Positions 1 to 33,668 of a DNA stretch of 33,668 bases are shown here, piece by piece. The stretch covers positions 1-33,668 of IMG/VR virus record IMGVR_UViG_3300030099_007653; one strand, 5' to 3'. Positions within the stretch are counted from its first letter, which is position 1; every line of letters starts with the position of its first letter. Source of the DNA: a virus. The notes under the pieces were generated by a model, which ran no database searches, was not told the DNA's origin, and worked only from the letters and a program-made list of their open reading frames with translations. A program made the translations under genes and the position numbers.

Positions 1-65
1 GTGGTCTAACAATGCCTAAAGGAGCTAAAACCTCTTGGTGGAAAAAAATGAGTAATAATGAGTAA
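1..65 (+). CDS. 3' end of an upstream gene (partial)
   Basis: An open frame enters from the left edge and ends at a TAA at 63-65. Its last residues read GLTMPKGAKTSWWKKMSNNE. The stop overlaps the next start (ATG at 58) by 8 bases, the same compact junction style seen throughout the window, which supports it being the tail of a real gene. Too little is visible to assign a family. An internal ATG at 12 could instead start a 17-residue peptide, but a truncated upstream gene is more likely. Confidence 0.45.
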   Translation, partial: GLTMPKGAKTSWWKKMSNNE

Positions 66-609
66 ACAATTAAAATTAGACTTTCAAGTATTTGATCCCG
101 AAGCAAATGGTTTAGTTCCATTCGTTGATGAGGTAGAAATATTTAATAGAACATTTAATAAACCTAATAATTATGAACCAACTATCCCAGACGAAAAAGA
201 GTGGAAATTCGTCTATGATTTTGTCCTCGAAGAACTTGAGGAGTATAAAGAGGCTTGCCAACGAGGCGACATTGTGGAAGTTTTGGACGCTTTGTGCGAT
301 ATTACTTACGTTTCCATTGGGAACGGTACTATGTTACATGGCCTTAAAGATAAGATATGGCCAGCCTATCTTGAAGTACAAGCAAGCAATATGTCAAAAG
401 CTTGTAAAACTGAAGAAGAAGCCATACTCACCGTCAGCCAAAGAAGTAAGGAACAAGGTGAGGCCTGTCATTTTGAGAAAGTTGAGGAAGGAAGGTATAT
501 TGTCTACCGTACCAGAGATAGAAAAGTAATGAAATCAATTAATTACTTTAAACCTGATCTCCATCAGTTTTTTACAAAATCAGAAATTGATAAATGTAAA
601 CTTAGGTAA
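58..609 (+). CDS. MazG-like / PRA-PH-like NTP pyrophosphohydrolase
   Basis: The 183-residue protein looks like an all-alpha nucleotide pyrophosphohydrolase of the MazG / phosphoribosyl-ATP pyrophosphohydrolase superfamily. The metal-binding acidic helices are visible: EELEEYKEA at residues 58-66 and EVLDALCD at 74-81, giving the ExxE...ExxD pattern. NMSK at 111-114 is typical of the phage and Bacteroidetes branch. Such enzymes hydrolyse (d)NTPs or alarmone-like nucleotides, and phages may use them to adjust nucleotide pools. The residues after about 125 form an extra tail of unclear role. The stop shares one base with the polymerase start (TAATG), so the two are probably co-translated. The gene is visibly less AT-rich than the polymerase behind it, which hints at a different origin. 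The exact substrate cannot be read from sequence. Confidence 0.8.
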   Translation: MSKQLKLDFQVFDPEANGLVPFVDEVEIFNRTFNKPNNYEPTIPDEKEWKFVYDFVLEELEEYKEACQRGDIVEVLDALCDITYVSIGNGTMLHGLKDKIWPAYLEVQASNMSKACKTEEEAILTVSQRSKEQGEACHFEKVEEGRYIVYRTRDRKVMKSINYFKPDLHQFFTKSEIDKCKLR

Positions 610-2465
610 TGTATATAAAAGCATATGAAGGATTTAAATTAGGACCAAACCAATTTGAAATAATTCTAACTGAGAGTGACCACGAAAAACAAACAATAGA
701 ATATAATAACGTTGCATATCAAGAATGTAATGAACAGGATGCTGAATATCAGGGATTAAATGGTGAATTTCTAAGACCAGTATTAAATTGGTATTTTACT
801 AAAAATAGAGATTATAGTCATAATAATACTCCTAATTTACATTTTCAGGATATGAATGTAATTCAAAAGTTCCTAGTTGAAAAATATGGAACTGATGATG
901 AACCTTCTATAAACCATAGAGAAATATTTTTTGATATTGAGTGTGAAATTGGAGGTGCATTAACTGAAGAATATATTGAAAGAGCTCCTATGCCTATTAC
1001 TTCAATTGCTTGGTGGGATAAACAAAAAGATGAATGGTTTATATTAATTTTAGATAAAAAATCTGAATTAGGTAATGCTAAAAAATACAAGAAAAAAACC
1101 GTTATACCTTGTAAAACTGAAGAAGAACTACTTATAAAATTTAGAGATTGGATTATAAATAATGAACCAGATATTTTAATTGGGTATAATAGTGATTTCT
1201 TTGATATACCTTATTTATATTATAGAATGGTTGAGGTTTTAGGTAGAAATGAAGCAGATAAAATATCTCCAATGTATGGTAAAACAGTATACCCAGTTAC
1301 ATCTAGAAAATTTGCTCCTATAGATAGAGATAATCATGGAAGAGGGCTTGAAGTAGGTGGTGTAAGACAGGGCAAACATTATTTTGCAAAACAAAATATG
1401 TTTGTACAGATTAAAGGTATTGAATCTTTAGATTATATTCGTTTACATAAAAAATATAGTTGGAAAGATGAACCAAGTTGGACTTTAGATGCTATTGGAG
1501 AAAAATATACTGGTATAGGTAAAGTTGAATATGAGGGAAATTTAGACCAATTATTTGAAACTGATATACAGAAATTTATCCAATATAACTTCCGTGATGT
1601 TGAAATACTAAAACTATTAGATGAAAAACTTCAGTATATAGCTTTAACTAAAAACTTATCACATAAAGGAAAACATAACTATAGTGAAGTGTATGCTAAT
1701 AGTATTACTCAAGATGGAGCTATTTCAGCTTATTTATTAGATAAAAATATTATTCCTCCTCCTAAGGAATTTAATCAACAAAATAAGAAAGGTTATGCTG
1801 GTGGTTATTTATTTTGTCCTCAAGCTGGTTTATACAAGTATATGTTTGATGAAGATTTAACATCACTATATCCTTCAATTATTATGACTTGTAATATTGG
1901 AAAAGAAACTTTAGTAAGTCGTATTGTTGAACTTAATGCTGATTATACTATTAATGAAAAATCTCGTAATAATAGATTAGGATTAAATGACTTAAAGAAA
2001 ATGGATTCCGATACTAAATTATATATTCAAAAACCAAAATGGATTGGAACTAATAAAGTTGAAGAAGTAAAAGCAGGTGTTTTAGCATATAATATTGAGC
2101 AACATAATTTAAAAATAACTGCTAATGGAACTATATTTGATTCTGAAAATGAATCAGTACTTTCTACTATATTAAAAAAATGGTTTGATGAACGTGTTGT
2201 GTATAAAAATGCTATGAAAAAAGCATTTAAGGCGAATGATAAAGAAAAAGGTGAATATTATTATTTAATGCAATATACAATGAAAATTTTGCTTAATAGT
2301 TTATATGGTGCTACAGCTTTACCTTCATTTAGATATGGAATGAATTTATCTATATTAAGTGAAGCTATAACATTAACAGGACACAGAATAATTCAAGAAT
2401 CAGCTTTATGTGCTAATAGGCATATGAATAAAGTAATTAATAATAAAATTAAATTAGAAATATGA
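609..2465 (+). CDS. 43: DNA polymerase family B, N-terminal fragment (gp43 N-part)
   Basis: This is the N-terminal two thirds of a T4 gp43-type replicative polymerase (618 residues). The 3'-5' exonuclease motifs are intact: Exo I FFDIECE near residues 105-111, Exo II GYNSDFFDIPY near 192-202, and Exo III YNFRDVE near 325. Polymerase motif A (DEDLTSLYPSII) is near 414-425 and motif B (KILLNSLYGA) near 559-568. The protein stops shortly after the helix following motif B, so motif C (DTDS), the second catalytic aspartate site, and the thumb are missing. They are found in a separate gene at 4146. The two parts add to 944 residues, against 898 for T4 gp43, so nothing obvious is lost. Its stop overlaps the next start as ATGA. 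It should only be active together with the 4146 product. Confidence 0.95.
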   Translation: MYIKAYEGFKLGPNQFEIILTESDHEKQTIEYNNVAYQECNEQDAEYQGLNGEFLRPVLNWYFTKNRDYSHNNTPNLHFQDMNVIQKFLVEKYGTDDEPSINHREIFFDIECEIGGALTEEYIERAPMPITSIAWWDKQKDEWFILILDKKSELGNAKKYKKKTVIPCKTEEELLIKFRDWIINNEPDILIGYNSDFFDIPYLYYRMVEVLGRNEADKISPMYGKTVYPVTSRKFAPIDRDNHGRGLEVGGVRQGKHYFAKQNMFVQIKGIESLDYIRLHKKYSWKDEPSWTLDAIGEKYTGIGKVEYEGNLDQLFETDIQKFIQYNFRDVEILKLLDEKLQYIALTKNLSHKGKHNYSEVYANSITQDGAISAYLLDKNIIPPPKEFNQQNKKGYAGGYLFCPQAGLYKYMFDEDLTSLYPSIIMTCNIGKETLVSRIVELNADYTINEKSRNNRLGLNDLKKMDSDTKLYIQKPKWIGTNKVEEVKAGVLAYNIEQHNLKITANGTIFDSENESVLSTILKKWFDERVVYKNAMKKAFKANDKEKGEYYYLMQYTMKILLNSLYGATALPSFRYGMNLSILSEAITLTGHRIIQESALCANRHMNKVINNKIKLEI

Positions 2466-2725
2466 CATTAAAAAAACAATCTATAAGAAAAAACATGCAT
2501 ATAAGAGCCAATGGGGAACCTATTAGTAAAGAAGAATTAATTACTATGAGTGAACTTTGGAATGAAAGACAGGAAAAAGCATTTAAAAAGTTTTTAAAAC
2601 AGGGAGTATTTAGATTTAAAATTAATAATGTTACATTTCAAATAGATATAGATAATCCTTTAAAAACATCACAAGGTGAAAAACCAGGACCAATTATAAA
2701 AATTCCAGGTGATTCTAGATTTTAA
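2462..2725 (+). CDS. Hypothetical protein, first gene of the polymerase-splitting cassette
   Basis: An 87-residue protein of unrecognised family. The N-terminal half is basic and helical (LITMSELWNERQEKAFKKF), followed by a beta-like stretch (FRFKINNVTFQID) and a proline- and glycine-rich tail. No signal peptide, membrane segment or metal site is visible. Its ATG overlaps the TGA of the polymerase N-part (ATGA), so translation is probably coupled. The base composition is as AT-rich as its neighbours. Its position at the break makes it a candidate boundary gene of the insertion, but nothing in the sequence shows a recombination or nuclease function. Confidence 0.65.
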   Translation: MTLKKQSIRKNMHIRANGEPISKEELITMSELWNERQEKAFKKFLKQGVFRFKINNVTFQIDIDNPLKTSQGEKPGPIIKIPGDSRF

Positions 2726-2729
2726 TAAT

Positions 2730-3095
2730 ATGAAAATAGAAATATCAAACGGAGAGTTATTAGATAGAATTTCAATTTTAGAATTAAAATTGTTAAATAT
2801 AAAAAACTCGGATAAACTAGCTAATGTTGAAAGACAATTTGCGGCTTTAAATCCTTTATGTGTTGTGTTATTTGAAGAACATGATAGTGAACTTCAAAAT
2901 TTATACTTGGAGTTGTCAGAAATAAATAGTAAATTATGGGGATTAGAAAATTTAGTTCGTGGGGAAACTAGCACAGAAGATTTAGTCAATTATGCTACAG
3001 AAATATTTAGACAAAACGAACTTAGAAATAATATAATAAATGATATTAATATACTAACTAATTCTGATTGGTTAGATATAAAACATTACCAATGA
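2730..3095 (+). CDS. DUF6165 family protein
   Basis: About 121 residues beginning MKIEISNGELLDRISILELK. This opening, with the later LNxLYLELSEINSKLWxLE-like stretch and ILTNSD near the end, matches DUF6165. That family is known mostly from gene neighbourhoods for polysaccharide and surface-glycan synthesis and has no assigned activity. A GTG at 2709 is in frame, but the ATG at 2730 gives the family start and leaves a 4-base gap after the previous stop, so it was chosen. The stop overlaps the next ATG (ATGA). It sits next to nucleotidyl- and sulfotransferase-like genes, which fits a glycan role. The protein is mostly helical, with no membrane segment or signal peptide. Confidence 0.75.
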   Translation: MKIEISNGELLDRISILELKLLNIKNSDKLANVERQFAALNPLCVVLFEEHDSELQNLYLELSEINSKLWGLENLVRGETSTEDLVNYATEIFRQNELRNNIINDINILTNSDWLDIKHYQ

Positions 3096-3490
3096 AAAAA
3101 GGAGTCATAGCAGGGAATTTTGATGTAATTCACCCAGGATATATAAAAATGTTTAAAGAATGTGCTTCACATTGTGATTGTTTAATAGTATTATTACATG
3201 AAGACCCGACACTTGAAAGACCACATAAGTTAAAACCTATATTATCTGTTGAAGAAAGAAAAGAAATGTTATTAGAATTTAAAAGTGTTTGTGATGTGTT
3301 TTCTTATAATTATGAAGCGCAACTTTATGATTTATTGCAGGTAGGTGAATTTGATGTTAGGTTTTTAGGGGATGATTATATTGATAAACCATTTACAGGT
3401 GATGATTTAAAAATCCCAATTCATTATTTATCTAGAGACCATGGATGGTCAACAACAAAGTTTAAAAATTTAATAGCAAAATCAATATGA
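3092..3490 (+). CDS. Cytidylyltransferase-like nucleotidyltransferase (TagD-like)
   Basis: The protein of 132 residues has the HxGH-type nucleotidyltransferase signature near its N-terminus (GNFDVIHPGY, residues 8-17). Here the second His is replaced by Tyr. A C-terminal STTKF corresponds to the ISTxxI/R motif. Overall size and the VIAGNFDVIHPG opening resemble glycerol-3-phosphate cytidylyltransferase and related enzymes that activate small phosphates or sugars with CTP or ATP. The ATG at 3092 overlaps the upstream stop as ATGA and aligns with the family start; a TTG at 3068 was rejected. The HPGY variant may change activity. The substrate is unknown; a role in activating a precursor for surface glycans is an inference from its neighbours. 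Confidence 0.78.
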   Translation: MKKGVIAGNFDVIHPGYIKMFKECASHCDCLIVLLHEDPTLERPHKLKPILSVEERKEMLLEFKSVCDVFSYNYEAQLYDLLQVGEFDVRFLGDDYIDKPFTGDDLKIPIHYLSRDHGWSTTKFKNLIAKSI

Positions 3491-4149
3491 ATAAAAGCGA
3501 TAGTTTAAAATTAATTTATTGGGGCACGGCAGGTTGTGCATCAAGAGCAGTTAGTAATTTTATAACCGGTGTTAACGTTAAAGATTTAATGTTTAAACAT
3601 AATGAAAAAGGATGGGTAAACATTTTTAAAGGAATGGGATCTCATACTCACCAACAAGGAATACCAGAAGGTGCTGATGATAGTTATAGAATTATTTGTA
3701 ATACTAGAAATCCTTATACAATGTGTTTTTCCACTTGGACTGATATAAATGATGAAACTGGTGTATCATTTGAAGATTATTTAACAAAAGATAGATATAA
3801 AAATTTTGACACTAATCCTTCAATGGATACTTTTTATTGGTTAGAATGGCCTAAAATTGGTAGAAATCCTGATTATTTAGTTAGATTAGAATATATGGAA
3901 GAGGATTTAACAGCGATACCAGAATTAAAGAATAATTGCAGTCAAGAAAGGTGGGATGAAATAGCAGATGCTGTTGTTAGATTTAACACTTATGGTGGTG
4001 AGAGAGAAAAAGATAATTATACTAAAGATAATCAACAAAAAGTTGCATCTTATTATACTCAAGAATTAGCTGATTTGGTTTATTCAAAAGAGAAGTTTAT
4101 ATTTGACTATGTTGGGTATGATAGAGACAGCTGGAAAAAATTAAAATGA
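3487..4149 (+). CDS. Sulfotransferase-like protein
   Basis: The 220-residue protein resembles PAPS-dependent sulfotransferases of the Sulfotransfer_2-like group. A 5'-phosphosulfate loop-like segment GTAGCASRA lies at residues 13-21 and a 3'-phosphate-binding-like RNPYTM at 74-79. The C-terminus has the usual YYTQELADLVY...FDYVGYD helix and end. These enzymes move sulfate from PAPS to sugars or other acceptors. The loop lacks the usual Lys or Arg immediately before the Ser (it reads GCASR), so activity is not certain. It is the last cassette gene and its stop overlaps the polymerase C-part start (ATGA). An APS-kinase-like gene at 11699 could supply PAPS, which makes a sulfation role attractive but unproven. 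Confidence 0.72.
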   Translation: MNKSDSLKLIYWGTAGCASRAVSNFITGVNVKDLMFKHNEKGWVNIFKGMGSHTHQQGIPEGADDSYRIICNTRNPYTMCFSTWTDINDETGVSFEDYLTKDRYKNFDTNPSMDTFYWLEWPKIGRNPDYLVRLEYMEEDLTAIPELKNNCSQERWDEIADAVVRFNTYGGEREKDNYTKDNQQKVASYYTQELADLVYSKEKFIFDYVGYDRDSWKKLK

Positions 4150-5126
4150 AATATTTAGAAGACACTCCTTGGTTTATTTGTGATGAGGGCGATACTAACT
4201 ATTGTGCTTATGTTGATACTGATTCTAATTACTTTAATGCAGAACCAATATTAAATCATTTGTACCCTGATTTTGAATCTTTTGATGATAAGAAAAAAGA
4301 TGAATTATTAGAAAAAGTAGCATTGGCATATCAAGATATAATATCTGATTATTATGATATATTTGCTAAGGAATGTCTTAATGCAGATGAGCATAGATTA
4401 GAAATGAAAACTGAGTGTGTTATTAGAACAGCTTATTTTAGAGCTACTAGAAGATATGCTCAATACATAACAAAACAAGAAGGTATTGAAAAAGAAGTAC
4501 TTGATGTTAAAGGTTTAGAGTTTATGAAAGCTAATTTCCCACCTATATTAGGGGAATTTTTTAATAAAATATTAGAAGAAGTACTAAAAGGAGCTACCCA
4601 CCAAAATATTTTAGATAAAATTAAGGTATTTAAAAAACAAATTCTTAGTGGAGATATTCCATTAGTAGAATTAGGAAACCCAACACGAGTAAAAAACTTA
4701 ACAAAGTATGTAGGTAGTAAACCTAAAGCAGGAGAAATATTTACTGAAATTATACAAGTAGAAACTAAAACTAAATCTGTATTAGGTAATTTTAGAAAAA
4801 GTGGAGCACCAGCAGCAGTTAGAGCAGCTATTAAGTATAATGATTTATTAAGACTTTGGAAATTAGATAAAAAACATAATCAGATAACAGATGCTAGTAA
4901 AGTAAAATGGGTTTATTTAATTGATAATCCATATCAGATTGAAGCTTTAGCATTTTTACCCTATGATATACCAGATAAAATTAGGGATTTTCTTGAAAAG
5001 TATGCTGATAGGAAAAAAATATTTAATTCAATATTACTGAATAAATTAGAAGGGTTTTTTAGTGATTTGGAATGGAAATTAGATTTAAATCCATATACAA
5101 ATGCATTAAAAAGCTTTGAAGTATAA
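4146..5126 (+). CDS. 43: DNA polymerase family B, C-terminal fragment (gp43 C-part)
   Basis: This 326-residue protein completes the polymerase whose first part ends at 2465. Motif C is YVDTDS at residues 22-27, the palm site that pairs with motif A of the N-part for catalysis. The rest matches the T4 gp43 palm end and thumb, including the basic TRRYAQYI and VKGLEFMKANFPP stretches, and ends FSDLEWKLDLNPYTNALKSF. The ATG lies in an ATGA overlap with the sulfotransferase gene and about 21 residues before motif C. The junction between the parts corresponds to the loop between the motif B helix region and motif C. No frame break is present; each part is a clean open frame. A functional enzyme would need both chains to assemble. 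Confidence 0.94.
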   Translation: MKYLEDTPWFICDEGDTNYCAYVDTDSNYFNAEPILNHLYPDFESFDDKKKDELLEKVALAYQDIISDYYDIFAKECLNADEHRLEMKTECVIRTAYFRATRRYAQYITKQEGIEKEVLDVKGLEFMKANFPPILGEFFNKILEEVLKGATHQNILDKIKVFKKQILSGDIPLVELGNPTRVKNLTKYVGSKPKAGEIFTEIIQVETKTKSVLGNFRKSGAPAAVRAAIKYNDLLRLWKLDKKHNQITDASKVKWVYLIDNPYQIEALAFLPYDIPDKIRDFLEKYADRKKIFNSILLNKLEGFFSDLEWKLDLNPYTNALKSFEV

Positions 5127-5143
5127 AATAAATTACGTATATT
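5115..5143 (+). promoter_or_regulatory. Promoter-like: TTTG-N19-TATATT before the sliding clamp
   Basis: TTTG at 5115-5118 and TATATT at 5138-5143 are separated by exactly 19 bases, the spacing shared by the other sites of this type in the window; CG precedes TATATT as in the others. The clamp ATG (5150) is only six bases downstream, so a transcript would be leaderless or nearly so. The upstream box lies inside the polymerase C-part coding sequence. Confidence 0.5.
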
Positions 5144-5149
5144 ATAGTT

Positions 5150-5899
5150 ATGATAAGCAAAAGTACATTACAATCATTTATATCTAAATACAATTTAGGA
5201 GGTTTATATCAAAAAGCTAAATGGAGAGTTAAAGATAATACACTTACTGTTTATATTAATGATAGTGGTCTTAATTCTAAGGTACATTTAAATGATTTTC
5301 AACTAGAGGATGGTCATATATGCATGGTTGATACTAATAAATTAAAAAAATTAATAGCAATTACTAATGGCGAATTAATTTTAACACTGGAAAAACACAC
5401 AAATACAGCTCAGGATACAGTAATATACACTAAATTACTTATAGCAGATGAAAATTTTGATTTATCTTTTTCATTATCAGATAAAACAATGTTTGGAAAA
5501 GAATCCTGGATAGAACACCCTGAAGAAGGGTATGATTTAGAAATGACATTATCAAATGTAGATATTGATAATTTGCTTAAGGCAAAAAATGCTTTAGGAG
5601 ATGTTAATGAAATGATGATTTCATCTCAAAAAGATTTAGATGGTAATGATGTATGTGAATTTAAGTTTGGCGATAATAATAGTTTCTCTAATAAAATTGT
5701 TTTTAATGCGCCCGCTACTACAAATAATATTGTGGATTCAGTAATATATAATTCTGATATGTTTAAAAGAATATTAGATGCAAATAAAGATATGGAATCT
5801 TGCACAATGAAAATATCTAATGTAGGGTGGAGTTATTTCGTATTTATGAACGATGGATTAACAAGCGAATATTTTATACGTCAAGATGAGCCGACTTAA
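5150..5899 (+). CDS. 45: Sliding clamp, DNA polymerase processivity factor (gp45)
   Basis: A 249-residue protein directly behind the polymerase, the size expected for a T4 gp45 clamp subunit (228 in T4). It has the alternating beta-strand pattern of the clamp fold, with segments such as TLTVYINDSGLNSKVHL and a C-terminal YFVFMNDGLTSEYFIR strand pair. gp45 forms a trimeric ring that tethers polymerase to DNA and, in T4, also activates late transcription. No catalytic motif is expected, so the call rests on length, fold pattern and position. A promoter-like element lies just upstream. The last 14 bases overlap the next gene. The clamp loader genes are about 3.5 kb downstream (9413 and 10576), separated from it by the chaperone genes. 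Confidence 0.85.
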   Translation: MISKSTLQSFISKYNLGGLYQKAKWRVKDNTLTVYINDSGLNSKVHLNDFQLEDGHICMVDTNKLKKLIAITNGELILTLEKHTNTAQDTVIYTKLLIADENFDLSFSLSDKTMFGKESWIEHPEEGYDLEMTLSNVDIDNLLKAKNALGDVNEMMISSQKDLDGNDVCEFKFGDNNSFSNKIVFNAPATTNNIVDSVIYNSDMFKRILDANKDMESCTMKISNVGWSYFVFMNDGLTSEYFIRQDEPT

Positions 5900-6203
5900 T
5901 AAATTAATCAATGCCTTTGGTAATATGCCTCAAATATTTGAGGGCATCAGAAATAAGGTATTCACAAAATCAGAAGTAGAAGAAATAGCTAAGATAAGAT
6001 GGGACATCTGTACACGCTGTAGAAATTTTGATACAGTAGGAACTTATTGTGCAGTACCCGGTACAGCACCTTGTTGTAAAGACTGTGGATGTATATTAAA
6101 TTTAAAAGTAAGATCAATGTCTTCTAGTTGTCCTATTGGAGAATGGGCAGCATTTATGGACGAAGAAACAGAAAAAAATTTACAAGATAGCTTGGAGAAG
6201 TAA
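5886..6203 (+). CDS. Cysteine-rich putative zinc-binding protein
   Basis: This 105-residue protein has a dense cysteine set: C42, C45, C55, C63, C64, C67, C69 and C82, arranged as CxxC...C...CCxxCGC...C. That suggests one or two zinc sites. The motif ICTRCRNFD, then CCKDCGC, then SSCPIGEW resembles a small family often seen in phages (possibly DUF6171-like), with no proven function. The N-terminal 35 residues are helical and basic. It overlaps the clamp gene by 14 bases, so it may be co-expressed and act in replication or transcription, but this is inference from position only. The acidic tail (DEETEKNLQDSLEK) could be a contact region. Confidence 0.75.
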   Translation: MSRLNKLINAFGNMPQIFEGIRNKVFTKSEVEEIAKIRWDICTRCRNFDTVGTYCAVPGTAPCCKDCGCILNLKVRSMSSSCPIGEWAAFMDEETEKNLQDSLEK

Positions 6204-6231
6204 CTTTTCCTTATTATCATATATGTATAAT
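6192..6231 (+). promoter_or_regulatory. Possible promoter for hsp20 with CATATATGTATA element
   Basis: The stretch after the Cys-rich gene contains CATATATGTATA (6218-6229), found again at 13945-13956 after another gene end. A TTGG at 6192 is followed after 19 bases by TATCAT (6215-6220), a 4-of-6 match to the TATATT box, and TATAAT occurs at 6226-6231. Which of these is used cannot be told from sequence. Confidence 0.35.
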
Positions 6232-6240
6232 AAAATAACA

Positions 6241-6295
6241 CGTAGCTAGGGCACGAGTTATGTTTTAAAATTAATTAACCGAGAGCTTCGGCCTC
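6241..6295 (+). promoter_or_regulatory. Possible structured RNA leader upstream of hsp20
   Basis: The 108-base gap before hsp20 is more GC-rich than other gaps. It can form a hairpin at 6281-6295: GAG, a bulged A, GC, a TTCG tetraloop, then GC and CTC. An alternative is CCGA/TCGG (6279-6282 with 6288-6291). GTTA (6257-6260) can pair with TAAC (6276-6279). AGCT at 6244 and AGCT at 6284 are self-complementary, and AGGGC (6248-6252) can partly pair with GCCT. Competing pairings just before a heat-shock gene suggest a regulatory leader or RNA thermometer, but no known family was recognised. Confidence 0.35.
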
Positions 6296-6311
6296 ACAAA
6301 AATAAAATGAT

Positions 6312-6734
6312 ATGAGTACATTAGAAATCTTAGAAAGGCATTTAAGTCCTTTCGATATCCTATTTAGGAACCACTTTAAATCTGACAGCACATTTCAACC
6401 TGTTGGACAATTCAAACAACCACATCCCGTAAATATTTTCTTTGACGATACAGGACTTCATTTTGAAGTTGCTTGTACAGGTCTTACTAAAAAAGACATC
6501 GTAATGGATATTGAAGGGGATATATTAAAAATAAGTTATAAAAAACCAGAAGATGATAAAATTCATCCAGGGATGATTCATCATGGTTTATCTAAAAAAT
6601 CATTTGATTTAAGATACAAAATAGCACCTAAATTTAATTTGGGAGGTATTGATGCTGTTTTAGCAAATGGTAAATTAGATATTTTTATACCTTTAGCTGA
6701 TGAAGCTAAACCAAAATCAATTAAAATTAAGTAA
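6312..6734 (+). CDS. hsp20: Small heat-shock protein Hsp20 (alpha-crystallin family)
   Basis: The 140-residue protein has a short variable N-terminus, then an alpha-crystallin domain at about residues 37-130 (NIFFDDTGLHFEV, LKISYKKPE, KKSFDLRYKI). The family signature DAVLANGKLDI is at 114-124, matching the A-x-x-x-n-G-x-L consensus. The tail IKIK at the C-terminus fits the I-x-I contact motif. These are ATP-independent holdases that keep unfolded proteins soluble, and T4-like cyanophages also carry one. It lies between replication genes and the GroES/GroEL pair, so the phage carries both holdase and foldase. The start gives a typical length. It is preceded by a long leader that may be regulatory and followed by a terminator-like hairpin. 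Confidence 0.93.
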   Translation: MSTLEILERHLSPFDILFRNHFKSDSTFQPVGQFKQPHPVNIFFDDTGLHFEVACTGLTKKDIVMDIEGDILKISYKKPEDDKIHPGMIHHGLSKKSFDLRYKIAPKFNLGGIDAVLANGKLDIFIPLADEAKPKSIKIK

Positions 6735-6745
6735 TAAGTTTCATT

Positions 6746-6774
6746 AAAAAAACGTGTCCTAGCAGTGTTTTTTT
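6746..6774 (+). terminator. Terminator-like A/T stem-loop after hsp20
   Basis: Seven A then C (6746-6753) can pair with G then seven T (6767-6774), extended by two wobble pairs, with loop GTCCTAGCA. The T run serves as the 3' arm, so the hairpin is weak but terminator-like and could act on both strands. It runs directly into TCGTATATT of the next promoter-like element. Confidence 0.5.
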
Positions 6775-6782
6775 CGTATATT
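6754..6782 (+). promoter_or_regulatory. Promoter-like TATATT box before the 6810 gene
   Basis: TTTCGTATATTG carries TATATT at 6777-6782, with the TCG prefix shared by other sites in the window. The position 19 bases upstream is GTGT (6754-6757), a weak match to TTGG, and it overlaps the preceding hairpin. The first ATG is at 6810. It would drive the groES/groEL and clamp-loader run. Confidence 0.5.
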
Positions 6783-6809
6783 GATGTATAATCAACTTAA
6801 AAACTATAT

Positions 6810-7121
6810 ATGGCAAGGAAACTAAAATCCCTTACACTAATTGAAGACCCTTGTATGGAACCTTATTTCATTACAAAGGATGATAACTGTTATACAGTGA
6901 ATCAAAGAATTCAATCTAATGCAGATCACTTTAGATCTAATGGTAAAAGTAAAGAGTATACTAAAGCACTCACATTTCATGCTAATTTTGGGCAAGCATT
7001 AAATAGAATAACCCAAGACCAATTGCATGATAAAGAACATCATACATCATTAAATGATTTTTTAAACAAGTATAAACAAATAGAAAATAATATTAAAAAT
7101 TATATTGAAAATGGCAAATAA
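6810..7121 (+). CDS. Conserved hypothetical phage protein upstream of groES
   Basis: A 103-residue protein that opens with beta-like LKSLTLIEDPCMEPYFI, followed by a Tyr-containing DDNCYTV and then helices (YTKALTFHANFGQALNRI, FLNKYKQIENNIKNYI). It resembles short phage proteins of the form 'E-P-Y-x-I-x-K-D-D-x-C-Y-T-V ... F ... L', which have no known activity. Its last 11 bases overlap the groES start at 7111. It is the first gene behind a promoter-like element, so it leads the chaperonin operon. No signal peptide or membrane segment is visible. Confidence 0.7.
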   Translation: MARKLKSLTLIEDPCMEPYFITKDDNCYTVNQRIQSNADHFRSNGKSKEYTKALTFHANFGQALNRITQDQLHDKEHHTSLNDFLNKYKQIENNIKNYIENGK

Positions 7122-7485
7122 ACTAGAAGCATTATTTGACGCGGTTATCGTTAAACCAGTCGAAAATGAAGAACAACTATACGGAAACATTATTGTTCCT
7201 GATATGGGTAAAGAAAAAAACGAATTTGGTGAAGTTGTAGCAATTGGAGAAGGTAGATATACAGCAACTGGGAAATTAATTCCTATGGTTGTTAAAGTAG
7301 GAGATATGGTTGTTTTACCAACTCAAGGTTTTACTAAATTACCATTTGATGGTGAAGAGTATTATGTTGGACCTGAAAACCAAATATTGGCAAGAGTATC
7401 TACAGAAGCTCAAATTGCACAAGCATTAAGAGATACAGAAGAGAAATTAACTAAACAAGAAATTAACGATTTAACCGATATTTAA
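7111..7485 (+). CDS. groES: Co-chaperonin GroES
   Basis: The 124-residue protein matches GroES, the seven-subunit lid of the GroEL chamber. It opens MANKLEALFDAVIVKP, then a mobile-loop-like segment (EEQLYGNIIVPD), followed by EFGEVVAIGEG and VKVGDMVVLP, which correspond to GEVLAVGxG and VKVGDxVxF in bacterial GroES. The IIVP in the loop is the likely GroEL contact. The ATG at 7111 was preferred to a TTG at 7105 because it gives the family opening. About 25 residues at the C-terminus (after ILARV) form a charged extension absent from E. coli GroES (97 residues). groEL follows after one base, the normal bacterial order. T4 encodes only the gp31 co-chaperonin; this phage carries both. Confidence 0.93.
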   Translation: MANKLEALFDAVIVKPVENEEQLYGNIIVPDMGKEKNEFGEVVAIGEGRYTATGKLIPMVVKVGDMVVLPTQGFTKLPFDGEEYYVGPENQILARVSTEAQIAQALRDTEEKLTKQEINDLTDI

Positions 7486-7486
7486 A

Positions 7487-9133
7487 ATGGAAAGAAAAAT
7501 ACACTTTGGTAAAACCTCAAGAGAGGGATTAATGAAAGGGATTAATAAACTAGCAGATGCAGTTGTATCAACCCTAGGTCCAAATGGACGAAATGCAGTT
7601 ATATTTAGAGGATCAGCTGAGTTTCCTATATCAACTAAAGATGGGGTAACAGTAGCTAAAAACATAGTATTAGCTGACCCACAAGAAGAATTAGGTGTTC
7701 TTTTAATTAAACAAGCAGCCGTAAAGACAGCTGAAAAAGCAGGTGATGGTACAACAACATCAACTTTATTAGCTAGAGAAATGGTAGAAGGAGGTTTAAC
7801 TGCTTTAGATAATAAGGAAAATGCAGTTCAAATTAAAAGAGATATTGATAATACAGTTAAAGAAGTAGTTAAAAATCTTCAAAAACATATATCTCAAGAT
7901 ATATCTGAAGAGGGACAATTAGAACAAATAGCTACTATATCAGCTAATAATGATCCTCAAACTGGTAAATTAATTGCTACTGCAATTGATAAGGTAGGTT
8001 TAGAAGGAGTAGTACACATTGAAGAGTCTAAAACAGGTGATACTTATCTTGAAACAGTAGAAGGTATGCAGTTTGATAGAGGTTATAAATCACCTTATTT
8101 TGTTACAGATAATAATACAATGTCATCTGTTTTAACTGATCCAGCAGTATTAATTTTAGATCAAAAATTAAATTCAGTTAAAGAATTATTACCAATATTA
8201 GAAGCAGTATCTAGTAATGGTAAATCATTACTTATTATAGCTGAAGATATTGATAATGAGGCATTAGCAACATTAATTGTAAATAAAATGAGAGGTACAG
8301 TAAATGTATGTGCTGTTAAATCACCTGAATTTGGGGAAAGAAGAAAATTAGTATTAGAAGATATAGCAATAACAACTGGAGGTCAAGTATTCAGTAAAGA
8401 AAAAGGTATGAAACTTGATAAATTTAGTTGGGATTGGTTTGGTGAAGCACGAACAGTAACAGTAACTAAAGATCAAACTACAATTGTAGATGGAAAAGGT
8501 ACAGCTGAGGCAATAGAAAAACGAGTTGAAGAGTTACAAAAGCAAATTGATAAAGCTAAAACACCATATGAAACAGAACAACTACAAAATAGATTAGCTA
8601 AATTTGTAGGTGGTGTAGCTATTGTTCATGTTGGAGGTAATACTGAAACAGAGATGAAGGAGAAAAAAGATAGAGTTGATGATGCTTTACATGCTACAAA
8701 AGCTGCCATTGAAGAAGGTATTGTACCAGGAGGTGGAACAGCATTATTATATGCATCATCAGGTTTAGAAGCTAAAACCACTGGTGCTCAAATAGTTAAA
8801 AGAGCATGTGCAAAACCATTCAATCAAATACTTGTTAATGCTGGTCATGAAGAAGTTAGTGCTAAAATTATAGCTGATGGAATGATAAATTCTGGTGATG
8901 ATCAATGGTTAGGATTTGATATTGAAGCTAATAGTACAGTTAATATGAAAGAAGCAGGTATTATTGATCCAACTAAAGTAACTAGATTGGCACTTGAAAA
9001 TGCAGCTTCAGTAGCGGGAACTGTATTATTAACTGAATGTACTATTACACAAGATAAAGAAAATGATAGTGCTAAAGCAAGTCAAACTGGTGGATTAGAA
9101 AATAACACTTATGGTGGTAATTTCTTGGGATAG
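7487..9133 (+). CDS. groEL: Chaperonin GroEL, full length
   Basis: At 548 residues this is a complete GroEL (E. coli 548). Conserved stretches are GDGTTTSTLLA (nucleotide pocket), DRGYKSPYF and LLIIAEDI in the apical domain, MKEKKDRVDDALHAT, which retains the catalytic Asp corresponding to E. coli D398, and EGIVPGGGTALL. The C-terminal tail is NNTYGGNFLG instead of the bacterial GGM repeat. It would form the 14-subunit folding chamber with the GroES encoded just upstream. No truncation or frame break is seen. Phage GroEL genes are uncommon; a possible function is folding the phage capsid protein or helping where the host chaperonin is limiting. Whether it forms rings alone or mixes with host subunits is unknown. 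Confidence 0.97.
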   Translation: MERKIHFGKTSREGLMKGINKLADAVVSTLGPNGRNAVIFRGSAEFPISTKDGVTVAKNIVLADPQEELGVLLIKQAAVKTAEKAGDGTTTSTLLAREMVEGGLTALDNKENAVQIKRDIDNTVKEVVKNLQKHISQDISEEGQLEQIATISANNDPQTGKLIATAIDKVGLEGVVHIEESKTGDTYLETVEGMQFDRGYKSPYFVTDNNTMSSVLTDPAVLILDQKLNSVKELLPILEAVSSNGKSLLIIAEDIDNEALATLIVNKMRGTVNVCAVKSPEFGERRKLVLEDIAITTGGQVFSKEKGMKLDKFSWDWFGEARTVTVTKDQTTIVDGKGTAEAIEKRVEELQKQIDKAKTPYETEQLQNRLAKFVGGVAIVHVGGNTETEMKEKKDRVDDALHATKAAIEEGIVPGGGTALLYASSGLEAKTTGAQIVKRACAKPFNQILVNAGHEEVSAKIIADGMINSGDDQWLGFDIEANSTVNMKEAGIIDPTKVTRLALENAASVAGTVLLTECTITQDKENDSAKASQTGGLENNTYGGNFLG

Positions 9134-9153
9134 TAAATAATTTTTATTAAATT
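9125..9153 (+). promoter_or_regulatory. Weak promoter candidate TTGG-N19-TAAATT
   Basis: TTGG at 9125-9128, inside the groEL stop region, is followed after exactly 19 bases by TAAATT at 9148-9153 (5 of 6 to TATATT). The next ATG is at 9160, so the transcript would be nearly leaderless. It lacks the CG prefix of the stronger sites, and chance is possible in such AT-rich DNA. Confidence 0.3.
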
Positions 9154-9159
9154 GATATT

Positions 9160-9432
9160 ATGGATAAAACAATAATAGAAGAAAAAAACGTATTAATTGC
9201 ACGAAGAGTACCTCCAGGAGATAAATGGAGATTAGTAGCAAATGAACCAGATGGTCCTGTGCATCCTAATTTAACTGAAGCTTTAGAGGCATATATGGTT
9301 AAAACGGGATTCAAAGGTAATTATAGATTAGAGCCATTAGAAAGTGCTTTATATGCTATTAATGCAACTGAGAAAATAGTAGAAAAACCAAAACAAAAGT
9401 TATATTCATTGTATGGCGAATACGGACAATAG
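9160..9432 (+). CDS. Hypothetical protein between groEL and clamp loader
   Basis: A 90-residue protein of unknown family. The first half looks beta-rich (KNVLIARRVPPGDKWRLVANEP) and the second helical (LTEALEAYMV, LESALYAINATEKIV), ending in a basic, proline-containing tail. No metal site, membrane segment or signal peptide is visible. It overlaps the gp44 gene by 20 bases, so the two are probably translated together. The upstream gap is only 26 bases and AT-rich. A role linked to the clamp loader is possible from position alone. Confidence 0.65.
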   Translation: MDKTIIEEKNVLIARRVPPGDKWRLVANEPDGPVHPNLTEALEAYMVKTGFKGNYRLEPLESALYAINATEKIVEKPKQKLYSLYGEYGQ

Positions 9433-10327
9433 TTTACTTAACGAGAAGTACAGACCAGTAACATTAGATAATTATGTTGGTAATGATAACTTAAAAAGTT
9501 CAATTGCCAAACAACTAGAACAAAATGATATTCAAAATTATTTGTTTTATGGTCCTGCTGGTACAGGTAAAACTACATTAGCTAAGTTAATAGTTAAAAA
9601 TCTTGATTGTGATCATGTTTACATTAATGCCTCAGATGAAAGAGGTATTGAAACAATTAGAGATAAGGTTTCTAGTTTTGCTTCCGTATCATCCTTTAAA
9701 CCAATTAAAGTAGTTATTTTGGATGAAGCAGATTTTCTTACTATACAAGCACAAGCTTCTCTCCGTAATATTATTGAAACGTATTCTAGAACAACTAGAT
9801 TTATTTTGACATGTAATTATATAGAAAGGGTTATTGATCCTTTACAATCTAGATGCCAAACATTAAAAGTTGTTCCACCAACTAAAAAAGAAGTAGCAGT
9901 ACATTTAGCTAGTATCTGTGATAATGAAAGCATAGGTTACGAACCAACTGCCATTGGTAAAATCGTTAATAAGTTCTATCCGGACTTACGCAAGATGCTT
10001 AACACTATCCAATCAAGTAGTAATAAGGGTCAACTAGCGCTTGATGATTCTTTACTTGTAGGTACTAGTTACTTGTCTGCAATTTTAGAAGAACTAAAGA
10101 AACCAAAACCTAAATTTAATACTATTAGACAAATCATAGCAGATTCAAATGTAGATGATTTCGAAGAAGTATTTAGGTTTTTATACGATAATGCTGACAA
10201 ATATCTTCCTGGCAAATCAGGTACAGCAGCTTTTCTAATTAATGAGCATCAATATAAAGCTAATTTTAGAATTGATAAAGAGATAAATGTAATGAGTTTA
10301 ATTAATAATTTAATAAATAATAAGTAG
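9413..10327 (+). CDS. 44: Clamp loader large subunit, AAA+ ATPase (gp44)
   Basis: The 304-residue protein is a sliding-clamp loader ATPase like T4 gp44 (319 residues) and RFC small subunits. Visible motifs are Walker A GPAGTGKTT (47-55), Walker B VVILDEAD (100-107), a sensor-1 region with TCNY (133-136) and the arginine-finger motif QSRCQ (145-149). The opening LNEKYRPVTLDNYVG is typical of RFC-type loaders. Four copies with one gp62 would open the gp45 ring and place it at primer ends. The start overlaps the preceding gene by 20 bases and the next gene begins immediately after its TAG. The gp62-like subunit lies one gene downstream, matching the T4 pairing of these functions, though T4 has the order 62-44. 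Confidence 0.95.
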   Translation: MANTDNSLLNEKYRPVTLDNYVGNDNLKSSIAKQLEQNDIQNYLFYGPAGTGKTTLAKLIVKNLDCDHVYINASDERGIETIRDKVSSFASVSSFKPIKVVILDEADFLTIQAQASLRNIIETYSRTTRFILTCNYIERVIDPLQSRCQTLKVVPPTKKEVAVHLASICDNESIGYEPTAIGKIVNKFYPDLRKMLNTIQSSSNKGQLALDDSLLVGTSYLSAILEELKKPKPKFNTIRQIIADSNVDDFEEVFRFLYDNADKYLPGKSGTAAFLINEHQYKANFRIDKEINVMSLINNLINNK

Positions 10328-10576
10328 ATGGAAAATCAACCACAACAACCACGATTAAACGTGGACCTAAAAACTACTGAAGGAATTACTAATTCTGAAG
10401 GTGGAAGTATTTTTAAATCAGGAGTTATCTTAAGAAAGATATCCAAATTTGTAGCAGGTACAGATAATGATGCTATTATGCCCATTCCTGTATTTTATGA
10501 CCCAACTAATAATAAAATATTAGGTGAAGGTATACCTGTTGAATTAAGAGAGGAATTAAAAGATGAATTAGCTTAA
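10328..10576 (+). CDS. Conserved hypothetical protein between gp44 and gp62
   Basis: An 82-residue protein with a polar, glutamine-rich N-terminus, then FKSGVILRKISKFVAGT, a PIPVFYDPTNNKILGEG stretch and an acidic helical end (VELREELKDE). No enzyme motif is visible. Similar short proteins appear to sit near replication genes of other T4-like marine phages, but the function is unknown. It begins directly after the gp44 TAG and its TAA shares a base with the next ATG, so it is part of the loader operon and may be an accessory of that complex. Confidence 0.7.
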   Translation: MENQPQQPRLNVDLKTTEGITNSEGGSIFKSGVILRKISKFVAGTDNDAIMPIPVFYDPTNNKILGEGIPVELREELKDELA

Positions 10577-10989
10577 TGAAAAATATCTGGGATTGGCTTA
10601 AACAAATAAATTCCCTAAAACAAGATCCCGATTCATTTACAGATAAGGATTGGGAACTTTGGAATAGCTATATGATTCATAGATTTATGTCTATGAACCC
10701 AGATTATTTGGAATTAGTTAATGAAGCACAAGCATTACCTCCAACTAGTAAAAAGGAAATATATTCAATTTATAGAGAATATATTCCTAAAAATAATAAA
10801 TGGAATAAATATATTAAGTCTAATATTAAAAAGCGTAATGAAACTTTACTTGAATATCTAAGTCAATACTGGGAATGTTCAAAAAGAGAAGTAAAAGATT
10901 ATTTAAGTTTTTTGGGAAATGATGAAGTGCTTCGTATATTGACCAATATTGGATTAGATAAAAAAGAAATAAAACCCCTACTAAAATGA
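10576..10989 (+). CDS. 62: Clamp loader small subunit (gp62-like)
   Basis: The 137-residue helical protein fits the non-ATPase clamp loader subunit: it follows gp44, has the RFMSMNPDYLELVNEAQ and YREYIPK stretches and a C-terminal region (LEYLSQYWECSKREVKDYL, then IGLDKKEIKPLLK) of the kind found in gp62 of distant T4-like phages. T4 gp62 is longer (187 residues). gp62 is poorly conserved, so this call depends on position and these stretches. It would hold the gp44 ring together and touch the gp45 clamp. A promoter-like element (10912-10940) lies inside its 3' end. Its stop overlaps the next ATG as ATGA. Confidence 0.72.
   Translation: MKNIWDWLKQINSLKQDPDSFTDKDWELWNSYMIHRFMSMNPDYLELVNEAQALPPTSKKEIYSIYREYIPKNNKWNKYIKSNIKKRNETLLEYLSQYWECSKREVKDYLSFLGNDEVLRILTNIGLDKKEIKPLLK
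10912..10940 (+). promoter_or_regulatory. Intragenic promoter-like TTGG-N19-TATATT
   Basis: TTGG (10912-10915) and TATATT (10935-10940) are separated by exactly 19 bases and TATATT carries the TTCG prefix. The site lies inside the gp62-like gene, 46 bases before the ATG at 10986. It matches the intergenic sites almost perfectly, so it could restart transcription for the nucleotide-metabolism genes that follow. Confidence 0.55.
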
Positions 10990-11207
10990 ATATAGAAGTA
11001 TACAACTTTTTAAGAGCTAGTGCTGAAGCAGATAAAACAAAGGCATTAGCTAGTATTAAACTACTTACTGGACATCCAGCAGGTATTGGTGATCATTCAA
11101 CTAAAGATTATTGGGATAATTGTGAAGAATCTCTTAAATTACTTGCCTCAGCAGAGGAAAGATTAGAGATACTTGAGAAATATTTCAATACAAGAGAAAT
11201 AGTTTAA
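10986..11207 (+). CDS. Hypothetical protein (73 aa)
   Basis: A short, mostly helical protein, with alanine-rich LRASAEADKTKALASIKLL, a loop HPAGIGDHSTKD, then a long helix (ESLKLLASAEERLEILEKYF). The family was not identified. The HSTKDYWDN loop may be a contact site, but no catalytic pattern is visible. The ATG overlaps the gp62-like stop (ATGA), and the gene's TAA shares a base with the next ATG. It is the first gene behind an internal promoter-like element. It may bind a neighbouring nucleotide-metabolism protein, but that is a guess. Confidence 0.65.
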   Translation: MNIEVYNFLRASAEADKTKALASIKLLTGHPAGIGDHSTKDYWDNCEESLKLLASAEERLEILEKYFNTREIV

Positions 11208-11698
11208 TGACGGAAGACGAGAGGATCAAGCTAGCACATAGCTGGTGGAATCATTATTGTAAACCTTATCAACAAATAAAAGAAAAAATGAGCGATTCTA
11301 GAAAGAAATACGAAGAAATGCAAATGGAAAAAGCTTCTAAACCACAAACTATAGATGGAATTGGTGTTGTAGAAGTATTTGAAACAGAATATCCTGAATT
11401 AGCAGAAGAATATAAAAGGATAGGATTAGAAATGTATGAAATGTTTGCTGCAAAGCACATGGATTATGGTTTAAATAATATAGCCCTAGGAGGTGATATT
11501 ATTCATAATGAAGATGATAAAAAGTTTTCATTAACAGGATTAGCAATTAGATTAACTGATAAAATAAGTAGATTAAAAAATTTATTAGTTAATGGTAAAA
11601 ATTATGTTAGAGGTGAAGGTATGGAAGATACTTTTATAGACATAGCTAATTATGGTATAATTGGTCTATTAGTAGGCCGTAACAAATGGAAAAAATAA
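11207..11698 (+). CDS. DUF1599 / Nmad1 family protein
   Basis: This 163-residue protein shows the features of DUF1599, also called nucleotide modification associated domain 1. They are AAKHMDYGLNN in the middle, RLTDKISRLKNLL and the closing MEDTFIDIANYGIIGLLV. The D-I-A-N-Y and R-x-x-D-K residues are probably in the active or binding site. The family occurs in phages that alter nucleotides and is thought to be a MazG-like nucleotide-binding helical domain. The N-terminal 80 residues contain a charged coiled region (KEKMSDSRKKYEEMQMEK). It precedes the APS-kinase-like gene with no gap. It might act on a modified nucleotide, but no other DNA base modification gene is obvious in this window. 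Confidence 0.8.
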   Translation: MTEDERIKLAHSWWNHYCKPYQQIKEKMSDSRKKYEEMQMEKASKPQTIDGIGVVEVFETEYPELAEEYKRIGLEMYEMFAAKHMDYGLNNIALGGDIIHNEDDKKFSLTGLAIRLTDKISRLKNLLVNGKNYVRGEGMEDTFIDIANYGIIGLLVGRNKWKK

Positions 11699-12145
11699 AT
11701 GATATATTGGTTTACAGGTCAACCAGGTTCAGGTAAAACTGTACTTGCTGATTTACTTAAAGAAAAAGTATATCCTCATGCTTATAGAATTGATGGGGAT
11801 GAAATGAGAGAATTATTTTCTAATAAAGATTATTCTATAAAAGGTAGAATAGCTAATATAGATGCTGCTCAAAAAATAGCTCATTATTTACATAATCAAG
11901 GCAAAGACGTAATTGTTTCCTTAGTATCTCCTTATTTGGATCAAAGAGAAGAATTTAAAAAATCATTAGACTGGCAAATTAAGGAAATTTATGTACATTA
12001 TAATTCTTATGATCCTGATAATTCAAGAGGTAGGGAAGATTACCATGTGAATGGATATCAATCACCAAATGAAAAGTATATTGATGTAGATACTACTTAT
12101 GATACACCTGAACAATCACTAAAACACATATTAGATTACTTATAA
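11699..12145 (+). CDS. Adenylylsulfate (APS) kinase-like P-loop kinase
   Basis: The 148-residue protein resembles APS kinase (CysC), which phosphorylates APS to PAPS, the sulfate donor. Motifs are P-loop GQPGSGKT (7-14), DGDEMR (32-37; CysC has DGDNVR), R50 and N53, and SPYLDQR (77-83; CysC SPYxxxR). The C-terminal part (EKYIDVDTTYDTPE) matches the family end. It is shorter than bacterial CysC (about 200 residues) and the RDPKG-like segment is altered (REDYHVNG), so the real acceptor may differ from APS. It starts right after the DUF1599 stop and leads a run with HAD phosphatase, nucleotidyltransferase and DUF2061 genes. DUF2061 often neighbours cys genes in bacteria, which supports a sulfate-activation link. 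Confidence 0.8.
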   Translation: MIYWFTGQPGSGKTVLADLLKEKVYPHAYRIDGDEMRELFSNKDYSIKGRIANIDAAQKIAHYLHNQGKDVIVSLVSPYLDQREEFKKSLDWQIKEIYVHYNSYDPDNSRGREDYHVNGYQSPNEKYIDVDTTYDTPEQSLKHILDYL

Positions 12146-12486
12146 TGGAAAAGAAAAATACATATTTTTGTGATATAGATGGGACTATATTCAAATACCG
12201 CAAATTTGAAACATATCAAACAAGTGATGCTGAAGTTATTGAATCAACATTAGAATTTTTAAATGTAGTGAAAGAGCAGGGTCACATGATTATTTTAACA
12301 ACAGCTAGACCAGATTGGTTATATAATCATACAGTTAAAGAATTAGTAACTAACAATGTTCCTTTTGATAGATTAATTATGGGGATAGAAAGAGGTCCTA
12401 GATATCTAATTAATGATATGGACCCTAATAAACCAGGTAAAAGGGCAATTGCAATAAATTTAAATAGAGATCAAGGAATATTATGA
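12145..12486 (+). CDS. HAD-superfamily phosphatase-like protein
   Basis: A 113-residue minimal HAD hydrolase. The nucleophile motif CDIDGT is at residues 9-14 with D10 and D12, motif II TTARP is at 52-56, and a motif IV-like NDMDP lies at 90-94. The cap is absent or very small. Such proteins dephosphorylate small substrates; T4-like phages often pair one with kinase or polynucleotide-end enzymes. Here it lies between an APS-kinase-like and an HxGH nucleotidyltransferase gene, sharing a base with the first (TAATG) and overlapping the second (ATGA). The specific substrate is unknown. Confidence 0.82.
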   Translation: MEKKNTYFCDIDGTIFKYRKFETYQTSDAEVIESTLEFLNVVKEQGHMIILTTARPDWLYNHTVKELVTNNVPFDRLIMGIERGPRYLINDMDPNKPGKRAIAINLNRDQGIL

Positions 12487-12833
12487 AATACTCAATGTTT
12501 ATTGGTAGATGGCAACCATGGCACAAAGGTCATCGATGGTTAATAGACCAGCGTTTAAATGAAGGTAAAAACGTATTAATCTGTATTAGAGACGTAGAAC
12601 CAGATGAAAAAAATCCATATACATCAACACAAGTGTATAGAACTATATCTACTAATTTAGGTGATTTAATTGACGAAGGTAGAGTTAAAATTATGTTGAT
12701 ACCCGATATTGAATCAGTAAATTATGGTAGAGGGGTTGGATATGAGATAATTGAGCATGTACCTCCAACTGATGTAGAAGAAATATCAGCTACAAAAATA
12801 AGAGAACAAATGCGTAAGGATGGTAAGTTATAA
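12483..12833 (+). CDS. HxGH nucleotidyltransferase (cytidylyl/adenylyltransferase-like)
   Basis: This 116-residue protein belongs to the HxGH nucleotidyltransferase superfamily. FIGRWQPWHKGH at residues 6-17 gives the HKGH signature and ISATKIRE (101-108) is the C-terminal ISxTxIR motif. Close relatives include NMN adenylyltransferase and sugar or glycerol-phosphate cytidylyltransferases; the GRWQPWHKGH form with Trp is typical of the NadM/phage-type adenylyltransferases. It may make an activated nucleotide compound. The same superfamily also includes ATP sulfurylase, which would be the missing step before APS kinase, but this protein is far too short to call that. It overlaps DUF2061 by 14 bases. 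Confidence 0.82.
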   Translation: MKYSMFIGRWQPWHKGHRWLIDQRLNEGKNVLICIRDVEPDEKNPYTSTQVYRTISTNLGDLIDEGRVKIMLIPDIESVNYGRGVGYEIIEHVPPTDVEEISATKIREQMRKDGKL

Positions 12834-13029
12834 AAGACACATATTAAAAACAGTTACATGGCGAATTTTAGGTACACTAGACACAATAGTAATTTCAGGA
12901 CTAATAACGGGTTCTTGGGAAGCAGGTTTGGCTATAGGGGGAATAGAAGTTATTTCCAAAATGGTGCTTTACTTCCTACACGAAAGAGCTTGGTATAAGT
13001 TTAGTAAATTTGGAGTTAAGAAGAAATAA
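12820..13029 (+). CDS. DUF2061 predicted membrane protein
   Basis: The 69-residue protein matches DUF2061: KRHILKTVTWRILGTLDTIVIS, then a hydrophobic stretch ITGSWEAGLAIGGIEVISKM and the family end LYFLHERAW. Two hydrophobic segments (about 16-34 and 38-54) suggest a small inner-membrane protein. Its role is unknown, but in bacteria, particularly Bacteroidetes, it is commonly found next to sulfate-activation genes (cysD, cysN, cysC). Here too it follows an APS-kinase-like gene. The ATG at 12820 is within the previous gene (14-base overlap), and its TAA shares a base with the nuclease start. Confidence 0.88.
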   Translation: MVSYKRHILKTVTWRILGTLDTIVISGLITGSWEAGLAIGGIEVISKMVLYFLHERAWYKFSKFGVKKK

Positions 13030-13922
13030 TGGCGAAGAAAATACCAAAAATAGTTAAGGAGATTAGAAATAATCCTCCTGAAGACATTGACTACTCTTAT
13101 CAAAAGAATATATCTTATTCTCAAATATCAATGTTTAAGCAATGCCAGAGAAAATGGATGTTGCAATATAAAGAGAAAATTAGTCAAAGAGAAGCTAATA
13201 TATATCTTGTTTTTGGTATAGCCATACACGAAGTAATACAGGAATATTTAACTGTATTTTATGATAAATCAAAAGTTGCTGCTAATAAATTAGACTTAGA
13301 ATCAATATTTCAGGAGAAATATATTAAGGCCTATGAAAAACAGTATAAGCAAAATAACGAAAAACATTTCTCAGATGCAGTACAAATGAGAGAGTTTTTT
13401 GAAGATGGAGTAGCAATTTTAGAGTTCTTTAAAAAGAAAATAAGTAGATATTTTTCTAAAAGAGGAACTTATTTGGTAGGTATAGAATTACCTGTAATTA
13501 GTACGCCAAATAAAATGTTAAATAATTTATTATTTAAGGGAATGATTGATGTTGTCTTATATAATGAAAATTCAGATACTTTTGAAATTATTGACATTAA
13601 AACTAGTACTAGAGGGTGGCATGATAAGATGAAAAAAGATGAAAATAAACAATTTCAATTAATATTATATAAAAAATATTTTTCTGAGTTGTATAACATT
13701 CCTTTAGATAAAATTTATATTAAGTTTTTTATAGTTAAAAGGAAATTATGGGAAGAAAGTGATTGGCAACAAACAAGAATACAAGAATTTTCTCCACCTA
13801 GTGGCAAAATAAAATTAAACAAGGCAAAAAAATATGTTGATGATTTTATGTCTTATGTGTTTAATTCTCAAGGAAAAATAAAAGAACAAAATTACCCATG
13901 TACGTGTGGGTATTGTGAATAA
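13029..13922 (+). CDS. PD-(D/E)XK nuclease, Cas4/RecB-like
   Basis: The 297-residue protein has the Cas4/RecB nuclease layout. An N-terminal YSQISMFKQCQRKW (C39) is followed by a helix with H67 (AIHEV), GMIDVV with D174, EIIDIKTS with D189-x-K191, and QLILYKKY with Q210 and Y214. Three Cys at the C-terminus (C291, C293, C296 in CTCGYC) together with C39 could hold a 4Fe-4S cluster, as in Cas4 and AddB. It would cut or resect DNA ends, and may serve phage recombination or host DNA breakdown. No Cas1, Cas2 or CRISPR array is near, so an adaptation role is unlikely. It starts with a TAATG junction and ends before a 65-base gap. Confidence 0.9.
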   Translation: MAKKIPKIVKEIRNNPPEDIDYSYQKNISYSQISMFKQCQRKWMLQYKEKISQREANIYLVFGIAIHEVIQEYLTVFYDKSKVAANKLDLESIFQEKYIKAYEKQYKQNNEKHFSDAVQMREFFEDGVAILEFFKKKISRYFSKRGTYLVGIELPVISTPNKMLNNLLFKGMIDVVLYNENSDTFEIIDIKTSTRGWHDKMKKDENKQFQLILYKKYFSELYNIPLDKIYIKFFIVKRKLWEESDWQQTRIQEFSPPSGKIKLNKAKKYVDDFMSYVFNSQGKIKEQNYPCTCGYCE

Positions 13923-13931
13923 AATGTCGTT

Positions 13932-13969
13932 TTTGATAAATATTCATATATGTATAGACAAATATAATG
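13932..13969 (+). promoter_or_regulatory. Possible promoter region with CATATATGTATA element
   Basis: The gap before the RHH-like gene has TTTG (13932-13935), CATATATGTATA (13945-13956, identical to 6218-6229) and TATAAT (13964-13969). It does not fit the 19-base TATATT pattern, so if it is a promoter it may be of a second class. It would drive the glycan island. Confidence 0.35.
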
Positions 13970-13987
13970 TTATAAAAAATAAAAATT

Positions 13988-14176
13988 ATGAGCGTTAAAA
14001 AACCTATGACACTAACCAGTGTTAAAGTAAAAACCGATTTATTTAATGATTTTAAAGTAGAGTGTGTAAGAAGAAAATTTTCGTTTCAAAAACTTGCAGA
14101 CCGTAGTCTCTTTTTGTATCTTACTGACGAAGATTTTAGAAAGAAAATTACTAATCAAACTAATTTAGAATTATAA
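13988..14176 (+). CDS. Ribbon-helix-helix-like small DNA-binding protein
   Basis: A 62-residue protein with a basic N-terminal strand region (LTSVKVKTDLFNDFKVECVR) followed by a helix (FSFQKLADRSLFLYL) and an acidic end. This strand-helix-helix plan resembles RHH (CopG/MetJ-type) proteins and the short 'SVKVDxELxxxFK' proteins common in T4-like phages of cyanobacteria. It probably binds DNA as a dimer. It is the first gene after an AT-rich gap and immediately precedes the glycan island, so it might regulate that operon. The function is inferred from pattern only. Confidence 0.65.
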   Translation: MSVKKPMTLTSVKVKTDLFNDFKVECVRRKFSFQKLADRSLFLYLTDEDFRKKITNQTNLEL

Positions 14177-14189
14177 AATAATAAATCTT

Positions 14190-15653
14190 ATGAATAAAAG
14201 TTTTAAACACCTTCCTAAGGACAAAAGGAAGAAAATAATGCTAGTATGTGATGATATTAGAGTTCATTCTGGTGTTGCCACAGTGGCAAAAGAAATAATA
14301 CTAGCAACAGCACATCATTTTAATTGGCTAAATATAGGTGGAGCAATAAAACATCCAGATGCAGGTAAATTATTTGATATAAGTAATGATGTAAATAATC
14401 ATGCTAATATTAATGATTCAGATGTTAGAGTTTTCTGTGTTGATCAATATGGTAATGAGCAAATATTAAGATCAGCTATAAAAGCTGAAAAACCAGATGC
14501 ACTTATGCTAATAACAGATCCTAGATATTTTGGGTATATATTTTCTATGGAAGCTGAGATTAGAAAACATTGTCCTATTACTTATTTAAATATTTGGGAT
14601 GATTATCCTGCTCCTCATTATAATAAGCCGTTTTATAGAGCATGTGATTTATTAATGGGTATCTCAAAACAAACAGTTAATATAAATAAATTAGTATTAG
14701 CTGATTGTGATAATAGTAAAAGAGTGTTTAAATATGTTCCTCATGGATTAAAAGCAGGAACAGATATCGAATCCTACTACCCAATTCCTGAGGATTCAGA
14801 TACACATAAGCAAATGTTGGCTTTTAGAAAACAAATATTCCATAATCAAGAAGTGGATTTTGTTATGTTTTTCAATTCAAGAAATATTCGTAGAAAACAA
14901 ATTCCAGATGCTATGATAGCATTTAGAGCGTTTTTAGATACTTTACCTAAGGATAAAGCTCAAAAATGTAGATTTTTACTTCATACTGAAATTGTTTCAG
15001 ATGCTGGAACAGATTTAGAGGCAATAAGAGAGTATTTATTTGAAGAAGATTATCCAAATGTTGTAATATTTTCAATAGCTAAATTATCAAGACAACAACT
15101 GAATTTCTTATATAATATAGCTGATGTACAAATATTATTAACATCTAATGAAGGATGGGGATTAACAATAACAGAAGCAATGTTAGCTGGAACTCCTATT
15201 ATTGCTAATGTAACTGGTGGTATGCAAGATCAAATGAGGTTTGTAGATGAAAACGGAGAATGGTTTACACCTAGCCCTGAAGTTCCTTCTAACCATAGAG
15301 GTACCTATAAAGAACATGGTGAATGGGTATTTCCAGTTTATCCAACAAGTAGATCAATTCAAGGTTCACCTCCAACACCTTATATCTATGATGATAGAGC
15401 AAAATGGGAGGATGCATTTGAAAGAATTAAAGAATGTTATGATCTAGGTAGAACTAAATTAAAAGAAAGAGGTAAAAAAGGTAGAGAATGGTGTTTATCT
15501 GAAGAAGCCGGTTTTACAGCTAAATATCAAGGACAGAGAGTAATGGAAGCATTTGATGAGTTATTTAAGGTTTGGGAACCAAGAAACACTTATGACATTG
15601 TCAATGCAACAGAATATAAAGGTAAGTTTTTAAATCATAAATTATTATACTAA
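14190..15653 (+). CDS. Glycosyltransferase family 4-like (GT-B fold)
   Basis: The 487-residue protein opens KKIMLVCDDIRVHSGVATVA, a typical GT4 N-terminal domain with a glycine-rich acceptor loop. The C-terminal donor-binding signature SNEGWGLTITEAMLAGTPII lies at about residues 318-338 (E-x7-E pattern), followed by a TGGMQDQM loop. It would transfer a sugar from a nucleotide donor. After this there is an extra segment (about 350-405) with Pro- and Tyr-rich sequence, perhaps for acceptor or membrane contact. It starts the 8.5-kb glycan island. The stop shares one base with the next start (TAATG). Donor and acceptor are not readable from sequence. Confidence 0.9.
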   Translation: MNKSFKHLPKDKRKKIMLVCDDIRVHSGVATVAKEIILATAHHFNWLNIGGAIKHPDAGKLFDISNDVNNHANINDSDVRVFCVDQYGNEQILRSAIKAEKPDALMLITDPRYFGYIFSMEAEIRKHCPITYLNIWDDYPAPHYNKPFYRACDLLMGISKQTVNINKLVLADCDNSKRVFKYVPHGLKAGTDIESYYPIPEDSDTHKQMLAFRKQIFHNQEVDFVMFFNSRNIRRKQIPDAMIAFRAFLDTLPKDKAQKCRFLLHTEIVSDAGTDLEAIREYLFEEDYPNVVIFSIAKLSRQQLNFLYNIADVQILLTSNEGWGLTITEAMLAGTPIIANVTGGMQDQMRFVDENGEWFTPSPEVPSNHRGTYKEHGEWVFPVYPTSRSIQGSPPTPYIYDDRAKWEDAFERIKECYDLGRTKLKERGKKGREWCLSEEAGFTAKYQGQRVMEAFDELFKVWEPRNTYDIVNATEYKGKFLNHKLLY

Positions 15654-16954
15654 TGAATAAACCAGAATTTGTAATTAGTTCACCATTTGACACTTATAGT
15701 GGTTATGGGGCAAGAGCAAGGGATTTAATTAAAGCAATAATTAAATTAGACAAATATAATGTTAAACTAATACCACAAATGTGGGGTAATACAGCTTGGG
15801 GTTTTTGTGATGATCATCCTGAATGGAAATATTTACTAAAACATAAAATTGATGGTTTACAACAAGGTCAAAAACCACAAATATGGATGCAAGTAACTAT
15901 TCCAAGTGAATTTTCACCTGTAGGAGAGTATAATATTGGAGCAACAGCTGGAATTGAAAGTACTCAGTGTGATCCTAGTTGGATTGAAGGTTTAAATAGA
16001 ATGGATATGAATTGGGTGTCTTCTAAACACGCAAAACAAGTATTTGAATCTAATAGATTTGAACAACGTAACCAACATAATAATGTTTTAGTTAAAACTA
16101 TTTTTAATCAAAAACCTATTCATGTAGTATTTGAAGGTGCTGATATAGATACTTATAAACATTTACCTAAAGTAGATTTTGATTTGTCATCTGTAAAAGA
16201 ATCATTTAATTATCTATTTGTAGGTCATTGGATGCAAGGTGAAATAGGACATGATAGAAAAAATGTAGCATTAATGATTAAGGAATTTTATGAAACATTT
16301 AAAGGTAAGAAAAATGCACCTGGATTAATACTAAAATGTTCTATAGGTAAGGATAGCTATATGAGTGAAGATGCGGTATTAAATAAAATTAATAAAATTA
16401 AAAAAACAATTAATAGTGATAATTTACCAAACGTTTATTTAATTACAGGCGAATTAAGTAATTCACAATTAAATGAATTATATAATCATCCTAAAGTAAA
16501 AGCTATGATATCACTTACTAAAGGTGAAGGATTTGGTAGACCATTATTAGAATTTAGTTTAAGTAAAAAACCAATTATATGTTCTGGATGGTCAGGTCAA
16601 TTAGATTTTCTAAATCCAGCTTACACAGCTTTAATTCCAGGTGAACTTGAAAAGGTTCATAAATCAGCTGCTAATAATTGGTTAAAAGAAGAAGCACAAT
16701 GGTTTAAACCTAGTTTAAGTCATGCTAAAAAATTCATGAAAGAATTTTATACAAATTATAAAAAATGGGCTGTTAAAGGTAAACAACAAGGTCATTATGT
16801 AAAAACAACCTTTACATTAGATAAAATGGGTGAATTAATTAATAATATTTTAACACATAATTTACCTCAATTTGAATCTAAACCTCAACAAGCTCAGTTT
16901 ACAATGCCTGAAAATATAAATACACAGGCAGTAAATTTACCTAAAATTAATTAA
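15653..16954 (+). CDS. Glycosyltransferase family 4-like (GT-B fold), second copy
   Basis: The 433-residue protein begins EFVISSPFDTYSGYGARARD, a GT-B entry loop. The donor-site signature is TKGEGFGRPLLEFSLSKKP at about 289-307, again the E-x7-E pattern. It differs enough from the first enzyme that it is not a recent duplicate. Its tail (about 405-433) is Gln- and Pro-rich and low in structure. A one-base gap separates it from the next gene. It most likely acts with the GT at 14190 and the GT2 enzymes to build a short glycan; acceptor unknown. Confidence 0.85.
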   Translation: MNKPEFVISSPFDTYSGYGARARDLIKAIIKLDKYNVKLIPQMWGNTAWGFCDDHPEWKYLLKHKIDGLQQGQKPQIWMQVTIPSEFSPVGEYNIGATAGIESTQCDPSWIEGLNRMDMNWVSSKHAKQVFESNRFEQRNQHNNVLVKTIFNQKPIHVVFEGADIDTYKHLPKVDFDLSSVKESFNYLFVGHWMQGEIGHDRKNVALMIKEFYETFKGKKNAPGLILKCSIGKDSYMSEDAVLNKINKIKKTINSDNLPNVYLITGELSNSQLNELYNHPKVKAMISLTKGEGFGRPLLEFSLSKKPIICSGWSGQLDFLNPAYTALIPGELEKVHKSAANNWLKEEAQWFKPSLSHAKKFMKEFYTNYKKWAVKGKQQGHYVKTTFTLDKMGELINNILTHNLPQFESKPQQAQFTMPENINTQAVNLPKIN

Positions 16955-16955
16955 T

Positions 16956-17429
16956 ATGCAATACGATCAAATAATAGACTGCCCTAAATCAGGAGGAGAC
17001 TTATGTTATAAAGTTGAAGTAAATAATAATGTAACAAATTATTTAAGTTTATCTTGTGGTTTTTGGACTAATAGTTTAATGAAAGAAGGTGAGGAATTCT
17101 TTGAAGCTCAAATGAGTGAATTACCTGAATTATATAAAGATATTTTATGGAAAGACCCAGAAACAGAATTAGTTTGGCTACCTAATACAATTAACCTACC
17201 AGAAGTAGGAATGGTATTTGCTGATGGATCTGGAGCTGATAATTGGAGATGGGCTGCAGTTAAATCAGTTGCCATTGAAAATGAAGAAGATAAAAAAGTT
17301 GAAAATCAAAAATATAGAATGGATATGTCTACAATTCAACATTTTAGTGAAAGAGATTATATGGAGGCGTTATCATATTTAAATATTTTACCTAATCCTC
17401 AACCTGTTAATACAAACCCAAGTAAATAG
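16956..17429 (+). CDS. Conserved hypothetical protein in glycan island
   Basis: A 157-residue protein opening with IIDCPKSGGDLCYK, then NYLSLSCGFWTNSLM, followed by an acidic middle (WKDPETELVWLPNTINLPEVGMVF) and DNWRWAAVKSVAI. The CxxxGGDxCYK and SLSCGFWTNS stretches are distinctive and look like a conserved marine phage family with no known activity. Three Cys (at about 9, 17 and 34) could bind metal, but the spacing fits no standard finger. It sits between glycosyltransferases and its TAG shares a base with the next GTG start, so it is part of the island operon. Confidence 0.7.
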   Translation: MQYDQIIDCPKSGGDLCYKVEVNNNVTNYLSLSCGFWTNSLMKEGEEFFEAQMSELPELYKDILWKDPETELVWLPNTINLPEVGMVFADGSGADNWRWAAVKSVAIENEEDKKVENQKYRMDMSTIQHFSERDYMEALSYLNILPNPQPVNTNPSK

Positions 17430-18052
17430 TGAAAGTAAGTTATGCCATAACAGTTTGTAATGAGTTAGATGAAATAACTAAGTTACTTAATTTTTTATTG
17501 AAATATAAAGATGAAAATGATGAAATAGTTATTTTATTTGATAAAAAGAATGGCACACCTGAAGTATGGAATGTATTATCAGAATTAAGAGGTGAACCCA
17601 ATATTAAATATAAAGCTAAAACATTTAAAAACCATTTTGCTGATTGGAAAAATTACCTAACTACTTTATGTAGTGGAGAATGGATATTTCAAATAGATGC
17701 AGATGAAATTCCAAATCAATGGTTAATTGAAAATTTACATAAAATTATTGATTCAAATGAAAAGATAGATGTTATGTTAGTACCTAGAGTTAATACGGTT
17801 CAGGGTTTAACTCAGGAACATATTGAAAAATGGGGATGGAGAGTAGATGAAAATGATTGGGTTAATTGGCCTGATTATCAGTGGAGACTTTGGAGAAATG
17901 TTCCTGAAGTAAAATGGGTAAATAAAGTACATGAAAAACTAAGTGGGTTTAATCATTATGCTACATTACCAATGTCAGAATCATTTGCTTTATATCATCC
18001 CAAAGGAATTAAAAGACAAGAACAACAAAACGATTATTACGATACCTTATGA
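17429..18052 (+). CDS. Glycosyltransferase family 2-like
   Basis: A 207-residue GT-A protein. The N-terminal MKVSYAITVCNELDEITKLL and the DEIVILFDKK strand are typical GT2. The metal-binding motif is QIDADEIP (88-95, DxD-type). The C-terminal part has WRLWRNVPEVKWVNKVHEKL, the region common to GT2 enzymes acting on surface glycans. It starts with GTG overlapping the previous stop by one base; no nearer ATG gives the family opening. The stop overlaps the methyltransferase-glycosyltransferase fusion as ATGA. Donor and acceptor are unknown. Confidence 0.85.
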   Translation: MKVSYAITVCNELDEITKLLNFLLKYKDENDEIVILFDKKNGTPEVWNVLSELRGEPNIKYKAKTFKNHFADWKNYLTTLCSGEWIFQIDADEIPNQWLIENLHKIIDSNEKIDVMLVPRVNTVQGLTQEHIEKWGWRVDENDWVNWPDYQWRLWRNVPEVKWVNKVHEKLSGFNHYATLPMSESFALYHPKGIKRQEQQNDYYDTL

Positions 18053-19530
18053 AATTATTAGAAACATTAAGAACGGAACAGGCATTTAACTTAAAAATAG
18101 TTCAACAATTAGAAAAAGAATTTGGTGATGTAGATCAATTACAAGAAGAGTATAATGAATTTTGGGATAATGGCTATTTTGAACAAGTAAAAACTCAATC
18201 GTCAGGTGGAAATGGAAGTTGGGCTGGTGCTGGAGCAGTAGATTATAATGAAGGTAAAGTTATTTATTTATATATTAGAACTAGAAAACCTAAAAACGTA
18301 TTAGAAATTGGTTTTGCAAGTGGATGTTCAACATCAATCATAGCTAAAGCATTAGAAATGAATGGTGAAGGTAAAGTATACACTGTTGATGTTAAAGAAA
18401 ATCCAGGACAAGGACATGAAGATCCTGATACTGTATGGAGAATAGATTACTTTAATGAATATGTTGATAAAGGAATTATTGTACCTACATATCCTAAAGA
18501 TGCATTAGAATATTTAAATGAGTTTGATAGTAAAATTAATATTGATTTAACATTTACTGATGGTAGTCATGAAAGAGAATTTACATTCCCAGTAGCTAAT
18601 AAATTAAGGGAAATGTATCCTAATGCTTTACATTTATATCATGAATGGTCTTTTTCACCTAAATCATTATCTACAGCTAAAAGTTATATTTCATTAGTTG
18701 AAAATTTAAAACACCAAACATTTACTGAACGTGAAGCATTTGAAAAATATTTTGAATATGAGAATTATGAGCATTATGGTTTCTTTGGTAGTTGTGGTTT
18801 AGGTGTTGTTAAACCTAGAGATACTAAAGGTGCTGTAAAAGTATATTACAGGCTATCTAATTTTGAAGCAGGTATATCTAAAAAGAAAATTCCAAACGCT
18901 ACAAAACAGCATTGTTTAGAAAATTGTATTAAAGAATTTGGTTTAGAAAATATAACAGTTATAGGTGATACTTTAAATGATGAAACTAAACAATTTGTTT
19001 TAGATAAAAAATTAAGACTAATTGAAGTAGAAAACGGTACTGGAGCAGGTACGTTTAGAGATGCTTTAGAATTAGCAGTAGAAGAAAATAATACTGGTGA
19101 GATAGTTTATTTATTAGAAGATGATTTCTTACATAAACCAAATTCGGCACAATTAATAAAAGAAGGTGTTCAGTTAACACCACTATATGTTACATTATAT
19201 GATCACCCAGATAAGTATCTTAATGCTAATGAAGGAGGTAATCCTCAAATTGAACAAAATGGTGAAGTTACTAGGTTAATTAAAACAGATTCCGTACATT
19301 GGAAATTGACTAATAGCACAGTTATGAGTTTTGCTTGTACCGTTGAAAGATTAGTAGATGATCATTTATTATTATTAAAATACTCTAGTAATAGTATAAC
19401 TGATTCATACGGTTTATTTAGTGAATTAGTTAAAACAAAACAAGTAAGTGTATTAAGTAGTGTACCAGGTTATTCAACACATTGTGAATCTGCTTGGTTA
19501 TCACCACTAACAAATTGGAACAAAATATGA
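18049..19530 (+). CDS. Methyltransferase-glycosyltransferase fusion protein
   Basis: The 493-residue protein has two domains. Residues about 40-255 form a class I SAM-dependent methyltransferase: motif I LEIGFASGCST (85-95), VYTVDV (110-115), and DLTFTDGSHE (166-175), the Methyltransf_24-type pattern. Residues about 262-485 look like a GT-A-type glycosyltransferase: YYRLSNF opening, RDALELAVE, YLLEDDF (354-360, DxD-like) and LYDHPDKY, followed by HWKLTNSTVMSFA. This second part is a family often seen in marine phages and bacteria. One protein could both add and methylate a sugar. The start is the ATGA overlap with the previous gene. No frame break or stop lies between the domains. Confidence 0.82.
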   Translation: MKLLETLRTEQAFNLKIVQQLEKEFGDVDQLQEEYNEFWDNGYFEQVKTQSSGGNGSWAGAGAVDYNEGKVIYLYIRTRKPKNVLEIGFASGCSTSIIAKALEMNGEGKVYTVDVKENPGQGHEDPDTVWRIDYFNEYVDKGIIVPTYPKDALEYLNEFDSKINIDLTFTDGSHEREFTFPVANKLREMYPNALHLYHEWSFSPKSLSTAKSYISLVENLKHQTFTEREAFEKYFEYENYEHYGFFGSCGLGVVKPRDTKGAVKVYYRLSNFEAGISKKKIPNATKQHCLENCIKEFGLENITVIGDTLNDETKQFVLDKKLRLIEVENGTGAGTFRDALELAVEENNTGEIVYLLEDDFLHKPNSAQLIKEGVQLTPLYVTLYDHPDKYLNANEGGNPQIEQNGEVTRLIKTDSVHWKLTNSTVMSFACTVERLVDDHLLLLKYSSNSITDSYGLFSELVKTKQVSVLSSVPGYSTHCESAWLSPLTNWNKI

Positions 19531-20327
19531 TAAGTTTAATTATACCAACATACAGAAATCCTGATTATTTACATTTATGTTTAAAATCAGCTGTTGAACA
19601 GCAAACAGATAAAAATGAGATTATTGTTGCTGTAGACGGATTTATGGAAGAATCCAGAGATGTTCTGGATGATTTTATTAATGATATTTCAATATTAGAT
19701 CTAGGTGAAAACCAGGGCATGCAAACAGCTCTTAATTTAGCTGTTATGAATGCTAATAATGAAAAAATATTTATTATAAATGATGATAATGTATTATGTA
19801 GTGGTTGGGATACAGCTATTCATAATAACCTTAAGGAAAATAGTGTTTTAACTTTAAACCAAATTGAACCTACAGGACCAGGTATATTTGATTTTCCAGT
19901 TAAAGACTTTGGACGCAACCCAGATGAATTCAAATATGATGAATTTATTGAATATGAAAAAACAATTAAAAAAGATTCTCTAACAATTGATGGTGGTATT
20001 TTTCCGTTTGCAATATATAAGAAAAACTATATGATTGTAGGTGGATTTGATACTATGTATAAATCACCCTTTATATGTGATTGGGATTTCTTCTTAAAAT
20101 TAGATCTAAATGGTAATGGGTTTACTAGAACACATGAAGCACATTTATACCATTTTGGTAGTTCAGCTACTAAAAATGGAAAAGAAGGTGAAAGATTTAA
20201 GGCAACAGAAGGACCAGCTGCTCAATTATTTATGTATAAATGGGGTATTGCACCACAATTATTTGAGAATTTATCACATAACCCTAAAAACGGACAAATA
20301 ATAAAAGGAATAAAATATGGAACATGA
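19527..20327 (+). CDS. Glycosyltransferase family 2-like
   Basis: The 266-residue protein starts MISLIIPTYRNPDYLHLCLK, the classic GT2 opening. The metal site is FIINDDNV (residues 82-89). A later GGFD...DWDFFLKLDLNG stretch corresponds to the GT2 acceptor and catalytic region. The ATG at 19527 sits in an ATGA overlap with the fusion gene; an in-frame TTG 33 bases upstream was rejected because it adds no family sequence. The final 11 bases overlap the methyltransferase at 20317. It likely adds a sugar to the same glycan as the neighbouring enzymes. Specificity cannot be read. Confidence 0.88.
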   Translation: MISLIIPTYRNPDYLHLCLKSAVEQQTDKNEIIVAVDGFMEESRDVLDDFINDISILDLGENQGMQTALNLAVMNANNEKIFIINDDNVLCSGWDTAIHNNLKENSVLTLNQIEPTGPGIFDFPVKDFGRNPDEFKYDEFIEYEKTIKKDSLTIDGGIFPFAIYKKNYMIVGGFDTMYKSPFICDWDFFLKLDLNGNGFTRTHEAHLYHFGSSATKNGKEGERFKATEGPAAQLFMYKWGIAPQLFENLSHNPKNGQIIKGIKYGT

Positions 20328-20898
20328 TATTAACGTTATAAATAACTTTTTAAGAGAGTTAAAATATACACCAAGACCTGTAGCAACAGGTGAATTATTG
20401 GTTGAATCCTATCAATCAGTAAAGGATATAGTTAGCAAAACAAAACCTAAAGGAATATTAGAATTAGGATTTACAAGAGGAACAAGTGCAGCAATGTGGG
20501 CTCATGCAGCTCCATCAGCTGAAATTATTAGTGTTGATAAATATTCTGATAAAATAGTTAAACAAAATTCAAGAAAAATTCAGGGAGCTATGAAAGGTGG
20601 TCGTTTTACTTTTATTAAAATACACCATGATGGTATTTTACATGAATATAGTAAAGCATGGACTAATAAATTTGATTTAATTTATATTGATGGTGATAAA
20701 GATCCAGCATCAATTAAAAGGGATTGTAGAATAGCTTTAGCTTTAAATCCTAAATTTATTGCTTTTGATGATTGTAATTATAAAGGTATTAAAGAAATAA
20801 TTGAAAAATATGTTAATATATATCAATTAACTAAAATTAAAAGATATCATACTAGTAATGGTATTTTATTAACAGCAAATCCACATTATGAAGGATAA
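20317..20898 (+). CDS. Class I SAM-dependent methyltransferase
   Basis: A 193-residue methyltransferase of the Methyltransf_24 type. Motif I is LELGFTRGTS (48-57), the acidic strand end is IISVDKY (70-76) and DLIYIDGDKD (120-129) is the characteristic post-II motif. The AFDDCNYKGIKE stretch fits the catalytic or metal-binding region of such sugar or small-molecule O-methyltransferases. It overlaps both neighbours by 11 bases, so it is embedded in the operon. It may methylate a sugar made by the island enzymes. The domain in the 18049 gene is a related but separate methyltransferase. Confidence 0.87.
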   Translation: MEHDINVINNFLRELKYTPRPVATGELLVESYQSVKDIVSKTKPKGILELGFTRGTSAAMWAHAAPSAEIISVDKYSDKIVKQNSRKIQGAMKGGRFTFIKIHHDGILHEYSKAWTNKFDLIYIDGDKDPASIKRDCRIALALNPKFIAFDDCNYKGIKEIIEKYVNIYQLTKIKRYHTSNGILLTANPHYEG

Positions 20899-21886
20899 AA
20901 ATGTACTAATTACAGGAGTAGCTGGGTTACTAGGTAGTAGACTAGCAGATTGGATTATAGACAATACAGATTACAATGTAGTTGGTATTGATGATTTAAG
21001 TGGTGGTTATGTAGAAAATGTTCATAATGATGTTAAGTTATATACAAATAATTTAGCAACGGATGATATTGCACATATATTTGATTTACATGATATTGAA
21101 TATGTATTTCATTTTGCTGCTTATGCTGCTGAAGGATTATCACCTTTTATACGTACCTTTAATTATGATAACAACTTAAAATCAACAGCCCGTATAGTTA
21201 ATGAATGTATAAAGGCTGATGTTAAAAGATTGGTATTTACGTCTACACTAGCTGTTTATGGTCATGGTGATGGAGGTATATTTGATGAAAATCAACAACA
21301 AGCACCAATTGATCCATATGGAGTAGCAAAATATGCTTGTGAAATGGATATTCAAATTGCTAATGAACAACATGGACTAGATTATTGTATAATCAGACCT
21401 CATAATGTTTATGGTGTTAAACAAAATATTTGGGATAAGTATAGAAACGTACTTGGTATTTGGATGTATCAATATTTAAAATGTCAACCACTAACTATAT
21501 TTGGAGATGGTTTACAAACAAGAGCATTTAGTTTTATAGATGATTCATTAGAGCCATTATGGAATGCAGCTGTTAGACCAGAAGCAAGTAAAGAAATAAT
21601 TAATTTAGGTGGTATTAAAGAATATTCAATATTAGATGCTGCTAATACTTTAGTTGATGTTTTAGGTGGTAATATTCATATTGAGTATCTTGAAGCTAGA
21701 CATGAAGTAAAACATGCTATCCCTACATGGCAAAAATCAATTGATATATTAGGTTTTGAACATAAAACTGATTTAGAAGAAGGTCTAGGTAAAATGTGGG
21801 ATTGGGTAAAACACCAACCTATGAGAAATCAATTTGTATGGCCTAAGTATGAATTAGATAAAGGAATTTACAGTTTTTGGCAATAA
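20888..21886 (+). CDS. NAD-dependent sugar epimerase/dehydratase (extended SDR)
   Basis: The 332-residue protein is an extended short-chain dehydrogenase. The NAD-binding TGVAGLLG is at 9-16, FTSTLAVYG at 117-125 supplies the catalytic Ser/Thr region, and YGVAK (144-148) is the YxxxK catalytic pair. A nucleotide-sugar-binding C-terminal half (IRPHNVYGVKQ, FIDD, NLGG) follows. It resembles UDP-glucose 4-epimerases and related UDP-sugar epimerases. With the dehydrogenase at 21899 it could supply modified UDP-sugars to the glycosyltransferases of this island. The start overlaps the upstream gene by 11 bases. The exact sugar is unknown. Confidence 0.9.
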   Translation: MKDKNVLITGVAGLLGSRLADWIIDNTDYNVVGIDDLSGGYVENVHNDVKLYTNNLATDDIAHIFDLHDIEYVFHFAAYAAEGLSPFIRTFNYDNNLKSTARIVNECIKADVKRLVFTSTLAVYGHGDGGIFDENQQQAPIDPYGVAKYACEMDIQIANEQHGLDYCIIRPHNVYGVKQNIWDKYRNVLGIWMYQYLKCQPLTIFGDGLQTRAFSFIDDSLEPLWNAAVRPEASKEIINLGGIKEYSILDAANTLVDVLGGNIHIEYLEARHEVKHAIPTWQKSIDILGFEHKTDLEEGLGKMWDWVKHQPMRNQFVWPKYELDKGIYSFWQ

Positions 21887-21898
21887 AATAATAAATTT

Positions 21899-22717
21899 AT
21901 GAAATTAGGAATAATAGGACAAGGTTTTGTTGGTAATGCAGTTTACCAAAAATTTAAAAATTATTATAAAGTATTAACATATGATATACAGGCTATGCTT
22001 TGTAATGCTTCTATGGAAGAAGTATGCCAGTGTGATCATATATTTATTTGTTTACCTACTCCAATGGATAAAGAAGGTAAATGTCATATAGGAATAGTTG
22101 AGGAAGCTTTAGCGTTTGTAGATAAACATAGTAAAGCTAAAACGGCTATAATTAAATCTACTATAGTACCTGGTACAACTAAAGATTGGAATAAAAAATT
22201 CAATATTGATATTGTATTTAACCCTGAGTTTTTAACTGAAGCTAATGCAGTTGATGATTATGAAAACCAAACCAGAATTATATTAGGTGGGCCTAGAAAA
22301 GCTACTACTAAGTTAAAACCAATATTTTCTAAAGTGTTTCCTAAAGCATCAATTATAAAAACGGATTCAACTTATGCTGAAATGGTTAAATATGTTACTA
22401 ATGCTTTTTTAGCTACTAAAGTATCATTTGCAAATGAAATGTATCAAATATGTGAGGGATTAGATGTTGATTATGATAAAGTAATTGAGTATGCTTGCTA
22501 TGATGAAAGGTTAGGTAAATCACATTGGGCAGTACCAGGTCCAGATGGTAATTTTGGTTACGGTGGTCATTGTTTCCCTAAAGATATTAAAGCATTGATT
22601 AATGTAGCTAAAGATTTAAATGTTGTTCCTGAAATACTAACAGCTACAGATAGTAAAAACTTCCATGTTAGAGATGATAGAGATTGGGAGAATATGAAGG
22701 GCAGAGCAATTATATAG
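21899..22717 (+). CDS. UDP-glucose/GDP-mannose dehydrogenase-like, short form
   Basis: The 272-residue protein has the UDP-sugar 6-dehydrogenase N-terminal and central domains: GQGFVG (7-12) for NAD, STIVPGT (87-93), NPEFLTE (108-114), TNAFLATKVSFANE (167-180) and the catalytic C225 in GGHCFPKD (222-229). The usual C-terminal UDP-binding domain (the family is normally 390-450 residues) is absent; the protein ends shortly after the catalytic region. It may be a phage-specific short form acting on a different sugar or pairing with another protein. No frame break is seen after the stop, and the next bases form a promoter region. It closes the glycan island. Confidence 0.87.
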   Translation: MKLGIIGQGFVGNAVYQKFKNYYKVLTYDIQAMLCNASMEEVCQCDHIFICLPTPMDKEGKCHIGIVEEALAFVDKHSKAKTAIIKSTIVPGTTKDWNKKFNIDIVFNPEFLTEANAVDDYENQTRIILGGPRKATTKLKPIFSKVFPKASIIKTDSTYAEMVKYVTNAFLATKVSFANEMYQICEGLDVDYDKVIEYACYDERLGKSHWAVPGPDGNFGYGGHCFPKDIKALINVAKDLNVVPEILTATDSKNFHVRDDRDWENMKGRAII

Positions 22718-22720
22718 ATT

Positions 22721-22751
22721 CCCGCAAGAAAATTTGGCTCCCGTAGGAAAA
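22721..22751 (+). repeat. Imperfect direct repeat CCCGYARGAAAA, 19 bases apart
   Basis: CCCGCAAGAAAA (22721-22732) and CCCGTAGGAAAA (22740-22751) match at 10 of 12 positions and start 19 bases apart, nearly two helical turns. They flank the TTGG of the next promoter. This could be a two-site operator. It is the most GC-rich part of this gap. Confidence 0.5.
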
Positions 22752-22762
22752 GTTCGTATATT
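22734..22762 (+). promoter_or_regulatory. Promoter-like TTGG-N19-TATATT
   Basis: TTGG (22734-22737), exactly 19 bases, TATATT (22757-22762), then TACAAGG. TCG precedes TATATT as in the other sites. The next ATG is at 22790. It marks a fresh transcription start after the glycan island and overlaps the direct repeats, so it may be regulated. Confidence 0.6.
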
Positions 22763-22789
22763 TACAAGGAACTTAAAAAATTAAAGGTT

Positions 22790-22912
22790 ATGAGCCACCA
22801 CGGAAACACTGAATTATTAGAAACATTATACGAACACTTTTTAGAAAAAGGTTATAGTGAAGTAGAAGCTGCAGAGTTAGCACATCAAGAATTTGAATTA
22901 CAATCATTATAA
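22790..22912 (+). CDS. Small acidic helical protein (40 aa)
   Basis: A 40-residue open frame (MSHHGNTELLETLYEHFLEK...) begins 28 bases after the TATATT box and follows the AAAGGTTATG leader shared with the genes at 23074 and 27721. The composition suggests two helices with hydrophobic repeats (LLETLYEHFL, AAELAHQEFEL). Its TAA shares a base with the next ATG (TAATG), which supports it as a real, coupled gene. The function is unknown. Confidence 0.65.
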   Translation: MSHHGNTELLETLYEHFLEKGYSEVEAAELAHQEFELQSL

Positions 22913-23061
22913 TGAAAAAGATAAAATGTGTTATATGTAATGCATTGGTAAAGGGTTTTGGACACAACCCAGATCCAATAAGTAAAAAAGGTAGAGCATG
23001 TGATAGTTGTAACTCATTAGTTATAGTTGCAAGGATTAGACAAGCTTATAGTAATAATTAA
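22912..23061 (+). CDS. Small zinc-finger-like protein (49 aa)
   Basis: A 49-residue frame with CVIC (residues 6-9) and CDSC (30-33), a CxxC-x20-CxxC arrangement typical of a small zinc ribbon. The rest is basic (KKIK, SKKGRAC, RIRQAY), suiting nucleic acid binding. It starts on the TAATG junction with the 40-residue gene and ends 12 bases before the ligase gene. It could be a small DNA- or RNA-binding accessory; no family is assigned. Confidence 0.65.
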   Translation: MKKIKCVICNALVKGFGHNPDPISKKGRACDSCNSLVIVARIRQAYSNN

Positions 23062-23073
23062 AATAAAGGTTAT

Positions 23074-24327
23074 ATGGTAGAATTACAAGAATTTATAGAT
23101 AAAATGAGAGCTACAAGTAGTAGCACTGATAAAGTACAAATAATAAAGGATTCAAGTCCATTTATTCATAAGTGTTTAGAATACACTTATAATCCATTTA
23201 AACAGTACTATGTTACAAGTAAAACATGTATTAAAAATTTAGATAAAGGTATAACTACAAATACAGGTGGTTTATTTGATACTTTAGATAGATTAAGTAA
23301 TAGAGAAGTTACTGGACATGATGCAATTAAATTAGTTAATGGCTTTAGTGATAAATTAATTTATAAAATTATTGATAAAAATTTAGATATTAGAGCTGGA
23401 GATAAAGTAATTAATAAAGCAGTACCTGGATTAATACCAACATTTTCAGTTGCATTAGCTAAAGAATATGATGATAAATGTGATTGGGTAAATGATGATT
23501 GGTATGCCTCAAGAAAATTAGATGGTGTTAGATGTTTAGCTGTAGTTAATTATGAAGGTAAATGTACACTTTATTCTAGAATGGGTAAAGAATTAACTAC
23601 ACTTAATAAAGTAAAAGAAGCTATTGAAGCTACAGGTATTATTAATACTGTATTTGATGGTGAAATTTGTTTAATTGATGAAAATGGAAATGAAGATTTT
23701 CAGGGAATTATGAAACAATTAAGACGTAAAGACCATCAAATTGAAAACCCAGCTTATATGATATTTGATATGATTCATAAACCGGAATTTGATAATCAAA
23801 AAGGAAATGAAATACTATCAGAACGATTATCTAAATTAAGAGGTTGGTTGCAAAGTAGATTTATTGATAATAATATATTACGTTATACAGAGCAATTCCA
23901 AGTAACAGATGGTAGACATTTTGATAAATGGGGTCAAATATCAGCTGATAATAATTGGGAAGGATTTATGTTACGTAAAGATGTTGCTTATGAAGGTAAA
24001 CGTACTAAAAACTTACTTAAAGTAAAAAAGTTCTTTGATGCTGAGTATAAAGTAATTGATTTTGATATTGATGATCATGAAATAGTAGTTAATGGAAGAT
24101 CAGAAACAGTACCTATGTTATCCCAAGTTTGGATTGAACATAAAGGATATAAAGTTAAGGTTGGTAGTGGTTGGACTCAAGAACAAAGATTACAATATAT
24201 AGATGGTTCAATTGTAGGTAAAACAATTACAGTTCAATATTTTGAAGAAACCAAAAATGATAAAGGTGGAATCAGTTTAAGGTTCCCAACAGTTAAAATA
24301 ATACATGGAAATGAAAGACAATTATAA
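23074..24327 (+). CDS. 30: ATP-dependent DNA ligase (gp30-type)
   Basis: The 417-residue protein has the nucleotidyltransferase ligase core. The adenylated lysine is K148 in motif I KLDGVR (148-153); motif III is VFDGEICL (193-200), motif IV WEGFMLRK (295-302) and motif V LLKVKKF (314-320). An OB-fold-like C-terminus ends with QYFEETKNDKGGISLRFP, typical of T4 gp30-like ligases. It seals nicks with ATP during replication and repair. T4 gp30 is 487 residues, so this is a somewhat shorter version with a short helical N-terminal part (1-140). A 12-base AT-rich gap with AAAGGTTAT precedes the start. It overlaps the next small gene by 23 bases. Confidence 0.94.
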   Translation: MVELQEFIDKMRATSSSTDKVQIIKDSSPFIHKCLEYTYNPFKQYYVTSKTCIKNLDKGITTNTGGLFDTLDRLSNREVTGHDAIKLVNGFSDKLIYKIIDKNLDIRAGDKVINKAVPGLIPTFSVALAKEYDDKCDWVNDDWYASRKLDGVRCLAVVNYEGKCTLYSRMGKELTTLNKVKEAIEATGIINTVFDGEICLIDENGNEDFQGIMKQLRRKDHQIENPAYMIFDMIHKPEFDNQKGNEILSERLSKLRGWLQSRFIDNNILRYTEQFQVTDGRHFDKWGQISADNNWEGFMLRKDVAYEGKRTKNLLKVKKFFDAEYKVIDFDIDDHEIVVNGRSETVPMLSQVWIEHKGYKVKVGSGWTQEQRLQYIDGSIVGKTITVQYFEETKNDKGGISLRFPTVKIIHGNERQL

Positions 24328-24523
24328 ATTTAATAAAACAATATTCTGGGAAGAAAAGTTCTTAACAGAAGAAGGTGGCGGCAATGTTAATAAAGCTGTT
24401 ACATTAAATTCCCCTGGTTTATTTGATTTTCTCCAACAAATGGAGGACGATAATAACCAGATTGTAGGAATAAGGTTTAATGAAGCTAAAAATTTAGAAG
24501 TACTAGTTAGACCAAGAAAATAA
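24305..24523 (+). CDS. Hypothetical protein (72 aa) overlapping ligase
   Basis: A 72-residue protein that begins inside the last codons of the ligase (ATG at 24305; a later ATG at 24311 is also possible). It has a hydrophobic-aromatic opening (YKFNKTIFWEEKFL), a glycine turn (TEEGGGNVN), then LNSPGLFDFLQQM and a C-terminal strand (VGIRFNEAKNLEVLVR). No known motif is visible. The overlap suggests translational coupling with the ligase. The function is unknown. Confidence 0.6.
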   Translation: MEMKDNYKFNKTIFWEEKFLTEEGGGNVNKAVTLNSPGLFDFLQQMEDDNNQIVGIRFNEAKNLEVLVRPRK

Positions 24524-24524
24524 G

Positions 24525-24539
24525 AAATTATATATTTAT
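24525..24539 (+). promoter_or_regulatory. AT-rich element AAATTATATATTTAT
   Basis: The 15-base AAATTATATATTTAT recurs exactly at 29580-29594, both times in the gap before a gene. Here it touches the start codon of the zinc finger gene. It contains TATATT but the sequence 19 bases upstream is not TTGG (TTAG one base off). It may be a weaker promoter or an AT-rich initiation region. Confidence 0.3.
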
Positions 24540-24906
24540 GTTACAGACTATTAAAAGACAAACTATGAAATTAAAAATGATTGATTGTAAATATTGTGAT
24601 AATCAAATGCCTGAATTAAGGTTAACCCAATATGGATATGACTTTTGTATTGAATGCTCTGAAAATGGAAACAGAGTTGGTAGAAAACAAGGTGTACCTA
24701 TTATGATGGGTGAGGGTGATCATACTTGGATTGAAACTGTTATAATGACAGATGAACAATTTAAAAGGTATGAGCGTCAACAGGAAGCAGAAAAAAATCT
24801 AGAAAAAACTAATAAAGCTGAAATGCTAAACTTAGATAAAGATGATAATAAGTGGGGTCCTGTTACAATAAAAAACACAGATGGCAAACAAGAAGAAATT
24901 TCTTAG
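24538..24906 (+). CDS. DksA/TraR-type zinc finger protein
   Basis: A 122-residue protein whose N-terminal part has C17, C20, C37 and C40 (CKYC-x16-CIEC) with the DxQMPExRL and YDFCIEC wording of the DksA/TraR C4 zinc finger. The DksA coiled-coil N-terminal part is missing; instead there is a long charged C-terminal region (about 78-122). DksA proteins bind RNA polymerase, so this may touch transcription, but without the coiled coil this is uncertain. Start: ATG at 24538, with another in-frame ATG at residue 10. The upstream gap holds the TATATATTTAT element. It overlaps the HNH gene by 26 bases. Confidence 0.72.
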   Translation: MLQTIKRQTMKLKMIDCKYCDNQMPELRLTQYGYDFCIECSENGNRVGRKQGVPIMMGEGDHTWIETVIMTDEQFKRYERQQEAEKNLEKTNKAEMLNLDKDDNKWGPVTIKNTDGKQEEIS

Positions 24907-25501
24907 TAAAGAACAGATAGTAGCGGCTCAAGGTAGAACTAAATCTAATATGGCAGCAGCTAGATATTTACATGTTTCTTATCAACATTATAAGAAATAT
25001 GCTAAAATGTATAATCTATTTGATGGTCATAAAAATCAGGCTGGTAAAGGTATTCCTAAATTTCTTAGAGGACCTAAAAAAATGCCCCATATGATAGAAA
25101 TAATTGAGGGCAGAATAGCAGCATCTTCATTTGATCCTAATAAACTTAAGTATGCTCTTATAGAACAGGGATATTTATTAGAAGAATGCGCTGTATGTTC
25201 ATTTAAAGAAAGACGTGTACTTGATTATAAAGTACCGTTGTTATTACATTTTAAAGACAATAATAGTAACAACTACAGCCTAGATAACGTTCAGTTACTA
25301 TGTTATAATCATTATTTTTTAACGGTTGGTGATATTTTCAATTCTAAGGATATTAAACAAATTGAAAGTAAACAGGAGCACTATGGAACATCTGAAAAGG
25401 TAGAATGGGAAGTAGATGAATATCACTTACAACGTTTAAAAGAATTGGGATTAGATGATGATGATGAGGATGAAATAAATAAATATATTAGTAGAATTTA
25501 A
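24881..25501 (+). CDS. HNH endonuclease-like protein
   Basis: The 206-residue protein has a HNH-type metal finger in the middle: C103 and C106 (ECAVCSF), H123 (LLHFKDNN), N131 and N136, then C141 and H144 (LLCYNHYF). The LHFKDxNxxNY...NVQLLCYNH wording is typical of phage HNH proteins. The N-terminal 60 residues (KEQIVAAQGRTKSNMAAARYLHVSYQ) look like a helix-turn-helix DNA-binding part. It may be a free-standing homing endonuclease or a resident phage nuclease. The acidic C-terminal tail (DDDDEDE) is unusual. It overlaps the zinc finger gene by 26 bases and is about 20 kb from the split polymerase, so no direct link is shown. Confidence 0.78.
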   Translation: MANKKKFLSKEQIVAAQGRTKSNMAAARYLHVSYQHYKKYAKMYNLFDGHKNQAGKGIPKFLRGPKKMPHMIEIIEGRIAASSFDPNKLKYALIEQGYLLEECAVCSFKERRVLDYKVPLLLHFKDNNSNNYSLDNVQLLCYNHYFLTVGDIFNSKDIKQIESKQEHYGTSEKVEWEVDEYHLQRLKELGLDDDDEDEINKYISRI

Positions 25502-25511
25502 ATTAAGTTAT

Positions 25512-25682
25512 ATGATAGAAATAATTAAGCACGCATTAGGTTTTTGTGGAGAGCATTGGCACCCAAATGTTTGGACTGCACTAGCAGGTTCTCCAGTAAT
25601 AGCATCTACAGTTTACTATATTAAATGTAAATGTGGAGGCTGGTTTCAGCATACTAAAGACTGTAAACATGAGAAAAAATAA
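25512..25682 (+). CDS. Small Cys/His-rich protein (56 aa)
   Basis: A 56-residue frame, MIEIIKHALGFCGEHWHPNV..., with C12, H15, H17, C39, C41 and C51, which may bind metal. The GFCGEHWHPN opening looks like a small family seen in T4-like marine phages. A short hydrophobic part (LAGSPVIASTVYYI) lies mid-protein. It starts 11 bases after the HNH stop and overlaps the next gene by 14 bases. It is likely real from its conserved pattern and packing, but the function is unknown. Confidence 0.65.
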   Translation: MIEIIKHALGFCGEHWHPNVWTALAGSPVIASTVYYIKCKCGGWFQHTKDCKHEKK

Positions 25683-25839
25683 ATCTTATCATAAGAAACA
25701 TAACGCTATAGTTAAGGATTATGATAAACAAAAGTCTAAACATTTAGACAAATTAGCTACTAAAATGTTAAAAAACGATGAGGTAGCAGATAAACTTAAA
25801 TCAAAGCCTATAAAAGGCGATTTCCTAAAAAACTTTTAA
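25669..25839 (+). CDS. Small basic protein (56 aa)
   Basis: A 56-residue, highly basic helical protein (MRKNKSYHKKHNAIVKDYDK...). The ATG at 25669 was chosen over a TTG-type start upstream because it begins at a clear Met and gives a 14-base overlap with the preceding gene. The charge (many Lys) suggests nucleic acid binding or partner binding. No known family was recognised. A one-base gap separates it from the secreted protein gene. Confidence 0.6.
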   Translation: MRKNKSYHKKHNAIVKDYDKQKSKHLDKLATKMLKNDEVADKLKSKPIKGDFLKNF

Positions 25840-25840
25840 T

Positions 25841-26365
25841 ATGAGAACTTTACTATTAATAATGACATTGTTGGCAACACCAACAATGGTTGCACCAACA
25901 GTTCCGTTACCAGTTTTAACAACTAATTTAAAACAACCTAAAGTAAAATCTGATTACGAAAAATTTACAGATGCTATGGGAAGTAGAGAATCAAGTAATA
26001 ACTATACTGTAGTAAATGAGTATGGTTATATGGGCAAATACCAATTTGGTAAATCAACTTTAAGAACATTAAAAATTAAAGTAACTAAGGAAGCATTTTT
26101 AAATAGTCCTGATTTACAGGAATATGCTATGCTACAAAATTTAATTTATAATAAAAAGAAGTTACAAAAGTATATAGACAAGTATGAGGGGCAAATAATA
26201 AATGAAATATACATTACAGAATCAGGTATATTAGCTGCTGCTCATTTAGGTGGTCCTGGTAGTGTTAGAAAATTCTTTAGATCAGGAAAAATAATGGAAG
26301 ATGGAAATGGAGTTAAAATTACCTCTTATTTAAAACAATTTGGAGGTTATGATTTAGATATTTAA
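25841..26365 (+). CDS. Secreted muramidase/transglycosylase-like protein
   Basis: The 174-residue protein starts with a hydrophobic leader (MRTLLLIMTLLATPTMVAPT), a probable signal peptide or signal anchor. The core (about 38-80) contains GSRESSNNY with E50 as a likely catalytic acid and YGYMGKYQFG (61-70), which matches lysozyme/lytic transglycosylase families where the Glu precedes a Y-x-x-G-x-Y-Q-F-G pattern. Then AAHLGGPGSVRKFF resembles the helical C-terminal part of such enzymes. It would cut peptidoglycan in the periplasm during lysis or release. No holin is identified with certainty, though several small membrane proteins lie at 32573 onward. It directly follows the basic gene. Confidence 0.8.
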   Translation: MRTLLLIMTLLATPTMVAPTVPLPVLTTNLKQPKVKSDYEKFTDAMGSRESSNNYTVVNEYGYMGKYQFGKSTLRTLKIKVTKEAFLNSPDLQEYAMLQNLIYNKKKLQKYIDKYEGQIINEIYITESGILAAAHLGGPGSVRKFFRSGKIMEDGNGVKITSYLKQFGGYDLDI

Positions 26366-26374
26366 ATTACAAAT

Positions 26375-26962
26375 ATGAGAAATAATATAATTACAATAGA
26401 AGATTTTTATAATGATCCTTTAGATGTTAGAGAAGCTGTTTTAGAAATGGATTTTGATGTTAGGGGTAATTACCCAGGTCAAAGAACAGTATCACATGCT
26501 ACACAACAAATGAAAGATATAATTGAAAGCGCTATTAAACCATTAGCAGGTAAAATTACATCTTTTCCTATGGGAGAAAAGAAAAATGGTGAAGCTAACT
26601 ATAATGGAGCTTATCAGTATACTACTTGTCATGATAAAACTTGGATTCATAGTGATAGTGGTACAACATGGGCTGCTGTTGTTTATTTAACACCTGATGC
26701 ACCTTTAAGTGGTGGTACTGGTTTATATAGACATAAAGGTACTGGTTTACGTGAGTGGGTTGATGATGAAAAAATAATGGATCTAATATGGGGTGAATGT
26801 AATGATTATACTAAATGGGATTTAGTTGATACAATTGGAAATGTGTTTAATAGAATGATCATTTATAGAGGTTCTATGTTTCATGCTTCATTAGATTATT
26901 TTGGTCAAGACAAATGGGATGGTAGATTATTTCAAACATTTTTCTTTGATACTGAATACTAA
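26375..26962 (+). CDS. DUF6445-like, 2OG-Fe(II) oxygenase fold
   Basis: A 195-residue protein with a double-stranded beta-helix pattern. WIHSDSGTTWAAVVYLTPDAP places H92 and D94 as an iron site, followed by SGGTGLYRHK, and FNRMIIYRGSMFHAS gives H170 as the third ligand, with R185 (GRLFQTFF) possibly binding 2-oxoglutarate. This matches the DUF6445 family, a 2OG-oxygenase-like group also seen in marine phages. The substrate is unknown. Its stop shares a base with the start of a second oxygenase (TAATG), suggesting they work together. Confidence 0.82.
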   Translation: MRNNIITIEDFYNDPLDVREAVLEMDFDVRGNYPGQRTVSHATQQMKDIIESAIKPLAGKITSFPMGEKKNGEANYNGAYQYTTCHDKTWIHSDSGTTWAAVVYLTPDAPLSGGTGLYRHKGTGLREWVDDEKIMDLIWGECNDYTKWDLVDTIGNVFNRMIIYRGSMFHASLDYFGQDKWDGRLFQTFFFDTEY

Positions 26963-27558
26963 TGGAAAATGGTTATGTGCATTTAAAACAGGTAATACCT
27001 AAAGAAGTAGTATCTGAAGTTAGACGTAGATTAATTGACTTAAAATTAAAGTACCAAGATAGAGTTGGTGAACCAAGACATAATGGTTCAGGTACATTTT
27101 GGGGTGGTTTAGAATTAGCTAGTACATTTGATCCTAATTTATGGCAATATTATACTGCTGATTTTATGTTTGATATAGTTAAATCAATTATACCAACACC
27201 TTATTTATTTAATGATCAAGCAGTAGTTAAACCACCAAACTCAGAATTTAAATTTGATGCTCATTATGATAACCAATTTGGTCCTGATCCTGAAGGTGCT
27301 TTAAGAGGCGATTTTAAAACAATTAATTGTAGTTGGATATTAACTAATATGAATGAAGATAATGGTTGCCTATTTATAGATGATAAACCAATTATAGCTA
27401 AAGCAGGTGATATAGTTATAATAGATGGAAATAAAACCCATTACTCAGGTAATAATACAACTGATGGAATGAGAGTATTATATGCTTGTTGTTATTCAAG
27501 TAAACCAATTGGTAATTTTCAAAAAGGATTCTATAATGAAGAATTTAAAAAGAAATAG
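26962..27558 (+). CDS. Phytanoyl-CoA dioxygenase-like 2OG-Fe(II) oxygenase
   Basis: The 198-residue protein resembles the PhyH family. The N-terminal helix region (VHLKQVIPKEVVSEVRRRL) is followed by the iron ligands H101 and D103 in FDAHYDNQFG, a CLFIDDKP turn, GDIVIIDG, and H160 (KTHYSG) with R171 (MRVLY) for 2OG binding. These enzymes hydroxylate small molecules or residues. It directly follows the DUF6445-like gene. Its final 23 bases overlap the next small gene. The substrate cannot be read; a modified nucleotide, sugar or virion residue are all possible. Confidence 0.87.
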   Translation: MENGYVHLKQVIPKEVVSEVRRRLIDLKLKYQDRVGEPRHNGSGTFWGGLELASTFDPNLWQYYTADFMFDIVKSIIPTPYLFNDQAVVKPPNSEFKFDAHYDNQFGPDPEGALRGDFKTINCSWILTNMNEDNGCLFIDDKPIIAKAGDIVIIDGNKTHYSGNNTTDGMRVLYACCYSSKPIGNFQKGFYNEEFKKK

Positions 27559-27709
27559 ACGTAGTAAAGAAGAAGGACATATGGCCGCTTTAATAAGGCG
27601 GAAGATGATTCAACGGGATCATGGTGATAAGAGTAAATACACTCGTAAAGATAAGCACAAAAAGGGTTGGAGTTCCAACCCTTCTTTCGTATATTTACAG
27701 GGTAAATAA
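27536..27709 (+). CDS. Small basic protein with terminator/promoter in its coding end
   Basis: A 57-residue, Lys/Arg-rich protein (MKNLKRNRRSKEEGHMAALIRRK...). The ATG at 27536 overlaps the oxygenase gene by 23 bases; an earlier in-frame start is inside that gene and not favoured. Its last 15 or so codons are formed by a strong hairpin and a promoter-like element (27664-27695), so the coding end and control DNA overlap. The basic part could bind RNA or DNA. The codons after residue 43 may matter less for function than the DNA they encode. Confidence 0.55.
   Translation: MKNLKRNRRSKEEGHMAALIRRKMIQRDHGDKSKYTRKDKHKKGWSSNPSFVYLQGK
27664..27688 (+). terminator. Rho-independent terminator-like hairpin
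   Basis: GGGTTGG (27664-27670), loop AGTT (27671-27674) and CCAACCC (27675-27681) form a perfect 7-bp stem, followed by TTCTTTC. It lies in the 3' end of the small basic gene and runs straight into GTATATT of the next promoter. The 5' arm of the stem includes the TTGG of that promoter. Confidence 0.75.
27667..27695 (+). promoter_or_regulatory. Promoter-like TTGG-N19-TATATT embedded in terminator
   Basis: TTGG (27667-27670), 19 bases, TATATT (27690-27695), then TACAGGG. TTGG is in the stem of the hairpin before it, so one short element can both stop and restart transcription. The next ATG is at 27721 after an AAATAAAGGTT leader. Confidence 0.65.
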
Positions 27710-27720
27710 AAATAAAGGTT

Positions 27721-27924
27721 ATGAATAAAATGTTAAAATTCCTATTAGATAAAAAAAATAAAGGTCTACCTATGAATGTAGGAGAAGCTATGTCTAAGAC
27801 TAATACTTGGAAAGAAGGTAAAGTTGAATCCTCTGCTAATATATTTAGGGTTCACTGGGAAAATAATAATCAACCAATTGAACCAGATTTTGATTGGGAA
27901 AATGAAGTATTAAACGCAAGATAA
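27721..27924 (+). CDS. Hypothetical protein (67 aa)
   Basis: A 67-residue protein following a clear promoter and the AAAGGTT leader. It has a basic N-terminal helix (MLKFLLDKKNKG), then MNVGEAMSKTNTWKEG and an acidic, Trp-containing end (PDFDWENEVL). No motif is recognised. It is the first gene of its transcription unit and sits one base ahead of the SWIM-finger gene. The function is unknown. Confidence 0.65.
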   Translation: MNKMLKFLLDKKNKGLPMNVGEAMSKTNTWKEGKVESSANIFRVHWENNNQPIEPDFDWENEVLNAR

Positions 27925-27925
27925 T

Positions 27926-28369
27926 ATGGCACTCTGGAAATTTACAAATTTAAATAAATATGGTAATCCTAGAACTAGGATTATGCATAGACCAGATGGT
28001 GAGGCATTTAGCTTTAATCCAAAAGGTTTTGGTCCTTATGTTAATGTTAGGAGATTTAAATATGAGTATAAACATGAGGTTATGCCTCCTGGTATTGTAA
28101 AATTAGGTGGTAAAACATATATAGTACCTAGTTGGGAATTAGTAGAAGAAGGTACTACACTAAATGATATAGAGTGGATAAAACCAAAACCAAAAAGAAA
28201 ACATGAAACTATTGTAGTAGAAACACCTAGTTCAAAGGGAGATGTTATTTATAAAACGAGGTTCTACCCTGATTCAGGTAATTATACTTGTAATTGTCCT
28301 GGTACTTGGAGAGCTAAAGATAGAAAATGTAAACACATAAAAAAATTAGAAAATGAGCGATCAAAATAG
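27926..28369 (+). CDS. SWIM-type zinc finger protein
   Basis: A 147-residue protein with C122-x-C124 and C135-x-H137 (TCNCPGTWRAKDRKCKH), exactly the C-x-C-x10-C-x-H pattern of SWIM fingers, which bind DNA or proteins. The first 100 residues are Tyr/Phe- and Pro-rich beta-like (NPKGFGPYVNVRRFKY, GIVKLGGKTYIVPSWEL) with no match I recognise. The finger ends close to the C-terminus. It follows the previous gene by one base and overlaps the next by 17. A DNA-handling role is likely but not proven. Confidence 0.78.
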   Translation: MALWKFTNLNKYGNPRTRIMHRPDGEAFSFNPKGFGPYVNVRRFKYEYKHEVMPPGIVKLGGKTYIVPSWELVEEGTTLNDIEWIKPKPKRKHETIVVETPSSKGDVIYKTRFYPDSGNYTCNCPGTWRAKDRKCKHIKKLENERSK

Positions 28370-28589
28370 ATATGTTGTAAAATGGGAGTCATATGTTTAT
28401 GCTGATAATGATTATATGGCTAGAAAAAAGGCACATGAAGTGTTAGATCAAATAGAAAAAGTTAATAATGTACAAAATACTGAAGTAAAAGAAATTGGTG
28501 AGCAACCATTTGGTTCAATTCAGTATAGAGAATTTGATGATATTTCTAAGCCAAGAGATAAAGATGAAGATAAACCATTACCGTTTTAA
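28353..28589 (+). CDS. Hypothetical protein (78 aa)
   Basis: A 78-residue protein with a beta strand start (NRYVVKWESYVYADNDY), a helix (ARKKAHEVLDQIEKV), then a strand (TEVKEIGEQPFG) and a charged acidic/basic tail (PRDKDEDKPLPF). The alternating alpha/beta plan resembles small binding domains but no family is named. It overlaps the SWIM gene by 17 bases and leaves one base before the next gene. The function is unknown. Confidence 0.65.
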   Translation: MSDQNRYVVKWESYVYADNDYMARKKAHEVLDQIEKVNNVQNTEVKEIGEQPFGSIQYREFDDISKPRDKDEDKPLPF

Positions 28590-28590
28590 T

Positions 28591-28851
28591 ATGGAAGGAT
28601 ACGAATTAGTAGATAAAGCAATGAATGTTGGTTATAGAATGTTATTAGGTGAAGATATTGATTTTGAACCTAATGATAGTGATAAAGTAGAAGATATGGT
28701 TTTCATACCAGACCCAACTCAATCTGAAATGGAGTTAGCTGAAGACTTACTTGAATACTTTACTGAAGAGGAAGAATATGAAAAGTGTGCTAATATTAGA
28801 GACATTATTAATCTAAAAAAAACAATAAAAAAGTTATATGAACAAAAATAA
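28591..28851 (+). CDS. Acidic helical protein with UVR-like motif (86 aa)
   Basis: An 86-residue protein starting MEGYELVDKAM. Its C-terminal half has LAEDLLEYFTEEEEYEKCANIRDII, close to the UVR motif (A-x-x-x-E-D-Y-E-x-A-x-x-x-R-D) that links UvrB and UvrC and occurs in other protein partners. The rest is acidic. The start was taken at 28591 as the first ATG outside the previous gene, with one base between; earlier in-frame ATGs lie inside the upstream gene. It could be a partner-binding protein. It overlaps the next gene by 14 bases. Confidence 0.65.
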   Translation: MEGYELVDKAMNVGYRMLLGEDIDFEPNDSDKVEDMVFIPDPTQSEMELAEDLLEYFTEEEEYEKCANIRDIINLKKTIKKLYEQK

Positions 28852-29155
28852 ATTTAAGACCCTAGGTAAGGTACTAGCTAAAAATGGAATTGACATTAAA
28901 TACATGGTTGATTGGAGCGATCCAGAAAGATCATATACTGATCAACCATATTTAGGTTCAGGTACTTATAGTGGTATTGATGGTTGGTATTTTACTAAAA
29001 GTAATAATACAAATTGGACAGTTAAAGAAAAGAAAACCATTAGAGAAGTATTAAAGAAAAAAGGGTATAAATGTAAGGGTATTAATGATTATGAAGTTGA
29101 ATGGGATGGAGATAGATCATATTCCCCAAGTATAAGTTTTGTTTATGGAAAATAG
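28838..29155 (+). CDS. Hypothetical protein (105 aa)
   Basis: A 105-residue protein with a basic helical start (KFKTLGKVLAKNG), then an aromatic part (YLGSGTYSGIDGWYF), a Lys-rich helix (VKEKKTIREVLKKKGYK) and a C-terminal strand (YEVEWDGDRSY). It may be a small nucleic-acid-related fold but no motif is clear. It overlaps both neighbours by 11-14 bases. The function is unknown. Confidence 0.62.
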   Translation: MNKNKFKTLGKVLAKNGIDIKYMVDWSDPERSYTDQPYLGSGTYSGIDGWYFTKSNNTNWTVKEKKTIREVLKKKGYKCKGINDYEVEWDGDRSYSPSISFVYGK

Positions 29156-29519
29156 AGGTAGACCAAGTGAAAATACAGTTAAACCTAGTAAGTGGGTTTT
29201 AGAAACAGGCGATACGACTTACTATTATGATGCAAAGAAAAACCCAAATGGGTGTTGGAAAACAGTAAATCATGATACAACTAAATACCCTAAACCAGAA
29301 ATTAACCAAAGAATGTATGGTAAATCGCCTGTAGTAATGGTATTTAATACCTCAAATCGTTCTAATGCTAGAACTAAAATGAAGGTATTTAGAAAAAATG
29401 TTGACTATGTATTAACGGCTAAGAAATTACCTGGTGTACCTGAAAAAGCAGTTATACTAGATGTTGGTGTTGGTCACTCATTTATAGAGGAGTATCAGAA
29501 AAAATACAACCTTAAATAA
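29145..29519 (+). CDS. Hypothetical protein (124 aa)
   Basis: A 124-residue protein, ATG at 29145 (an in-frame TTG at 29139 is less likely). It is basic and Asn/Lys-rich with strands such as SKWVLETGDTTYYYDAK, SPVVMVFNTSNRSNARTKM and AVILDVGVGHSFIEEYQK. No catalytic motif is certain; the VILDVGVG stretch slightly resembles a SAM-binding loop but is too late in the sequence to be a methyltransferase. It ends a transcription unit before a hairpin. The function is unknown. Confidence 0.62.
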   Translation: MENRGRPSENTVKPSKWVLETGDTTYYYDAKKNPNGCWKTVNHDTTKYPKPEINQRMYGKSPVVMVFNTSNRSNARTKMKVFRKNVDYVLTAKKLPGVPEKAVILDVGVGHSFIEEYQKKYNLK

Positions 29520-29543
29520 GGATATATATTTATCACCAAATTG

Positions 29544-29574
29544 TAGAGACCAATAAAATTGCTTGGCGTCTCTA
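29544..29574 (+). terminator. Hairpin between early-type and virion-type genes
   Basis: TAGAGAC (29544-29550) pairs perfectly with GTCTCTA (29568-29574). CAA/TTG inside the loop can extend it with a two-base bulge. No U-run follows (AAAGAAAAA), so it may be a processing or stability hairpin or a weak terminator. The TTGG of the following promoter-like site lies in the loop side. Confidence 0.5.
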
Positions 29575-29591
29575 AAGAAAAATTATATATT
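29563..29591 (+). promoter_or_regulatory. Promoter-like TTGG-N19-TATATT before a virion-type gene
   Basis: TTGG (29563-29566) lies inside the hairpin and TATATT (29586-29591) is exactly 19 bases beyond. It is followed by TATAATAAAACG. The first ATG is at 29628. The box is part of the 15-base AAATTATATATTTAT shared with 24525-24539. No CG precedes TATATT here. Confidence 0.55.
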
Positions 29592-29627
29592 TATAATAAA
29601 ACGAAATTACAGTAAACTAATAATACT

Positions 29628-30827
29628 ATGTACAGAGAAACTCAAGACCCAGGAAACTGGTCCCACTTCTTAAAAAGAAGAGATAATAAAGGCCTTTCCC
29701 TCATGGAGGCAAAAAGAAAATACTTGAAAGAACAATTAGAATATGATTCTTTCATTAACATGCAGCTTGCTAGATTTGAAATGAATAGACAAGCATTATT
29801 AGTCCAAGGTGGAGGGGGTAACCCAGATGCATTTGAAGATATATTAAATTGGGTATGGGAAACTCAGGGACTTGCAGTAGTATCAGGTGGTACTGCTCTA
29901 TTTGAAGTAGAATTTGAATCTCAAATAAATTTTACAAATGTTGGAGCTGATTTAGTTCACTTACTTGTTCCTAATGGACAACAAGGTAATGGTACAGCAG
30001 CAACAATTCCATTTACAGCTTCTAAAGTAACAGAAGGAGGTAGAACAATACAATTCTCATATGCACAATCAGCAAACGCAGCAGCACAAGGTGCATGGGC
30101 AGCTAACGTATTAGGAACAGGTTCAATAAATTCATTAGTATCAACACCAGCAGTTAATGCAGTAGGTGGTCAGTACAATGCCGTTGCAAATACAGCAACT
30201 AATTCTGGTGCAAATCAAGTAATAAACATAACAGTAGCAACAGGATCATCTGTTGATACTACAGCTGATGCTTTAGTAGCAGCAATTAACCAAAACACAA
30301 ATGGTGCAGCCGCTGCAACTTATCCTGATGTAACATTCTCAACAGTAGGATCAGGTATTAACCTTACAGCTTCAGTCACAGTAGGTGGTGGTGGTACCGT
30401 TACAGGAATTACAGTAACAAATGGTGGTTCAGGATATGTTAATGGAGAACAAATAACAGCAGCAGCTGCAGATGTTGGAGGTGGTAGTCAAGATTTAGTA
30501 ATTATTATCACATCAGCTGATTTAGTAGGTGGAGCAGTTACTTCAGTAGTACAAACACAAGGAACATTATTTAGACCAAATGATACTATTACAGTAACAG
30601 CAGGAGAAATTGGTACTAATTCAACAGGACCAATATTTACAATCCCAGGAACAGCATTAGTAGGTGATAGAGTAGGATATGCAAGTGGAGCTACAGGAGC
30701 AATCCAAGTATCAGGTTCTGCTAGATTATTCAATCCAGATGACACAGATGTTACTATTGATAATACGTTCCTTGGAACACAATTAAGATCAGGTACTGTA
30801 AGATTTGCGACTGGATCAGCAGTATAA
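29628..30827 (+). CDS. Glycine-rich probable virion structural protein
   Basis: A 399-residue protein. Residues 1-75 are helical and charged. Residues from about 85 are Gly-, Ala- and Thr-rich beta sequence. A segment such as GITVTNGGSGYVNGEQI resembles repeats found in marine phage structural proteins. Low Cys and the high Ala/Thr/Gly composition, unlike its neighbours, fit a tail, fibre or capsid decoration protein. Base composition is also less AT-rich than in the enzymes upstream. It follows a promoter-like site and leads the probable structural genes. The exact virion part is not known. Confidence 0.7.
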   Translation: MYRETQDPGNWSHFLKRRDNKGLSLMEAKRKYLKEQLEYDSFINMQLARFEMNRQALLVQGGGGNPDAFEDILNWVWETQGLAVVSGGTALFEVEFESQINFTNVGADLVHLLVPNGQQGNGTAATIPFTASKVTEGGRTIQFSYAQSANAAAQGAWAANVLGTGSINSLVSTPAVNAVGGQYNAVANTATNSGANQVINITVATGSSVDTTADALVAAINQNTNGAAAATYPDVTFSTVGSGINLTASVTVGGGGTVTGITVTNGGSGYVNGEQITAAAADVGGGSQDLVIIITSADLVGGAVTSVVQTQGTLFRPNDTITVTAGEIGTNSTGPIFTIPGTALVGDRVGYASGATGAIQVSGSARLFNPDDTDVTIDNTFLGTQLRSGTVRFATGSAV

Positions 30828-30849
30828 TATTAATTAAAAAAAGTAGATT

Positions 30850-31149
30850 ATGTTAGAAATAATAGGACTAATAGTTTTAGTATTAGTAGTAGGAGCAGCA
30901 GTTTATTATTTTGGTTTCTATAAAAAAGGTAAAATCAACGATAGAGATGGTGATTTAATACCTGATGAAATTGAAGATGCAGTAGCAGAAATCAAAAAAG
31001 CAGCTATAGAAGCAAAACGTAGAGGTAAAAATGTTAAAAATGAACTTAAAGACGTTCTTGCAGCTGCTAAAGAATTAGGTAATCAAATAGGAGACGTTAG
31101 TGCCGCTGCTAAAGGTAAAAAAAGACCAGGCCGTAAAAAGAAAAAATAA
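30850..31149 (+). CDS. Membrane-anchored protein with DxDGDxxPD calcium-like motif
   Basis: A 99-residue protein. Residues 3-23 are a hydrophobic transmembrane helix (LEIIGLIVLVLVVGAAVYY). Then INDRDGDLIPDEIED (29-43) is a thrombospondin type-3/calcium-binding-like DxDGDxxPDxxE motif, and a long charged helix and a Lys-rich tail (KKRPGRKKKK) follow. This is a YtxH-like plan with a DxDGD insert. Such small proteins are often host-envelope-acting. It follows the structural protein by 22 bases and its TAA shares a base with the next ATG. The role is unknown. Confidence 0.7.
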   Translation: MLEIIGLIVLVLVVGAAVYYFGFYKKGKINDRDGDLIPDEIEDAVAEIKKAAIEAKRRGKNVKNELKDVLAAAKELGNQIGDVSAAAKGKKRPGRKKKK

Positions 31150-32132
31150 TGTCAAAAATTAAATTATCAAGCTTACTTAAAGAATATATAGGTGGAGGTA
31201 GAATAGGTACCTTAAATATTTCATTCAAAGATCTACAAGATAAAATGGATGAACTTGAACAATCAGGTAAAGTGATTGTTAGAGAAATACCTGGCCCTTC
31301 TGGTGATGGTAAAGTAAATAGAGAATTTGAAGTAGTAGATAGAGATTCAGCTGTAGCAGGAGGTAATAAGCAAGAAAGAGGATTTACTGTATATGACTAT
31401 AAATTTGGATTTGATCCAGGTAGTCAAGCTGAATTCATGAATGAGTATCCATTTAGTGTTGGAGGTAATGATTTAAAATTAGCTATGGAATTAATAGATG
31501 GAGTTGAACCTTATGGATTAGAGGAAGATCTATTTGATAAAGCTTATGTTGATGCACATGGTAGTAGTGAAGATAATGTAGATAATATTGATCAAGTAGC
31601 TAGTCCAAGTGCTAAAGGTAAAGGATATAGCTCAGCTGTAGGTGCTGAACGTAGTGAAAGTGGTAAAGAACAATCAGATATAACTCAAACAACAAGACCT
31701 ATGTATAAAGAAGAAAAAGTACCCCAATTATCAGAATTAGCTGGTTATACTAGAAAAGGTGAAAAAGAAATAGATGATAAAGAAGAAAGTAAATTTAAAG
31801 GTAGAGCTAAGGGTGTTGGATTAGGTCAATTACTGAAAAAAGTAATGGATGAAAATGGTGATAGTAAAGACTACACAGATGAAATAGCTGAAGATATGTA
31901 TATTGATGATGATGAATTTGAAATGGAGATGGTAATGGATAGAGCTAAAGAAATAGCTCCAATACTAAAAGGTATTGATATGGATGTTATTGTTGATTTT
32001 GTTAAAACACACAGACAAGATATTAGAGGTGCTTCTGATGAAGAAATTAGAGATGAATTTGAAGAATTTAGATCAGTAAATTATGATTATATTGATGAAG
32101 ATCTAAGAAAACAATTCGATAGGTTTAAATAA
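31149..32132 (+). CDS. Acidic hypothetical protein, possibly virion-associated
   Basis: A 327-residue protein with N-terminus MSKIKLSSLLKEYIGGGRIG, followed by a folded part to about 130 (FKDLQDKMDELEQSGKVIV, FDPGSQAEF), a disordered stretch rich in Ser, Glu, Lys and Gly (about 135-215), and an acidic helical C-terminus (EEIRDEFEEFRSVNYDYIDEDL). The short L-S-S-L-L-K-E-type opening occurs in several phage structural and prohead-associated proteins. No enzyme motif was recognised. It shares a base with the upstream gene (TAATG) and is followed by a strong terminator, so it ends an operon. A scaffold or packaging-related role is a guess. Confidence 0.62.
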   Translation: MSKIKLSSLLKEYIGGGRIGTLNISFKDLQDKMDELEQSGKVIVREIPGPSGDGKVNREFEVVDRDSAVAGGNKQERGFTVYDYKFGFDPGSQAEFMNEYPFSVGGNDLKLAMELIDGVEPYGLEEDLFDKAYVDAHGSSEDNVDNIDQVASPSAKGKGYSSAVGAERSESGKEQSDITQTTRPMYKEEKVPQLSELAGYTRKGEKEIDDKEESKFKGRAKGVGLGQLLKKVMDENGDSKDYTDEIAEDMYIDDDEFEMEMVMDRAKEIAPILKGIDMDVIVDFVKTHRQDIRGASDEEIRDEFEEFRSVNYDYIDEDLRKQFDRFK

Positions 32133-32162
32133 AGGCAGGCACACATTTTAAAATATTTTAGT

Positions 32163-32191
32163 GAGGAAACTTGGTTTCCTCATTTTCTTTT
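32163..32191 (+). terminator. Rho-independent terminator
   Basis: GAGGAAA (32163-32169), loop CTTGG (32170-32174), TTTCCTC (32175-32181), then ATTTTCTTTT: a perfect 7-bp stem with a T-rich tail. It ends the structural operon. The loop contains the TTGG of the next promoter. Confidence 0.85.
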
Positions 32192-32199
32192 CGTATATT
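32171..32199 (+). promoter_or_regulatory. Promoter-like TTGG-N19-TATATT inside terminator loop
   Basis: TTGG (32171-32174) is the loop of the terminator; 19 bases later is TATATT (32194-32199), preceded by TTTTCG. This is the same layout as at 27667. The next ATG is at 32232. A transcription stop and start overlap within about 40 bases. Confidence 0.65.
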
Positions 32200-32231
32200 A
32201 CGGCATATCAAAAATTTAAATTAAATAAATT

Positions 32232-32573
32232 ATGGCAATTGAAATTCAAAACGAGATAGATATCGTTATCAAACAAGCTAATTTGGTTAGAAAATATATT
32301 AATCAACAAATGAATTATCAACAAGTAGCTCATGAGTTTATGCAACTTGCAGAGAAAAGTCAATTAAAACAAAACTTTACTCACTTAGCAAAATGGATAG
32401 AAAGTGGTTACAAGAAAGATCCTGAACAATTACATCAGGAAATACTTGATTTTGATGGGTTAATGAAAGCTATCCATGAACAAGCTGGTGATGTTGATAC
32501 ACTTAAATATCAACAAGCACAACAATATTGGAATGAAGCTCAGAATGATTTAGAATCAACTTCTTATCTATAA
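32232..32573 (+). CDS. Helical hypothetical protein (113 aa)
   Basis: A 113-residue, Gln-rich, wholly helical protein (MAIEIQNEIDIVIKQANLVRKY, NYQQVAHEFMQLAEK, PEQLHQEILDFDGLMKAI). Heptad-like hydrophobics suggest a coiled-coil or helical bundle. No family is recognised. It follows a terminator-promoter element and its TAA shares a base with the next gene. It is the first gene of the right-end unit, perhaps an adaptor. Confidence 0.68.
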   Translation: MAIEIQNEIDIVIKQANLVRKYINQQMNYQQVAHEFMQLAEKSQLKQNFTHLAKWIESGYKKDPEQLHQEILDFDGLMKAIHEQAGDVDTLKYQQAQQYWNEAQNDLESTSYL

Positions 32574-32704
32574 TGAGTAAAAAAAGACAATATAGAAGTA
32601 ATCAAGGTAGATCTCCTAAACAAACGGAGTCAAATTATAAAATGACATTTTGGTCTGCAGTAGGCCTAGTTGTCACAGTATTATATATTATTCTTACACA
32701 ATAA
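32573..32704 (+). CDS. Small membrane protein (43 aa)
   Basis: A 43-residue frame, MSKKRQYRSNQGRSPKQTES..., with a basic N-terminal half and a single hydrophobic helix at about residues 26-42 (TFWSAVGLVVTVLYIIL). The TAATG junction with the preceding gene and the stop abutting the next ATG support it as real. A lysis or envelope role is possible but unproven. Confidence 0.65.
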   Translation: MSKKRQYRSNQGRSPKQTESNYKMTFWSAVGLVVTVLYIILTQ

Positions 32705-32929
32705 ATGAGACAAAAACAAATATTACATCATTGTTTTAGTAAAGCTAAATTACATATGAATGATGGTGATAAAAACAAAGCTAGAGACTATTGTGACATG
32801 GGTATTGCTTATGTAGCTGGCAAACGAGAAAAAGGATATAAAGCAAAAGATCTTATTGAAAATGTCAGAGTTGAATTATGGCTTGAACGTTTTTGGATGT
32901 TTTTAGAAAATAATAAATTAATGTTATGA
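32705..32929 (+). CDS. Hypothetical protein (74 aa)
   Basis: A 74-residue helical basic protein with C10 and C29 (HHCFSKAKLHMND, DYCDMGIAYVAG), followed by VRVELWLERFWMFLE. The pattern resembles a short helical pair. It begins directly after the previous stop and ends with an ATGA overlap. No motif. The function is unknown. Confidence 0.62.
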   Translation: MRQKQILHHCFSKAKLHMNDGDKNKARDYCDMGIAYVAGKREKGYKAKDLIENVRVELWLERFWMFLENNKLML

Positions 32930-33165
32930 GGAAAGTTAAATTATATTTAAAATTATATTACCCAGTTGTATTATCATTTTTATCATTCTTATATTCAGTA
33001 GGATTATGGTTCAGTGGTCATCAACTTGAAGGTATATTTGTTGGTATTTGGGTACCATCAATACTAGCATTTGCTATTTGTATTAGACAAAGGCGAAATG
33101 ATTATTACAGAGCACTATACGCACAAAGAAGATTTAATAATAAACAAAGAAGGAAAAAAAGATGA
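32926..33165 (+). CDS. Small two-helix membrane protein (79 aa)
   Basis: A 79-residue protein with two hydrophobic segments, about 12-30 (PVVLSFLSFLYSVGLWF) and 35-53 (EGIFVGIWVPSILAFAICI), and a strongly basic C-terminus (RRFNNKQRRKKR). A holin is one candidate type from size and topology, but there is no specific signature. Its stop overlaps the next gene (ATGA). It belongs to a run of small membrane proteins. Confidence 0.65.
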   Translation: MRKVKLYLKLYYPVVLSFLSFLYSVGLWFSGHQLEGIFVGIWVPSILAFAICIRQRRNDYYRALYAQRRFNNKQRRKKR

Positions 33166-33455
33166 TAACTGGAAATATGTTAGTTATGTTTATTATAGGT
33201 TTTATTATTTTTGTAGTATACCTATATGCCTTATTAAAAGCAATTTACTGGGGTCATAATTCACAAAGGGAAGACATGTTAAATGATCCTGAGTTAAGAA
33301 ACTATTACAGTAGACATGGAATGCCTGATCAAATGGATTATGATGGTCATGGTAATTATGGTAGATTTCCTAGTGTTCCTAAAAATAAAAAGAGAAAAAA
33401 AGGTAGCCAAAGTAGACTTAAAAATTATTTTTGGCATGAAGATAATGGTAATTAA
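33162..33455 (+). CDS. Single-pass membrane protein (97 aa)
   Basis: A 97-residue protein with one hydrophobic helix at 6-28 (MLVMFIIGFIIFVVYLYALL), then a cytosolic-type tail with DPELRNYYSRHGMPDQ and a basic KKRKKG. It may be an envelope protein expressed early. The ATG is in an ATGA overlap. The function is unknown. Confidence 0.65.
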   Translation: MITGNMLVMFIIGFIIFVVYLYALLKAIYWGHNSQREDMLNDPELRNYYSRHGMPDQMDYDGHGNYGRFPSVPKNKKRKKGSQSRLKNYFWHEDNGN

Positions 33456-33522
33456 TATAATAGCAGGTATAATGTTTGTAGGTGTATTAGTTATTAGTTA
33501 CTTTGAAATCAAAGAATGGTAA
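33445..33522 (+). CDS. Tiny single-helix membrane peptide (25-28 aa)
   Basis: A frame from 33445 (or 33436) reads MVINIIAGIMFVGVLVISYF EIKEW, nearly all one hydrophobic helix. It overlaps the upstream gene by 11 bases. Small size makes it uncertain, but it fits the pattern of tiny membrane genes here. Confidence 0.4.
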   Translation: MVINIIAGIMFVGVLVISYFEIKEW

Positions 33523-33529
33523 ATAAATT

Positions 33530-33631
33530 ATGAAAAAACGTTTTGGTAAACATCATGATGCTATAGTTTTGTCTATTATGTTTTGGACAGCTATAGGTGT
33601 AGGTTTAACATTAGGTTATTTATTAAATTAA
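33530..33631 (+). CDS. Tiny membrane protein (33 aa)
   Basis: A 33-residue frame, MKKRFGKHHDAIVLSIMFWT..., with a basic start and one hydrophobic helix (about 12-32). It follows an AAATAAATT leader identical in type to other starts and is followed by another start 3 bases later. Plausible, but short. Confidence 0.5.
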   Translation: MKKRFGKHHDAIVLSIMFWTAIGVGLTLGYLLN

Positions 33632-33634
33632 ATT

Positions 33635-33668
33635 ATGTGTAGTTCTGGAGCTCATTATATAGATTTTG
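33635..33668 (+). CDS. Start of a gene running off the right edge (partial)
   Basis: ATG at 33635 opens MCSSGAHYIDF, still open at the window end. The short ATTATG leader and position 3 bases after a stop fit this genome's starts. Too short to assign. Confidence 0.4.
   Translation, partial: MCSSGAHYIDF

Follow-up and report, generated by a model that had tools for sequence, protein, structure and literature searches.

In the phage lineage represented by the DNA stretch analysed here (33,668 nucleotides, hereafter the window), we consider it likely that intrinsic terminators were repeatedly placed inside a uniform promoter, the same approximately 40 bp serving to stop one transcription unit and to start the next. 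The window represents part of a T4-like phage akin to Flavobacterium phages, a virus group whose hosts are probably flavobacteria; its GroEL is 60% identical to that of Flavobacterium phage vB_FspM_immuto_2-6A (NC_055915, hereafter immuto), which was counted as a host link. A nucleotide search of isolated phages with the window region gave no match, no Rfam family was matched within the window at the gathering score of the covariance models, and a viral-contig search for relatives of gene 32232 returned none, weak relatives being present in loci fetched by other genes. Coordinates are collected in Table 1.

A uniform promoter and two predicted terminators fused to it

The promoter is highly standardised, with A-tracts followed by TTGG, 15 nt, TTCG and TATATTTAC. 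At least 120 viral sequence stretches contain the layout TTGG-N15-TTCG-TATATT, and within the window the span from TTGG through TATATT is exactly 29 nt at 22734, 27667, 29563 and 32171. Motif matches at zero, one and two mismatches numbered 223, 101 and 96 over 129 loci, against 0, 0 and 27 for the reversed motif, in a sample where many loci were picked via the exact motif (L012-L131 for holding the exact promoter). The isolate immuto carries a looser form of the same layout, also with several fused predicted terminators: its -33 box is often TTGC, and TTCN precedes the -7 box, followed by TAGGTAT.

A scan for sigma-70 sites (TTGACA/TATAAT) gave matches at chance level, and this reading was rejected. 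Flavobacterial sigma-A promoters have a -33 TTG box. Their -7 box has the consensus TAnnTTTG (PMC9723704), and the phage promoter resembles them in having a TTG box and a TAnnTTT box at a fixed spacing and in a similar geometry. It differs in being far more uniform (TTGG-N15-TTCGTATATTTAC), in adding TTCG, and in usually having A (73%) in place of the final G of the -7 box. Exact promoter matches in cellular genomes amounted to 44 stretches against a rough chance estimate of 30, several of them in phage-like contigs. Given the missing G and these near-chance cellular matches, recognition by host sigma-A in unmodified form is a tentative reading. The stretches upstream of the phage promoters are A-rich and UP-element-like, as at the uniform, strong early promoters of T4 (PMC2988021), which differ in host polymerase and boxes; the part of that account considered here describes no terminator embedding. 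This strong, uniform promoter is presumably used early by the host sigma-A polymerase.

At two sites a hairpin shares bases with this promoter, as the sequence-only reading had proposed. At 27664, the described 7-bp stem with TTGG in its 5' arm and a tail running into TATATT is present, and the stem reaches 9 bp once flanking A-T pairs are counted (RNA MFE -14.2 kcal/mol, z -4.1; 0 of 200 shuffles as good). At 32163, the hairpin is longer than the 7 bp claimed; the TTG of the promoter box forms its loop, the final G of TTGG is paired, and the tail again merges into TATATT (MFE -12.9 kcal/mol, z -4.2). Both have a stable G+C-containing stem, a short loop and a T-run directly 3' of the stem, the one at 27664 (TTCTTTCG) being weaker than that at 32163 (TTTTCTTTTCG), and they are the only strong predicted sense-strand terminators outside long ORFs in the window. 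The fused hairpins resemble intrinsic (Rho-independent) terminators in their 7-11 bp G+C-containing stem, 3-6 nt loop (including UUCG and GAAA), T-run and intergenic position; they differ in that the T-run is short and bounded by the promoter TTCG, and the stem or loop doubles as promoter DNA. Since the 27664 hairpin lies within the 3' end of ORF 27482-27709, a trailing ribosome could mask it.

Table 1. Features discussed in the text; positions refer to the window unless stated otherwise.
Feature	Position	Strand	Remarks
GCTAGGGCACG	6245..6255	+	5' strand of long-range helix, in Hsp20 5' UTR
Covarying small hairpin GAGAGC-UUCG-GCCUC	6281..6295	+	In Hsp20 5' UTR
CGTGTCCTAGC	6753..6763	+	3' strand of long-range helix with Hsp20 5' UTR; just upstream of TTCGTATATT box
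Hsp20 long-range helix pair			GCTAGGGCAC/GTGTCCTAGC
TTGG-N15-TTCG-TATATT promoter	22734..22762	+	No terminator hairpin, no stable fold
Small upstream ORF	27482..27709	+	Last codons cross 27664 hairpin and promoter; stop 27707-27709
Predicted terminator stem-loop	27664..27681	+	GGGTTGG (27664-27670), loop AGTT, CCAACCC (27675-27681)
-33-type box TTGG	27667..27670	+	Top of 5' arm; consensus from 129 loci
T-rich tail TTCTTTCG	27682..27695	+	Merges into -7-type box TATATT (27690-27695)
Hairpin TAGAGAC...GTCTCTA	29544..29574	+	In window only; without T-tail; unconvincing as terminator
Late-type promoter-like motif TTATATATTTATAATAA	29583..29599	+	Class distinct from TTGG/TTCGTATATT; kept right after stop codon of 29139 orthologues
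Gene 31149	31149..32132	+	Ended by predicted 32163 terminator
Predicted terminator stem-loop	32162..32182	+	TGAGGAAAC (32162-32170), loop TTG, GTTTCCTCA (32174-32182)
-33-type box TTGG	32171..32174	+
T-rich tail TTTTCTTTTCG	32183..32199	+	Merges into TATATT (32194-32199)
Gene 32232	32232..32573	+	First gene 3' of 32171 promoter
Immuto fused hairpins	22065, 46497, 64495, 104387, 130539		Positions in immuto record

Recurrence of the fused arrangement in related phages

Downstream of gene 31149, a terminator is kept in all five comparable phages, fused to the promoter in three, adjacent to it in one (L010) and promoterless in one (L006), and the stems in L004, L007, L010 and L006 differ from that of the window. 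The 27664 element also occurs in L006, L173 and L256. Upstream of the orthologues of gene 27926, seven different hairpins occupy several registers around the TTGG of one orthologous promoter, and they fold better with their own arms than with swapped ones (MFE -9.5 vs -5.7; 0 of 500). Conservation of the stems in relatives, which the sequence-only reading had put forward as a check, therefore concerns their presence, often kept, and not their sequence, which varies.

This recurrence was quantified against controls in which hairpin arms were exchanged between promoters with column composition kept. T-tailed hairpins are fused into 29 of 283 non-redundant promoters (approximately 10%), vs 4.5 +/- 1.5 after arm swapping (maximum 9 of 60), and hairpins overlapping TTGG number 36 vs 9.5 +/- 2.2. 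In immuto, fused T-tailed hairpins were found at 11 of 48 promoters vs 4.6 +/- 1.2 (maximum 8 of 200). The stems are followed by 3.98 T on average, vs 3.07 at matching positions in promoters that have no hairpin (p 9e-5), a difference that emerges only when anchored on the stem: T content at spacer positions 10-18 was not raised over all strong folds relative to weakly folding promoters. UUCG- and GAAA-type loops occur in several fused hairpins, and T-tails are short or absent in some, for example CGGGAGGCTTGGCTTCCCG followed by GGCTAGGG.

Predicted terminators are also concentrated near promoters on the sense strand, with a promoter within 60 nt of 13 of 23 in immuto (antisense, 0 of 21) and of 35 of 84 in 128 other loci (antisense, 1 of 67). 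Overall, about 40-55% of predicted sense terminators lie at most 60 nt upstream of a TTGG promoter, vs 0-1.5% on the other strand, a comparison that leaves the promoter's own T-richness uncontrolled, for which the arm-swap test alone controls.

Together, the enrichment, the different stems at orthologous sites and the junction after gene 31149 indicate that terminator embedding in these promoters is a recurrent, selected arrangement and not chance, and that it is optional, about 90% of promoters being without a T-tailed hairpin. The proposal that RNA fold and promoter DNA share bases is accordingly borne out at two of the four sites first put forward, and the sharing is not obligatory, since most TTGG promoters have no hairpin. 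Likewise, the idea that a single element ends one unit and begins the following one has good comparative support at 27664 and 32163, and was given up for 29544 and 6746.

Two sites of a different nature

A similar layout had been proposed for 29544-29591, where the 7-bp stem TAGAGAC/GTCTCTA and a TTGG do exist; the loop is 17 nt long and the tail AAGAAAAATT contains no T-run (z -1.85). At this site, relatives have neither TTGG nor hairpin, only the late-type TTATATATTTATAA directly 3' of the stop codon, and TATTTATA precedes late genes of immuto. A stop-start element was ruled out here, the site being read as a late-type promoter with a neighbouring hairpin that has no T-tail.

The likeness proposed for 6746-6782 did not hold, as this site contains no TTGG and its A-tract/T-tract hairpin is weak (MFE -5.8, z -2.4) and unconserved, being lost in many of approximately 80 loci that keep the core CGTGTCCTAGC. 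This core is the 3' strand of a covarying 11-bp long-range helix whose two strands lie on either side of the Hsp20 gene. Reading the block as a T4 middle (MotA) promoter was also dropped: no box TGCTT centred at -30 was found, and pairing to the Hsp20 5' UTR explains why CGTGTCCTAGC is conserved. The site is thus the partner strand of a long-range RNA helix and was ruled out as a stop-start element.

Competing explanations and a possible mechanism

Could an AT-rich genome, a fixed TTGG and a T-rich motif produce the fused hairpins by chance? One-mismatch matches to TCGTATATT show no excess across the window as a whole, and arm-swapped promoters still yield some hairpins, but in two data sets these controls fall well below the observed counts, which already contradicts chance and makes it extremely improbable. 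We also regard as improbable a reading of the dyads around TTGG not as terminators but as operators, bound as DNA by a regulator of the promoter from phage or host. Many are perfect inverted repeats whose two strands fold about equally well, and a subset such as CGGGAGGCTTGGCTTCCCG lacks a T-run; an operator should keep its sequence, however, whereas seven unrelated stems in different registers surround one orthologous promoter. Moreover, T-runs after the stems exceed the position-based expectation, the stable RNA tetraloops UUCG and GAAA are used, and downstream of gene 31149 a canonical terminator persists even where it stands apart from the promoter or has none. Stem mismatches are more often G-U than A-C (17 vs 4), but arm-swapped controls carry the same bias, so that these counts, matched by base composition, do not separate RNA from DNA symmetry. 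Equally improbable is a role of the hairpins as 3'-end stabilisers or RNase processing sites rather than termination sites: the lack of a T-run in some and the location of several just 3' of stop codons would fit, but it is the hairpins with a T-tail that show the strongest enrichment (29 vs 4.5).

We lean slightly towards plain genome compaction, in which terminator and promoter both work and their overlap saves bases without coupling the two functionally. Compaction would be one form of the repeated placement of terminators inside the promoter, the two readings being compatible. Separate but adjacent layouts (L010; immuto sites 128528 and 149711, whose -7 boxes lie at 21 and 26 nt) and the absence of a hairpin from most promoters agree with compaction. 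Against it, the -7 box lies 6-11 nt 3' of the stem in 11 of 13 terminator-promoter pairs of immuto, although T-run length alone could impose this grouping.

With regard to the repeated embedding of terminators, the 15-nt spacer is under little sequence constraint, which, on this reading, has let evolution repeatedly insert an intrinsic terminator in the promoter. The hairpin takes TTGG into either arm or into its loop, and the U-tract fills the end of the spacer and merges with the conserved TTCG. A polymerase arriving from the upstream gene is predicted to make hairpin and U-tract and to halt at the 5' edge of the -7 box, and a holoenzyme, possibly including the polymerase just stopped, would start the next unit from the same approximately 40 bp. 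Termination and initiation at the fused elements, and any hand-off or coupling, are what we infer from these sequences. A more specific, rather doubtful version is a relay in which the host polymerase, after terminating on the U-tract, would not leave the DNA; its active site would lie at the -7 box, and once sigma had bound again it would re-initiate at the same promoter. If so, upstream transcription would feed the next unit without read-through RNA.

Bacterial recycling termination, in which reinitiation at the nearest promoter was measured in vitro, offers a parallel, and the same paper gives distances from phage terminators to start sites that go down to 14 bp (PMC11347151). In both cases a stop precedes a start at a promoter close by; in recycling the two signals are adjacent, whereas the phage signals described here share bases and are known here from sequence alone. 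A literature search for promoter-terminator overlap in phages found no direct description among the papers covered.

Across this phage lineage, RNA folding and promoter recognition are repeatedly encoded in the same bases. The uniform promoter offers a way to read transcription units in uncultured viruses akin to Flavobacterium phages, and a fused element could be a compact stop-start part in flavobacterial genetics. The fused elements are, moreover, natural templates for asking if a terminated bacterial polymerase can restart immediately on the promoter underneath it.

A uniform promoter motif in a phage lineage

The 33.7-kb IMG/VR contig carries T4-type genes for family B DNA polymerase, sliding-clamp loader, ATP-dependent DNA ligase, Hsp20, GroES and GroEL. 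A nucleotide search found no match to the window region among isolated phages; its GroEL is 60% identical to that of Flavobacterium phage vB_FspM_immuto_2-6A (NC_055915, hereafter immuto), making a flavobacterial or related host likely. Four intergenic sites (22734, 27667, 29563 and 32171) share a 29-nt span from TTGG to TATATT. The pattern TTGG-N15-TTCGTATATTTAC occurs in at least 120 viral stretches (exact-pattern scan). Across 129 loci, the motif had 223, 101 and 96 matches at 0, 1 and 2 mismatches (reversed motif: 0, 0 and 27), where the loci from that scan were picked for the exact motif and the informative signal is the one- and two-mismatch matches, together with A-rich blocks upstream of TTGG (near -20..-16 and -7..-2). 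A scan of 257 Gb of cellular genomes gave 44 stretches with the exact motif, close to the chance level of ~30 roughly estimated by simple counting; several of these stretches lie within phage-like contigs, from flavobacterial or other bins. The phage -7 box, TATATTTA(C), is related but not identical to the flavobacterial sigma-A box TAnnTTTG (PMC9723704).

Promoter-bearing contigs, several with multiple exact copies, were also seen in bins that carry the names of unrelated organisms: Pelagibacter (L149, L167), Rickettsiaceae (L162) and Woesearchaeota (L144, L173); these are probably mis-binned phage contigs. Variants with TTGC for TTGG occur in immuto (62-76 kb) and in viral locus L053 (1178, 4406, 7599, 7912), where GGAGG..CCTCC surrounds several of them.

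Predicted terminator hairpins fused with the promoter

The sequence-only reading had proposed terminator stems sharing bases with TTGG at 27664-27695 and 32163-32199, and a similar layout at 29544-29591 and 6746-6782. RNA folding was strong at the first pair (-14.2 kcal/mol at 27664, -12.9 kcal/mol at 32163, z close to -4 for each) and weak at the second; the 22734 promoter gave no hairpin fold.

Exchanging left and right halves between different promoters tests for TTGG hairpins beyond column composition. TTGG-overlapping hairpins numbered 65 in the redundant set, against 28 +/- 3 after arm swapping, and 36 against 9.5 +/- 2.2 in 284 non-redundant promoters. Folds below -10 kcal/mol (16.5% vs 4.4 +/- 0.9%) and hairpins with T-rich tails (29/283 vs 4.5 +/- 1.5) were likewise in excess, the latter also in immuto (11 of 48 promoters vs 4.6 +/- 1.2; maximum 8 in 200). 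The 7 nt after the stem hold 3.98 T, against 3.07 at the same positions of hairpin-less promoters (p 9e-5). Starting from terminators, 13 of 23 sense-strand terminator-like hairpins in immuto lie no more than 60 nt from a promoter-like site with at most 2 mismatches, the -7 box starting 6-11 nt past the stem in 11 of them, against 0/21 on the opposite strand. The corresponding figures for 128 other loci are 35 of 84 sense terminators with a promoter at up to 60 nt, 20 of these at up to 11 nt, vs 1/67 antisense. Comparing strands alone leaves in the promoter density and T-richness for which arm swapping corrects.

Hairpins without a T-run mark a recurring promoter subtype like TGCRCGGGAAGCTTGGCTTCCCGGGCTAGGGTTCG (L009 near 785, L010 near 3783, L055 2425, L088 9297, L097 4420 and 4751, L110 6713), perhaps a repeated cassette or one of different function.

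Features and their coordinates or sequences (genes named by start)
Feature	Location	Sequence	Character
Helix around Hsp20 ORF, 11 bp	6245-6255 (5' UTR) with 6753-6763 (3' UTR)		covariation
Small hairpin, Hsp20 5' UTR	6281-6295		covariation
Predicted terminator after gene 31149	window	TGAGGAAAC-TTG-GTTTCCTCA	fused with promoter
Same, orthologue	L004	GGGGAAC..GGTTCCCC	fused with promoter
Same, orthologue	L007/L008	GCGCGG..CCGCGC	fused with promoter
Same, orthologue	L010	GGAGCTATCTAGCTCC + T-tail	then separate promoter
Same, orthologue	L006	AGAGGC..GCCTCT + T-tail	no promoter there
Fused hairpin	immuto 104387	AGGCTTG-TTTATT-CAAGCCT-TTTTTCGTATCTT
Terminator-like hairpin	immuto 33322	TTGGCTC-TTCG-GAGCCAA-TTTCTTATATT
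Fused hairpin	immuto 64495	AGAGTTGC-TAGC-GCAGCTCT-TTTTTCGTATATT

The same junctions in relatives

Behind gene 31149, a predicted terminator is kept in all five cases and fused in three, with stem sequences that differ; what is kept is thus the predicted stop function, its sequence and union with the promoter being variable. Between stop codon and terminator, GCAGGCACACATTTT is kept (window 32135-32149; L004 near 6471), in the form CAGGCACACATTTT in L007 (near 6805), and L006 has the similar GCAGGTGCACATTTT; a look for an exact complementary partner within the window gave none. Upstream of the 27926 orthologues, nearly all loci have the promoter, and a hairpin is present in roughly every second distinct sequence. 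Seven different stems occur; TTGG belongs to the 5' arm in some and to the 3' arm in others, or it spans stem and loop, or it lies outside where the hairpin is located in the spacer. Arm exchange within this set abolishes the signal (mean MFE -9.5 own vs -5.7 swapped, 0/500).

The other two sites turned out differently. In relatives (L004-L011), the 29139 orthologues have TTATATATTTATAA right behind their stop codon, both TTGG and hairpin being absent, and similar TATTTATA motifs precede immuto late genes, tail sheath and tail tube among them. By sequence, 29544-29591 is rather a late-type promoter adjoining a hairpin that lacks a T-tail, and was rejected as a fused element. Two TTATATATTTATAA-type copies (29521-29534 and 29583-29599) lie either side of this hairpin, which is specific to the window; the layout would fit an insertion of gene 29628 together with a promoter of its own.

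The site 6746-6782 was also discarded: among about 80 relatives (L176-L255, L034, L035), its A/T hairpin is not kept, and most keep the block CGTGTCCTAGC, complementary to GCTAGGGCACG in that Hsp20 gene's own 5' UTR. The 5'/3' variants shift jointly (GCTAGAGC/GCTCTAGC, AAGGCGCGCT/AGCGCGCCTT, GCTTGGGCGCGT/ACGTGTCCAAGC). In an 18-sequence alignment, selected for diversity and not fitted to structure, the helix is 94% paired with both sides changed in 8 of 11 pairs; the whole structure, including the small 5'-UTR hairpin, scores 0.289 for covariation vs 0.134 in shuffles. Rfam gave no family match in the window. The structure, with the Hsp20 reading frame inside it, may well be an RNA element that has not been described before; the same complementarity may instead reflect pairing of flanking DNA repeats.

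Proposed working of the fused element

With few constraints on its sequence and TTCG at its end, the promoter spacer would have room for a U-tract. The upstream transcript would fold once polymerase gets to the spacer, the predicted release point is where the -7 box begins on its upstream side, and the same DNA would next serve the start of the following unit; we infer both termination and initiation from sequence. At 27664, ORF 27482-27709 runs across the element (stop codon 27707-27709, just past TATATT), and its translation could therefore blunt the predicted termination. The overlap is most likely compaction only. Less probably, it may also be a hand-off from stop to start, a testable idea since bacterial polymerases that have terminated at a hairpin can, in vitro, remain bound to the DNA and start again from the promoter closest by (PMC11347151).

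The separate parts are already known: intrinsic terminators, phage promoters that are strong and uniform, and terminators lying close to promoters. A search of an open library turned up no description of a phage lineage repeatedly embedding terminators inside its promoter. We therefore regard this embedding as a new variation on known parts, in which one promoter of one phage lineage would repeatedly serve both termination and initiation.
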